A program made the translations under genes and the position numbers. From Candidatus Bathyarchaeota archaeon A05DMB-3 (GTDB lineage Archaea; Thermoproteota; Bathyarchaeia; Bathyarchaeales; Bathycorpusculaceae), in NCBI GenBank assembly GCA_019685555.1, contig JABFQN010000012.1, positions 1-46,320 on the forward strand: DNA of 46,320 nucleotides, read 5' to 3'. Under the pieces are notes generated by a model. The model was not told where the DNA came from, ran no database searches, and worked only from the letters and a program-made list of their open reading frames with translations. Numbering within the stretch: position 1 is the first letter of the stretch; every line of letters begins with the position of its first letter. Shown here piece by piece: positions 1 to 46,320 of the stretch.

Positions 1-6
1 AACTGG

Positions 7-92
7 GCGGGGTTGCCCTAGCCTGGTAGGGGGCAGGCCTGCTAAGCCTGTGGTCAGCAATGGCCGCGCGGGTTCAAATCCCGCACCCCGCG
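7..92 (+). tRNA. tRNA-Ser (anticodon GCU)
   Basis: The acceptor stem pairs GCGGGGT (7-13) with ACCCCGC (85-91), followed by discriminator G92. The anticodon stem CAGGC/GCCTG (34-38/46-50) encloses a seven-base loop with anticodon GCT at 41-43. A long variable arm (about 51-67) marks a class II tRNA, as expected for serine. The T-stem GCGGG/CCCGC (68-72/80-84) holds the loop TTCAAAT. The gene has no intron, and the 3' CCA is not encoded. Confidence 0.97.
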
Positions 93-153
93 CTCAAGAA
101 AACTTAATTAATCGAATGTTTTTCTCTATTCTTTTGGCTCTTAGCCTTTAAAA

Positions 154-231
154 GCCCTGGTAGTATAGTCCGGTCTAGTATAGGCGGCTGTCGCCCGCCC
201 GACCCGGGTTCAAATCCCGGCCAGGGCGCCA
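154..231 (+). tRNA. tRNA-Asp (anticodon GUC), CCA encoded
   Basis: The acceptor stem pairs GCCCTGG (154-160) with CCAGGGC (221-227), with discriminator G228, the usual aspartate identity base. The anticodon stem GGCGG/CCGCC (183-187/195-199) presents GTC at 190-192. The T-arm contains GGTTCAAATCC. CCA follows directly at 229-231, so the 3' end is genome-encoded, unlike the neighbouring tRNA-Ser. No intron is seen. An AT-rich TATA-like stretch (cttaattaatc, about 108-118) lies upstream at a suitable distance for a separate promoter. Confidence 0.97.
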
Positions 232-282
232 CTGTTTGAAAAAGCATATGAGTGAGGAGTATTCTAACATTTTTGATTAACC

Positions 283-1641
283 TTGGGCTTTTCCCATAGG
301 CGTGGGGATAAGGTTTCGCCTAATGTTTGGTTATTTGATGTTCTGAAGGGTTCTGGTGTGACGGCTGACATAAGCTGCGGTGAAAGCCAGATTTTTGTTA
401 AGGCTTCAAGGAGCGGTTTATGTGTAGCCTGTAAAGGTTCGCGTTTTCTCTGTGGTAAGACGCGTTGTCCCATCATTGTTAGGGCTAACTATTTCTTGAA
501 AAGTATTCCGTTAATGCAGAGCGAGGATATTGCTGGGGCTTCGCCTCCAAGTGTTTTTGTTGGTAGGATTGGCTATCCATATGTTTATGCTGGTCCGCTG
601 GTTCCGCCTGTTATGGCGGATACAAGTCTCTACGATTTGCCAGAATACTGGTTTGGAAAATCCATAGACGAGATTGTGGGTTTTCGCTCTATGCTTATCC
701 GTGGAAAACACCGTGTGCATGTGCAGAAGTTCTGGGAAGCTGGAAAAATTGTTGATAAGACGCGGGAGCTTGCTTTGGCTGTTAACCCCGTTGACGTTGA
801 GCTTCTTTTGAAAAAGAAGCCTAGAGGCTTCATAGTTTTGGATGATGAAGTTCAACCTTTTGGGCCTTCTGCGCCTATCCGCGATTTGCTGGTTGGAAAC
901 GCCCGCTGGGACCATCAGATTGAGAAGGCTTATTATGACACGGATTTGAAGGCTGCTGAAGCGGTTTTAGAGCTTTATCAGAAAGGCGTTTTATTAACCA
1001 AGATTCAGCGAGCCTTCAGTGTTGGCGCCTTCGGCTTAGAGAGAAATAGGCGTCTTGTGCCTACACGCTGGAGCATAACAGCCGTTGACAGCACTGTTTC
1101 AAAAGCGCTTATGGAGAAAGTGAAGGCTTTTCCCGAGATATGCGAATTCCGCGTTTACGAATCGCGTTACTTGGACAACATTTTCGAGGTTTTGATGCTT
1201 CCCGGCAAATGGAGTTATGAAGCCATAGAAGCCTGGTATCCGGGAACTGTTTGGAACCCCAGCGGCAGAAGCGCCGTCATGTTTTCCGACTGGGAAGGCT
1301 TCGGGGGACGCACAACCTACGCGGAAATCGGTGGATGCTACTATGCAGCGCGTTTGGCTGTCTGCGAAAATCTTGTTAAAGAGCAACGCCAAGCCGCAGT
1401 CATAGTTCTCCGCGAAGCGCATCCAGGCTACATAATGCCGGTTGGCGTGTGGCAAGTTCGCGAAAACGTCCGAAACGCCATGAGGCAAAAACCTTACACT
1501 TTCAAAACTTTGGAGGAAGCCCTACAGTTTATTGCAAGCCGCTTCCAAATCCCCATACAACGATGGATAATGCGAAGCGAGCTTTTGAAAAATGCCTTAT
1601 TCCAGAAAAAGATAACGGATTTTCTCGAAAAGGTTCGGTGA
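283..1641 (+). CDS. nreA: DNA repair protein NreA, PCNA-binding
   Basis: This is an archaeal NreA-family DNA repair protein. The N-terminal zinc-binding motif is visible as LCVACKGSRFLCGKTRCPI (Cys47, Cys50, Cys57, Cys62 in this start choice), followed by the long conserved NreA body. The C-terminus contains QKKITDFL, a PCNA-interacting (PIP) box with Q, an aliphatic residue and an aromatic in the expected places, as known for this family, in which deletion in Haloferax causes mitomycin C sensitivity. Length (452 aa) is typical. The start is uncertain: TTG 283 gives the longest product, while GTG 358 would still keep the zinc motif; neither has a strong SD. It follows tRNA-Asp by about 50 bp. 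Confidence 0.9.
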   Translation: MGFSHRRGDKVSPNVWLFDVLKGSGVTADISCGESQIFVKASRSGLCVACKGSRFLCGKTRCPIIVRANYFLKSIPLMQSEDIAGASPPSVFVGRIGYPYVYAGPLVPPVMADTSLYDLPEYWFGKSIDEIVGFRSMLIRGKHRVHVQKFWEAGKIVDKTRELALAVNPVDVELLLKKKPRGFIVLDDEVQPFGPSAPIRDLLVGNARWDHQIEKAYYDTDLKAAEAVLELYQKGVLLTKIQRAFSVGAFGLERNRRLVPTRWSITAVDSTVSKALMEKVKAFPEICEFRVYESRYLDNIFEVLMLPGKWSYEAIEAWYPGTVWNPSGRSAVMFSDWEGFGGRTTYAEIGGCYYAARLAVCENLVKEQRQAAVIVLREAHPGYIMPVGVWQVRENVRNAMRQKPYTFKTLEEALQFIASRFQIPIQRWIMRSELLKNALFQKKITDFLEKVR

Positions 1642-1652
1642 TAGGCTGCACC

Positions 1653-2255
1653 ATGTCAATGGTAAGGAGGCTTCTGGCAACGCTTTACCACATGTTTTTC
1701 AATTTTGTACTCCACTCGTTTAAAAGCATTAACCGAAAGATTAGGTCGAAACTTCCAGTTTGGCGAATGAGAGAGGAAACCATGGAACATGTTCACTCAT
1801 CCATAAAGGTTTTCAAATGGCTGATACTGCCTTCAAGCATTCTCTACGTGTTTTTGATGTTTCTCCTTTTCGGCGTGAACGCTTTGGATTCCATGTTATG
1901 GGGCTTAGCAGTTTTCTTTTACAGCAACTTCCTTCCAGACTTACCCTCCATTTATAGAAAAGCCAAAAACAACGAAGCTAAAGACCTCCCATGGCATAAA
2001 AAGTATGCCATATTATTGTTTGCGCCACTGCTGGTTTGGATTCTATTCTCAGGAATACGCCTAAACTTAAGAACAACTGAAACTTACCATAACTTTAAAT
2101 CTCTAGCGGTGTACATGGTTTTCCTTTTTGTTGTAGGCTTCTTTGCATTCGTGAAACTTCCCATAGAAATAGGAAACTTAATTGAAGTTCTAGTTTTTCC
2201 GCTTTACGGCTTAATCGGGTATTTAACCCATCTTAAAGTGGACAAAATCTTTTAA
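1653..2255 (+). CDS. Multi-pass membrane protein, unknown function
   Basis: No family is recognised with confidence. ATG 1653 gives about 200 aa; the open frame extends further into nreA, but that part looks like read-through in a shifted frame. GTG 1638 is an alternative. Four to five hydrophobic segments can be seen (around KWLILPSSILYVFLMFLLF, MLWGLAVFFYSNFLP, YAILLFAPLLVWILFSGI, YMVFLFVVGFFAFVKLP and VLVFPLYGLIGYL). The motifs SNFLPDLPS and GYLTHLKVDK loosely recall the H/PD and SHxxxD signatures of YdjM/DUF1286-type membrane metal-dependent hydrolases, but this is weak. It lies close behind nreA and converges on the downstream exchanger gene, with 6 bp between the stops. Confidence 0.6.
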   Translation: MSMVRRLLATLYHMFFNFVLHSFKSINRKIRSKLPVWRMREETMEHVHSSIKVFKWLILPSSILYVFLMFLLFGVNALDSMLWGLAVFFYSNFLPDLPSIYRKAKNNEAKDLPWHKKYAILLFAPLLVWILFSGIRLNLRTTETYHNFKSLAVYMVFLFVVGFFAFVKLPIEIGNLIEVLVFPLYGLIGYLTHLKVDKIF

Positions 2256-2261
2256 AAAGTT

Positions 2262-3218
2262 TCAAGCGGTTATAACTGCTTGAAATATAACGTATGTAAG
2301 TATTAATGTTATCCCGCCAATCTGGGAAACCCCGCCCTTTGTGAGATAACGCCAAAGAATAAGGGTTGTTATAAGGACAAATGGAACAATTTCGGCGAAC
2401 ACTGAAAGATCTGTAGGCTCGAAGGGAGAAGTTGCAAGGAGAACTATTCCAAGCACAAGAGTTATGTTTGTCAGATTAGAGCCTATCAAATCTCCTAAAG
2501 CAAGGTGAACCCGTCCCCTTCGAACGGCTGCCAAGTCAAGGGCAAGTTCAGGCATAGATGTGCCAATAGCAATAATTTTCGCGCCAATGAGGATAGGAGC
2601 AACTCCGAGGATTTCGGAAATGTTTGACGCTGATATTATAAGGAGCTCAGCCATTGTGATTACTATTGCCATGCCTGCAAACACTTTTAAAAGAACCACT
2701 TTGGCGCTAATCTTTTGAGCGTTCGCTCCGTCATCTTCCAATAGTATAGGCTTTTTTCTCTTTTTTGTCATTTCACGAATGCTAAAGATGAAGATTCCTA
2801 AAAGCGCTAAACCTACAAAGAGGTAAGCTTTACCGAAAACAACAAGCACTAAAGGAATTATTGATGAAAGGAATAGGATATCCACAAGCTCTGTTAAAAG
2901 CTCAGAAGAACATTTCTTAAGAAAACCCATAGCTGCCAAAACCCCTGCAACAATTCCTATATTAAAAACGTTGGAACCTAATATGTCGCCAACTGAAAAG
3001 CCAGGTTTGCCCTGAAAAAGAGCCGCTGCCGCCACAAAAATTTCCGGAAGCCCTGTCATAACAGACATTATAGCAAAACCAACAGAAGCTTCGCTGAGAC
3101 GTGTAAGCTCTATTAACTGCTCAATGGACTTTATTGTAAACTGGCTTGCTATGGCTAACACTGCCAGCGAAAAGGCTAATATTGCAAGGTACAGTACAAT
3201 ATCAAACACATTAACCAC
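2262..3218 (-). CDS. Sodium/calcium exchanger family protein (CaCA)
   Basis: This is a 318-aa, roughly ten-helix cation antiporter of the CaCA (YrbG-like) family in the cytoplasmic membrane. Both diagnostic alpha-repeats are present: an N-terminal one with MTGLPEIFVAAAALFQG followed by GDILGSNVFNIG, and a C-terminal one with GTSMPELALDLAAVRRG followed by GDLIGSNLTNITLVLG. The PE acidic pair and the G-S-N triplet appear in each. A charged cytoplasmic loop (MTKKRKKPILLEDDG) separates the two halves. It is transcribed divergently from the NhaP-like antiporter next door, so the pair may serve ion homeostasis. Exchange of Ca2+ for Na+ is the family role; the actual ions are not determined by the sequence. 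Confidence 0.9.
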   Translation of the reverse strand: MVNVFDIVLYLAILAFSLAVLAIASQFTIKSIEQLIELTRLSEASVGFAIMSVMTGLPEIFVAAAALFQGKPGFSVGDILGSNVFNIGIVAGVLAAMGFLKKCSSELLTELVDILFLSSIIPLVLVVFGKAYLFVGLALLGIFIFSIREMTKKRKKPILLEDDGANAQKISAKVVLLKVFAGMAIVITMAELLIISASNISEILGVAPILIGAKIIAIGTSMPELALDLAAVRRGRVHLALGDLIGSNLTNITLVLGIVLLATSPFEPTDLSVFAEIVPFVLITTLILWRYLTKGGVSQIGGITLILTYVIFQAVITA

Positions 3219-3341
3219 CTAATCAAATCTTATACGCACTTTATACTTTTGCCTTTCGCCAAAAATCAAGTTTCACAAAATTTCGTTTCAGAACAAAACC
3301 TTTTAAACTTTGAAAACAACACGTATGAAAAGTGCTTGAAA

Positions 3342-4565
3342 ATGTTGGATCCAGTCACTCTTGCCTTGATATTAGCTGGCGCAATAATTGTAATAGGGTT
3401 TTTGGGCAATTACCTTTTTGAGCGTACTGGCTTTCCTGACATGATTCTTCTGATAGTTTTGGGAATGATTATTGGACCTTTCGCTGGTTTTGTGAACGCT
3501 GCTTCCATAATGCCTTTGGCTCCATATTTGGCTGCTTTAGCTCTTGTCTTCATATTGTTTGACGGTGGGATGGCTATGAATATTTACCGTGTATTTGCCG
3601 AGAGTCCAAGGGCGGCTGTCCTAGCCTTTGTAGGTTTCGGAATTAATGTTGTTGCAACAACGCTTTTTATGGCTTATGTCGTAATTCCAAACGTGCCAAT
3701 TCTTTATTCAATGCTTTTTGGAACAATTTTGGGTGGGAGCAGCAGCATTGCAGTAATTTCGCTTGCCTCAAAGATTAATGTAAGCGATAAATGCGCTACT
3801 ATTTTAAGCCTAGAATCTGTAATCACTGATATACTGTGCATAGTTTTCTCCCTCGTGATAATAGAGATAACATCAACGGGGTCGGTGGATCCAGTAACAA
3901 TTGGGCAGTCAATAGCGAGCAGATTCTCCACAGGGATGGTTCTTGGAATAATTTTTGGGCTTGCATGGCTAAGCGTTTTAAAAAGAATTGCTAAGGCTTC
4001 TTACGCTTACATGCTCACGTTGGCTGTTGTGCTTTTGGCTTACGCCTTTTCCGAATTCCTCGGCGGCAGCGGCGCGCTTTGTTCTCTTCTTTTCGGCATA
4101 GTTTTGGGCAACGAAAGGGAAATCTATAGAATACTCAGAATGGAGAGAACTTCAAACACCGTTATTGATGCTGGGTTGAAAAAGTTCGAGTCTGAAATAG
4201 CTTTTCTCTTAAGAACCTTCTTCTTCGTATATATAGGCTTAATAGTTTCAATAAGTGAAATAAAAACGATTTTCATCGGTGTGATTCTTTCGCTCATATT
4301 GTTGCTGGCAAGGTTTGGCGCTGTGAAAATAGCCACTGTCCGCTGTAGCGAACTCACCGAAGAACGCTCAATCATGAGCGTAGTGCTTACAAGGGGTTTA
4401 GCAGCCGCTGTTTTGGCAACTTTGCCCATGCAATATGCTGAAGAAAACCCCATTTTTGCATCATTATCTTCAATCTACGTAAACCTTGCGGTTTTGGTGA
4501 TTCTTGTAACGGCTATAATCGCAACTATAGGCATACCTGTATTGAAGAGAAAAAGCCAAAAATAG
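3342..4565 (+). CDS. CPA1-type Na+/H+ antiporter (NhaP-like)
   Basis: This 407-aa polytopic membrane protein belongs to the sodium/proton exchanger family PF00999. Typical segments are FPDMILLIVLGMIIGPFAG near the N-terminus, ILFDGGMAMN, and a helix ending LESVITDILC. The usual CPA1 signature A-T-D-P-V is replaced by GGSSSIAVISLASK, and the usual N-D pair in the ion-binding helix appears as T-D, so the protein is divergent and the ion may differ. The start was placed at ATG 3342 (MLDPVTLAL), because the upstream open frame is hydrophilic and lies over the divergent promoter region. Confidence 0.87.
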   Translation: MLDPVTLALILAGAIIVIGFLGNYLFERTGFPDMILLIVLGMIIGPFAGFVNAASIMPLAPYLAALALVFILFDGGMAMNIYRVFAESPRAAVLAFVGFGINVVATTLFMAYVVIPNVPILYSMLFGTILGGSSSIAVISLASKINVSDKCATILSLESVITDILCIVFSLVIIEITSTGSVDPVTIGQSIASRFSTGMVLGIIFGLAWLSVLKRIAKASYAYMLTLAVVLLAYAFSEFLGGSGALCSLLFGIVLGNEREIYRILRMERTSNTVIDAGLKKFESEIAFLLRTFFFVYIGLIVSISEIKTIFIGVILSLILLLARFGAVKIATVRCSELTEERSIMSVVLTRGLAAAVLATLPMQYAEENPIFASLSSIYVNLAVLVILVTAIIATIGIPVLKRKSQK

Positions 4566-4898
4566 TTCAATCTTTCACCATCTTGCTATTTTGTCTGTAC
4601 TTATTCGTTTATTTTTCTTTTATAGGCTGAAAATTGTCTTTTAATCTTTTAATGGTTAGATATGGGCACTTCTCTGAAAACCAGTCAGCATTTGTGAAGC
4701 GACAGAAAATTTTTTAAAGAAATTGAACACGATTATAGGTTTGAGGTCGTGCTAGTGCCAAAAGGCAAGACGCAAAAGAAAAAGGGGAAAGCAAAGAAAA
4801 AGAAGTGAAAAGACAAGCGCTTTAGCCTAAACACCCCCATTTTTTCAATATTTTACAGTCTGCCGCTGTGATTTCCACAGTTGCAAACATGACCGTAA
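4566..4898. other. Intergenic region with a self-contained short transcription unit
   Basis: This 333-bp gap has no long ORF. It contains, in order, a TATA-like TTTTTTAAA around 4710-4717, a potential SD GAGGT (4743-4747), a 17-codon lysine-rich reading frame (4755-4808), a T-run (4840-4845) suitable for archaeal termination, and a 5-bp hairpin CTGTG/CACAG (4866-4870/4876-4880) just before the coiled-coil gene. Nothing else was recognised. Confidence 0.5.
4755..4808 (+). CDS. Putative 17-aa lysine-rich micro-protein
   Basis: GTG 4755 opens a frame encoding MPKGKTQKKKGKAKKKK, ending at TGA 4808. Eleven of 17 residues would be lysine. GAGGT at 4743-4747 sits seven bases upstream, and a TATA-like element lies about 40 bases upstream with a poly-T stretch downstream, so promoter, ribosome site, frame and terminator are all in order. 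GTG 4749 in the same frame would add two residues. No family is recognised; a very basic peptide could bind RNA or DNA, but that is speculation. The transcript could equally be a non-coding RNA in which the frame is accidental. Confidence 0.35.
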   Translation: MPKGKTQKKKGKAKKKK

Positions 4899-6575
4899 GT
4901 GGCAAGATATTTAAGGCAACTTCAGTTAACACTAAATAACGGTGAAGAGTTATTGCAGAAAATCACCAGTTTGGCTCTTCCCTTTTCAGTTTTAGCAGAA
5001 AACCGCAAAGAACCATTTACCGAAGACATGGAGAAGGCTGCCCTCTACTGTTTTGCTGAAATGGAACGCGGAAAAGGCGGAGGCCTAATACTGAAGAAAC
5101 CTGAAGAAAAAACGGTTTTTCTAGCCAAATTTTGTTATCCCTTTTGGTTGGCACCTTGGAACGGGTTAAGTCTAGTCTTTGATGGACTTAAACAATCTGC
5201 TCATACGCTAGCCTATAAAGGCATTCCAGATGTTAAAACTTTTATTGAAAGCGCCCATAGAAGCTCCAAGTCTATGGAAACTTACATGGCTTTCCTCTCC
5301 GACAATGTGAACTATTTTCAAGCACCAAGCGAAGAAAAAACTGTGATTTTGGAAGCGCTAATAACCGACCCCGCCTCCCTAAGCGAGTTCAACCAATGTT
5401 TTTCAGAGGTGAAACCGTTAGAAACCTCTGAGTCTGAAATCGTTTTGCTAAGTCCACTAGTGGATGAGGCAACAGTGTTATCGGCAATTGAGGAGCTTAA
5501 AAAATTAAAGTCGGCTTTCGAGGCAGAGGTTAACTCTCTCAACGAAAGCATGAAACTCCTAAACAAAACGACCAGAATTTTAGTTAAAGAGCTTCGGGGA
5601 AAGATGAGGGCTGTCATGGAAGAGTTTGAGGAGGAAATTAGGAAAGAGGAGGAGGCTGTGACGCGAAAGGTTAGCCGTATAAACGAGGAGTACGACGAGC
5701 AGCGGGTCAAGCTTATGAAAAACTTTGAAAAGCAGCTTCTGGCACTGCAGAAGGAGAAAGTTAAATTTGAAAAAACAAGGGCGCAGATGCTTGAAAAAAT
5801 CGAGCAATATAATATAGAGGCGAAAACATGCGCCGCCAACAAGGATTCAATTGGAGAAAGAAAATGGAAGGAGAAAATCAACGAAACCAAAAAGGAGCTT
5901 TCAGAAATCGAAAAGAGGCTTGAGGAAACTGAAGACAGAATTAGAGAAGTTGAAGAAAGCAGGTCTGCGGAAACCTTTAAGCTGAGGTCTGAGTGGGAAT
6001 CAAGAATCAAAGAAGCCAGAATGGACCTATTGGAGCTTGAAGCGTCTAGAGACGCGAAAATCCAAATTCACAAGCAAGAGACGGAAAAGCTGGAAAGTCT
6101 TACGGCGAACATAATCCAACAAATAAGCAATGTAATAAAGTTGAGGGAAACTGATTTAGCCAATTTCAATAATCTCGGATTTCCCCAGAAGAATAAGCAT
6201 CTGAATCTTGTTTACATGCCTTTTTATCTTGCTTGTTATGAAGCGGAAATGAAGAAACGTTACGTGGTTTTTCCTCCGTCAATTGCCAACAGCATAGGCT
6301 TCACAACAAAGCTTAAGGGCGCCCTTGGAAAGGCAAAGGTTAAGCATCTTCTAGTTCCAAGATTTAAGGCTATAACATCTCTGCTGGAAGGTCTTCCAGT
6401 TTTGACGGAGAAAAATGCAGCCTTTGCAAGGGAAATATTTGAAGCTGGGGGAAAAGCAGACATACTAAAAAGTAAATCCAAGTGGAAGTCTGTTGAAAAC
6501 GGTTTGGAAAAGCTTAAAGCGGAAGGCTGGCTTTCCGACAAGGAGTTTGAAGCCTTAAGCCAAAAAACAGCCTAA
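4899..6575 (+). CDS. Long coiled-coil protein of unknown function
   Basis: The product is 558 aa. Residues about 190-420 form a nearly uninterrupted, charge-rich heptad-type coiled coil (for example EELKKLKSAFEAEVNSL and KRLEETEDRIREVEESRS). An N-terminal globular part (1-180, with WLAPWNGLSLVFDG) and a C-terminal globular part (about 425-558, with LVYMPFYLACYEAEMKKRY and VVFPPS) flank it. No signal peptide or membrane segment is evident. The start is GTG 4899, the only suitable codon before the conserved-looking N-terminus; no strong SD was found. It converges on the pyrophosphatase gene with a 4-bp overlap of stops. An SMC-like or scaffold role is possible but unproven. Confidence 0.75.
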   Translation: MARYLRQLQLTLNNGEELLQKITSLALPFSVLAENRKEPFTEDMEKAALYCFAEMERGKGGGLILKKPEEKTVFLAKFCYPFWLAPWNGLSLVFDGLKQSAHTLAYKGIPDVKTFIESAHRSSKSMETYMAFLSDNVNYFQAPSEEKTVILEALITDPASLSEFNQCFSEVKPLETSESEIVLLSPLVDEATVLSAIEELKKLKSAFEAEVNSLNESMKLLNKTTRILVKELRGKMRAVMEEFEEEIRKEEEAVTRKVSRINEEYDEQRVKLMKNFEKQLLALQKEKVKFEKTRAQMLEKIEQYNIEAKTCAANKDSIGERKWKEKINETKKELSEIEKRLEETEDRIREVEESRSAETFKLRSEWESRIKEARMDLLELEASRDAKIQIHKQETEKLESLTANIIQQISNVIKLRETDLANFNNLGFPQKNKHLNLVYMPFYLACYEAEMKKRYVVFPPSIANSIGFTTKLKGALGKAKVKHLLVPRFKAITSLLEGLPVLTEKNAAFAREIFEAGGKADILKSKSKWKSVENGLEKLKAEGWLSDKEFEALSQKTA

Positions 6576-7111
6576 CTTTCCCTTATCTTTAATTCCTTAA
6601 ACTTTTTAACGGCGTATTCAACTATTTTCGCTGCTTCTTCGGCGTTTTTCCATTCTTTAAACTTCACCCACTTGTGGGGTTCAAGCCGTTTATAAGTTTC
6701 GAAAAACTCTTGAATTTCCCTTAGCATATGAGGGTGGACATCGCTTATATCCCTATATCCATCGAATCTCGCGTCGTTAACAAGTACAGAAAGCAATTTC
6801 GGGTCTATACCTTTCTCATCCTCAATTATTAATGCGCCTATAACTCTAACTTTGACTAGGCATCCCACTTCGAGGGGTTCATAGCTTAAAGCCATTATGT
6901 CTAACGGGTCTTCGTCGTCAAACCATGTTTGGGGAACAAAACCATACTCTACGGGAAAAACCACAGATGAAGGTATTATGCGGTCTAAAACGAATGTTTC
7001 CCATTTAAGATTATACTCGTACTTGTCTCTTGAACCGCTGATAACTTCAACTATCATGTTTAGAATTTCTGGAGGCTTGTCGCCGCATGGGATGTCGCTC
7101 CAAAGGTTCAT
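6572..7111 (-). CDS. ppa: Inorganic pyrophosphatase (family I)
   Basis: This is a soluble family I pyrophosphatase hydrolysing PPi to two phosphates (EC 3.6.1.1), which pulls biosynthetic reactions forward. The family signature D-x-D-P-x-D is visible as DDEDPLDIM, with Asp66, Asp68 and Asp71 as metal ligands. VFPVEYGFVPQT and the later NDARFDGYRDISDV match conserved active-site stretches, including the K/R and Y residues. Length (179 aa) is normal for archaeal enzymes. The start ATG (MNLWSDIPCGD) matches the usual N-terminus. It has its own short upstream region and converges on the coiled-coil gene. Confidence 0.97.
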   Translation of the reverse strand: MNLWSDIPCGDKPPEILNMIVEVISGSRDKYEYNLKWETFVLDRIIPSSVVFPVEYGFVPQTWFDDEDPLDIMALSYEPLEVGCLVKVRVIGALIIEDEKGIDPKLLSVLVNDARFDGYRDISDVHPHMLREIQEFFETYKRLEPHKWVKFKEWKNAEEAAKIVEYAVKKFKELKIRES

Positions 7112-7178
7112 AGGTAAACGCCTCTAGCCAAACCGTCCAAACTCGTATTTAGACTTTTTGAAAAAGCATGGCACGGCG

Positions 7179-8090
7179 TTATTCCTCCCTTAATGGACGC
7201 TTTTTAACTTTGAACTCTTTTTCGCCGTATTTGACGTAGAGCTCTTTCCTTAAAGCTTCCAGCATCTCAATTTTTCTTCCAGAAAACTCCGCCGCAGTGA
7301 CAACTTTCACATCATGTCTTTGGGCTTCTTCATAGACTGGTTTTATTCGCATTTTATAGTTTAAGTCCCGTAGAAAGTGGTGGTCTACAACCAGCGTGTG
7401 AAGATTTGTCTCCCTTATGGCCCTTATTAAATTAGCGTTGGATATTTCCAAGCTTTTGAAAGAATAGCGATACCCCAGCATGTAGGTCATTGGTCCATCC
7501 ACAAAAAGCACGTTTGGTTTCTCTTCTAGAATAAAGGCTATTTGGTCTTCAAGCGAAGGGCCTTCCACGTCTGATGTATGGAGAAACTTTTCGTTGTCGC
7601 TTTTTATACATGTTTCCGTCACATAGCCCAGCCGCGGGTTTGTTCCGTGGCAAACAGCCTTCGAAAAACGTAGGAGGGTTTCGCCAAGTTGGAAGCTTTT
7701 GCCATCTGCAATCTCCAGACTTCTCGGCAAGCCTTTTATGGCTTCTAGGAAATAGGCGGCACGGTCTTTTTGGCTTCTGTTTATGTTCTGTGTAGGATGC
7801 TTGATGAAGACTGTTTTTCCGCTGTAAAGTTCCGGATAGTCTGGGTCGTGGTGGTCGTAATGGTAATGCGTAACAACAAGCACGTCGGATTCATCTGCAT
7901 ACTCTTTTATAAAGTTCCATGTTTCGTCCAGCCTTTGCCACTCTAACGGATGAGGCTCTAAACCATAACGTAAAGGCGCCAAAGAAACGCCTGGGTCTAT
8001 TAGGATTTTCAAATCGTCCGTTTCCACGAAAGTTGCCATGGACCGAACGCCGAAACTGTCAAAACCTAAAGGCACAATTTTCCTAATCAT
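7179..8090 (-). CDS. UPF0282-type metallo-beta-lactamase fold protein
   Basis: This 303-aa protein has the metallo-beta-lactamase metal-binding motif THYHYDHHD (His75, His77, Asp79, His80), with further ligand candidates at CHGTNP, HTSDVEGP and DHH. The overall layout (LIDPGVSLAPLRYGLEPHPLE near the N-terminus) resembles the archaeal UPF0282 family, for which no reaction is established. Its ATG overlaps the stop of nucS by 4 bp, so the two are probably translated together. That suggests, but does not show, a link to nucleic acid processing. Confidence 0.85.
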   Translation of the reverse strand: MIRKIVPLGFDSFGVRSMATFVETDDLKILIDPGVSLAPLRYGLEPHPLEWQRLDETWNFIKEYADESDVLVVTHYHYDHHDPDYPELYSGKTVFIKHPTQNINRSQKDRAAYFLEAIKGLPRSLEIADGKSFQLGETLLRFSKAVCHGTNPRLGYVTETCIKSDNEKFLHTSDVEGPSLEDQIAFILEEKPNVLFVDGPMTYMLGYRYSFKSLEISNANLIRAIRETNLHTLVVDHHFLRDLNYKMRIKPVYEEAQRHDVKVVTAAEFSGRKIEMLEALRKELYVKYGEKEFKVKKRPLREE

Positions 8091-8893
8091 TGGGGTTTTT
8101 CCTCCAAAAAGAAAGATTCAAGCCGTTTAGTTTCCGCCCTTTTTAGAATTTCAGCGCATTTTTTAGGGTTTAAAGCCTTAAACTCAAGCCCAAGAGTTTC
8201 AAGAAGCCTTTGCACGTCTTTTGCTATGTTGGGCGCCACGAGGACACCACGCACTTCACGGTTTGTTCTGCTTTTTATGGCTTCTATGTATTTGGCAAGC
8301 TGTAAAGCGGCTTCTTTGCCGGCTGTTTTGCGTTTAATCTCCACCACCACCAGTCGCCCGTTTTTGTCTATGCCGTAAACATCCACGAAGCCCGGCTCCA
8401 CCTTTTTCTCGTAACTTATGGGCTTGAAGTCTTCCTCCAAAAGCGAAGGCTCTGTGAGAAGGGCTTTCTGCATATCTTCTTCGCTGGCATATAATGCGAA
8501 TTCTCCAGAATCCTTTAGGCTCATGGCGGAAACCATTTGGATTTTGTCAAAAAACACCTGAACGGATTCTGATGGTTTCAGCCTAACGGCATGAACTTCT
8601 AAAACGCCGTTTCGAGTTTTAGTGTGAAATATGCAGCCGGGTGGTTGCCAGTTGACGGGTTCGTAGCCAACTGAACGGTGGATAAGCAGTGAACCGTCCT
8701 CTTTTATTATTAGGATGCGTTCGCCAGGCTCCAGCTTAGAGGATGCTCTGCCGCGGTAGCGAACCCAACAGTTGCCTACCAAAAGCACTGTTTTGTGTTG
8801 GGAAATGGCTTCCTTCAAAATTTTTTCTGCTTCGTCTATGTCTGGATTGACTGAAACCGTTAAAGGTTTGGAGTTGGACAATTTTTCCGCCAA
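8087..8893 (-). CDS. nucS: Mismatch-specific endonuclease NucS/EndoMS
   Basis: This protein belongs to the archaeal/actinobacterial NucS (EndoMS) family, which cuts both strands at mismatches in MutS-independent repair. The C-terminal RecB-like nuclease domain shows GFVDVYG (Asp171), VVVEIKRK (Glu185, Lys187) and the QLAKY motif (Gln198, Tyr202). The N-terminal DNA-binding/dimerisation half includes CWVRYRGRA and the tryptophan-proline stretch NWQPPGC. The C-terminal tail KRLESFFLEE resembles a PCNA-interacting box, although the usual leading Gln is absent. The start is TTG (MAEKLSN). It overlaps the downstream UPF0282 gene by 4 bp and shares a 47-bp divergent region with a methyltransferase gene. 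Confidence 0.95.
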   Translation of the reverse strand: MAEKLSNSKPLTVSVNPDIDEAEKILKEAISQHKTVLLVGNCWVRYRGRASSKLEPGERILIIKEDGSLLIHRSVGYEPVNWQPPGCIFHTKTRNGVLEVHAVRLKPSESVQVFFDKIQMVSAMSLKDSGEFALYASEEDMQKALLTEPSLLEEDFKPISYEKKVEPGFVDVYGIDKNGRLVVVEIKRKTAGKEAALQLAKYIEAIKSRTNREVRGVLVAPNIAKDVQRLLETLGLEFKALNPKKCAEILKRAETKRLESFFLEEKPQ

Positions 8894-8940
8894 ATACTTT
8901 TAGAAGCCTAATTGCTACATAAGACTTCTGAAGAGCAGGC

Positions 8941-9501
8941 ATGAACGAATGGAATCAGAAATTCGACGCAATGCAACATTACAATTTAACAGCAAAAACC
9001 TATGACTTGCAATATGCTGAGGAACAAAAAGTCAAAATTGAAACTGCACTGAAAAACGTGAAATTGCCGGAAAACAGCCTAATACTGGATATTGGCTGCG
9101 GAACAGGCTTACTCTTTGAATATGTCGCCGACAAAGCTGAAATGGTTGTTGGACTGGACATTTCAAAGAAAATCCTCGAACAAGCTGGAAAACGCGCATT
9201 AAAGTTTGGCAATGTGCACTTGGTTTTAGCTGACGCTGACCATGCACCCTTCAAAAATGAGACTTTTAGCCACCTATTCGCCATAACACTGCTTCAGAAC
9301 ATGTCAAACCCTGAGAAAACCTTGGCTGAAATCAAAAGGGTTGCAAAGAGAGAAGCCCTTATAATCGTAACTGGTTTAAAAAAGAAATTTTCTGCGGAGT
9401 ATTTGGAGGGTTTATTGCGTAAACTTGACTTAAACATAGTTGAAATCAAAGATGGCAACCAAGCCTTAAAATGTTATGTTGCCGTATGCATGAAAAGTTA
9501 A
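8941..9501 (+). CDS. Class I SAM-dependent methyltransferase
   Basis: This is a 186-aa Rossmann-fold methyltransferase. Motif I is SLILDIGCGTGLLFEYV (residues about 45-60), followed by the acidic end of strand 2 in VVGLDISKKIL and the DADHAPFKNETF segment typical of Methyltransf_11 proteins. The substrate cannot be told. The ATG start lies in the short divergent promoter region shared with nucS. Downstream at 9512-9523 is a TGCGTAAACGCA inverted repeat. Confidence 0.88.
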   Translation: MNEWNQKFDAMQHYNLTAKTYDLQYAEEQKVKIETALKNVKLPENSLILDIGCGTGLLFEYVADKAEMVVGLDISKKILEQAGKRALKFGNVHLVLADADHAPFKNETFSHLFAITLLQNMSNPEKTLAEIKRVAKREALIIVTGLKKKFSAEYLEGLLRKLDLNIVEIKDGNQALKCYVAVCMKS

Positions 9502-9511
9502 TATTAAAATC

Positions 9512-9539
9512 TGCGTAAACGCATACCTAAACTATATAT
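9512..9539 (+). promoter_or_regulatory. Inverted repeat and TATA box ahead of the redox operon
   Basis: TGCGT-AA-ACGCA (9512-9523) is a perfect 5+5 inverted repeat lying just upstream of a TATA-like CTATATAT (about 9532-9539). The spacing to the polyferredoxin start (9584 or 9602) is suitable for an archaeal promoter. The repeat could be an operator, or a remnant terminator hairpin of the methyltransferase gene. Confidence 0.4.
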
Positions 9540-9583
9540 GAAAGTGAAATGTTAGAGCTATACTCTTTAAAACATGCCATGCG

Positions 9584-10543
9584 TTGAACTATGCAATTCC
9601 GGTGGTTAATTTGCCCCTAAAAACCTTGAAGAAAGAGGATGCGGAAACCCTAACGCTTGAATGGATTTTACACGTGAAAAATTATAGGCTAACCCTTGAC
9701 AGGAAATTATGTGTGGGATGCGAAATCTGCAGCCTTGCTTGTCCAAAAGAAGCCATAAAACTTGAGAAGCAGCCAAAAACCCCAGAAGGCAAAGCGCAGA
9801 GGGCAAAAGTTGACATAAGCCTTGAAAAGTGCAACTTCTGCGGCATATGTGACATCCTATGCCCCTACGGCGCAATTAAGGTAACCCTCAACGGCGAACA
9901 CGCCTTAAACGTGATTGAAAAGGAAAGCTTTCCACAGCTAATCCGCGATATTCAAGTAGACACAACCAAATGTCCAGTAAATTGCGTAGAATGCGAGAAG
10001 GCTTGTCCCCTAAACCTCATCAAGGTGACATGGCTAACACAGGATGGAAAAATCGTTGAAGATTTAAGCGCTATAACCAAGAAAGAACGTAAAAAATTGA
10101 AAGTTAACGTCAACGTCAAGAAGGAGCAGTGTCCCTGCTGCCGAGTATGCGAGTTCAAATGTCCAGAAGGCGTTCTCCACGTGCGCAAGACCTTTTATGG
10201 GAAAATACGCATCTATCCAGAGAAATGTCCAGAAGACTGTAGAGACTGCCTCGACGTCTGCCCAATAACCGGAGCGCTTTACATTTCGGAAGCCGATAAC
10301 AAGGTTTATGCAAATGAGACTTTCTGCGTTTACTGTGGAGCATGTAAAGTTGTGTGTCCCGTGGCTGAAGCCTTAGAGCTGAAAAGGACAAAGATAATGC
10401 ACACGCCTGTTCGCTCTGGGGCTTGGAATAAAGCCTTAGAAAGGCTGGCTTCACCCCTTGAAATAACCAAAGAGTTGAAGGCTAAAGGTTCCCAAAAGGC
10501 TTTGGGTTCTGTTGAAAAAAGGTTAGGATGGAAGGTGACTTAA
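9584..10543 (+). CDS. Polyferredoxin with six [4Fe-4S] motifs (FwdF-like)
   Basis: This is a soluble electron-carrier protein. Six cysteine clusters are visible: CVGCEICSLACP, CNFCGICDILCP, CPVNCVECEKACP, CPCCRVCEFKCP, CPEDCRDCLDVCP and CVYCGACKVVCP. Each could hold a [4Fe-4S] centre. This layout resembles FwdF/FmdF, the polyferredoxin of formylmethanofuran dehydrogenase, although methanogen versions usually carry eight clusters. It sits one base ahead of the HdrA-MvhD gene, suggesting that it relays electrons between the Hdr-type flavoprotein and a ferredoxin-dependent enzyme. The start is ambiguous between TTG 9584 and GTG 9602. The fwd genes themselves are 22 kb downstream. Confidence 0.85.
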   Translation: MNYAIPVVNLPLKTLKKEDAETLTLEWILHVKNYRLTLDRKLCVGCEICSLACPKEAIKLEKQPKTPEGKAQRAKVDISLEKCNFCGICDILCPYGAIKVTLNGEHALNVIEKESFPQLIRDIQVDTTKCPVNCVECEKACPLNLIKVTWLTQDGKIVEDLSAITKKERKKLKVNVNVKKEQCPCCRVCEFKCPEGVLHVRKTFYGKIRIYPEKCPEDCRDCLDVCPITGALYISEADNKVYANETFCVYCGACKVVCPVAEALELKRTKIMHTPVRSGAWNKALERLASPLEITKELKAKGSQKALGSVEKRLGWKVT

Positions 10544-10544
10544 A

Positions 10545-13001
10545 ATGGCTGAAAAAACAAGCCAAACCCAAAACCAGCCTGAAGAGCTCTGCATAGGCGT
10601 TTTCATCTGCCACTGCGGCTTAAACATTGCCGGAGTCATAGACATAAAAGAGCTTGTTGAATTTGCCAAAACTCTGCCAAACGTCGTCTACGTGAAGGAC
10701 AATCGCTACACGTGTGCTGACCCTGGACAAGAGGAAATTCGAAAGGGCATAAAGGAGCATAGGCTTAACCGCGTTGTGGTGGCTGCTTGCTCGCCGCGAA
10801 TGCATGAGCCCACCTTTCGCAGGACAGTTTCAGAAGCCGGCTTGAACCCGTTCCTTTTTGAGATGGCAAACATCCGCGAATTCTCTTCTTGGTGTCACCC
10901 CAGCACTCCTAAAGAGGCAACCGAAAAAGCCAAAGAATTGATTAAAATGGCTGTGGCTAAGGCTAGACTTTTGATGCCTCTTCAAACCATAGAGGTTCCA
11001 GTCACCAATAAGGCTTTGGTTATAGGCGGCGGCATAGCCGGCATGAACGCAGCTTTAGACTTGGCTGAAATGGGCTTTAAGGTTTATTTGCTTGAGAAGG
11101 GCGAAAGCATAGGCGGCCACATGGCGCAGCTGGACAAAACTTTCCCAACATTAGACTGTTCCATATGCATTGAAGGACCAAAAATGGTGGATGTGGGAAG
11201 GCATCCGAACATTGAGATAATTTCTTATGCTGATTTGCTGAGCGTAAGCGGTTTTATAGGCAACTTCAAAGTGCGGATTAGAAAGAATCCACGTTATGTT
11301 ATTGCCGAAAACTGCACTGGATGCGGCGAATGCAAAGACGTCTGCCCAATAGAGTATCCAAACGAGTGGGACATGGGACTCGGCGTTAGAAAAGCTATTT
11401 CAGTGCCCTTCGACCAAGCTGTGCCTCTTGTTTACACCATTAACCGCGACTACTGCATCGAATGTTACAAGTGTGTTGACGCTTGCGGAGCCAGACAAGC
11501 CATAAACTTCGACCAAAAACCCGAAGAAATCGAGCTTGAAGTTGGTGCAATAATCGTTGCAACGGGCTATGACATTTACCTACCCTATGATAATCAGCTT
11601 TATGGTTATGGCAAATACACGAACGTGATAACATCCCTAGAGTTTGAGAGGCTTATCTTAGCGGCGGGTCCAACAGGCGGAAAAGTTGTTAGGGCTTCCG
11701 ATGGGCAAAAGCCCCATAGTGTAGCTTTTGTTCAATGTGTGGGTTCGCGGGACGCCAACAAATACCCCTACTGTTCCAACTTCTGCTGCATGTACACGCT
11801 TAAGCATGTGGTTCAGCTTAAAGAGAAATACAAGGAAGACGTGGAAGTTTACGTTTTCTACATGGACATGCGAACCAACTTTAAAGGCTTCGAAGAATTC
11901 TACCAACGTGCCCGCGAGTTGGGCGTAAACTTCATCCGTGGAAGGGTAAGCCGCATTTTTGAAATTCCAGAGACAAAAAACCTCATAATCCACGCTGAAG
12001 ACGCGAATTTGGGCATGCCCATAGAAATTGAAGCCGACATGGTGGTTTTGGCTTCTGCAGCTATTCCGAAAAAGGGCACAGAAGAAGTAGCCCGCATCCT
12101 CAACCTAACAAGAGGCGCCGATGGCTTCTTCATGGAGAGCCATCCAAAGCTTAAGCCTTTAGACGCGCCCACAGACGGCATATTCCTAGCTGGAGCGTGT
12201 CAAGGGCCAAAGGACATTCCTTACAGTGTTTCGCAAGGCTGCGGTGCCGCTTCCAGAGCGGCAACTGTGCTTTCTAAGCCAACATGGAAGATTGAACCCA
12301 TCATTGCAGTCGTAGACCCTAGCAAGTGCCGAAATGTTACGACGAAATGTGGCATATGCGCTGAACGCTGTCCATATGGCGCTATAAAAGCCGAAGAGAA
12401 ACAGCCTGCGCAAGTTATAACCGCCATGTGTCACGGCTGCGGAACATGCGCTGCTGAGTGCCCCGCAGACGCTATAACGCAGATGCACTTCACAGACGCC
12501 CAAATCTTGGCTCAGCTACGTGTAGCCTTGGAGAAAAACCCTGAGGAGAAGATTTTGGCTTTCCTCTGCAATTGGTGCAGCTATGCGGGTGCAGATTTGG
12601 CTGGAACAAGCCGATTCGAGTATCCGCCCAGTATCCGCCCAATAAGGGTTATGTGTTCCGGAAGGGTTGACCGCGACTTTGTGCTGGAAGCTTTTAGGCT
12701 TGGGGCTGGCATGGTTTTGGTGGCTGCTTGCCACTTGCCCTACGACTGCCACTACATCAGCGGAAACTGGAAGATGAAAGCCCGAATGGATGCTTTGGCG
12801 CCTATGTTGCATAAGCTGGGCTTAAGCCCAGAAAGGTTCCGTGTGGAATATGTTTCAGCCGCTGAAGGTGTAAAGTTTGCAGAGCTTATCCGAGAAATGA
12901 CAGAACAAATGCACGCGCTTGGCAAAGAGCGAATAAAAGCTGAAAACGAGAAACTTCGCCCAATCCTTGAGAACATGCTAAAAAGGAAAGAAAAGCGATA
13001 A
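10545..13001 (+). CDS. hdrA: HdrA-MvhD fusion: heterodisulfide reductase-type flavoprotein
   Basis: This 818-aa protein fuses HdrA, the FAD-containing electron-bifurcating subunit of heterodisulfide reductase, to MvhD, the [2Fe-2S] linker of F420-non-reducing hydrogenase. The N-terminal HdrA domain (CHCGLNIAG) is followed by the FAD-binding GGGIAG (161-166) and LEKGESIGGHMAQLDKTFP. Ferredoxin-like clusters occur at CTGCGECKDVCP, CIECYKC, CGICAERCP and CHGCGTCAAECP. From about residue 665 the MvhD domain shows CNWCSY, VMCSGRVD and AACHLPYDCHY. The ATG start follows an AAGGTGA SD and is one base after the polyferredoxin stop. HdrB and HdrC are not in the window, so the physiological acceptor is unknown. 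Confidence 0.95.
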   Translation: MAEKTSQTQNQPEELCIGVFICHCGLNIAGVIDIKELVEFAKTLPNVVYVKDNRYTCADPGQEEIRKGIKEHRLNRVVVAACSPRMHEPTFRRTVSEAGLNPFLFEMANIREFSSWCHPSTPKEATEKAKELIKMAVAKARLLMPLQTIEVPVTNKALVIGGGIAGMNAALDLAEMGFKVYLLEKGESIGGHMAQLDKTFPTLDCSICIEGPKMVDVGRHPNIEIISYADLLSVSGFIGNFKVRIRKNPRYVIAENCTGCGECKDVCPIEYPNEWDMGLGVRKAISVPFDQAVPLVYTINRDYCIECYKCVDACGARQAINFDQKPEEIELEVGAIIVATGYDIYLPYDNQLYGYGKYTNVITSLEFERLILAAGPTGGKVVRASDGQKPHSVAFVQCVGSRDANKYPYCSNFCCMYTLKHVVQLKEKYKEDVEVYVFYMDMRTNFKGFEEFYQRARELGVNFIRGRVSRIFEIPETKNLIIHAEDANLGMPIEIEADMVVLASAAIPKKGTEEVARILNLTRGADGFFMESHPKLKPLDAPTDGIFLAGACQGPKDIPYSVSQGCGAASRAATVLSKPTWKIEPIIAVVDPSKCRNVTTKCGICAERCPYGAIKAEEKQPAQVITAMCHGCGTCAAECPADAITQMHFTDAQILAQLRVALEKNPEEKILAFLCNWCSYAGADLAGTSRFEYPPSIRPIRVMCSGRVDRDFVLEAFRLGAGMVLVAACHLPYDCHYISGNWKMKARMDALAPMLHKLGLSPERFRVEYVSAAEGVKFAELIREMTEQMHALGKERIKAENEKLRPILENMLKRKEKR

Positions 13002-13043
13002 TTTCAGAAAATTTTATGAGAGTGGGATTGGTATTCGTAGGCT

Positions 13044-13514
13044 ATGCCAAAACAGAAAATTATCGACTTACTATACGAGTTGATGCGAGATTCAAAAAGA
13101 AGCGACAGAGAACTCGCCAAAGTCGTTAAGGTTTCCCAGCCTACAATAACTCGGATGCGGAAAACCCTTGAAAAAAGCGCATATATACGCGAATACACTG
13201 TGGTTCCAGCCTTTGAAAAGCTTGGCTTCGAAATACTAGCCCTAAACTTTTTAGACGCAAGCATGACGGAGGAGTTCCGCAAATGGATTTCCAAAAGCCC
13301 GAAAATTCTCTTCGCGTGTTTCGGCGAGGGTGCAGATGGAAAGGCTTTGCTGCTGGTTTCCCTTCACAAAAACTTCACAGACTTCTCCCAATTTACCGGT
13401 GAAATTGAAAAGTTATTCGGCTCTGATATTTCCTCTTTCAAAAGCTTCCTATCCGCTTTGAAGGTTGATGTTGTCAAACATTTCTCCTTTAAAAATCTTG
13501 AACGCGTTCAGTAA
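13044..13514 (+). CDS. Lrp/AsnC-type transcriptional regulator
   Basis: The N-terminal 60 residues form an AsnC-type helix-turn-helix (KIIDLLYELMRDSKRSDREL, then SQPTITRMRKTLEKS). A strand-rich part (residues about 50-150, with YTVVPAFEKLGFEILAL) follows, resembling a divergent RAM-like effector domain. It is 156 aa, as usual for the family. It starts 42 bp after hdrA on the same strand and may regulate that redox unit or itself. Its 3' end overlaps the opposite-strand permease gene by 26 bp. Confidence 0.8.
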   Translation: MPKQKIIDLLYELMRDSKRSDRELAKVVKVSQPTITRMRKTLEKSAYIREYTVVPAFEKLGFEILALNFLDASMTEEFRKWISKSPKILFACFGEGADGKALLLVSLHKNFTDFSQFTGEIEKLFGSDISSFKSFLSALKVDVVKHFSFKNLERVQ

Positions 13515-14784
13515 GCTTTTTCCTAAACCAGTAGTAAACAGCGCTGACAGCCAAAGCCGTAACCCCTATAATCCATGCGTCTGTTTTCGCTACAAGTGTA
13601 AACGCCAAAAAACCAATACATGTTGCTGCTCCTACGATTGAAACGATTTTCGGGTAAACTCTATTATGGTTTTTCAGCCTTAGTGCCGAAACGTTGGCTA
13701 GGGCATAGTAAAACAATAATGCGAAGGTGCTTATGGCTACAACCCTCGTTATATCCACAAACAAAACCAGCAGAATCATAGCCAAGCCCACCATCCAAAT
13801 TGAGTAGGATGGCGTGTTAAATCTTGAATGGAGCTTGCTGAGAATCTGCGGCAAATCTCTTCTTCTAGCCATGGCATACGCCATCCGAGAAACCCCTAAA
13901 ATGGCTGTTAGTAGGACGCTTGCCGTGGCAACTAGTCCCCCAGCAGAGACCAGATATGCTGCAAACGCGTTTCCCGTAACATTTATCGCCTCTGTTAAAG
14001 GCGAGTTTGACAATGCAAGTTTTGCTGCTCCCACAAGTCCCACAGCCACCAATCCGACAAAAACGTAAACTATGGTGGAAATCGCCAAAGAAAGCACTAT
14101 AGCTCTAGGCACGTTTTTCCGTGCATCTTTAACCTCCTCCGCAACAACAGCAACCCTAGCAAAACCTCCATAGGCAAAGAAAATGTAAAAAGCGGCTGAG
14201 AACACGCCAGTCTGGAAAGGATTAAAAGAAGCGAAGTTCGCAGAATTCACGAATAAGAGACCGTAAACCACAAAAAAAACTAGTATCAACATTTTCGCTG
14301 CAACAAGAATATTGTTTAAAAGGGCTGACTGGCGAATGCCAAAAAAATTGAGTACTGTGAAGGAAAGACAAAGCATGGCTGCAACAAGGTTAGGCGGAAA
14401 AACCGGAAACAAAGCGTGAAAATAGTTAGCGAAGCCGAGGGCTACAGCTGCACCAGCAAAAATGTTGGAAATTATCCACATCCAACCCGTCAAAAAACCA
14501 GCGAAAGGTGAAATCAGTTGATATGCATACTCGTATATGCTGCCTTCTCTTGGCTGCCAAGCAGTTAACTCGGAGAAGCTTAAGGCTGTAAAAACGGCTA
14601 CAACAGCGGCTATTAACATGGAAATTGTTAAAGCTGGACCTGCATAACCCGCCGCTATACCCGTCACGACGTATATGCCAGCGCCCACTATAGCGCCGAC
14701 GCTTATGGCTGTGGCGTCAAACAACCCCAAGGTGGGCTTAAGCCTTGCTGATTGTTGGGCTTTCTCTTTATTCATGTTGAACAC
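13489..14784 (-). CDS. APC-superfamily amino acid permease
   Basis: This 431-aa integral membrane protein has about 12 hydrophobic segments. The first helix carries the APC unwound-helix motif VGAIVGAGIYVVTG, and a later stretch FSELTAWQPREGSIYEYAY matches the conserved TM2-TM3 region. FFAYGGFARVAVVAEEVKDARKNVPRAI is the well-known TM6-TM7 loop of the family. Uptake of amino acids by cation symport is the usual role; the substrate is not predictable. The start could be the fourth-codon Met. It is next to an Lrp-type regulator, a family that often controls amino-acid transport. Confidence 0.92.
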   Translation of the reverse strand: MFNMNKEKAQQSARLKPTLGLFDATAISVGAIVGAGIYVVTGIAAGYAGPALTISMLIAAVVAVFTALSFSELTAWQPREGSIYEYAYQLISPFAGFLTGWMWIISNIFAGAAVALGFANYFHALFPVFPPNLVAAMLCLSFTVLNFFGIRQSALLNNILVAAKMLILVFFVVYGLLFVNSANFASFNPFQTGVFSAAFYIFFAYGGFARVAVVAEEVKDARKNVPRAIVLSLAISTIVYVFVGLVAVGLVGAAKLALSNSPLTEAINVTGNAFAAYLVSAGGLVATASVLLTAILGVSRMAYAMARRRDLPQILSKLHSRFNTPSYSIWMVGLAMILLVLFVDITRVVAISTFALLFYYALANVSALRLKNHNRVYPKIVSIVGAATCIGFLAFTLVAKTDAWIIGVTALAVSAVYYWFRKKLTERVQDF

Positions 14785-14851
14785 GTTAAAAGAACAGTTC
14801 TCAACAGTTAGCTATTAAAACTTTAAGGACATTTTACACTATTGATGGAAT

Positions 14852-15625
14852 ATGCGCATACTCGCCTTGCCCAGAGGAAAAACAAAGAATAAAAGGGAGA
14901 AGTTTCTCCGTGAAATATATGAAAACATCATTCTGCCCTATGAATTAAGCGACGGCTACGAAGAAGAAGTTGTAGGCGAGTTTGAGAACAAGTTTGAAGA
15001 AGAACATTTCCACAATTTTATTTCTTTTGTAAAACCTAAAGCCCAAATTTTGGATTTAGCCTGTGGAGATGGAAGGCATACTTTAAAACTTTCTGACAAT
15101 ATGGAGCATGTAATAGCCTTTGACATTTCACCAAAAAACTTGAAGAAAGCAAGGAGAAAATGTTTGAAGAAAAACGTTAGCTATGTGAAGGGCTCCATGC
15201 TTAATTTACCGTTTCGTCCACAAACTTTTGACGGCGTTTGGTTTTCTCAAGCTTTTGAATATATCCCTCCAGACCTGCGGGAGTCATTCCTAAAACAACT
15301 AAACCACATTTTAAAAACCAACGGCATGTCGTTCATGAGCGTTGAAACATGGATGAATACTAATACTTTGACCTCTCTGAAGGAATTATTGTCAGATTTC
15401 AAACTTTTTTGTTACTGGAAATTTCTTAAGCGCAAACCACTGATTTGGGGAGAATTCCTTTACTATTGTGCTCCCAGAGGAGCTGCTGAAAGATTCTCGG
15501 GTTGGCATTATCACGTGCATACGGATAAGCATACATTGCGAAAACTTCTGGATAACTATGGCTTTATTATAAAGAGAATGGATGTCAAATGTGGTTACAT
15601 CTATCTACTGGTCGTCAAAAGTTGA
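14852..15625 (+). CDS. Class I SAM-dependent methyltransferase
   Basis: This is a 257-aa protein with SAM-binding motif I AQILDLACGDGRHTLKL (about residues 65-82), post-I acidic residue in VIAFDISPKNL, and a motif FDGVWFSQAFEYIPPD in the strand-4 region. A 60-residue N-terminal extension rich in charge (DGYEEEVVGEFENKFEEEHF) precedes the fold. The C-terminal half has aromatic and basic residues (WHYHVHTDKHTLRKLL). The substrate is unknown. It stands alone between convergent and divergent neighbours. Confidence 0.85.
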   Translation: MRILALPRGKTKNKREKFLREIYENIILPYELSDGYEEEVVGEFENKFEEEHFHNFISFVKPKAQILDLACGDGRHTLKLSDNMEHVIAFDISPKNLKKARRKCLKKNVSYVKGSMLNLPFRPQTFDGVWFSQAFEYIPPDLRESFLKQLNHILKTNGMSFMSVETWMNTNTLTSLKELLSDFKLFCYWKFLKRKPLIWGEFLYYCAPRGAAERFSGWHYHVHTDKHTLRKLLDNYGFIIKRMDVKCGYIYLLVVKS

Positions 15626-15657
15626 AATTGGCAAGGATGATTTTTAACTAAAAGTTC

Positions 15658-18558
15658 TTAATGCTTTTCCTTGTCTTCCCAGAATTCTCTTGTTTTCAGA
15701 TACTGTATTTTTGCCTTTAAAAGATCCATGTAAAACTCTTCTTCTTTCGGGTGCATTTTTCCAAGAATTCTGAAGGCGGTTTCTGGACCGACGCCTTTCA
15801 CTTTTAGGGCTATTATGGCTTTTTTGCCATAGCTTAGGATTAGGTCGGCTGTGCGTCTTGCGTGGGCTATTTCCTTAAGCTCATCTTCGGTTAGACTTTT
15901 GTCCTCACGCCTTTTTTGCAGTATCTCTTGAAGGCGTTTCACCTCTTGGTTTGGATATAACAGTGCCAAAAGTTTTGAGCCGCACTTTTCACATGCAGGC
16001 TGTTCTGACAATTCTTTAATCTTCTTTTCACAAGTCCACTTTCCGCAGCTTATGCACATTAGTGCCGCTGTTTTCGCTTCTATCGCCCGTTTCATTTTTT
16101 CTATGTTGCTTAGCAAAATGCGTTCTGGAGCCATAAGCTCCGAGATATCTGAATATTTCGCTAGAATGTGGTAGGCTAAAGGCGTTGGATTTTCAGACCG
16201 ATATAAAGTGCTTACTTTAATTTTTCCAGCTTTAACATTTTGCATTATTTCCTTAACCTTTTCCAAATCTGCCTTTTCTAGCGTGGCTTCTCTCAAAGTC
16301 TCATCGTAAATGGGAGTTTCCCTGAACATGGCTGGCAAGCGGCTTTGCCTTTCAGGACCCATGGTTTTTCCTCTTGGCAGGGCGCCGAACCTTTCAGCCA
16401 CAAACTTCATTTTATACGCGTATGGAAACTTTGCCTCCAAATACTCCTTGAAGGCTTCTTCCACCTGCTCGTCTGTTAAGCTGAAAAGGGTGATTGGCAT
16501 TTTATCGACTTCTTGTGGCGTTAGTTTTCGCGGTGTCTCTATTAGTATGCGGTAGCCGTCGTTCCACCAGCCGACAATAAGTTCTTTATCTGAAAGCACA
16601 GCATCGAAGACCCCGCCTAAAGTGCTGTTAACAATCTCTCCGAAACAAGCATGCACTATTAAGTATTTGTCAAAAGCTTCTATAACTATGCGATTGTGGG
16701 TTGGCAACGGCGCCCCTTGCTTCAAATGTTCTTCAATTTCCCTAACAGCTTCAAACAGCTCCGTCTTATCCACTTTAAGCTTTTCAGCAATTTTCTCTGA
16801 AACAGCCTCAGTGTTTCCTAGATTTTTTAGCATTTCGCCGATTTCTTCGCGGATTTTTCCAGTTTCTTGGGCTAGGTCGAAGGGCACGGGCAGCATTTCG
16901 CCGTCCCATCCGGGTATCGCTGCAAAAGGGTCTTCTGACGGAACTACGTAAACTGTGCCAGTTTCCTCTTCTATTTGAACTATGCGCCAAACCTTTCCCC
17001 GCACGATTATGTTTAAGCCTATGCGGGCTCGCAAAGCCATAAACTCGTCGCCTAAGGTGCCAATCCGTCTGTCTGACAAGACGTTTATTATTGGGTGGCG
17101 TCTTTCGTCTGGAATCATTGAAAGGTTCTTGTAATAGTAGTCCCTTGTCTTCCGTGTTCTTCTCAAAACCCCTTCTTCCTCGTCAAACCTTAATTGGTTG
17201 AGGCTGGCTAAAAAGTGTACTACATCCAGAAGGGTTTCTTTGTCGAGGCGTCTGTAGGGGTAGGCTCTCCGTAAAATGGCTAAAAGCTCGTCTATGGCTA
17301 TGCTTCCCCCATCCATCAACACGCCTGCAACTTGATGGGCTAAAACGTCCAAGGCGTTTTCGTGAATCAAGACGGGCTCAACCTTTCCCTTGTAAGCGTT
17401 TCTAACTGCCGCCAAAGCCTCGAGGCAATCGTCTGGAAAAGCCGTTATGATTACGCCTTCGGAAAGCATGTCCAAACGGTGTCCGCTTCGACCGACCCTC
17501 TGGATTAGGCTGCCCACTTGTCTAGGCGAAAGATACTGAACAACAAGGTCTACTGTGCCGATGTCTATGCCCAACTCCAAAGTGCTGGTGCAAATTATAG
17601 CCTTCAAAACCCCAGCCTTAAAATCGTCTTCAATTTGAACGCGCTCCTCCTTTGACAATGAACCATGGTGGACGGCTATGTCACTGCGTCCAAGCTGGGT
17701 GAAGCGATGTCCAAGCATTTCAGCGACTGTTCTGCTGTTCACAAAAATCAATGTGGACTTGTGGCTGTCTATAAGCGTGGTTAGACGCCTTATCCTAGCA
17801 GCGGCTTCAGGGAGCATGCCAAGTTTTCCAGCCAATTCATAGTCGGCATCTGCTGGCGCTGGATTTTCCACTGCGTATCTGTAGCCTTTTGAAAGTGAGG
17901 CGTGGATAATCTTTATGTTTCTGTTTGCTCCAGCTATGAACTGCGCTACTTGGCTTGGGTTTCCAACAGTGGCTGACAAGCCTATCCTCTGAAAATCCTT
18001 TCCAACAACCTCACGTAGACGTTCCAAAGCCACTGTTAACTGTGTTCCCCGCTTGCTTGAAGCCAACTCGTGAACTTCATCTATGACGACATATTTCACG
18101 TGGCTTAAGTGCCCTTTCATGCGTGTGCCTGGAAGAATCGCCTGAAGCGTTTCGGGAGTTGTAACCAGCATGTGGGGTGGCGAGACTGCTTGTTTTCTCC
18201 GAAGCTTCAATTCTGTGTCGCCGTGTCTAACCTCCACTGCTATGCCAAGCCTAACAGCCCAGAAGGATAGACGCTTTAAAAGGTCACGGTTCAAAGCCCT
18301 CAAAGGCGTTACGTAAACAATTGATATGCCCTCTTCATCTATGCTCTGGATAAACATGGAGAATACGGGCAGAAGAACCGCTTCAGTTTTTCCACTCCCA
18401 GTGGGCGCAATTAAAAGAAGGTTTTCTCCAGCTAAAATATGGGGAATAGCTAAAACTTGAGGCAAAGTGGGTTTTGAAAAGCCAAGCTCAGCTAAGCCTT
18501 CCCTTATTGGCTTGGCTAGAAACCTAAAAACTTCAGAGGTGAAGGGCTTTTTCATCAC
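15658..18558 (-). CDS. lhr: Lhr-type superfamily 2 ATP-dependent helicase
   Basis: This large helicase (966 aa) is of the archaeal Lhr (large helicase-related) type. Walker A is APTGSGKT (51-58), the DEVH box is VIDEVHELASSKRG (160-163), motif III is GLSATVGN, and RecA2 shows STLELGIDIG and QRVGRSGHR. The Lhr-typical winged-helix and beta-domain region follows. Near the C-terminus is a zinc-finger-like cysteine set (CISCGKWTC and CEKC, residues about 835-860), then a helix-hairpin-helix-like LKVKGVGPETAFRIL (about 905-925). Lhr proteins unwind DNA or RNA:DNA hybrids in repair or replication restart. The zinc segment separates it from the plain Lhr core. Confidence 0.92.
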   Translation of the reverse strand: MMKKPFTSEVFRFLAKPIREGLAELGFSKPTLPQVLAIPHILAGENLLLIAPTGSGKTEAVLLPVFSMFIQSIDEEGISIVYVTPLRALNRDLLKRLSFWAVRLGIAVEVRHGDTELKLRRKQAVSPPHMLVTTPETLQAILPGTRMKGHLSHVKYVVIDEVHELASSKRGTQLTVALERLREVVGKDFQRIGLSATVGNPSQVAQFIAGANRNIKIIHASLSKGYRYAVENPAPADADYELAGKLGMLPEAAARIRRLTTLIDSHKSTLIFVNSRTVAEMLGHRFTQLGRSDIAVHHGSLSKEERVQIEDDFKAGVLKAIICTSTLELGIDIGTVDLVVQYLSPRQVGSLIQRVGRSGHRLDMLSEGVIITAFPDDCLEALAAVRNAYKGKVEPVLIHENALDVLAHQVAGVLMDGGSIAIDELLAILRRAYPYRRLDKETLLDVVHFLASLNQLRFDEEEGVLRRTRKTRDYYYKNLSMIPDERRHPIINVLSDRRIGTLGDEFMALRARIGLNIIVRGKVWRIVQIEEETGTVYVVPSEDPFAAIPGWDGEMLPVPFDLAQETGKIREEIGEMLKNLGNTEAVSEKIAEKLKVDKTELFEAVREIEEHLKQGAPLPTHNRIVIEAFDKYLIVHACFGEIVNSTLGGVFDAVLSDKELIVGWWNDGYRILIETPRKLTPQEVDKMPITLFSLTDEQVEEAFKEYLEAKFPYAYKMKFVAERFGALPRGKTMGPERQSRLPAMFRETPIYDETLREATLEKADLEKVKEIMQNVKAGKIKVSTLYRSENPTPLAYHILAKYSDISELMAPERILLSNIEKMKRAIEAKTAALMCISCGKWTCEKKIKELSEQPACEKCGSKLLALLYPNQEVKRLQEILQKRREDKSLTEDELKEIAHARRTADLILSYGKKAIIALKVKGVGPETAFRILGKMHPKEEEFYMDLLKAKIQYLKTREFWEDKEKH

Positions 18559-18676
18559 TTCGTCATTCTATCTTTTGTGGAAAAGCCACTTATCCTTTAC
18601 TGAAATTGAGCCATTAAAGCCAAATGAAAAAGAAATCAACCACATACGCATTAAAATTCTGTTGAGGAGAGATTTC

Positions 18677-19321
18677 ATGGCCGAATGGAACGATATACTG
18701 GTTTACCCCGAATATAGCCCCGAAAAACCCGATAGACTCGTTATCGAAATCGTTAAACTATTAAAAAAGCGGAAAGCCGTAAAAGTTCTCGACTTGGGCT
18801 GCGGCGCTGGCAGACATGTTGTCTATATGGCTTTACAAGCGTTTGAAGCCTACGGCGCAGACATATCAGAGACGGGTTTGAAAAAGACTAAGGAAAGACT
18901 CAAAGAAAACAGCTTAAAAGCGTTCCTCGTGAAATGTGACATGAAAGCACTGCCCTTCATTGACAATTGCTTCGACGCCACCATATGCCTAAACACCATC
19001 TACCATCAGAGACTTAGCGGAATAAGGCAAACAATATCAGAAGTCCATAGAATCCTAAGGGAAAATGGACTTTTCCTCGTCAACTTTCACTCCGAAAGAA
19101 GCCATAGGTATGGAGAAGGCATCAAAGTTGAAGAAAACACTTTTATGGACAGAAGCGGTCCTGAAAAAGGGGTTCTCCACCACTTTGTGAACCAAAAAGA
19201 GCTTGAACAGCTTTTTCAAAACTTTAGAATAGTTGAGAAGCGGTTGAATGAGAAGAAGGTGAAAAATTATTTGAGAAGCCTTTGGGAAATATTAGCGGAG
19301 AAGCCTAAAGGGTTTGGATAA
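18677..19321 (+). CDS. Class I SAM-dependent methyltransferase
   Basis: This is a 214-aa methyltransferase starting at ATG 18677 behind the SD GAGGAGA (18664-18670). The frame is open further upstream, but that part lies over the divergent lhr 5' end. Motif I is VKVLDLGCGAGRHVVYMA, the acidic strand-2 residue is in AYGADISETGL, and DMKALPFIDNCFDATICLN is the conserved downstream block. It resembles the broad Methyltransf_11/25 group with unknown acceptor. It converges on the glutamine amidotransferase gene with 6 bp between stops. Confidence 0.87.
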   Translation: MAEWNDILVYPEYSPEKPDRLVIEIVKLLKKRKAVKVLDLGCGAGRHVVYMALQAFEAYGADISETGLKKTKERLKENSLKAFLVKCDMKALPFIDNCFDATICLNTIYHQRLSGIRQTISEVHRILRENGLFLVNFHSERSHRYGEGIKVEENTFMDRSGPEKGVLHHFVNQKELEQLFQNFRIVEKRLNEKKVKNYLRSLWEILAEKPKGFG

Positions 19322-19327
19322 GGATGT

Positions 19328-20110
19328 CTACAACGTGAAAGCAAAGCTCATTTTTAAGTTTCCTTCCTCTCCATAGGAAATCGATAACTGCTCTCTAAAA
19401 CCGTCCTTTTTGAGCACTTCGCTGAACTCTTCCATTAGGGGTTCTTTTCTTGAGCAAAACACAACTTCGCCTTTCTCGTTTTTCCAAACGGTTAATCCTC
19501 TTGTTCTCCCTTTGTGAATAAGATGTAGCAGAAAACGTTTACCCTCGATTTGTAAAAGGCTTATGGTGTTTGAGCCTTCTATGGTGGAGAAAAACGCGTC
19601 TAAAGCATCTTGCCAATCAGTCTTCTCATTTAACAGTTCCTCAAAGAGGTGGAGTATAACCTCCGAATCGATAAGCTCAACCTTTTCAGACTCGAAAACG
19701 TGTTTTCCGCCAAGCTTTTCCCTAATAGCCTTATAGTTTGCCACATTTCCGTTATGGGCTGAAACTATTCTTAAACCAGAAAAGCACTGAGCCATGTAGG
19801 GCTGAGCCGTCTCCTTAAAACGGGCAGTTTCCATGAACCATGGGCTCGGCATCCGCACATGCCCCAATAGAATTGATGTGCTGGATAGCTTGCAGATTTT
19901 AGACAGCTGCTCTGCTGGTGAGCCGTTAACCTTTCCAACCTTCTTCAGCAAAACCGTTCCAGAATTGGTGATGACGGCTATTCCAGCGCCGTATCCTCCA
20001 ACGGGTTTAGACTCGTTTGGATATTGGTGTTTTTCAAGTTTTTTAAGAACCCTAAAGACCTGTGCGGTTTCTATTGGCTTTTTTAAAAAGAAGCCGAAAA
20101 TGCCACACAT
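19328..20110 (-). CDS. Class II glutamine amidotransferase domain protein
   Basis: The N-terminus MCGIFGFF presents Cys2, the Ntn-hydrolase nucleophile of class II glutamine amidotransferases (GATase type 2). Downstream blocks GHVRMPS and AHNGNVANYKAIREKLG match the glutamine-binding strands (the HNGxxxN motif), and DSEVILHLFEEL matches the next conserved helix. At 260 aa the protein is a stand-alone glutaminase domain without a synthetase partner domain, like the YafJ-type group. Ammonia acceptor and partner are unknown. It is 16 bp downstream of an HExxH protein gene and probably co-transcribed with it. Confidence 0.9.
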   Translation of the reverse strand: MCGIFGFFLKKPIETAQVFRVLKKLEKHQYPNESKPVGGYGAGIAVITNSGTVLLKKVGKVNGSPAEQLSKICKLSSTSILLGHVRMPSPWFMETARFKETAQPYMAQCFSGLRIVSAHNGNVANYKAIREKLGGKHVFESEKVELIDSEVILHLFEELLNEKTDWQDALDAFFSTIEGSNTISLLQIEGKRFLLHLIHKGRTRGLTVWKNEKGEVVFCSRKEPLMEEFSEVLKKDGFREQLSISYGEEGNLKMSFAFTL

Positions 20111-20126
20111 GGCTTACCTCTCCATT

Positions 20127-20636
20127 TTAAACTATGTAATTTCGGTCTGCCTTCTCAAAGTCTTTAACAATTTCCAAAACACGCCTAGAAGAACCAATTC
20201 TGTCAAGGGGCAACTCTTTCAACAAAACCCACGGACTGCTTCTTGCAATAGCCGTCACTAAGTGTTCTTCGCCGAAGCATTCCCTTGCAACATGATAAAC
20301 CAGCTGTCTAACCTTCAACTCTGAAAAATATCCAAGAGCGTGAAGATACTCATGGAGAAGAAGGTTATAGACCAAAGCGTTAACAACTCGCTTGGAGTTT
20401 GTGGAAGCTTCCACAGCCCGAACAAGAACCTTATTCAATATAATGTTGTTTGTTCCAATGGGGTGGTAGGCGCCCAACTGTATGGGCAAATCGTCTAAGA
20501 AAAGCATCATGCCAGCTCTGCGCTGGCTAAGGGCGAAAGCCACAGTGTCTTTAACAATCTCCCAAATCTCACCATAGCTTGAAGCCTTCTCAAGCCTCAA
20601 ACGGTAATTTTCACTGTTTGCCTCTGCATCTGCCAT
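20127..20636 (-). CDS. HExxH-motif protein, putative zinc-dependent hydrolase
   Basis: This is a 169-aa soluble protein without a recognised family name. NLLLHEYLHALGY contains HExxH (His95, Glu96, His99), the classic zinc-peptidase core, within a hydrophobic helix. NNIILNKVLVRA precedes it, as in minimal gluzincin-type folds with a strand before the active-site helix. A third metal ligand is not obvious; Glu or His downstream (for example RECFGEEHLV) are candidates. The preserved motif supports a metalloprotease or a metal-binding descendant of one. It lies in a two-gene unit with the amidotransferase. Confidence 0.7.
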   Translation of the reverse strand: MADAEANSENYRLRLEKASSYGEIWEIVKDTVAFALSQRRAGMMLFLDDLPIQLGAYHPIGTNNIILNKVLVRAVEASTNSKRVVNALVYNLLLHEYLHALGYFSELKVRQLVYHVARECFGEEHLVTAIARSSPWVLLKELPLDRIGSSRRVLEIVKDFEKADRNYIV

Positions 20637-20673
20637 TCTTTTTCGCCTTCGCCAAGCTATAGACTTTGTAAAA

Positions 20674-20683
20674 CATAAATAAT
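20674..20683 (+). promoter_or_regulatory. TATA box for the C/D box RNA
   Basis: CATAAATAAT is centred about 25 bases before position 20703, which is where the terminal stem of the predicted guide RNA begins. This matches the usual archaeal distance from TATA centre to transcription start. Confidence 0.5.
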
Positions 20684-20702
20684 TTGTTGCGTCTACTCCT
20701 TA

Positions 20703-20765
20703 TTGGACGATGAGGAGATCGAGGTACAATGAGTTGATGATTGCTTTTTCCGCTTCTGAGTCCAA
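20703..20765 (+). ncRNA. C/D box guide sRNA, predicted to target 23S C2498
   Basis: A six-base terminal stem, TTGGAC (20703-20708) with GTCCAA (20760-20765), encloses box C ATGAGGA (20710-20716; one mismatch to RUGAUGA), a 12-nt guide (20717-20728), a D'-like ATGA (20729-20732), a C'-like TTGATGA (20734-20740), a 15-nt second guide (20741-20755) and box D CTGA (20756-20759). The D' guide contains ATCGAGGT(A), complementary to the highly conserved ACCUCGAU of the 23S peptidyl-transferase centre. The base pairing with the fifth nucleotide before D' is C2498 (E. coli numbering), a site known to carry 2'-O-methylation. A TATA box stands at the right distance upstream. The second guide's target was not identified. 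Confidence 0.75.
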
Positions 20766-20788
20766 AATGCTAAATGCTTACAAATGCT
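20765..20788 (+). repeat. Three copies of AAATGCT
   Basis: AAATGCT occurs at 20765-20771, 20772-20778 and 20782-20788, directly behind the guide RNA. The first two are contiguous and the third is offset by three bases. A hairpin ACCCTTT-TTG-AAAGGGT follows at 20799-20815. Role unknown; it may belong to the sRNA 3' processing/termination region or to the end of the opposite-strand gene. Confidence 0.4.
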
Positions 20789-20837
20789 CCGCTACGAAAC
20801 CCTTTTTGAAAGGGTAAAAAGGATGGATTAGGCAGCG

Positions 20838-21059
20838 TTAGGTTTCTGATGGTCCGGTGATGTATGCCCATATGCTTACAAGGATTAGCGTCAGAAAGGC
20901 GCCTGCAAGTCCTGAAAGCATGTATCTTGTGAACACGCCTAACGATGGCAGCAGCGCTATCAATGCTGGAATCACGTAGGTGGCTGTTATGTCGGCTATG
21001 ATGCCAGCGAAGAATCCGAGAAGTGCTACGAAGGCGAAAACCTTTAACCTTTCACCCAT
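20838..21059 (-). CDS. Small two-helix membrane protein
   Basis: ATG 21059 gives a 73-aa product; it has SD AGGTGG five bases upstream. A GTG three codons earlier is the alternative. Two hydrophobic segments are seen: VFAFVALLGFFAGIIADITA and MLSGLAGAFLTLILVSIWAY. No family is recognised. It is divergent from the cdv operon across a 230-bp region, so shared regulation with cell division is conceivable but unproven. Confidence 0.65.
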   Translation of the reverse strand: MGERLKVFAFVALLGFFAGIIADITATYVIPALIALLPSLGVFTRYMLSGLAGAFLTLILVSIWAYITGPSET

Positions 21060-21074
21060 TTTTTCCACCTAGCC

Positions 21075-21089
21075 TAGAATTGAATTCTA
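21075..21089. promoter_or_regulatory. Palindrome in the cdv/small membrane protein divergent region
   Basis: TAGAATT-G-AATTCTA is a perfect 7+7 inverted repeat immediately upstream of the small membrane protein's ribosome site. It could be an operator overlapping its short leader. Confidence 0.35.
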
Positions 21090-21191
21090 AGCCTCTTTTT
21101 AGTCTAACTTACATATTTTTGTCTATTCTCGGGAAAACAGCAAAGAAGTCTTTTCATTAGAAAATTAAAGCCTAAAGCGGTTTTCCAGAGC

Positions 21192-21212
21192 CTATATATC
21201 CCTACATATATA
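21192..21212 (+). promoter_or_regulatory. Promoter region of the cdv operon
   Basis: Two TATA-like elements, CTATATAT (21192-21199) and ACATATATA (21204-21212), lie 75-95 bp upstream of the first cdv start. Either would give a transcript with a leader of roughly 50-70 bases. No gene lies between them and the TTG at 21287. Confidence 0.5.
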
Positions 21213-21286
21213 CGTGGATATTTCCAGCATATTAACAATGTATAAGATTTGTTTAAGCATTTAGCCTTTCTCTGGAGGAATCAAAC

Positions 21287-21949
21287 TTGTCAGAAAGATT
21301 TAGTAAAAGATGGGAGGAGAGACGCGACGAGCAACCCTTCACTGAACGCATCAAGGAAGCCGTGAGACCTCCAGGTCCTTTGAAGCCAAGGCTTGACATA
21401 GCTGTCCGCCGCATAGAGTTGCAAATCCAGAAGCTTGACCAGGCAGGTGAAAGGTTCAGCCAAAGAGACAAGTCGATATTTGCAAGGATAGTTGACGCTT
21501 ACACAAAGCATGACATGGCACGGGCAAACGTTTTCGCCAACGAACTAGCCGAAATTAGGAAAATGGAAAAGATGATAATGCAGGCTCGGCTGGCTCTTGA
21601 ACAAATTGTCTTAAGGTTACGCACTGTATCAGAACTTGGAGACGTAGTTTCAACCCTCGGTCCAGCAGTAAGCGTGCTCAGAGCGGTTAAAACTGGAATG
21701 GCCAACATTTTCCCAGAGGCGGAGAGGGAGTTGGGGCAGATAGGCAATTTGCTAAGCGGAATAATAGTGGAGGCTGGACAGAGCACAGGGTTATCCATAA
21801 ACTTTGAAACAGCCAACGAAGACGCCCAGAAAATCCTAACAGAAGCAGCTGCAGTTGCTGAACAGAAGATTAAGGAGAAGTTTCCAGAACTTCCAGCTGG
21901 AATACCCCAAGTGCCTTTACCTGAAAAATCTCCGACAGAAACATCTTAG
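21287..21949 (+). CDS. ESCRT-III-like protein, CdvB paralogue without winged helix
   Basis: This is a 220-aa Snf7/ESCRT-III family protein of the archaeal Cdv division machinery, expected to polymerise at the membrane neck. It starts at TTG 21287 with SD GGAGG (21274-21278). The basic N-terminal helix hairpin (RLDIAVRRIELQIQKLDQAG, then NVFANELAEIRKMEKMI and LEQIVLRLRTVSELGDVV) aligns well with the second ESCRT-III gene two genes downstream. The C-terminal tail KFPELPAGIPQVPLPEK resembles a MIM2 motif that docks on the MIT domain of CdvC/Vps4. It lacks the winged-helix tail needed to bind CdvA, as in Sulfolobus CdvB1/B2. It is the first gene of the operon. Confidence 0.9.
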   Translation: MSERFSKRWEERRDEQPFTERIKEAVRPPGPLKPRLDIAVRRIELQIQKLDQAGERFSQRDKSIFARIVDAYTKHDMARANVFANELAEIRKMEKMIMQARLALEQIVLRLRTVSELGDVVSTLGPAVSVLRAVKTGMANIFPEAERELGQIGNLLSGIIVEAGQSTGLSINFETANEDAQKILTEAAAVAEQKIKEKFPELPAGIPQVPLPEKSPTETS

Positions 21950-21966
21950 CAAAGGGAGGAATACAT

Positions 21967-22686
21967 ATGCAACAAGACCCCAATATTTTTTTGTCCATAG
22001 GGAAAACTGTTAAAGACGAGTATGGACGAGCAATAGGCGAAATTGCATCCTTCGCCGTCAAACCCAACGGTGGAGTGGACCATGTTTACATTAGGCATGC
22101 TGACGGACGTTTCATGAAATACCCTGCTGGAAGCATAAAAGTTGAAGGTTCAGAAGTAATTTATCTGTCAAACATAAAATATGAAACAGCACTCTTTTGC
22201 GACCAGATTCCACTAATATGGCGTAAAGACCAAGCTCTGAAAGAGCTTTTAGAAAAGAGGAAGATTTCCCAAGAAGTCTACGAAGATTTGCACAGCAGCT
22301 TTGAGGGAGCCCTGAATCAGTTGAAAACGGAGGCTCAAACTCTGCTGGAGAAGATTGACAAGGAGATTGAAAGGTGCAGCAACGAGATTAAAGAGTTGAA
22401 CTATGCCTTAGTTCACTTGGAAGTGGAGCATGAAATAGGGGAAATTGGCGAGCAGTCTTATAATATGGCTTTTTCGGCAATACAGGAATGTTTGAAGAGG
22501 GCTAATTCGGAAAAGGCGGATCTTGAAGGTGTAAGAAATAAGCTTTCAAACATTCTTCTAGGAGAAACTCCAAGTAAAGCGGCTGTCGAGGAAACTGTTG
22601 AAGAAGCCCCAGCTCCCACGTCTCCAAGTCTTCCAGAGCCCCCCGTTGTAGTTTACGTGAAAGAAGCAGACGAATCCAACATTTAA
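21967..22686 (+). CDS. cdvA: CdvA, membrane-recruiting cell-division protein
   Basis: CdvA recruits ESCRT-III to the division site. The N-terminal PRC-barrel-like domain (FLSIGKTVKDEYGRAIGEIASF and HVYIRHADGRFMKYP, residues 10-60) is followed by a long helical/coiled-coil region (about 80-195). An acidic, proline-rich linker ends in LPEPPVVVYVKEAD, which fits the E3B peptide that binds the winged helix of CdvB. Length 239 aa is typical. ATG 21967 has the strong SD GGGAGGA. It sits 17 bp after the CdvB paralogue and ahead of CdvB. Confidence 0.93.
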   Translation: MQQDPNIFLSIGKTVKDEYGRAIGEIASFAVKPNGGVDHVYIRHADGRFMKYPAGSIKVEGSEVIYLSNIKYETALFCDQIPLIWRKDQALKELLEKRKISQEVYEDLHSSFEGALNQLKTEAQTLLEKIDKEIERCSNEIKELNYALVHLEVEHEIGEIGEQSYNMAFSAIQECLKRANSEKADLEGVRNKLSNILLGETPSKAAVEETVEEAPAPTSPSLPEPPVVVYVKEADESNI

Positions 22687-22707
22687 GCTTCTACGAGCGT
22701 AGCGGGC

Positions 22708-22712
22708 GGAGG
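22708..22712 (+). promoter_or_regulatory. Shine-Dalgarno that points to a non-AUG start of cdvB
   Basis: GGAGG at 22708-22712 lies eight bases before ATA 22721. No ATG, GTG or TTG in the cdvB frame occurs between the upstream in-frame TAG (22700-22702) and GTG 22808, which lies 95 bases downstream of this site. Confidence 0.7.
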
Positions 22713-22720
22713 GAGCTAAA

Positions 22721-23617
22721 ATAAAGAATCCTTTCGCGGCATCCCCTCCACCACTACGAGAAGTTATAACCAAATCAGTTTATAAGCTGAGAATCCAGCA
22801 GCAAAGAGTGGTTCAAGCATCTTTAAGGCTTAAGGAAAGAGACAAACGCTTATTCCAAACATGTGTGACAGCGCTGAAAGCCAACAATAAGGAGAGAGCC
22901 GCCATATGTGCAAACGAACTGGCGGAGGTCCGCAAATTAATCAGCTTTCTCCAGCAAGTGGAACTTGCCATTGAAAGGGTTATCCTCCGCCTTGAAACAA
23001 TGAAAGAGTTAAGCGACATAGTTATAGACCTAAAACCTGCATTAAAAACCCTTCAAAGCGTTTCGAAACAACTTTTCGAAATTATGCCAGAAGTTTCGTC
23101 GGAAATAAGCGAAATCAACGACGTCATAGGAGAGACAATCTATTCTACAAGGATGTCTGCCGAGAACGTGGTGATTCCAGTTGACAGAGTTACGCCAGCC
23201 GGAGAGCAAATCTTAGATGAAGTCTCAAGCTTCTTGGAAAAAAGGTTGGCTGAAAAGCTTCCGGAGCCGCCCGCTACGCAGGAAGCGCCAAAAGTGAAAC
23301 AGGCGGAGACCCATATTAAACAGATGGTTGCCTTAGCTGCGGCATGTTCCCAGACTGTAGGCGGAGAAACCGTTGAAGAGAAAGAAAACCGTTCTGAAAA
23401 CCTAATTTCTTTTAGAAAGGCTGAGATTCAAGAGATTTCGCTTAAGGTTGGAAAACCCTCGCTTGAGGAAGCCCTTCTAGAATATGTGAGAAAAAGCGGT
23501 GGAGAAATTGACCTTATGCGTTGTTCCCGCGAGTTGGGCGCTTCGTATGAGGAGGTTGAGAAGGCTCTGCAGAATCTGGGAGCAAAGGGTAAAATAAAGA
23601 TTGAAGCTAGAAGGTGA
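22721..23617 (+). CDS. cdvB: CdvB, ESCRT-III protein with winged-helix tail
   Basis: This is the CdvB-type ESCRT-III protein. The Snf7 core (SPPPLREVITKSVYKLRIQQ, then ICANELAEVRKLISFLQQ and ERVILRLETMKELSDI) aligns with the paralogue upstream. KLPEPPA may be MIM2-like. The C-terminal 50 residues (SLEEALLEYVRKSGGEIDLM, then LGASYEEVEKALQNLGAKGK) form the winged helix that binds CdvA. The Snf7 homology begins well before GTG 22808, so that codon would truncate helix 1. The best start is ATA 22721 (298 aa), eight bases after GGAGG; a sequencing error is the alternative. CdvC follows closely. Confidence 0.88.
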   Translation: MKNPFAASPPPLREVITKSVYKLRIQQQRVVQASLRLKERDKRLFQTCVTALKANNKERAAICANELAEVRKLISFLQQVELAIERVILRLETMKELSDIVIDLKPALKTLQSVSKQLFEIMPEVSSEISEINDVIGETIYSTRMSAENVVIPVDRVTPAGEQILDEVSSFLEKRLAEKLPEPPATQEAPKVKQAETHIKQMVALAAACSQTVGGETVEEKENRSENLISFRKAEIQEISLKVGKPSLEEALLEYVRKSGGEIDLMRCSRELGASYEEVEKALQNLGAKGKIKIEARR

Positions 23618-23624
23618 AGCCTTC

Positions 23625-24791
23625 ATGGAAGCATCCCAAGAACTTGAAAAATCTGCAACAAACTATGCCTTAGAAGCCGTTCGCCTCGACAAGCAAGGCG
23701 CGAAGGGCATGGCAATAACCATGTACCAGAAAGCTATAGAGACCCTCTTAAAACTTGTTCAGCTTTACCCAGAATACAGCCTAAACAAAGTTTACATCCA
23801 AAGAGCCATAGCCTACCAAGAAAGAATAAAAGTGCTGCAAGGAGCCGTGGCCCCCATAGAACCCCAAACAGAACCAAAAGGCACTGAAAGCGCAAAACCC
23901 GGCGAAGAAAGGAAAGCCAGCTACGAAGACTTAATCGTAAAGGAAAAGCCAAACGTGAGATGGGAAGAAGTAATAGGACTTGACACTGCAAAAAGGGCAA
24001 TAAAAGAGGCTATAATCTATCCTGTTCAAAGACCAGACCTGTTCCCATTAGGTTGGCCTAGGGGCATACTGCTTTTCGGACCGCCAGGATGTGGAAAAAC
24101 TTTGTTGGCTGCTGCTGCCGCAACAGAAATTGATGCAGTTTTTATTTCTGTTGATGCCGCTTCTGTAATGTCTAAATGGTTGGGTGAGGCGGAGCAGAAT
24201 GTTGCTAGGCTTTTTGGTTCTGCCCGGAAATCCGCTGTAGAAGATAAGAAACCAGCCATAATTTTCATCGATGAGTTGGACTCCCTCATGGGAAAACATT
24301 CCAACGAGGTGGGCGGAGAAGTCCGCGTGCGAAACCAGTTCCTAAAGGAGATGGACGGCATAATCGACAAGGGTAAAAATCTCCACGTTTATGTTATTGG
24401 CGCCACAAACAAGCCTTGGGATTTAGACTGGCCTTTCATTAGACGTTTCCAGAAACGCATCCTCGTTCCTCTTCCAGATCATCATGCCCGCTTAATGATG
24501 TTTAAACATTATACGAGTAATCTGGTTTTGGCTCCAGACGTTGACTTACACGAGTTGGCTAGGCTTTCTGAAGGATTCTCTGGAAGCGACATCAAAGATG
24601 TTTGTCAAGCAGCCCACCTGAAGGTTATAGGAGAATTCTTTGAGTCTGGTCAAGCCACCAACAAGCTTGCTAAGCCTAGGTCTCTGAGGATGAGTGATTT
24701 TAGGCAAATCCTCGAAGAGAGAAAGCCCAGTGTTTCCCTTGACATGCTATCCCTTTACAACCGCTGGTTTGAAGCCTTCAAAGCCCTTTAA
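23625..24791 (+). CDS. cdvC: CdvC, Vps4-type AAA ATPase
   Basis: CdvC is the AAA+ ATPase that disassembles ESCRT-III filaments. The N-terminal MIT domain (residues 1-75: SATNYALEAVRLDKQGAKGM, AITMYQKAIETLLKLVQLYP) recognises MIM motifs of the CdvB proteins. The AAA core shows Walker A GPPGCGKT (152-159), the pore loop MSKWLGEAEQN and Walker B IIFIDELDS. The C-terminal Vps4 helix is seen in SLDMLSLYNRWFEAF. ATG 23625 is chosen over TTG 23601 because AGGTGAA precedes it and the MIT domain starts there. It is the last gene of the operon. Confidence 0.96.
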   Translation: MEASQELEKSATNYALEAVRLDKQGAKGMAITMYQKAIETLLKLVQLYPEYSLNKVYIQRAIAYQERIKVLQGAVAPIEPQTEPKGTESAKPGEERKASYEDLIVKEKPNVRWEEVIGLDTAKRAIKEAIIYPVQRPDLFPLGWPRGILLFGPPGCGKTLLAAAAATEIDAVFISVDAASVMSKWLGEAEQNVARLFGSARKSAVEDKKPAIIFIDELDSLMGKHSNEVGGEVRVRNQFLKEMDGIIDKGKNLHVYVIGATNKPWDLDWPFIRRFQKRILVPLPDHHARLMMFKHYTSNLVLAPDVDLHELARLSEGFSGSDIKDVCQAAHLKVIGEFFESGQATNKLAKPRSLRMSDFRQILEERKPSVSLDMLSLYNRWFEAFKAL

Positions 24792-24812
24792 GGAGCGCGG
24801 TGAAAGTGGAAA

Positions 24813-24885
24813 GGTTTGGAGACCCCCTTTTAATTTTGGAAAACTCTCCTTTCTCCCCTTCTCCCCCCTACGGAATCTCCAAACC
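24813..24885. terminator. Long inverted repeat with pyrimidine tract between convergent genes
   Basis: GGTTTGGAGA (24813-24822) is a perfect inverted repeat of TCTCCAAACC (24876-24885). The loop of about 53 bases holds TTTTAATTTT, a T-rich stop signal for cdvC, and the pyrimidine run CTCTCCTTTCTCCCCTTCTC (24844 onwards). Placement between the convergent cdvC and mobB genes suggests a bidirectional transcription end. Confidence 0.45.
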
Positions 24886-24919
24886 CCACATTTAAAGCTG
24901 GCGCTTCTTAAGGGCTTGT

Positions 24920-25465
24920 CTAAACCCTCTTCCTTTTTCTAACAATTTCTTCAACAATGTTTGCGATTTCCTTTTTCTCCCTCAAAACATCTATGTAAAG
25001 AGCATTTAACGCCATTTCCTTTATCGAGTAAGGTCCAGTAAAAGCTATTATGGGTTTAAAGGTTTTTGAGGCTTCTAGGGCTTCCTCCGCGGATTTTACT
25101 GTCACGATTTTTGGCACTTTCACGTTTTCTCCCAATAGTTTTCTGAAACCTTCAATTATGACTATGTCGTTTCCAAGGCACCTTTCAACAATGTCCTCCA
25201 AAGACAAACTGCTTGTATCAGCTTTTTCTATGGTGGAGATTTCCATGGGAGCTATGCCCACCACAGTTTTGGCGCCTGACATGGCGAATCTCCAAGTGTC
25301 TTTGCCCTTAGCGTCTATAGTGAAGTCTTTTTCTGGAATGTGTTTTACAGCCGCCACTTTGTAGCCTCTTTTTGTCAATTCTTCGATTAGGGTTTCTATC
25401 ACTGTGGTTTTTCCAGAACTTTTGCTTCCAACAACCGCTATGACTATCGGCTTTTTGGAGGTCAT
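24920..25465 (-). CDS. mobB: Molybdopterin-guanine dinucleotide biosynthesis protein MobB
   Basis: This 181-aa P-loop GTPase-like protein starts IVIAVVGSKSSGKTTVIETL, a Walker A typical of MobB, and continues with VAAVKHIPEKDFTID, the conserved KH pair with the aspartate of the family, and DIVIIEGFRKL, the Walker B-like strand. MobB assists the attachment of GMP to molybdopterin for Mo/W enzymes. The tungsten/molybdenum formylmethanofuran dehydrogenase encoded 6 kb away is an obvious client. The ATG overlaps the stop of the upstream winged-helix gene by 4 bp, so the two are coupled. Confidence 0.92.
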   Translation of the reverse strand: MTSKKPIVIAVVGSKSSGKTTVIETLIEELTKRGYKVAAVKHIPEKDFTIDAKGKDTWRFAMSGAKTVVGIAPMEISTIEKADTSSLSLEDIVERCLGNDIVIIEGFRKLLGENVKVPKIVTVKSAEEALEASKTFKPIIAFTGPYSIKEMALNALYIDVLREKKEIANIVEEIVRKRKRV

Positions 25466-25944
25466 CCTTTCATCTCTTCGTTAAATATCCTTTCAAACTT
25501 GGCTTTTTCCACGTGGAGTTTTTCCGATAGGCTTTTCACCCATCTTATGTAGCTTCTGAAAATGTTCTGAAGTATTTCTGCCTTTTCCTTTTCCGATAGG
25601 TCTTTTTCTTCGGCTATGAGTAGAGCAAACCATTTGCCCACGTCTGAAAGCTGGTAGGCTTTAACCCATACAACGCGTCCTTCATGCTCAGCCTTCTCCA
25701 TATGTTCGTTTAAAACTCCAAGATGGGTTAGAGTCTTCAAATTTTCTATTATTGTCTTGTTGGAGTAGGCGAGTCTCCTAACAAGGTCTTTCTGGTAAAT
25801 CTTGTTGGAAATTCCATGTTTGAGGGAGAATCTTAAGATTTCAAGGGAAGCCTTTGAGCCGAAAATGGCGCTTAAAATCTTGTCTTTCTGTTCGGCGGGG
25901 AGAAACACCACGTAAGGATGGGAATGTGAATCCAAACCATGCAC
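25462..25944 (-). CDS. Winged-helix transcriptional regulator
   Basis: This 160-aa protein has a central winged-helix DNA-binding fold (ILRFSLKHGISNKIYQKDLV, then SNKTIIENLKTLTHLGVL and the wing GRVVWVKAYQLSDVGKWFA). The C-terminal part is a charged helix (SLSEKLHVEKAKFERIFNE), perhaps for dimerisation. It resembles archaeal ArsR/MarR-like regulators. A TATA-like CAATATTTAG and SD-like AAAGGTG precede it. Translational coupling with mobB suggests a metal- or cofactor-linked role, but no ligand site is visible. Confidence 0.78.
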   Translation of the reverse strand: MHGLDSHSHPYVVFLPAEQKDKILSAIFGSKASLEILRFSLKHGISNKIYQKDLVRRLAYSNKTIIENLKTLTHLGVLNEHMEKAEHEGRVVWVKAYQLSDVGKWFALLIAEEKDLSEKEKAEILQNIFRSYIRWVKSLSEKLHVEKAKFERIFNEEMKG

Positions 25945-26070
25945 CTTTAATCTTTTAGGAAGCGCCTTCTAAATATTGCTTTCTTAACGTTAGGCTTTTT
26001 AAACAGCTGGCTAAACTTTATCAAGGTGTTCCAAACGACCGCATCCTCAGAATTGGCTAACTGGGTTCCG

Positions 26071-27072
26071 ATGGACGGCGACACCTTCACCACCCGAGAA
26101 GGTTTCATCTTCAACGTTTTCGGATACGAGCATCCAAAAGGGCGAGTGTTCGCCTTTCTAAAATACATTCCATCTAGGTTTAGGGAGCTTTTCAACATCC
26201 GCCTTCTGGAAAGAACATGGAAACATGACGAAACCGAGCTTTTCAGAGCTGAAAAACTTTACACAGCTAAAAACTACCAAACTTTTCTAAGGGTTTTCCG
26301 GAAAAACTTCCCAGACTACGTCTACTTCTGCACTTTTAGGAAAAAAGAGGTTATCAGTGCACCTTTAAGCCGAATTGTTGAAGTTTATATCCCTAAGGAA
26401 CGCCTCGAAGCTCTAATGGAAACCGAGAAAAAGGATAAGCTGCAAAAGATGACTTTGGATTTCGTTAGCCTAGTCTCCGGTGAGGCTAAAGTTCCATTAG
26501 AGGATTTTGGGGTTCACGGCTCCGTAGCCTTAAACATGCATTCAGCTGAATCTGACATAGACATAGTGGTTTATGGAAGCCAGAACTTCCGTAAAGTTGA
26601 GGCTGCCGTAGACAGACTTGTCAGAGAAGGAACTTTAACTTACGTTTTTAACAATAGGCTTGATGCTGCGAGGCGGTATAAGGGGCGCTTCATGGACAAG
26701 ATTTTCATGTATAACGCTGTCCGCAAACCAGAAGAGGTTACCGCTAAATATGGTGAATACAGATATTCGCCCATAGTTCCTGTTAAGTTCCGCTGCAAAG
26801 TTAAAGACGACAGCGAAGCCATGTTCCGTCCAGCCATCTACAAGATTGAAGGTTACACGCCAGCCAATTCCAGTTTAACGCTTCCCAGAGACATGGTTCC
26901 AATAGCGGTTATCTCCATGATTGGATGCTACAGAAACGTCGCCCGAAAAGGTCAAGAAATAGAGGTTTCAGGGATGTTGGAACGTGTAGAAAAAACAGCC
27001 ACTGGCGAAATTTCCCATCAAGTTGTTATTGGCACAGCCGAGAGCGAGGAAGAATACCTTTGGCCGGTTTAA
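26071..27072 (+). CDS. Archaeal nucleotidyltransferase, paralogue 1
   Basis: A predicted Pol beta-type nucleotidyltransferase. [22 protein letters not shown] shows the G-S and D-x-D of the family. The region where a third carboxylate is expected ([13 protein letters not shown]) has no acidic residue in the aligned place, so activity is uncertain. An N-terminal domain with [15 protein letters not shown] and a C-terminal block [17 protein letters not shown], ending in an OB-like strand set ([11 protein letters not shown]), are shared with two neighbouring paralogues. ATG 26071 is preferred to GTG 26026, because a TATA-like CTTTTTAAAC (25995-26004) places transcription start near 26028. It overlaps the next gene by 13 bp. 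Confidence 0.82.
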
Positions 27073-28133
27073 GGTTTAGGGACCGCGACGCAATATTAAC
27101 CAGTGAAGGCTTAATTTTCAGAGTTTTCGGTTATACGCATCCGCCAGAAGGCTACATATGCGACGCAGAATACGCTCCAGCCGAACTTTTCAAGTCTGAT
27201 AATCCGAAAGCCTTTAGAACTGATGGGAAAAGCGTATTCTACAAGTTTTACGAAGATGAAGGCTGGAAGTTCATCCAAAAGAATTTTCCGCATTACATGG
27301 TTTTCCACAAACCTTTAGACAGGAAGGTTGTAGGCGTATGCTGTGCTGACGTGGCAGAGGTTAGAAAACCCGAAGAAGCTCTCGGAAAGCTTGTCAAAAA
27401 ACAGCCAAAAGACGAGTTGCTTAAGGCTTTGCAAAAGGTTCTAGACATAATAATCGACCATTCAAAATTGTCAATGAAAGACTTCGGGGTTTTCGGTTCA
27501 CTACTCCATGATTTTTACCATCCAAAATTCTCCGACATAGACATAGTTGTTTATGGCAAGGATAATTTGGCGCAGGTACGTAGAGTTTTGCAAGAACTAT
27601 ACTCAGACAGCGGTTCAAGTTTTTCCAACGAGTTTGAAGATGACTCCCCAATTAAAGGGAAAAAGTGGCGTTTCAAAAACATCAGCCCAAAAGAGTTTGT
27701 TTGGCACCAAAAACACAAATTAATCTACGGGGTCTTCCACGATGAAGCTTCAAAGCGAACCATAAAAGTTGAGTTTGAACCAGTGAAAAGCTGGAGCGAA
27801 ATACACAACGAGTATGGCGAAATTAAAACGATAACGTGGAAAGGTTGGGTGAAGGCAATTCTGCTGGTGAAGGATGATTTGGAAGCACCTTTTATGCCTT
27901 CAATCTATCATGTGGAACCCGTCAAAATAATTGAAGGTCCAAAGGTTGAAGATTTGGAAAGGGTTGTCTCCTACCTTGAAGAGTTTAGAATGCAAGCGTG
28001 GAGAGACGAAACCGTTTATGTGGAAGGAAACCTTGAAAAGGTTGAAACAACCAGCAAAAGCTTCCATCAGATAACATTAACCTATGGACCACGATACTAT
28101 GAGCAAGTTATTAAAAGCCACAATGCAACATAA
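27060..28133 (+). CDS. Archaeal nucleotidyltransferase, paralogue 2
   Basis: This second copy runs from TTG 27060 (after GAGGA) for 357 aa and overlaps paralogue 1. [20 protein letters not shown] carries the G-S and D-x-D motifs, and [11 protein letters not shown] supplies a hydrophobic-acid-hydrophobic third carboxylate, so this copy looks catalytically complete. N-terminal [16 protein letters not shown] and C-terminal [17 protein letters not shown] match the other copies. It also carries an inserted loop ([17 protein letters not shown]). The RNA or protein substrate is unknown. Confidence 0.83.
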
Positions 28134-28153
28134 TACCAGTTGGGGGATGACTC

Positions 28154-28534
28154 ATGTCTTCCCACTACATCAAATGTTATGTCGAGAGTTCCTTCGAAAA
28201 AGTTTTTGAAGCTTTAAGCTTGGTCTTCGGCAATGTGTACGCAAAGAAGTTTAATGGTGATGGACACTTTCGTGGGGTCATTTTAGGAGAGGAATACTTT
28301 TTTAGGGTTAACAGCGATGTTGCTCTTCTCATTCTTTTGGAAGAGCGTTCAGCTGGAGAGGTGGAAATTGAAATTATTTCATGCGCTGGTGGAACTGGGT
28401 TGCTTGAAATCTCATATAGCGCCCACTCGGCTTATGCCAATAAAGTGAAGGATTTCCTAGTAAGTTCGGGTTTCAAAATTGAGGTTAAAGAGGAAATTCC
28501 CTATTTCTCCAATTATCGCTTAAGAACCAAGTAG
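28154..28534 (+). CDS. Small conserved-looking protein, unknown function
   Basis: The 126-aa product is not assigned to a family. It alternates strand and helix (IKCYVESSFEKVFEALSLVF, HFRGVILGEEYFFRVNSDVA, GEVEIEIISCAGGTGLLEIS), with no membrane segment. A distant resemblance to DUF6054-type proteins is possible but weak. It begins 20 bp after nucleotidyltransferase 2 and overlaps the 3' end of nucleotidyltransferase 3 on the other strand by 22 bp, so it may be co-transcribed with the first two paralogues. Confidence 0.6.
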   Translation: MSSHYIKCYVESSFEKVFEALSLVFGNVYAKKFNGDGHFRGVILGEEYFFRVNSDVALLILLEERSAGEVEIEIISCAGGTGLLEISYSAHSAYANKVKDFLVSSGFKIEVKEEIPYFSNYRLRTK

Positions 28535-29529
28535 TCTGAGGGATTGTTTCCAATTAACAGCCTAAAATACTCGTGGTTTTTTCCATAATCCTTTACGTGT
28601 TCAATTTTTCCTTGAGCCTTAACCCTTTCGCCTTTTTTGGCTTGTTCGCAGAACCTTCCGCGGAAAGACACAATTTCCTTTATTGGCTGAAGTTTTGGTC
28701 CTTCAACAACCTTTACATCTTCAATTTTGTATGTGCATGGCGTGAATATGGATTCGGCGTCATCCACAACAACCGCCTCAATTTTGGCATAACCACAGTT
28801 CTTGTAGCGGACATCACCATATTTTTCGCTTATCTCGTTTGGGGCTTTCACGAAACGGATGAAATAGTCCCTATTCAAAAATTTGCCTTGAAAAACCTTT
28901 CCGGATTCAACTGCCACGAAATCTTCGAAACTCATAAGCGTATCTTTCGAACGGAAATCGAAAAGCTTCCGCAAATCCGCCAAGCCATAAGGCTGGAAAG
29001 GCGTGTCATCCTCCTCCAGCAGTTTCCGCAATGCCGAATGCACTTTCCAGCAGTTTTCAACACCATAAACAACGGGGTCAATGTCCGATGTTGCAGTGTG
29101 TAACCCAACCAAAAGAGAACCCGAAACCCCAAGCTTATTCCAAGGCACACGTGCCTCTTCCTTCAAAAATTTAAGGCACTGGAAAGCTGCAGCCTCCAAC
29201 CCTTCAAGTTTCCGCTTTTTCCTAAGCTTTTCAAGATAATTTATGGGACTATAAACCCTTTTCACTCTGCGTAAGGGAACTTCGCAAAGCTTTTCGTCAA
29301 AAACCGAGTCGTAAACAACATAGCTTGGCAAATTCTCCTCAAGAAACATGAAACGCTCTGATAAGCTGTAAACTTTCCGATATTTGGCTTCTCCATGTCG
29401 GCGGGAACCTTCAAGGTCTGGAATAAAACGGGGAAAGGCTACAACTTTGTCTGGCGGGTGAACTAACCCTTTTACGTCGAAGATTATGTTTTCAACAGAC
29501 TCTATTAGAAAGCCTTCTATGGGCTGCAT
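28513..29529 (-). CDS. Archaeal nucleotidyltransferase, paralogue 3
   Basis: This third copy (338 aa) is on the opposite strand. VSGSLLVGLHTATSDIDPVV keeps the G-S and D-x-D pair, although the residue after D-I-D is proline. The third carboxylate region (DYFIRFVKAPNEI) carries Arg where paralogue 2 has Glu. The shared N-terminal (IIFDVKGLVHPPDKVV) and C-terminal blocks (VVDDAESIFTPCTYKIE, KAQGKIEHVK) are present. It follows the ECF S-component gene by 10 bp on the same strand. Confidence 0.82.
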   Translation of the reverse strand: MQPIEGFLIESVENIIFDVKGLVHPPDKVVAFPRFIPDLEGSRRHGEAKYRKVYSLSERFMFLEENLPSYVVYDSVFDEKLCEVPLRRVKRVYSPINYLEKLRKKRKLEGLEAAAFQCLKFLKEEARVPWNKLGVSGSLLVGLHTATSDIDPVVYGVENCWKVHSALRKLLEEDDTPFQPYGLADLRKLFDFRSKDTLMSFEDFVAVESGKVFQGKFLNRDYFIRFVKAPNEISEKYGDVRYKNCGYAKIEAVVVDDAESIFTPCTYKIEDVKVVEGPKLQPIKEIVSFRGRFCEQAKKGERVKAQGKIEHVKDYGKNHEYFRLLIGNNPSDYLVLKR

Positions 29530-29539
29530 TTTCTCTCTT

Positions 29540-30361
29540 TCAGACTTGTTCTTTGGCGTTTTCCTCTATTATAGACTTTTCAGCTATAATCCATTCCGTG
29601 TTCTTTAGAGTTCTTACGAGCGGAACCACAATTATTGTTGCAAATATGGCTTGAACCAGCCTTATAGCAGGATAAATGAATGGGCTTACGAGGAAGTAGA
29701 ATCGAACCGCCTCCAAAGGAAGACCAAAAATGGATTCGTAAACTATTGGTATGGCAAAGGCATTGCACCCCCACATGTTATCTGCTTGGTTTCCAACAAA
29801 AGTCAGCAAGAAAAAGAGTATAGACATACCTTTTGGGCTGGAGAGACGTTTAACAAATTTTACAGTTGGAAAAATTAGAAGTAATGCAATTACTTTGTCC
29901 CACAGAACCGCGACTGGCACATAATAAATGGGTATAGTGTAGGCGTTATCTGGATTGAATGGATCGAAGATTTGGCTATAGCCAGTTATTGGCTGTGAAG
30001 GTGGCGAAAAAAGAAACGCCAAAATTAACACTCCAAAAATGGCGAAAGCCCATCGCCACTTTCTGTAATAGATTAAGCCAACCACCAAGGCGTTTATGGG
30101 AGGCGACAAAAGAAAGGGAGCGCCAAAAGGACTCATACTTCCCGGAGGCAAAACCCATGATACAAATGCTCCTAGAAATGCGGCGAAAGCGCCAAGATAT
30201 GGACCTAAAATTATTCCAAAAACTGAAGCAATTAACGCTTCAAGCTTTATTTTTAGTTCTGGGAGTCCTATTGCGGGGATGTACGGTGATATTATGGATA
30301 GGACGTAATAGAGGGCGGCGAAAACCGCTACTAACGCTATGTGGCGCGTTGAAACTTTCAT
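29540..30361 (-). CDS. Putative ECF transporter S-component
   Basis: This 273-aa membrane protein has six to eight hydrophobic segments. The start MKVSTRHIALVAVFAALYYV has the A-x-x-A-x-x-x-A-L helix characteristic of ECF transporter substrate-binding (S) subunits, and GIILGPYLGAFAAFLGAFVS fits helix 2-3 packing. No ATPase or T-component lies nearby, so a shared module elsewhere must serve it. The substrate is unknown. Directly repeated sites lie in its promoter. Confidence 0.78.
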   Translation of the reverse strand: MKVSTRHIALVAVFAALYYVLSIISPYIPAIGLPELKIKLEALIASVFGIILGPYLGAFAAFLGAFVSWVLPPGSMSPFGAPFLLSPPINALVVGLIYYRKWRWAFAIFGVLILAFLFSPPSQPITGYSQIFDPFNPDNAYTIPIYYVPVAVLWDKVIALLLIFPTVKFVKRLSSPKGMSILFFLLTFVGNQADNMWGCNAFAIPIVYESIFGLPLEAVRFYFLVSPFIYPAIRLVQAIFATIIVVPLVRTLKNTEWIIAEKSIIEENAKEQV

Positions 30362-30371
30362 GAGGAACTTC

Positions 30372-30403
30372 CTATGTATTTTTGGTAATTGCTATGTATT
30401 TTT
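30372..30403 (-). repeat. Direct repeats in the ECF gene promoter (putative operator)
   Basis: CTATGTATTTTT occurs twice, at 30372-30383 and 30392-30403, exactly 20 bp apart (two helical turns). They lie between the TATA-like ATTAATAA (about 30413-30420) and the ATG of the ECF S-component, straddling the expected transcription start, a place typical of a repressor site. TATA-like ATTAATAA may also serve the opposite-strand citG-like gene. Confidence 0.5.
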
Positions 30404-30457
30404 TTACACAACATTAATAAGCCTTTCCGTAGAACTTAACATGTAAAGGTGTAGTCT

Positions 30458-31411
30458 TTGCAAAGTCACGCCTTCGATAAAGCCGTCCATGTTGCCCAAT
30501 GTTTGGAGTTAGCTATTTTGTTGGAGGTTAGCGCTGACAAGCCTGGAAACGTGAATTTTGTTGTGGGTTTCGAGGGCACTAATCATTTGCATTTTTTGGC
30601 TTCTGCTGTGGCTGCTGCTCCATTTTTTAGGGTTGCTGCTGAACGTGGAATAGCCGTCTCCAAAGGCGAAATGGGCGTTGAAGAGGTTGGCGTTGGAAAA
30701 ATCATAAGAGACTGTGTTGCTGGGGTTAGTGCTTGGCAGAGTGGCGGCAACACTTTGCTTGGCACGGTTATGCTTTTTGTGCCTTTGGCTGTGGCGGCTG
30801 GCATGACGCCCGCAGAAAAGGGTGTTTTCGAAATTTCTGGTTTAAGACGAAATTTGAAGCGGGTTGTTGAGGCAACCACGCCAGAAGACGCTGTTGCAGT
30901 TTACGAAGCCGTGGAAATCGCTAAGCCCAGCGGGCTTGGAAAGGCGCCAGACCTAGATGTCAACGACCCAAACTCGGTGAAGCGGATAATTGAGGAGCGT
31001 GTTTCTCTGTACCAGGTTTTCCAGATAGCTTCAGCCTACGACATGGTTTGTTCAGAATGGGTTAACGATTTTCCAGTGACCTTTGATTTTGCCTGCCCAA
31101 CCCTAACGCGGCGCCTCAAAGAAGACGGCGACTTAAACACGGCGATAATCCACACTTTCTTAGGGGTTTTGGCCAAACATCCAGACACCTTCATTGCCAG
31201 AAAAGTTGGAATTGAAAAAGCCCGCACGGTTTCAGCCATGGCTGAAGAAATCCTAAAAAATGGCGGCTTGAAAACAGCTGTTGGAAAGGCGAAACTCCAC
31301 GAGTTTGACACTGTGCTTAGGCGAGATGGCAACCACCTAAACCCTGGAACAACAGCAGATATTATCGCTGCTGCCTTAGCCTTAACCATACTTGGCGGTT
31401 ACAGACCATAA
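30458..31411 (+). CDS. CitG-family triphosphoribosyl-dephospho-CoA synthase-like protein
   Basis: This is a 317-aa protein of PF01874 (CitG/MdcB), which in bacteria makes 2'-(5''-triphosphoribosyl)-3'-dephospho-CoA for citrate lyase. Conserved parts are EVSADKPGNV, SGGNTLLGTVMLFVPLA and, near the C-terminus, HLNPGTTADIIAAALAL. No citrate lyase or malonate decarboxylase is seen; instead it heads the fwd/mch run, so a role in a phosphoribosyl-type cofactor of C1 metabolism is an inference from context. TTG 30458 has SD AAAGGTG six bases upstream. Confidence 0.85.
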   Translation: MQSHAFDKAVHVAQCLELAILLEVSADKPGNVNFVVGFEGTNHLHFLASAVAAAPFFRVAAERGIAVSKGEMGVEEVGVGKIIRDCVAGVSAWQSGGNTLLGTVMLFVPLAVAAGMTPAEKGVFEISGLRRNLKRVVEATTPEDAVAVYEAVEIAKPSGLGKAPDLDVNDPNSVKRIIEERVSLYQVFQIASAYDMVCSEWVNDFPVTFDFACPTLTRRLKEDGDLNTAIIHTFLGVLAKHPDTFIARKVGIEKARTVSAMAEEILKNGGLKTAVGKAKLHEFDTVLRRDGNHLNPGTTADIIAAALALTILGGYRP

Positions 31412-31578
31412 AATGAGCAAAGCAGAAAATATAGAGGGGGCTAGCTGCTATTGGTTGCGGCAAAAGCCAAAATAATGGCGAATCTCAAGCGGTTTTAGGG
31501 ATAAATTAATTAGGATTGAAATTCTGTATGTAGCTTTCAAGAAATCAATTCGATAAAACAAAAGTTTGAGGTTAACCG

Positions 31579-31986
31579 ATGGGTGAAAAGCCTAAACTAA
31601 GGGTTACGTTGCTTACGGGACGCACAATAGAACAGGGCGTTGGAAAAGAGCATGGCAAATCCTCAAAGGAGTATGTGGAAAGCGTTTCAGTCTGTTACAT
31701 GGACCCCGAAGACATGAAAAAGCTCGGTGTAAAAGATAAAACCAACATCCAAGTTTCAACGGCTTTCGGCTCCGTAGTGGTTAAAGCCCAAAAATCATTG
31801 AGGGCGCCGCATCCCAGCGTAATTTTTATTCCTTACGGTCCATGGGCAAACGTTATTGTGGACCCAGAAACCCATGGGATTGGAATGCCATCTTTTAAGG
31901 GGATTCCAGCCACTGTGGAACCCGCCCCAGAAAAGCCCGTTTTAGGTTTAAAAGAGCTTCTCGAATTGCAGTTTAGGAAGGGTTAA
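31579..31986 (+). CDS. fwdD: Formylmethanofuran dehydrogenase subunit D
   Basis: FwdD is the small subunit that contributes the C-terminal molybdopterin-dinucleotide-binding beta-barrel of the Mo/W active centre. The 135-aa length, the opening LRVTLLTGRTIEQGVGKEHG and the later LGVKDKTNIQVSTAFGSVVV and FIPYGPWANVIVDPETHGIG match the family. It is separated from the citG-like gene by 167 bp holding a TATA-like AAATTAATT (about 31503-31511), so the fwd genes may have their own promoter; SD GAGGT precedes the ATG. fwdB follows after 2 bp. Confidence 0.95.
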   Translation: MGEKPKLRVTLLTGRTIEQGVGKEHGKSSKEYVESVSVCYMDPEDMKKLGVKDKTNIQVSTAFGSVVVKAQKSLRAPHPSVIFIPYGPWANVIVDPETHGIGMPSFKGIPATVEPAPEKPVLGLKELLELQFRKG

Positions 31987-31988
31987 CT

Positions 31989-33440
31989 ATGCCAGTGGTT
32001 AAAGCCGTAACATGTCCAGTTTGCGGAAGCCTATGCGACGACATAGAATTAACCATCGAAAATGGGCGCATAGTCAAGGTTAAAAACGGCTGCGCCATGT
32101 GTGAAGCCAAATTTTTAGGCTACTGCTGCGAACATAGAGTTTTAAAGCCCATGATAAGAAAGGACGGCGAACTAGTCAAAACCTCCTTAAAAGAGGCTAT
32201 TAGAAGGGCTGCTGAAATTTTGGCGGAAGCCAACTATCCAGTGCTTTACGGTTGGAGCAACACAAGCTGCGAAGCCACAAGCGTTGGCATAGAACTCGCC
32301 GAAGAAGTGGGCGGCGTAATAGACAACACTTCCGTAGTCTGCCACGGCCCTTCAATTTTAAGCATCCAAGACGTTGGCATTCCATCCTGCACTTTGGGGC
32401 AGATTAGGCACAGAGCCGACTTAATCGTTTATTGGGGGAGCAACCCTTGGAGCGCCCATCCAAGGCATATTGAACGTTACACGTCTTTCTCTGAAGGAAG
32501 ATTCGAGAAAAGTGCTTGGAGAGGTTACGTTACAAAAATCAAGGCTTTGGTTGGACGGAAAAAAATTCAAAGCGCCATTAAGAGGCTTGTCCTCAAAAAG
32601 CCTTCACAAATCTCAACCCATCTGGAGCCCACTTTTGTCTCGCCCATCATGAGAAAAGGCAGAAAACTAATAGTCATTGATGTTAGGCGAACAAAGACGG
32701 CTGAAATGGCAGACTTTTTCGTGCAGGTGGAGCCAAACAAGGATTATGAGCTTCTCCAAGCTTTTAGGGCGTTGATTCGAGACCAAGAACTAGCAGTTGA
32801 CAAGGTTGCCGGCGTTCCAGTGGAGTATTTGGAGGATGTTGCCGACGCCATGGTTAGCTGCGACTTCGGCGCCTTGTTCTTTGGGCTTGGACTTACAATG
32901 AGCGGTGCAAAACTGAGGAACATTGACGCTGCCCTTTCATTGGTGCGCGACTTAAACATGCGGACAAAGTTCATCATAATGCCTATGAGGGGACACTTCA
33001 ATGTGACGGGAGCCAACACGGTTTCCACATGGCAAACGGGCTACCCCTACGCCGTCGATTTCTCGTTAGGCTATCCAAGGTATAATCCAGGCGAAACCTC
33101 AGTTGTTGATGTCCTACTGCGGAAAGAGTCAGACGCCGCCCTAATAGTGGCTTCAGACCCAGTTTCAAACTTTCCCCATAAGGCGGCTGAACACTTAGCG
33201 GAAAACCCGCTGATTGTTATTGACCCCCACATGAACGTGACAGCCCAAATGGCTGATGTGCTCATTCCCTCGGCTTTTGTGGGCATAGAAGCTGCTGGAA
33301 CAGCCTACCGCATGGACCACGTGCCCATACCCCTCAAAAAGGTTGTCAACCCGCCTAGGGGGATACTTCCAGACGAAGAGATATTGAGACGTATTCTTGC
33401 AGAGATTAGAAAAATAAAGAAAAAGCAGGAGGCAGCCTAA
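31989..33440 (+). CDS. fwdB: Formylmethanofuran dehydrogenase subunit B (catalytic Mo/W subunit)
   Basis: FwdB carries the bis-molybdopterin Mo/W centre that reduces CO2 to formate. The [4Fe-4S] motif is CPVCGSLCDD plus NGCAMC. The metal ligand is Cys118 in NTSVVCHGPS, the same number as in the characterised Methanothermobacter enzyme; it is Cys, not Sec. YWGSNPWSAHPRHIERY and VIVDVRRT-like IVIDVRRTKTAEM bind the pterin dinucleotides. Length 483 aa is normal, including an internal insertion (about 180-220). It is the second gene of fwdDBAC. Confidence 0.97.
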   Translation: MPVVKAVTCPVCGSLCDDIELTIENGRIVKVKNGCAMCEAKFLGYCCEHRVLKPMIRKDGELVKTSLKEAIRRAAEILAEANYPVLYGWSNTSCEATSVGIELAEEVGGVIDNTSVVCHGPSILSIQDVGIPSCTLGQIRHRADLIVYWGSNPWSAHPRHIERYTSFSEGRFEKSAWRGYVTKIKALVGRKKIQSAIKRLVLKKPSQISTHLEPTFVSPIMRKGRKLIVIDVRRTKTAEMADFFVQVEPNKDYELLQAFRALIRDQELAVDKVAGVPVEYLEDVADAMVSCDFGALFFGLGLTMSGAKLRNIDAALSLVRDLNMRTKFIIMPMRGHFNVTGANTVSTWQTGYPYAVDFSLGYPRYNPGETSVVDVLLRKESDAALIVASDPVSNFPHKAAEHLAENPLIVIDPHMNVTAQMADVLIPSAFVGIEAAGTAYRMDHVPIPLKKVVNPPRGILPDEEILRRILAEIRKIKKKQEAA

Positions 33441-33441
33441 A

Positions 33442-35139
33442 ATGGAGCTATTAATCAGAAACGGCTTCGTCTACGACCCCGTTAACGGTGTTAACGGCGA
33501 AAAAATGGACATAGCCATAAAAAATGGCAAGATAGTGGAGAAAGTTAACGAGCGTAGAGCCAAGAAAATTGACGCTTCTGGAATGGTGGTTATGCCTGGC
33601 GGTGTCGACATCCACAGCCACATCGCCGGCGGAAAAGTAAACTCTGGAAGACTGCTGCGTCCCGAAGACCACTTCAAAGATTTTGAGCGTAAAACTGTCA
33701 CCACAAGGTCTGGTGTAGGCTATTCTATTCCATCCACCTTCACGACTGGTTACCGCTATGCAAGGATGGGCTGGACAACGGTTATGGACCCCGCCATGCC
33801 GCCGTTAGAGGCGAAACACACCCATGAAGAGTTAAGCGACACTCCTATAATTGATAAGGCTAGTTATCCATTGCTTGGCGACTGGTGGTTTGTCCTCGAA
33901 TACTTAAAAAACGGCCAAATCGAGGAATGCGCGAGGCATGTGGCTTGGATGATTACGGCGACGAAGGGCTACGCCATAAAACTTGTCAATCCAGGTGGAC
34001 TTGAGGCTTGGGGTTTCGGTCGAAACGTGAACAGCATAGACGACCCTGTTCCAAATTTTGGGATTACGCCCCGCGAGATTATCCGCGGCTTATGCAAAGT
34101 TAACAAGCTTCTAAACCTGCCCCATACGATTCACGTTCACACAAACAATTTGGGCAAGCCCGGCAACTATGTTACTGCTCTGGAAACAATGGAATGCGTT
34201 GAAGACTTAGCCGACGGCGACAAACCCGTAATCCACATAACCCACTGCCAGTTCTGCGCTTTCAAAGGCGACGACTGGCGAACCTTCGAGTCTGGAGCTG
34301 AAGAAATAGCCAACTATGTTAATGCCCATTCCCATGTTACCATGGATATGGGTCAAGTCATATTCACAGACACCACAACCATGACGGCTGACGGTCCCTT
34401 CCAATACATCTTATACACTTTAAGCGGAAACAAATGGGTTAACCACGACGTGGAAACCGAAACAAGCGCTGGAATAGTGCCCTTCCACTACCGACGGAAA
34501 AGCTTTGTCCACGCCACCCAATGGTCCATAGCACTTGAACTAGCCTTACTAATCAAAGACCCGTGGAAAATTCTAATGACTACAGACCATCCTAATGGTG
34601 GGCCTTTCATCGCTTATCCACGGATTATAGCTTGGCTCATGAGCAGAAAAGCCAGAGAAGCAACATTGAAAAAGATAAATCCAAAAGCAAGAAGCAGAAG
34701 CCTTCTGCCGTCAATAGACCGCGAGTTGAGCTTTTACGAAATAGCCATAGTAACCCGAGCCGGGCAAGCTAAAGCCTTAGGTCTGAAAAATAAGGGACAT
34801 TTGGGTGTTGGGGCGGATGCAGACATAGCCATATACGGCTTCAATCCAGAAGAGATGGAACCCTCTAAAAAGTATAAGGCTGTTAGACGCGCGTTTAAGC
34901 GGGCTGCCTACACAATTAAAGGCGGGCAAGTGGTGGTTAAAGATGGTGAAGTTTTAAAGCACATGGATGGTGCAACCATGTGGCTAGATGTGCAATTATG
35001 TGAACCATGCGAAATAGAGTTAAACGAGGATATGAAAAGGCGCTTCAAGGAATACTGGACTGTTGGGTATGAGAATTATCCGGTTACAGAAGATTATTTG
35101 GCAGTTTCCCATCCAATAACTGTGAAGGCTGATGTATAA
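33442..35139 (+). CDS. fwdA: Formylmethanofuran dehydrogenase subunit A (amidohydrolase)
   Basis: FwdA is the binuclear-metal amidohydrolase that condenses channelled formate with methanofuran. DIHSHIAGGKVNSGR holds metal-binding His58 and His60; Lys180 in TKGYAIKLVNPGG corresponds to the carboxylated lysine. HVHTNNLGKPGN and HITHCQF supply further His ligands, and MTTDHPNGG carries the catalytic Asp. The 565-aa length is typical. The stop TAATG overlaps the fwdC start by one base, consistent with a stoichiometric complex. Confidence 0.97.
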   Translation: MELLIRNGFVYDPVNGVNGEKMDIAIKNGKIVEKVNERRAKKIDASGMVVMPGGVDIHSHIAGGKVNSGRLLRPEDHFKDFERKTVTTRSGVGYSIPSTFTTGYRYARMGWTTVMDPAMPPLEAKHTHEELSDTPIIDKASYPLLGDWWFVLEYLKNGQIEECARHVAWMITATKGYAIKLVNPGGLEAWGFGRNVNSIDDPVPNFGITPREIIRGLCKVNKLLNLPHTIHVHTNNLGKPGNYVTALETMECVEDLADGDKPVIHITHCQFCAFKGDDWRTFESGAEEIANYVNAHSHVTMDMGQVIFTDTTTMTADGPFQYILYTLSGNKWVNHDVETETSAGIVPFHYRRKSFVHATQWSIALELALLIKDPWKILMTTDHPNGGPFIAYPRIIAWLMSRKAREATLKKINPKARSRSLLPSIDRELSFYEIAIVTRAGQAKALGLKNKGHLGVGADADIAIYGFNPEEMEPSKKYKAVRRAFKRAAYTIKGGQVVVKDGEVLKHMDGATMWLDVQLCEPCEIELNEDMKRRFKEYWTVGYENYPVTEDYLAVSHPITVKADV

Positions 35140-35966
35140 TGATGGTGAACCTCTATCCGCTAAAAGAGCTTAAACTGCCAATAGTAGCTGAATGCATAAA
35201 CCCAGACATATTCCAAGGCAAAAAGCCAGCAGAAATCGAAAAGCTGGAGGTTTGGGAAGGCAACAAACAGAAAAAACTAGGCGAACTCTTCAAAGCTGAA
35301 ATAGCCGAAACAGAAGACGCCTCTGAAAACACGGTGGTAGTCATCCACGGCGACATCAGCCGAGTTAAACGCATAGGCGCCGGCATGAAAAACGGCGAAA
35401 TCATAATCAAAGGAGACGCTGGCATGCACCTAGGCGAGGAAATGAAAGGCGGAAAAATAGCCGTCTACGGCAATGTTTTAGGCTGGGCTGGCTCCATGAT
35501 GAAGGGCGGCACCATAGAAATCCACGGAAACGCCGGTGACTATTTGGGAGCACCATACCGCGGCAGCACAGAAGGCATGAAAGGCGGAAAAATAATAGTT
35601 CATGGAAATGTTGGACGCGAAGCCGGAGCCCACATGCACAAAGGCATAGTCAAGATTTATGGTTGTGCGGGACAGTTTGCGGGTTTCCGAATGCACGGCG
35701 GAACAATTTACGTGCAGAAAGACTGTGAGGCAAGGACTGGCGCGTGCATGGTGGAAGGCACAATAGTTGTTAGCGGCCGTATAGAGTCTGTCATGCCATC
35801 CTTCACCATTGAAGGCGTAAAAAAGAAGGTTAAAATTGAAGAAGGCGAAGTTGTCGAGACACCCTTCTACCTTTTCCTTGGCGATTTAACCGAAAACGGT
35901 AGAGGAAAGCTTTACGTGGCTAAGGATAAGAACCCCCATTTAAGCCACTATGAAAAATACCTCTAA
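35139..35966 (+). CDS. fwdC: Formylmethanofuran dehydrogenase subunit C
   Basis: FwdC is a right-handed beta-helix subunit of the GXGXG/glutamate-synthase C-terminal family. Its repeats show as GGKIAVYGNVLGWAGSMMKG, GGTIEIHGNAGDYLGAPYRG and similar units. Its length (275 aa) fits. It starts within the fwdA stop codon; ATG 35142 is an in-frame alternative. It scaffolds FwdA and FwdB in the complex. Mch begins 17 bp later. Confidence 0.95.
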   Translation: MMVNLYPLKELKLPIVAECINPDIFQGKKPAEIEKLEVWEGNKQKKLGELFKAEIAETEDASENTVVVIHGDISRVKRIGAGMKNGEIIIKGDAGMHLGEEMKGGKIAVYGNVLGWAGSMMKGGTIEIHGNAGDYLGAPYRGSTEGMKGGKIIVHGNVGREAGAHMHKGIVKIYGCAGQFAGFRMHGGTIYVQKDCEARTGACMVEGTIVVSGRIESVMPSFTIEGVKKKVKIEEGEVVETPFYLFLGDLTENGRGKLYVAKDKNPHLSHYEKYL

Positions 35967-35983
35967 AACGGAGAGTCACAGTT

Positions 35984-36946
35984 TTGAAGGGCACATTAAG
36001 CGTAAACCGCCTCGCTTGGAAACTGCTGGAAAAACTCTTCGAAAACCAAGAACTCTACGGCGTAAAAATTGAAAAGGCAGAGTGCAGAGCCACCATCATA
36101 GACGCTGGCATAAAAGCCAAAGGAGGCTTCCAAGCCGGCAAAATAATAACAGAAATCTGCATGGGAGGATGTGGAAAAGCCGAAATAGGCTGTGGACAAT
36201 ATGGCGAACTAACACTTCCAACAATATTTGTTCACACAGACCATCCGACAATAGCCACTTTAGGTTCACAGTTTGCAGGGTGGAACATTAAGGAAGGAGA
36301 ATATTCCGCTATAGGCTCTGGACCAGCAAGAGCCATAGCTCAAAAACCAAAAGAAATCTACGAGAAGATAGGGTATAGGGACGAGGCTGAAAAAGCCATA
36401 GTTGTTTTAGAAACCGACAAGCATCCGCCGGAAAACCTCATAAAAAGTTTGGCAAAGGACTGCAAGGTCAAAGAAGAGAATTTAGCCATAATTTTGACGC
36501 CAACAGCCAGCATTGCAGGCGCCACACAAGTGGCTGGAAGGATAGTTGAAACTGGAATTCATAAGCTTACGAAGCTTGGGCTAGACCCCAACATGATTCT
36601 TTATGCTTGGGGATGCGCCCCAATACCGCCAACCCATCCGAAATTCGTGAAGGCTATGGCTAGAACCAACGACGCCATCCTATACGGCGGCATAACCTAC
36701 TACACAGTCAACTGCGAAAATGAGGAAGCACTTTTGAAAACCTTGGAGAAGGCGCCGTCAAAAGCCTCAAAGGATTATGGAAAGCCTTTCCTAGAGATTT
36801 TCAAGGCAGCGAGCTACGACTTCTACAAAATCGACCCCAACATTTTCGCGCCAGCAGTTGTAGTTGTCAATAACGTGAAAAGTGGCAACACGCTCAAGGC
36901 TGGAGAAATCAATATAAATGCCTTGAAGAAATCATTTGGTTTCTGA
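35984..36946 (+). CDS. mch: Methenyltetrahydromethanopterin cyclohydrolase
   Basis: Mch interconverts formyl- and methenyl-H4MPT (EC 3.5.4.27). Typical family blocks are VNRLAWKLLEKL at the start, KAKGGFQAGKIITEICMGG, and LILTPTASIAGATQVAGRIV-like IILTPTASIAGATQVAGRIV, with YAWGCAPIPPTHP later. TTG 35984 is the start with GGAG (35970-35973). Length 320 aa matches the family. It shares a run with fwdDBAC, so carbon flows from formyl-methanofuran towards methenyl-H4MPT, the formyltransferase (ftr) being outside this window. Confidence 0.97.
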   Translation: MKGTLSVNRLAWKLLEKLFENQELYGVKIEKAECRATIIDAGIKAKGGFQAGKIITEICMGGCGKAEIGCGQYGELTLPTIFVHTDHPTIATLGSQFAGWNIKEGEYSAIGSGPARAIAQKPKEIYEKIGYRDEAEKAIVVLETDKHPPENLIKSLAKDCKVKEENLAIILTPTASIAGATQVAGRIVETGIHKLTKLGLDPNMILYAWGCAPIPPTHPKFVKAMARTNDAILYGGITYYTVNCENEEALLKTLEKAPSKASKDYGKPFLEIFKAASYDFYKIDPNIFAPAVVVVNNVKSGNTLKAGEININALKKSFGF

Positions 36947-37543
36947 CGCTTTGATTCCTGTATGGATCGGTGGAGTTAAGAAAAACCTGTGCAAGAAATT
37001 GTTGAATCCTTTGTTTCCTATCAATGCAGCCATGAAAAAGCTCATTATGACAACTTCTGCCAATGCTTTCGGCAAAATGTAATAGAGGAACACTGCTGGT
37101 CCGCCACTTCCAAGGAAGAAGGGCATTAAATATGCGAAGTAAGCATAGGTGTAGAGGCATTCTGGAACATAAGCCGAAAGGGTGGCTGGAACTGCTAAAA
37201 GCGAGGAATGTTTATTCCGTCCCAGGTTCAAAACTTTTGCAAGTATTCCCGCCATCAAGCCCGTTAAACCCTTTCCCGGGGGTAAGCCCACCAAACCGAG
37301 CCAAGAGCCCATGCCCATTGGGCCAAACATAATTCCGGGAAGAACCCCAACAAAAAACCCTGAAACAAGCCCTACACTGGGGCCGCCGTAGAATCCTGCG
37401 ATGAATGCTGCTAATAGAGAAAAGTCCAACGCCACTCCTGGTGCAAGCTGTCCAACGTGATAAGAGATTGCGAATAATAAGTTTCCAAGAGCGCCCATCA
37501 TTAACGTGAACGCAACGGTTTTGGTGTCCATTTTCACCGACAC
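36932..37543 (-). CDS. Putative ECF transporter S-component
   Basis: This 203-aa membrane protein has about six hydrophobic segments. FTLMMGALGNLLFAISYHVG and the glycine-rich GFYGGPSVGLVSGFFVGVLP fit an ECF S-subunit. The start is either GTG 37543 or ATG 37531. It is a second such gene of unknown substrate, unaccompanied by energising subunits. Its 3' end overlaps mch by 15 bp on the opposite strand. A 12-bp palindrome lies in its promoter region. Confidence 0.7.
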   Translation of the reverse strand: MSVKMDTKTVAFTLMMGALGNLLFAISYHVGQLAPGVALDFSLLAAFIAGFYGGPSVGLVSGFFVGVLPGIMFGPMGMGSWLGLVGLPPGKGLTGLMAGILAKVLNLGRNKHSSLLAVPATLSAYVPECLYTYAYFAYLMPFFLGSGGPAVFLYYILPKALAEVVIMSFFMAALIGNKGFNNFLHRFFLTPPIHTGIKASETK

Positions 37544-37568
37544 TGTTTTTGGTTCTGTAGTTATTTAA

Positions 37569-37580
37569 GAGTAGCTACTC
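37569..37580. promoter_or_regulatory. 12-bp palindrome between divergent genes
   Basis: GAGTAGCTACTC is a perfect palindrome in the 76-bp gap between the ECF S-component (minus) and the coiled-coil gene (plus). It is well placed for an operator of either or both. Confidence 0.4.
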
Positions 37581-37619
37581 AAAAATAAGTGAAATCACAT
37601 TTAGTGTTGAAAAATAAAT

Positions 37620-38900
37620 ATGGCTTTTACATATCAATTATTGGGAAAAACGTTGTCAACAAACCTAGAAATACCGTTAACAGAGCTTAAAAAGTGGTTT
37701 GAAAACGAAACAAGCTATATCCTCTCGCCTGTTCAAGCAAAAGCTGAAAGACTTCTAGGCGAAATGCGTAAAGCTCACGAGGAGTTGACAGACGCTTGCC
37801 GTATGCTTCTTGAGAATAGTCGAAAAGAGATTGAGAAGCGGAACACCCGCACTTTTAAACGGGCGCGTGCCCTAAACAAGTTGGCTAGGCTTTTCACGGA
37901 GCGGATGCAGCAGGTTAAGGTTCCAGAAAAACACGCCTACAAAAGCCTTAAAGAGTTTGTAGAACAAGCCCAGAAGGCTTATGCTGTCACGGATGTGGAC
38001 GTGCGAAACTGGTTTCCAAGGATTTCTCCCTTCTTCATCATGGACAGAAGCAGGTTTGTAAGAGTTTTTGAGAAAACCAAAGTCATGTTGAAGGAGCTAA
38101 ATGATTTCTTGGAAAAGGAATATGTGAAAACAAGGGTTCCGGAGGAGACCTTCCAGCTAATAGAAGAGGTTAAAAATTTAGAGGAGCAAACAGCAGCTTT
38201 GGAAGCGGAAATAAAAAGAGTTAAAGGCGAACGGGCAAAATTCGAAGGGGAAATAACAAATGCGCAACGAAGGATGAATGAGCTTAAACTGGCGGGTGGA
38301 ATAAGCCAGCTAAGGGAAATAAATTCCGAAATAGAGAAACTTAGAAAGGAAGTACGTTACCACCTTAGACATCTTCAGAAACCTTTCCTAAAACTTCAGT
38401 CTTTAGCCCTCAGAGGCGGGGGAAGCGGACTAACCCCAGAAGAAACCCAAAAACTAAACGATTATTTAACGAATTCCTTCGAGGCTCTTGCAACAGAGGA
38501 GATAGACTATCCGCTTTTGAAGGGAATCCTCCAAAAACTATCTGTCGCCATGGCTGATGGACGATTAAAGCTTAAGCAGGATAAAGAACGCAAGGCGAGA
38601 CAAGCCATAGAAGAAATCTTAAACAAAGGTGCGTTGACAAGCCTCCATCGAAAGTGTGGCGAGGCGTTGATGCGGAGAAATAAGCTTTCATCTTCTTCAG
38701 CGCTGGAGGAAACCAGAACCGAACTTCAAAGGCTTCAAGAACATATTGACCAACTGGAGAAAACCGTTGAACGTTTAAAAGTTGAAGAGCAAATGTTTGA
38801 AAGAAGCTACGGAGAAGCCTTAGAGAAAATTAAAAAATGTAAGAGCCAAATGGAAAAGAACATTCTCGACTTTACGGGTAAAAAAGTTAGCTTAGTTTGA
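37620..38900 (+). CDS. Coiled-coil protein paired with a phosphatase
   Basis: This 426-aa protein is largely helical. Coiled-coil stretches cover about 180-260 (EEVKNLEEQTAALEAEIKRV) and 355-415 (ELQRLQEHIDQLEKTVERLK), with a helical N-terminal part containing DVRNWFPRISPFFIMDRSR. No membrane segment or enzyme motif is visible. It ends 4 bp before a PPP-family phosphatase gene, so the two are probably made together and may act together, for example as scaffold and enzyme. Confidence 0.72.
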   Translation: MAFTYQLLGKTLSTNLEIPLTELKKWFENETSYILSPVQAKAERLLGEMRKAHEELTDACRMLLENSRKEIEKRNTRTFKRARALNKLARLFTERMQQVKVPEKHAYKSLKEFVEQAQKAYAVTDVDVRNWFPRISPFFIMDRSRFVRVFEKTKVMLKELNDFLEKEYVKTRVPEETFQLIEEVKNLEEQTAALEAEIKRVKGERAKFEGEITNAQRRMNELKLAGGISQLREINSEIEKLRKEVRYHLRHLQKPFLKLQSLALRGGGSGLTPEETQKLNDYLTNSFEALATEEIDYPLLKGILQKLSVAMADGRLKLKQDKERKARQAIEEILNKGALTSLHRKCGEALMRRNKLSSSSALEETRTELQRLQEHIDQLEKTVERLKVEEQMFERSYGEALEKIKKCKSQMEKNILDFTGKKVSLV

Positions 38901-38904
38901 AGAG

Positions 38905-39849
38905 ATGGACACCTTGCAGCCAAAAGCAGACCTATCAAAAATTGTTAAAGAGGCTTTTGAGGTTTCATGCGAAGGTTTCTGCCAAGTTGCTGGAGAGGCT
39001 GTTAGGCTTATTGAAGGTGAAAGGGGGAAAATTGGAAACTTCCATGTTTTGGGGAGATTGATAAAGCTTGAACCCGTTGGCGAGGCATTAATTGTTGGAG
39101 ATTTGCACGGGGATTTAGAAAGCCTAATCGACATTTTGAAAAGCAGCGGCTTCCCCCAAAAACTAAGTCAAGATGAAAATGCTGTTGCAATTTTTTTAGG
39201 CGATTATGGAGATAGAGGCTATTATTCAGCAGAAGTCTACTACACGCTTTTGAAGCTTAAACTAAACTTTCCAAGGCAAATAATCCTAATGCGGGGAAAC
39301 CATGAGGGACCAGAAGACCTTATGGCTTCGCCCCACGACCTTCCATGGCAGTTCCAGTCGCGGTTCGACACAGAATGGATGAAAGCCTACACACAGATAC
39401 GCGAACTCTTCAACTGCTTATACAATGCTGTGCTTGTTGAAGACCGCTACCTAATGGTGCACGGAGGACCACCACCCAAAGCGAAAAGCCTTGAAGATTT
39501 GGCTTACGCCCATGTAAGGCATCCAAAGGAAAGCTTGCTGGAAGACTTACTCTGGAGCGACCCCACAGACGCCATAAGTGAAACATGTGCTTCACCCCGC
39601 GGCGCTGGAAAACTTTTCGGAGAAAAAGTGACGAATGAAGTCCTGCAACGTTTCTGCGTAAAAGTCCTAATAAGAGGGCATGAACCATGCCAAGAAGGCT
39701 ACAAAATAGACCACAACGGAAAAATCTTAACACTATTCTCGCGGAAGGGACCGCCATACTTCAATGAAAACGGTGCATACCTATTAGTGCAGCTTTCCCA
39801 AAAAACGCAAAACACCACGGAATTAATAAAACACATCCACAAATTTTAA
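38905..39849 (+). CDS. PPP-family serine/threonine protein phosphatase
   Basis: The three metal-site motifs of PPP phosphatases are present: GDLHG (65-69), GDYGDRG (99-105) and GNHEGPED (131-138), plus LMVHGGPPP, SDPTD and LIRGHEP, which hold the remaining metal- and phosphate-binding residues. It is a 314-aa protein, near the size of PP1/PP2A catalytic subunits with a short N-terminal extension. Protein dephosphorylation in the cytoplasm is the likely role. It directly follows a coiled-coil gene. Confidence 0.93.
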   Translation: MDTLQPKADLSKIVKEAFEVSCEGFCQVAGEAVRLIEGERGKIGNFHVLGRLIKLEPVGEALIVGDLHGDLESLIDILKSSGFPQKLSQDENAVAIFLGDYGDRGYYSAEVYYTLLKLKLNFPRQIILMRGNHEGPEDLMASPHDLPWQFQSRFDTEWMKAYTQIRELFNCLYNAVLVEDRYLMVHGGPPPKAKSLEDLAYAHVRHPKESLLEDLLWSDPTDAISETCASPRGAGKLFGEKVTNEVLQRFCVKVLIRGHEPCQEGYKIDHNGKILTLFSRKGPPYFNENGAYLLVQLSQKTQNTTELIKHIHKF

Positions 39850-39867
39850 TCACCATGAGGCTGATCA

Positions 39868-40737
39868 ATGCTCCAGCTAGATTTTGATGAAAGGGCGGAG
39901 AAAATCATTAAGAGTTATTTAAGGGATTTCGAATGCGAAGTTTTAAAATTTGATATCAAACCCGAATATTTGCAAACTTTGCTTTTTGAACTCGAGAACC
40001 AGATAAAGTTTCACAGCTTCAAAACCACTATAAAGAGAGGCTCAAAAGTTGTCGAGGAGGTTGACGTCGCTAAAACTTTGAAAACTTTTGGAAGCCCAAA
40101 AGCACTTGTAAAACACGCTTTTCAAGACGTCAACACTTTAAATAAGAAGCAAAGTGAGTTCTTCAAAATTAAAGAGTTGTTAAAAAAGCACGTCGGTAGT
40201 GGACGTATTGTTTTGGATACTGGATGCGGATGGGGAAGGTTTATCCTAAGACTCTGGAAACAGTGTCGCAAAAGTTTTGAAATGGTTGGCGTGGATATCG
40301 ATGATATTTCATTAAAGTATGGCAAAAAAGTAAGCAAAAATCTCAATGTGGTAAAGTCTAAGGTTGAACAACTTCCCTTCAAAGACTCTACAGTCGACGT
40401 GATCCTTTGTAGTGGCGTAATCCACGAAATCAAAACACTTTCAGCCAGAAGAGCAACCATCGAAGGATTTCACCGTGTTCTAAAACCTAACGGAATGCTT
40501 TGCATAGTGGATGCTTTCTCAACAAACCTAATCGTAGATGCATTAACGCGTATGCTACAACATATAACATCGAAAATCGAATGGTTTTTCATGAAATCCA
40601 CTATGGAAAAAATGTTAGAGAGGAATTCATTCAAGACCATTGAATTATTTGATATTGAACGCCGCGTATTCGGGGCCCTCAAGGTATTCGTAATGGTGCT
40701 AACCAAAAATAGTCGCATCAGAAGTGTTGATAAGTGA
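39868..40737 (+). CDS. SAM-dependent methyltransferase with N-terminal helical domain
   Basis: This 289-aa protein has an N-terminal domain of about 100 residues (KIIKSYLRDFECEVLKFDIK, then KTFGSPKALVKHAF), which resembles small helical adaptor segments. The methyltransferase fold then shows motif I RIVLDTGCGWGRFILRL, acidic VVGVDID-like MVGVDIDDISLKYG, and LPFKDSTVDVILCSGVIHEI. The tail carries a hydrophobic segment (about 215-260) that could touch a membrane. It starts 18 bp after the phosphatase. Substrate unknown. Confidence 0.82.
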   Translation: MLQLDFDERAEKIIKSYLRDFECEVLKFDIKPEYLQTLLFELENQIKFHSFKTTIKRGSKVVEEVDVAKTLKTFGSPKALVKHAFQDVNTLNKKQSEFFKIKELLKKHVGSGRIVLDTGCGWGRFILRLWKQCRKSFEMVGVDIDDISLKYGKKVSKNLNVVKSKVEQLPFKDSTVDVILCSGVIHEIKTLSARRATIEGFHRVLKPNGMLCIVDAFSTNLIVDALTRMLQHITSKIEWFFMKSTMEKMLERNSFKTIELFDIERRVFGALKVFVMVLTKNSRIRSVDK

Positions 40738-41085
40738 GTAATGATTCACTGTTTTTAGCGGTTCCGCTTTTCATCATGTAAAATTCAAGCAGCGCAAAGA
40801 CTGCGGCTCCCACTATAAGGGTGCTATCCAGAGCATTGTGAAAAGGCATATAAAAGCTGACGCTGAAAACAATAAGCTAAGCCAAAATAGGCGGGTTCTC
40901 TTGTTTTTGGGAACGCTTTCCGAGGGCGTTGTCAACGACTTTTTAACACCACTTATAACCATGTACGCCCCTATAATGATGAAGATTACCGCGCCCAGGA
41001 TTAATGGAGCTGTTGCCTTTATGTAGTTGGCAAACCCTTCGTGTGTGGAGCCAAACGCAACACCATAGTAAGGCGTGTGGTGCAC
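40718..41085 (-). pseudogene. Frameshifted small membrane protein gene
   Basis: Two overlapping frames together look like one membrane protein. The first (GTG 41085 to stop 40813, 90 aa) contains APLILGAVIFIIIGAYMVIS and a second hydrophobic stretch. The second frame (ending at 40718; its own ATG would be at 40849, 43 aa) encodes DSTLIVGAAVFALLEFYMMK, clearly similar to the first segment, so the intact product would carry an internal repeat. One extra T in either short T-run (plus-strand A-runs 40852-40855 or 40866-40869) joins the frames into about 122 aa. It could be a real mutation, an assembly error or a programmed -1 shift. The 3' end overlaps the methyltransferase by 20 bp. Confidence 0.55.
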
Positions 41086-41151
41086 GGAAACTTTAAGAGT
41101 TTAGCCAAACACGATTTTCACGGTTAAGGCTAAGCCTAGGCGGTTTAAACC

Positions 41152-42030
41152 TTGAAGTTTGGAATTGTCACGCGGAACCCAAACGCTTACAGTTCTGCTC
41201 AACTTCGTAAGGCGTTAGAAAGGCGTGGAATCCCCCACGTGTGTTTTAGTTTTCCATGGCTTGTTGCCCGTGTTGGGTATAAACCCTACCTAAACGTGCA
41301 CAGCGTCGACGTCCTAAAAGATTTAAATGCCTTAATAATTCGCCCAATTGGACGCGGCTCACTGGAAGAGATTGTTTTCCGCATGGACTTGCTTTACAGG
41401 CTTGAGCGTTTAGGCTTTTATGTTGTTAACCCGCCTGAAGCCATCGAACACTGTGTTGACAAGTATGATTTGTTGGCGATTCTGGAAGACGCTGGCATAC
41501 CAGTGCCGCGGACCGCTGTTACAGAAGATGCTGATGAAGCCTTGAAGGCTTTCCATGAGCTTGGCGGAGACGTTGTTGTCAAGCCCCTATTCGGCTCTAG
41601 GGGTGTTGGCTCCACACGCCTAACAGACCCGGAAGTGGCTTACACGGTTTTTAGGGCTATCGCCTTCTATCATGGCGTAATCTACCTTCAAGAGTTCGTG
41701 CCGCATGGGTGTTCGGACATCCGCGCCTTTGTTATAGGTGACCGTGTGGCAGCAGCCATGCATCGAGTTGCCACAAGCTGGAAAACTAACTATAGCCAAG
41801 GCGCCCACCCCCAACCCTTAAAGCTTGATGGTGAACTTGAAGAGTTAGCCGTAAAATCCGCAAAGCTTATTGAATGCAAAATTGCAGGCGTCGACATCCT
41901 AGAAAGCCCAAGAGGACCCTTAGTCATAGAGGTTAACAGTCAACCCGGCTGGCGGGGCTTGCAGTCTGTTACGCGGTTTAACATTGCAGACGAAATAGTC
42001 AACTTTGTGCTTTCAGAACTGGAAAAATAG
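41152..42030 (+). CDS. RimK/MptN-family ATP-grasp glutamate ligase
   Basis: This 292-aa ATP-grasp enzyme has the RimK-type layout: NPPEAIEHCVDKYDLLAILE, then VVKPLFGSRGVGSTRLTDPE (the phosphate-binding loop), YLQEFVPHGCSDIRAFVIGD, and VIEVNSQPGWRGLQSVT with the Mg-binding E and N. Family members add L-glutamate to ribosomal S6, F420 or tetrahydromethanopterin (MptN). Given the H4MPT enzymes in this window, MptN activity is the best guess. The start is TTG 41152. The next gene (fdhD) follows closely. Confidence 0.82.
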   Translation: MKFGIVTRNPNAYSSAQLRKALERRGIPHVCFSFPWLVARVGYKPYLNVHSVDVLKDLNALIIRPIGRGSLEEIVFRMDLLYRLERLGFYVVNPPEAIEHCVDKYDLLAILEDAGIPVPRTAVTEDADEALKAFHELGGDVVVKPLFGSRGVGSTRLTDPEVAYTVFRAIAFYHGVIYLQEFVPHGCSDIRAFVIGDRVAAAMHRVATSWKTNYSQGAHPQPLKLDGELEELAVKSAKLIECKIAGVDILESPRGPLVIEVNSQPGWRGLQSVTRFNIADEIVNFVLSELEK

Positions 42031-42113
42031 AGAGGAGGGTATCCAATTTAATCAAAGTCGAAGTAGTTAAAATTGACTCGGCAGCTAAAAAAGCCCAGAA
42101 AATCGAGGATTAT

Positions 42114-42827
42114 GTGGCTGAGGAGAAACCCCTCCACATATTCATAAACAAAACCCAATATTCAACAATTTTCTGCACTCCAAAAGACTTCAAGGAACTG
42201 GCGGTGGGGCATCTGCTTTCAGAAGGTGTAATCAAAAGCGTAAATGAAATCGAAGCAGTAGCAGTCAAGGGCGACGTATGCCAAATTAAACTAAAACCAA
42301 CACTGAACCTAGCTAACCGTCTAAAACTTGCAAGGCAGTCTTCGCGCATAATCCTCTCAGCATGTGGGGGACCATATCGGTCGGAAGCCCTAAAAAGGCT
42401 TAGAAAAATCGAGTCAACATTTAAAGTGAAAGCCGAAATCGTTCAAAACTGTGTGAACAGCCTAAACCGCATGGCGGAAACTTTCAGAAAAACTGGCGGA
42501 GTCCACGTGGCTGCAGTTTACAAAGCTGACGGCGCCCTTGTGGCTTTTGCAGAAGATGTGGGGCGCCACAATGCAGTGGACAAAGTCGTAGGAAAATGTG
42601 CCTTGAAAAAGATGGATTTCAGCCAGTGCTTCCTTGCTTTAAGCGGAAGATTGACGGGTGACATAGTTCTCAAAGCCGCCAAAGTTGGCATACCCGCCGT
42701 CGCCTCCATAGCCGCCGCACTGGATTCAGGGATAGAAATCGCCAGAAAGGCAAATTTGACGTTAATTGGTTTTGTCCGTGGAAAAAGCATGAACGTTTAC
42801 AATGCGCCTGAAAGAATTATTTCATAA
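42114..42827 (+). CDS. fdhD: Formate dehydrogenase accessory sulfurtransferase FdhD
   Basis: FdhD passes sulfur to the Mo/W cofactor of formate dehydrogenase-type enzymes; FwdB here belongs to that superfamily. The conserved blocks are DFKELAVGHLLSEGVI, FAEDVGRHNAVDKVVGKCAL and ALSGRLTGDIVLKAAKVGIP. The Cys loop is SACGGPYRS, with Cys84 but without the second Cys of the CxxC seen in E. coli. GTG 42114 has GAGG five bases upstream, but the frame stays open and homologous-looking further upstream (IEDYV is just before), with a strong GGAGG at 42034-42038 and no ATG/GTG/TTG after it, so the true start may be a non-standard codon near 42048-42051. Confidence 0.88.
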   Translation: MAEEKPLHIFINKTQYSTIFCTPKDFKELAVGHLLSEGVIKSVNEIEAVAVKGDVCQIKLKPTLNLANRLKLARQSSRIILSACGGPYRSEALKRLRKIESTFKVKAEIVQNCVNSLNRMAETFRKTGGVHVAAVYKADGALVAFAEDVGRHNAVDKVVGKCALKKMDFSQCFLALSGRLTGDIVLKAAKVGIPAVASIAAALDSGIEIARKANLTLIGFVRGKSMNVYNAPERIIS

Positions 42828-43798
42828 GGGTCTTTAGCCTTTTTCGGAAACATCTTTTCTCCACCGTTTTTAACAAGTATGCGTTTTGTATCACTGGTGA
42901 AAACGCCTAAGACACTTGCCTCTAAACGATTTTTCCTCAAAACCTTTTCAATGTTTTCTATTGCCTCTGGGCTTGCAGCCACCAAAACAGTGCCCGTTGA
43001 AGACATTGAAAGAAGCTGCTCATCAGAAAGCCTAAAAGTTTCCTTAAGCTTTTCCGCCTCTTCACATATTGGAATCTTTTCATGTTCTATTTTGAAGCCG
43101 AGTTTTGAAGCATCAGCCATCTCATTTAATGAGGCTACTAATCCACCTTCAGTTAAGTCGTGCATGGCGTGAACGCCTTTAATTTCCGCAAGGGCAAGTG
43201 CCTCTTTAACGCAGCTCTGCATATAAACAAGCCTTGAAAGTTCACTGGCTCGCTTGGCTCCAAACAGTTTTTCAGCTAAACCCCTATTCATTAGAGATAG
43301 GTTTACAGCTATCTCCAAACCCAACGGCTTCGTGCATATAACATAGTCGCCTGGCTTCGCGCCTCCCGGAGTGATAAGCCTATCCTTTTCCGTTAAGCCG
43401 TAGGCTGTGCAAACCCCAACAAGGGTTGACAAGCCCTCATAGGTTCCAGTGTGCCCAGTCACTATGGCTATGCCTAACTCTTCAGCTGCTTTACATGCTT
43501 GGCGCATAATCTTCTGGAAGGTTAAAGGCTTTGTGGCTGGCGGTCCAAGAAGGTTTATTGTGCAGAATTCTGGTTTTGCTCCGAAAAGCGCCACATCCGA
43601 AGCCGCATAATGGATTAAGAGCCAACCAAACCATTCTTCTGGAACGTCTATGCATGGGTCTGTTGAAACCACAAGCCACTTGTCGCCTATCAGATGCACT
43701 CCAGAATCATAGCCAGCCATGGGCGGAACAATTACGCGGGCATCAGCCTTAATGCATTTCAAAAGTTTTTCAAGGTCTTTTACGCCAAGTTTTCCCAT
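42797..43798 (-). CDS. PurM-superfamily (AIR synthase/HypE-like) protein
   Basis: This 333-aa ATP-binding protein belongs to the AIR synthase-related superfamily (PurM, HypE, ThiL, SelD). Blocks WLVVSTDPCIDVPEEWFGWL, ASDVALFGAKPEF, VTGHTGTYEGL and HDLTEGGLVASLNEMA match archaeal HypE-like proteins. The C-terminus lacks the terminal Cys tail of true HypE. It is the third gene of a run behind a TPP riboswitch, which raises the thought of a thiamine-phosphate kinase-like role (ThiL is a relative), but the motifs fit HypE-like proteins better. It overlaps fdhD by 31 bp on the opposite strand. Confidence 0.83.
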   Translation of the reverse strand: MGKLGVKDLEKLLKCIKADARVIVPPMAGYDSGVHLIGDKWLVVSTDPCIDVPEEWFGWLLIHYAASDVALFGAKPEFCTINLLGPPATKPLTFQKIMRQACKAAEELGIAIVTGHTGTYEGLSTLVGVCTAYGLTEKDRLITPGGAKPGDYVICTKPLGLEIAVNLSLMNRGLAEKLFGAKRASELSRLVYMQSCVKEALALAEIKGVHAMHDLTEGGLVASLNEMADASKLGFKIEHEKIPICEEAEKLKETFRLSDEQLLSMSSTGTVLVAASPEAIENIEKVLRKNRLEASVLGVFTSDTKRILVKNGGEKMFPKKAKDPYEIILSGAL

Positions 43799-43814
43799 TC
43801 TACGGCATATCCCG

Positions 43815-44528
43815 CTATTTTTCCAGCATAAGTTCTATGCCGCTTTTTGTTATGCGAAAAGGGATCCACTCCAACGGATGTTCGCATCCTTCCATTTTCA
43901 CTATGCGCAGTTCTCGGCGGCACTTCTCCTCATTAAATCTGAAGAGAAAAATGTTATGCGCCTTGTTTAAGTCTAGGTCTGTCGCCCTTTGGGTGGCAAT
44001 GTCTTTTTGAGTTGCCGCTGTCATAATGTCAATGTTGACAATGTTGTCATAATGGCACCAGTTAATAGTCCAATCTTCAACAGGCTCCATATACTTCAAA
44101 TCATATAATGCGAAAAGCTGTTCACTGAAGTCTCCAGCAGCAAACCTTGTAACGCCTTTCTCTGAAATAAGCCTGTCAATACGCTTCATATCTTCAAAAT
44201 CTTCTAGGCTGAAGTATATGACTCGCGGGTCTTTCGGGTAAGGCTCAAAATGAGGAAAAGCCTGAACAACGATAAACTTACCCTTCTCAATGTACGGTTC
44301 AATATCCCAGCCGAAAGACTTGAAATAGGCTATGAGCCGTGGAAAAGGCTTGTCCATAACATCATAAGCCACAGTCTCGCCTTCGCATAGTCCCTGCCAC
44401 AAAAACTGCATGGCAAAAACAGTCTTGCCAGTTCCAGGCGGACCATAAAGAATATTCCTTGAACCAGACTCGATGCCGCCACCTATTAACTCATCAAAAC
44501 CTCTAATCCCTGTTTTCAGTTTCACCAT
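43815..44528 (-). CDS. KaiC/RadA-like RecA-superfamily ATPase
   Basis: This 237-aa protein opens with KTGIRGFDELIGGGIESGSR and Walker A GPPGTGKT (29-36), as in single-domain KaiC-like archaeal ATPases. VAYDVMDKPFPRLIAYFKSF and KGKFIVVQAFPHFEP follow. A recognisable Walker B acidic strand is less clear (VTRFAAGDFSEQ region). Such proteins often act as ATP-driven signalling or assembly hubs. It lies 13 bp after the thiT-like gene and 16 bp before the PurM-like gene, in one run. Confidence 0.82.
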   Translation of the reverse strand: MVKLKTGIRGFDELIGGGIESGSRNILYGPPGTGKTVFAMQFLWQGLCEGETVAYDVMDKPFPRLIAYFKSFGWDIEPYIEKGKFIVVQAFPHFEPYPKDPRVIYFSLEDFEDMKRIDRLISEKGVTRFAAGDFSEQLFALYDLKYMEPVEDWTINWCHYDNIVNIDIMTAATQKDIATQRATDLDLNKAHNIFLFRFNEEKCRRELRIVKMEGCEHPLEWIPFRITKSGIELMLEK

Positions 44529-44541
44529 TTTCCATTCGCCT

Positions 44542-45078
44542 TTAAAGGAACATTTTAAGCAGTTTGCTCTCGTGCAGTAAGAATATTATGTAAACACTTA
44601 TGGCAAGCTCCGGCAGTATGTAGCTTCCATTGTATATGGCTGAATAAACTATTGGACTCATTCCTTCTGGAGCGTAACTAGCGAAGAAAATTACACCGGA
44701 AAGGAAATGCGCTATGAAACGACCCCAAATCCCAACATTAACTCCTACAAAGGGGCGGTTGCGGAAAAATCCAGCTAGTCCAAGGGCGCCGAAAGCTAAA
44801 GGGTAGTCGAGAAGCACCTGCAATGGATGAACTATAAACGGTTCAACGGCAAGCTGTACAAGGCCATAAACCACCGCAGCAAATAGACCGATTTTCGGTC
44901 CTCGTCTCAAAGCCAGCCACAAAATGGGAATCATGGAACCAGCAGTTATGGAACCTCCTTGAGGCAAGCTGAACACCTTAATGTAGCTTAAAGCCGTTGC
45001 AAGAGCTACAAACGTAACAACTTCAGCTATTATCTTGGTTTGAGAACTAACCTTAGGCTCTAAACTTTTTTCATTCAT
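44542..45078 (-). CDS. thiT: ThiT-like ECF transporter S-component
   Basis: This is a 178-aa membrane protein with six hydrophobic segments. TALSYIKVFSLPQGGSITAG and MIPILWLALRRGPKIGL match the thiamin-binding ThiT family (the LPQGGS motif is characteristic), and YPLAFGALGLAGFF fits the later helix. A TPP riboswitch directly upstream independently supports thiamin as substrate. ATG 45078 is chosen because the riboswitch's GGAGGG (45086-45091, minus strand) lies seven bases upstream; an ATG further upstream lies inside the aptamer. No energising ECF subunits are nearby. Confidence 0.93.
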   Translation of the reverse strand: MNEKSLEPKVSSQTKIIAEVVTFVALATALSYIKVFSLPQGGSITAGSMIPILWLALRRGPKIGLFAAVVYGLVQLAVEPFIVHPLQVLLDYPLAFGALGLAGFFRNRPFVGVNVGIWGRFIAHFLSGVIFFASYAPEGMSPIVYSAIYNGSYILPELAISVYIIFLLHESKLLKMFL

Positions 45079-45176
45079 GGTTTTTCCCTCCGCCGGCATT
45101 ATCCGGATCAGGTTCTAGGGGTCGACGGCGCTTAGCCGTCCTCTCAGCCGGGTCACCGCCCAACTCCCCCAAACCC
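45079..45176 (-). promoter_or_regulatory. TPP riboswitch (THI element)
   Basis: Read on the minus strand, the element contains the conserved CTGAGA, then ACCTGATCCGGATAATGCCG and GCGGAGGGA, the diagnostic TPP aptamer core. GGGTTT (5') and AAAACC (3') can form P1, GGGG/CCCC P2, and GGG-CGGTGA-CCC P3, with an extra hairpin GACGGC-TAAGC-GCCGTC between the halves. The 3' conserved GGAGGG is also the SD for thiT, so ligand binding would block translation initiation. Confidence 0.93.
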
Positions 45177-45199
45177 TTGAGCAAGGTAATGTTGTCTTG

Positions 45200-45210
45200 T
45201 TATATAAATG
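45200..45210 (-). promoter_or_regulatory. TATA box of the riboswitch operon
   Basis: CATTTATATAA on the minus strand lies about 25-30 bases before the start of the aptamer P1, fitting a transcript that begins just ahead of the riboswitch. Confidence 0.6.
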
Positions 45211-45279
45211 CGTTTTGGGACAAAAGTCTGCTGAAAGACGTGGGGTTTGCCTTTATGCTTTAGATGAGAAAAAGGGGGG

Positions 45280-46065
45280 TTATTTTAGACGGGTTTTTCG
45301 TTTATAACGGATTATTGGGACAGCAGCTGCGGTTAATGTTAGCAGTGTAAGCGGCCATTTTGGATATTCAGGGACTACTGCCCCCCAGCCGTAACTTGTA
45401 TCTATTAGCTCAAAAGTTGCAATGTATTGATAATCACCTATAGGCTGGAATGTTTCGTCGTAGGCTGTTGAATTTTCGTGAACTTCATATCTGACTTGAA
45501 TTCCCGTTTCGTTGTCCCACCAATAGATTTGCCTAGTATAGGCTTCTGGATTGAATGGCAATGGTGGATGAACCCAGTCCAACACCTTCACCTCTCTTGG
45601 TTCGCCACCTATGTACTCAACCTCTACTGTGTCGTTTAGATATCTTGGCGGCCATAACATGAATCCCCAATTATACTCTGGCCGCACCATGTCGCCAGGT
45701 CCAAGGTCAGCGTCGATAACCATCATGGTGAAGCTTGTATCCATGTTATCCTCTAAAGTGTATTGGGTTTCGGTTCCGTTTTTCCAATGATTTGTAACTA
45801 GAAAAGTTACGTTATGCGCTGCTTCTTTTATTTCTGTAACCTCGTATTTGATCCAATCAGTCTCGTTATAGACTTGCAGAATAGTTGCGTACATATGAGG
45901 TGGAAACGGTACACCTTCGTCAGCATGCCAGTAGACAATAGTGCCTTTATAAGTGAACCAGTCGCCTACTTGAACGCCTATCGTGTAGGCTTGGCTTTTA
46001 GGCGTAAAAGCCGAAGCAAGCATTAGCAACGCCAAAAACATGAATAGTGCAACTACCTTTTTCAT
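45280..46065 (-). CDS. Secreted surface protein with C-terminal membrane anchor
   Basis: ATG 46065 gives a 261-aa product (the frame extends to a TTG at 46077). The N-terminus MKKVVALFMFLALLMLASAF is a signal peptide. The mature region is rich in aromatic residues, beta-strand-like, with several N-x-S/T sequons (NETD, NVTF, NGTE, NDTV, NETG, NSTA) suggesting N-glycosylation. The end VVPEYPKWPLTLLTLTAAAV followed by a basic tail (RYKRKTRLK) resembles archaeal C-terminal sorting/anchor signals. The family is not recognised. Confidence 0.72.
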   Translation of the reverse strand: MKKVVALFMFLALLMLASAFTPKSQAYTIGVQVGDWFTYKGTIVYWHADEGVPFPPHMYATILQVYNETDWIKYEVTEIKEAAHNVTFLVTNHWKNGTETQYTLEDNMDTSFTMMVIDADLGPGDMVRPEYNWGFMLWPPRYLNDTVEVEYIGGEPREVKVLDWVHPPLPFNPEAYTRQIYWWDNETGIQVRYEVHENSTAYDETFQPIGDYQYIATFELIDTSYGWGAVVPEYPKWPLTLLTLTAAAVPIIRYKRKTRLK

Positions 46066-46148
46066 AAAGCTTTCCAAACACTTTTCTGTACCTTTAAATA
46101 TTTAAAACTTCATTTTCCTAAAGTCGAAGTTTGTTAGGATGTTGCCGT

Positions 46149-46320
46149 ATGAAGCCTTTACCAAAAGAGTTTGACATATTAGCCATAGAACGCAAGTGGC
46201 AAAAGCTTTGGGAAGAAATGGGCATCTACCGCTTTGACTGGACAGATTATAAGCGTCCAACTTTAAGTATTGACACGCCTCCGCCTTATCCTTCAGGCGA
46301 GTTTCACATGGGAAACCTTT
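46149..46320 (+). CDS. valS: Valyl-tRNA synthetase, 5' part
   Basis: The window ends inside this gene; 57 codons are seen. MKPLPKEFDILAIERKWQKL and the class I signature DTPPPYPSGEFHMGN (the HIGH-equivalent HMGN) match valyl-tRNA synthetase, which charges tRNA-Val. A TATA-like TTTAAATATTTAAAA lies about 50 bp upstream, shared with the divergent surface protein gene. The PPPxxxG motif favours Val over Ile or Leu enzymes. Confidence 0.85.
   Translation, partial: MKPLPKEFDILAIERKWQKLWEEMGIYRFDWTDYKRPTLSIDTPPPYPSGEFHMGNL

Follow-up and report, generated by a model that had tools for sequence, protein, structure and literature searches.

Archaeal double-guide box C/D small RNAs (sRNAs), of which PMC4644070 gives a pan-archaeal set and PMC7994747 a review, are organised around a kink-turn stem and the boxes C, D', C' and D, with one guide beside D' and another beside D, each selecting its target nucleotide by the +5 rule. 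Domain V of the 23S rRNA is a hotspot of such guides, and strands that are distant in sequence but close in structure are paired by one sRNA. A promoter of its own is reported for a minority of archaeal C/D sRNAs (PMC7994747). The yeast C/D snoRNA snR190 is a Dbp7-dependent chaperone that acts without methylation and whose box A can pair with a stretch inside H73 (PMC8536666). In bacteria, C2498 of the 23S rRNA is methylated by the stand-alone protein enzyme RlmM, for which Table 1 of PMC11542601 gives no archaeal or eukaryotic counterpart at this position.

The element reported here lies in a 46,320-nt stretch of DNA from Candidatus Bathyarchaeota archaeon A05DMB-3 (the window, i.e., the whole stretch analysed). 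It shares with the archaeal double-guide sRNAs both their architecture and, judged by the complementarity of its guides, their preference for domain V and for distant but structurally close strands. It has the canonical form of an archaeal box C/D sRNA, is preceded by a BRE/TATA promoter and is composed as follows (labels starting with G, C, L and f denote genomes, contigs, loci and families):

about 20670-20682, + strand: BRE (AAAAC) and TATA box (ATAAATAA), the sRNA gene's own promoter, by sequence and conservation in 58 relatives
20703-20765, + strand: box C/D sRNA, full element of about 63 nt, by sequence
20703-20708, + strand: 5' strand of the terminal stem (TTGGAC), perfect 6-bp inverted repeat with 20760-20765
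20710-20716, + strand: box C (ATGAGGA), one mismatch to RTGATGA, position 5 being G, not U
20717-20728, + strand: D' guide, core AUCGAGGUAC at 20718-20727, fifth base G20724
20729-20732, + strand: box D' (ATGA, D'-like), by sequence
20734-20740, + strand: box C' (TTGATGA), K-loop type, 1 nt past D', by sequence
20741-20755, + strand: D guide, pairing part CUUUUUCCGCU at 20744-20754, fifth base C20751
20756-20759, + strand: box D (CTGA), perfect, by sequence
20760-20765, + strand: 3' strand of the terminal stem (GTCCAA), pairs with 20703-20708

Read from 5' to 3', the order of elements is TTGGAC-G-ATGAGGA-GATCGAGGTACA-ATGA-G-TTGATGA-TTGCTTTTTCCGCTT-CTGA-GTCCAA. The boxes C and D beside the 6-bp stem, with the spacing of a 3-nt bulge, are able to form the kink-turn that marks C/D membership, and the internal C'/D' motif is present in the window as ATGA ... 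TTGATGA. Spacers of archaeal C/D sRNAs usually measure about 12 nt; here, the C-to-D' spacer has 12 nt and the C'-to-D spacer 15 nt, the latter being mostly 15-16 nt in relatives. This excess over the usual length is a point against the double-guide explanation given below. The element differs from other archaeal sRNAs in that position 5 of box C is mostly not U, and in having its own promoter, which is placed about 25 nt upstream of the terminal stem. It is intergenic between two minus-strand ORFs (20127-20636 and 20838-21068). The initial annotation of this DNA had listed the 6-bp stem, a box C with one mismatch, D'/C'-like boxes, a perfect box D and a TATA box about 25 bases ahead of the stem; each was found in its place, the TATA box together with a BRE and conserved in relatives.

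It had also judged chance unlikely, given the convergence of structure, promoter and target register. When both strands were scanned by rule, requiring a box C with no more than one mismatch, D', C', a perfect D and a stem of 4 bp or longer, 20703-20765 was the sole C/D-like element in the 46-kb window, and none was found in 60 first-order Markov windows. Rfam matches over the sRNA interval (E up to 10) all belong to C/D snoRNA/sRNA families on the same strand and interval, among them the sub-gathering matches snoU54 (E=0.0034), sR20, sR47 and sR44; at gathering score, no C/D family matches the sRNA. Membership in snoU54 (RF01277) was rejected, given 24.9 bits compared to a gathering score of 35. 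The likeness covers the boxes alone, i.e., the box C neighbourhood GAUGAGGAGAU and box D, while the D' guide of the sRNA does not match snoU54.

To what extent the element is kept in relatives was assessed at several scales. BLASTN of positions 20640-20840 gave matches in 59 of 101 relatives, with alignments mostly limited to about 20703-20767 (query positions ~64-128), i.e., to the RNA itself, and conservation drops steeply at both sRNA ends. A covariance model places the sRNA in 83/91 genomes of the window's own family and in 106/257 genomes of the class (E up to 0.001), the latter count including a few weak and probably chance matches. Beyond the own family, the sRNA extends to some other families of the order: about 14 matches in f9 are clear, further matches lie in f2 and f3, f6 contributes a single genome, and f17 two genomes with diverged sequences. 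On the phylum scale, two strong matches outside the class were found, both in family f32, i.e., Brockarchaeota sequences. A pattern scan of named genomes yielded the sRNA in Candidatus Bathyarchaeota and two Brockarchaeota, with 43 loci showing the full stem-box architecture; some 30 bacterial or Woesearchaeota pattern matches have neither boxes nor stem and were discarded as chance. The initial annotation had proposed a covariance search and had made its claim depend on boxes and guide being kept in relatives, which they widely are.

Within an alignment of 53 relatives, the stem strands GGAC (5') and GTCC (3') are invariant (53/53), and invariant blocks comprise ATCGAGGTAC, GGAC, ATGA and GAGTCC. 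The same holds for G3, A4 and G6 of box C and for C, G and A of box D. Box C mainly takes the forms ATGAGGA, ATGAAGA and ATGAGGT, with ATGATGA in 2/53, and box D is CTGA in 44/53 and CCGA in 9/53 relatives. For box D', many relatives show degenerate forms (AAGA, TGGA, AGTA and others), GA alone being nearly invariant. While the D'-C' segment varies freely in length from near zero to more than 30 nt, both guides are invariant or nearly so. With regard to covariation, A at position 5 of box C occurs only with U at position 2 of box D, and G with U or C; this is suggestive, but it includes no two-sided pair change, and most stem pairs are invariant, so it was not accepted. In the promoter of 58 relatives, A is found at -33/-32 in 50/57, positions -28 to -23 are A/T-rich and the flanks are almost uninformative, i.e., BRE and TATA box are conserved in register with the 5' end of the sRNA. 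Guides of archaeal C/D sRNAs usually turn over rapidly, whereas here the whole sequence including the stem is kept across several families. The sRNA gene is genuine and strongly conserved in Bathyarchaeota.

A chance match or a non-RNA element, e.g., a conserved DNA regulatory site between the flanking genes, would be in line with the intergenic position between two minus-strand genes and with a neighbourhood that is syntenic in many relatives. For 32 of the 43 named loci, the sRNA stands beside a homologue of the 76-aa ORF or an ESCRT-III (CdvB-like) gene, so the locus is orthologous there; several others, including both Brockarchaeota, are without these neighbours within the stretch examined. 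However, 11/43 loci carry the sRNA without the flanking genes, and the conservation pattern fits a C/D RNA and not DNA flanks. Taken with the empty random windows, this leaves a DNA element or chance with a practically negligible probability.

An LSU rRNA covariance search of the host genome gave no match, i.e., its assembly does not contain a 23S gene, and the targets were therefore checked in the 23S rRNA of relatives. These regions were taken after a search for a peptidyl-transferase centre (PTC) pattern, the pattern matches in G032, G002 and G048 being dropped as they are not 23S. All 23S positions follow E. coli numbering by alignment to rrlB. The D' guide core is identical in 53/53 aligned relatives. 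Its pairing with G2495-U2504 comprises 10 Watson-Crick pairs, such that G20724 at the fifth position faces C2498. This site had been proposed initially by the fifth-nucleotide rule, and it stands, given the right register in the relatives' 23S and the invariant guide. The pairing itself had been given too short: the true match extends over 10 bp because position 2496 is U in the archaeal 23S and C in that of E. coli. Shuffled D' guides match as well in 0-6 of 300 cases. Based on this complementarity, the D' guide probably directs 2'-O-methylation of C2498. In two diverged loci (L222 and L223 of G202 and G203), the D' guide has the sequence AUCGAGAUAC, so that the base facing C2498, the fifth of the guide, is A; a test for a compensatory change found no 23S match in either genome.

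The target of the second guide, left open by the initial annotation, can now be assigned to A2048-G2058 in helix 73 of domain V, a site that recurs across genomes. Here, 11 pairs are formed including one G-U at G2053, and the fifth base C20751 faces G2051. The guide core CTTTT(T/C)CCGCT is nearly invariant in the 53 aligned relatives. Opposite G2053 they carry U or C, both of which pair; the C variant, which gives a G-C pair, is found in f9 members and in a small number of further genomes (e.g., G029). Both the sRNA and a 23S gene are present in 13 genomes, and in these the two guides each match 23S best at this same site in +5 register, the sole tie being the D guide in G008 with an equal second 23S site. 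The D guide is T-rich, and shuffled versions match as well in 0-121 of 300 cases, depending on the genome. Since shuffled guides are often equal in a single genome, the assignment rests on the recurrence across genomes; it leans also on the nearness to the D' target in the PTC. Read in this way, the D guide probably predicts Gm2051.

The same statistics bear on the question whether the 23S matches are incidental and the true targets of the C/D sRNA are others (tRNA, 16S rRNA, mRNA). When a guide is T-rich and only one genome is considered, a 10-11 nt match within 3 kb of rRNA would be no rare event, and the systematic guide scan covered 23S rRNA. Against this, both guides reach the same core in canonical register in 13/13 genomes (with the one tie), and paralogues and siblings keep the C2498 guide while swapping the second one, which in two sibling types leads to another domain V segment. 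We thus consider other true targets very unlikely.

The siblings are weak covariance matches elsewhere in the phylum, i.e., C/D-like RNAs whose C2498 guide is identical or similar, while the second guide differs. In G338, G579 and G266, the latter is GTTATCCCCG, complementary to 2443-2452; in G292 and G285 it is GGCTGCAGTA(T/G), complementary to ~2074-2084 with one mismatch in bathyarchaeal 23S. These guides were judged by eye and by target search, for which one bathyarchaeal 23S and that of E. coli served in place of the siblings' own. The pattern suggests a modular design in which the C2498 guide stays constant and the second one, also directed at domain V, is exchanged. The loci L262, L264, L265, L266 and L267 are sibling C/D-like RNAs sharing the C2498 D' guide. 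G096 holds three copies of the sRNA (L219-L221), two of which keep the D' guide but carry a new D guide (TCTGTACCCCC), and L227, L230 and L235 show a degenerate second copy shortly downstream.

As for partner proteins, genes for fibrillarin (E=9e-97) and Nop5 (E=1e-79) are adjacent in the host genome (G000:C18:65690-66373 and 66468-67145). We propose a double-guide mechanism in which the sRNA would be transcribed independently as an RNA of about 63 nt, on whose C/D and C'/D' motifs L7Ae, Nop5 and fibrillarin would assemble. By sequence complementarity, the D' guide would bind G2495-U2504 and the D guide A2048-G2058, i.e., two strands of the peptidyl-transferase core in domain V, and fibrillarin would 2'-O-methylate C2498 and G2051 as the bases opposite the fifth guide nucleotides. 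Since about 450 nt of sequence separate the two targets, which are nevertheless close in the folded core, binding would hold this core open and may order the folding of domain V. For this explanation as a whole, i.e., transcription, RNP assembly, dual pairing, methylation and a possible folding role, we estimate a probability of about 0.82 from the sequence data.

A related reading gives the C/D RNP, similar to snR190, the main task of chaperoning rRNA folding at the peptidyl-transferase centre; one or both sites would then be methylated little or not at all. Two distant strands of one structural core are paired, the pairing guides are the most conserved parts while the boxes D' and C' drift, and a chaperone role has already been proposed for archaeal double-guide C/D RNAs (PMC4644070). 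Yeast snR190, itself a non-methylating chaperone, pairs with the same helix-73 strand (PMC8536666). Like snR190, the sRNA has two antisense elements to distant rRNA segments, one of them (here the D guide) directed at helix 73 of domain V, where it pairs with the 5' strand, and a C'/D' motif that is diverged in many relatives. The likeness has its limits: box A of snR190 is upstream of D' and predicted for G2395, while the helix-73 guide here is upstream of D, and box B of snR190 pairs with domain I, while the partner of the other guide here is 2495-2504, i.e., part of domain V. The site G2395 we take to be two nucleotides 3' of the G2051 site. The degenerate D' box in many relatives makes a chaperone role on the C2498 side possible and could mean weak or absent catalysis there. 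However, a catalytic guide is expected to keep its boxes C and D, its kink-turn stem and the +5 register, and here all of these are preserved; archaeal fibrillarin RNPs normally methylate, and chaperoning need not exclude methylation. A chaperone role is thus a live alternative or addition to methylation, whereas its being the main function is unlikely. A wider version, which we regard as tentative and somewhat doubtful, combines these observations: a slowly evolving archaeal C/D RNA would clamp helix 73 and 2495-2504 and chaperone domain V folding as a functional counterpart of eukaryotic snR190, being one of several Thermoproteota C/D RNAs with a C2498 guide and an interchangeable second domain V guide.

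The text portions searched in PMC4644070 and PMC7994747 mention neither C2498 nor G2051, and our literature search, based on article text, found no archaeal guide for either position. Such guides might already have been predicted in other archaea; as far as searched, the sRNA is an undescribed, unusually stable member of a well-known RNA class. The same search found no published C/D sRNA set for Bathyarchaeota, and our survey yields a covariance model of this family, which Rfam does not contain. If the double-guide reading is true, the ribose of the very nucleotide that the protein RlmM methylates in bacteria would be methylated via an RNA guide in Bathyarchaeota, i.e., there would be two unrelated solutions at one nucleotide of the catalytic centre. 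Furthermore, the dual PTC pairing and the snR190 parallel make the idea of a C/D chaperone of domain V folding testable in archaea.

The variable D'-C' segment forms a hairpin in relatives, with 93/117 cells paired in register compared to 24-54 when slid. In many of them (e.g., L196, L195, L212, L252), a 3-bp D'-C' hairpin abuts GA/GATGA without the usual 3-nt kink-turn bulge, and its pairs change among relatives (CGC/GCG, CTC/GAG, CCC/GGG, CAC/GTG). A subgroup (L043-L046, L049, L052, L055-L057) shares a conserved D'-C' insert of ~25-30 nt (GGCTGAAGGCGGGGAATTTAAGCTGGA...).

Beside the sRNA, the window holds an ESCRT/Cdv cluster (21287-24791, + strand) encoding a Snf7-family ESCRT-III protein, a CdvA-like coiled coil, a second Snf7-family protein and a Vps4-like AAA ATPase; the sRNA is linked to this cluster in many bathyarchaeal genomes. 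Further features of the window are a TPP riboswitch above the Rfam gathering score (45067-45180, - strand) as well as tRNA-Ser(GCT) at 7-93 and tRNA-Asp(GTC) at 154-231, both on the + strand.
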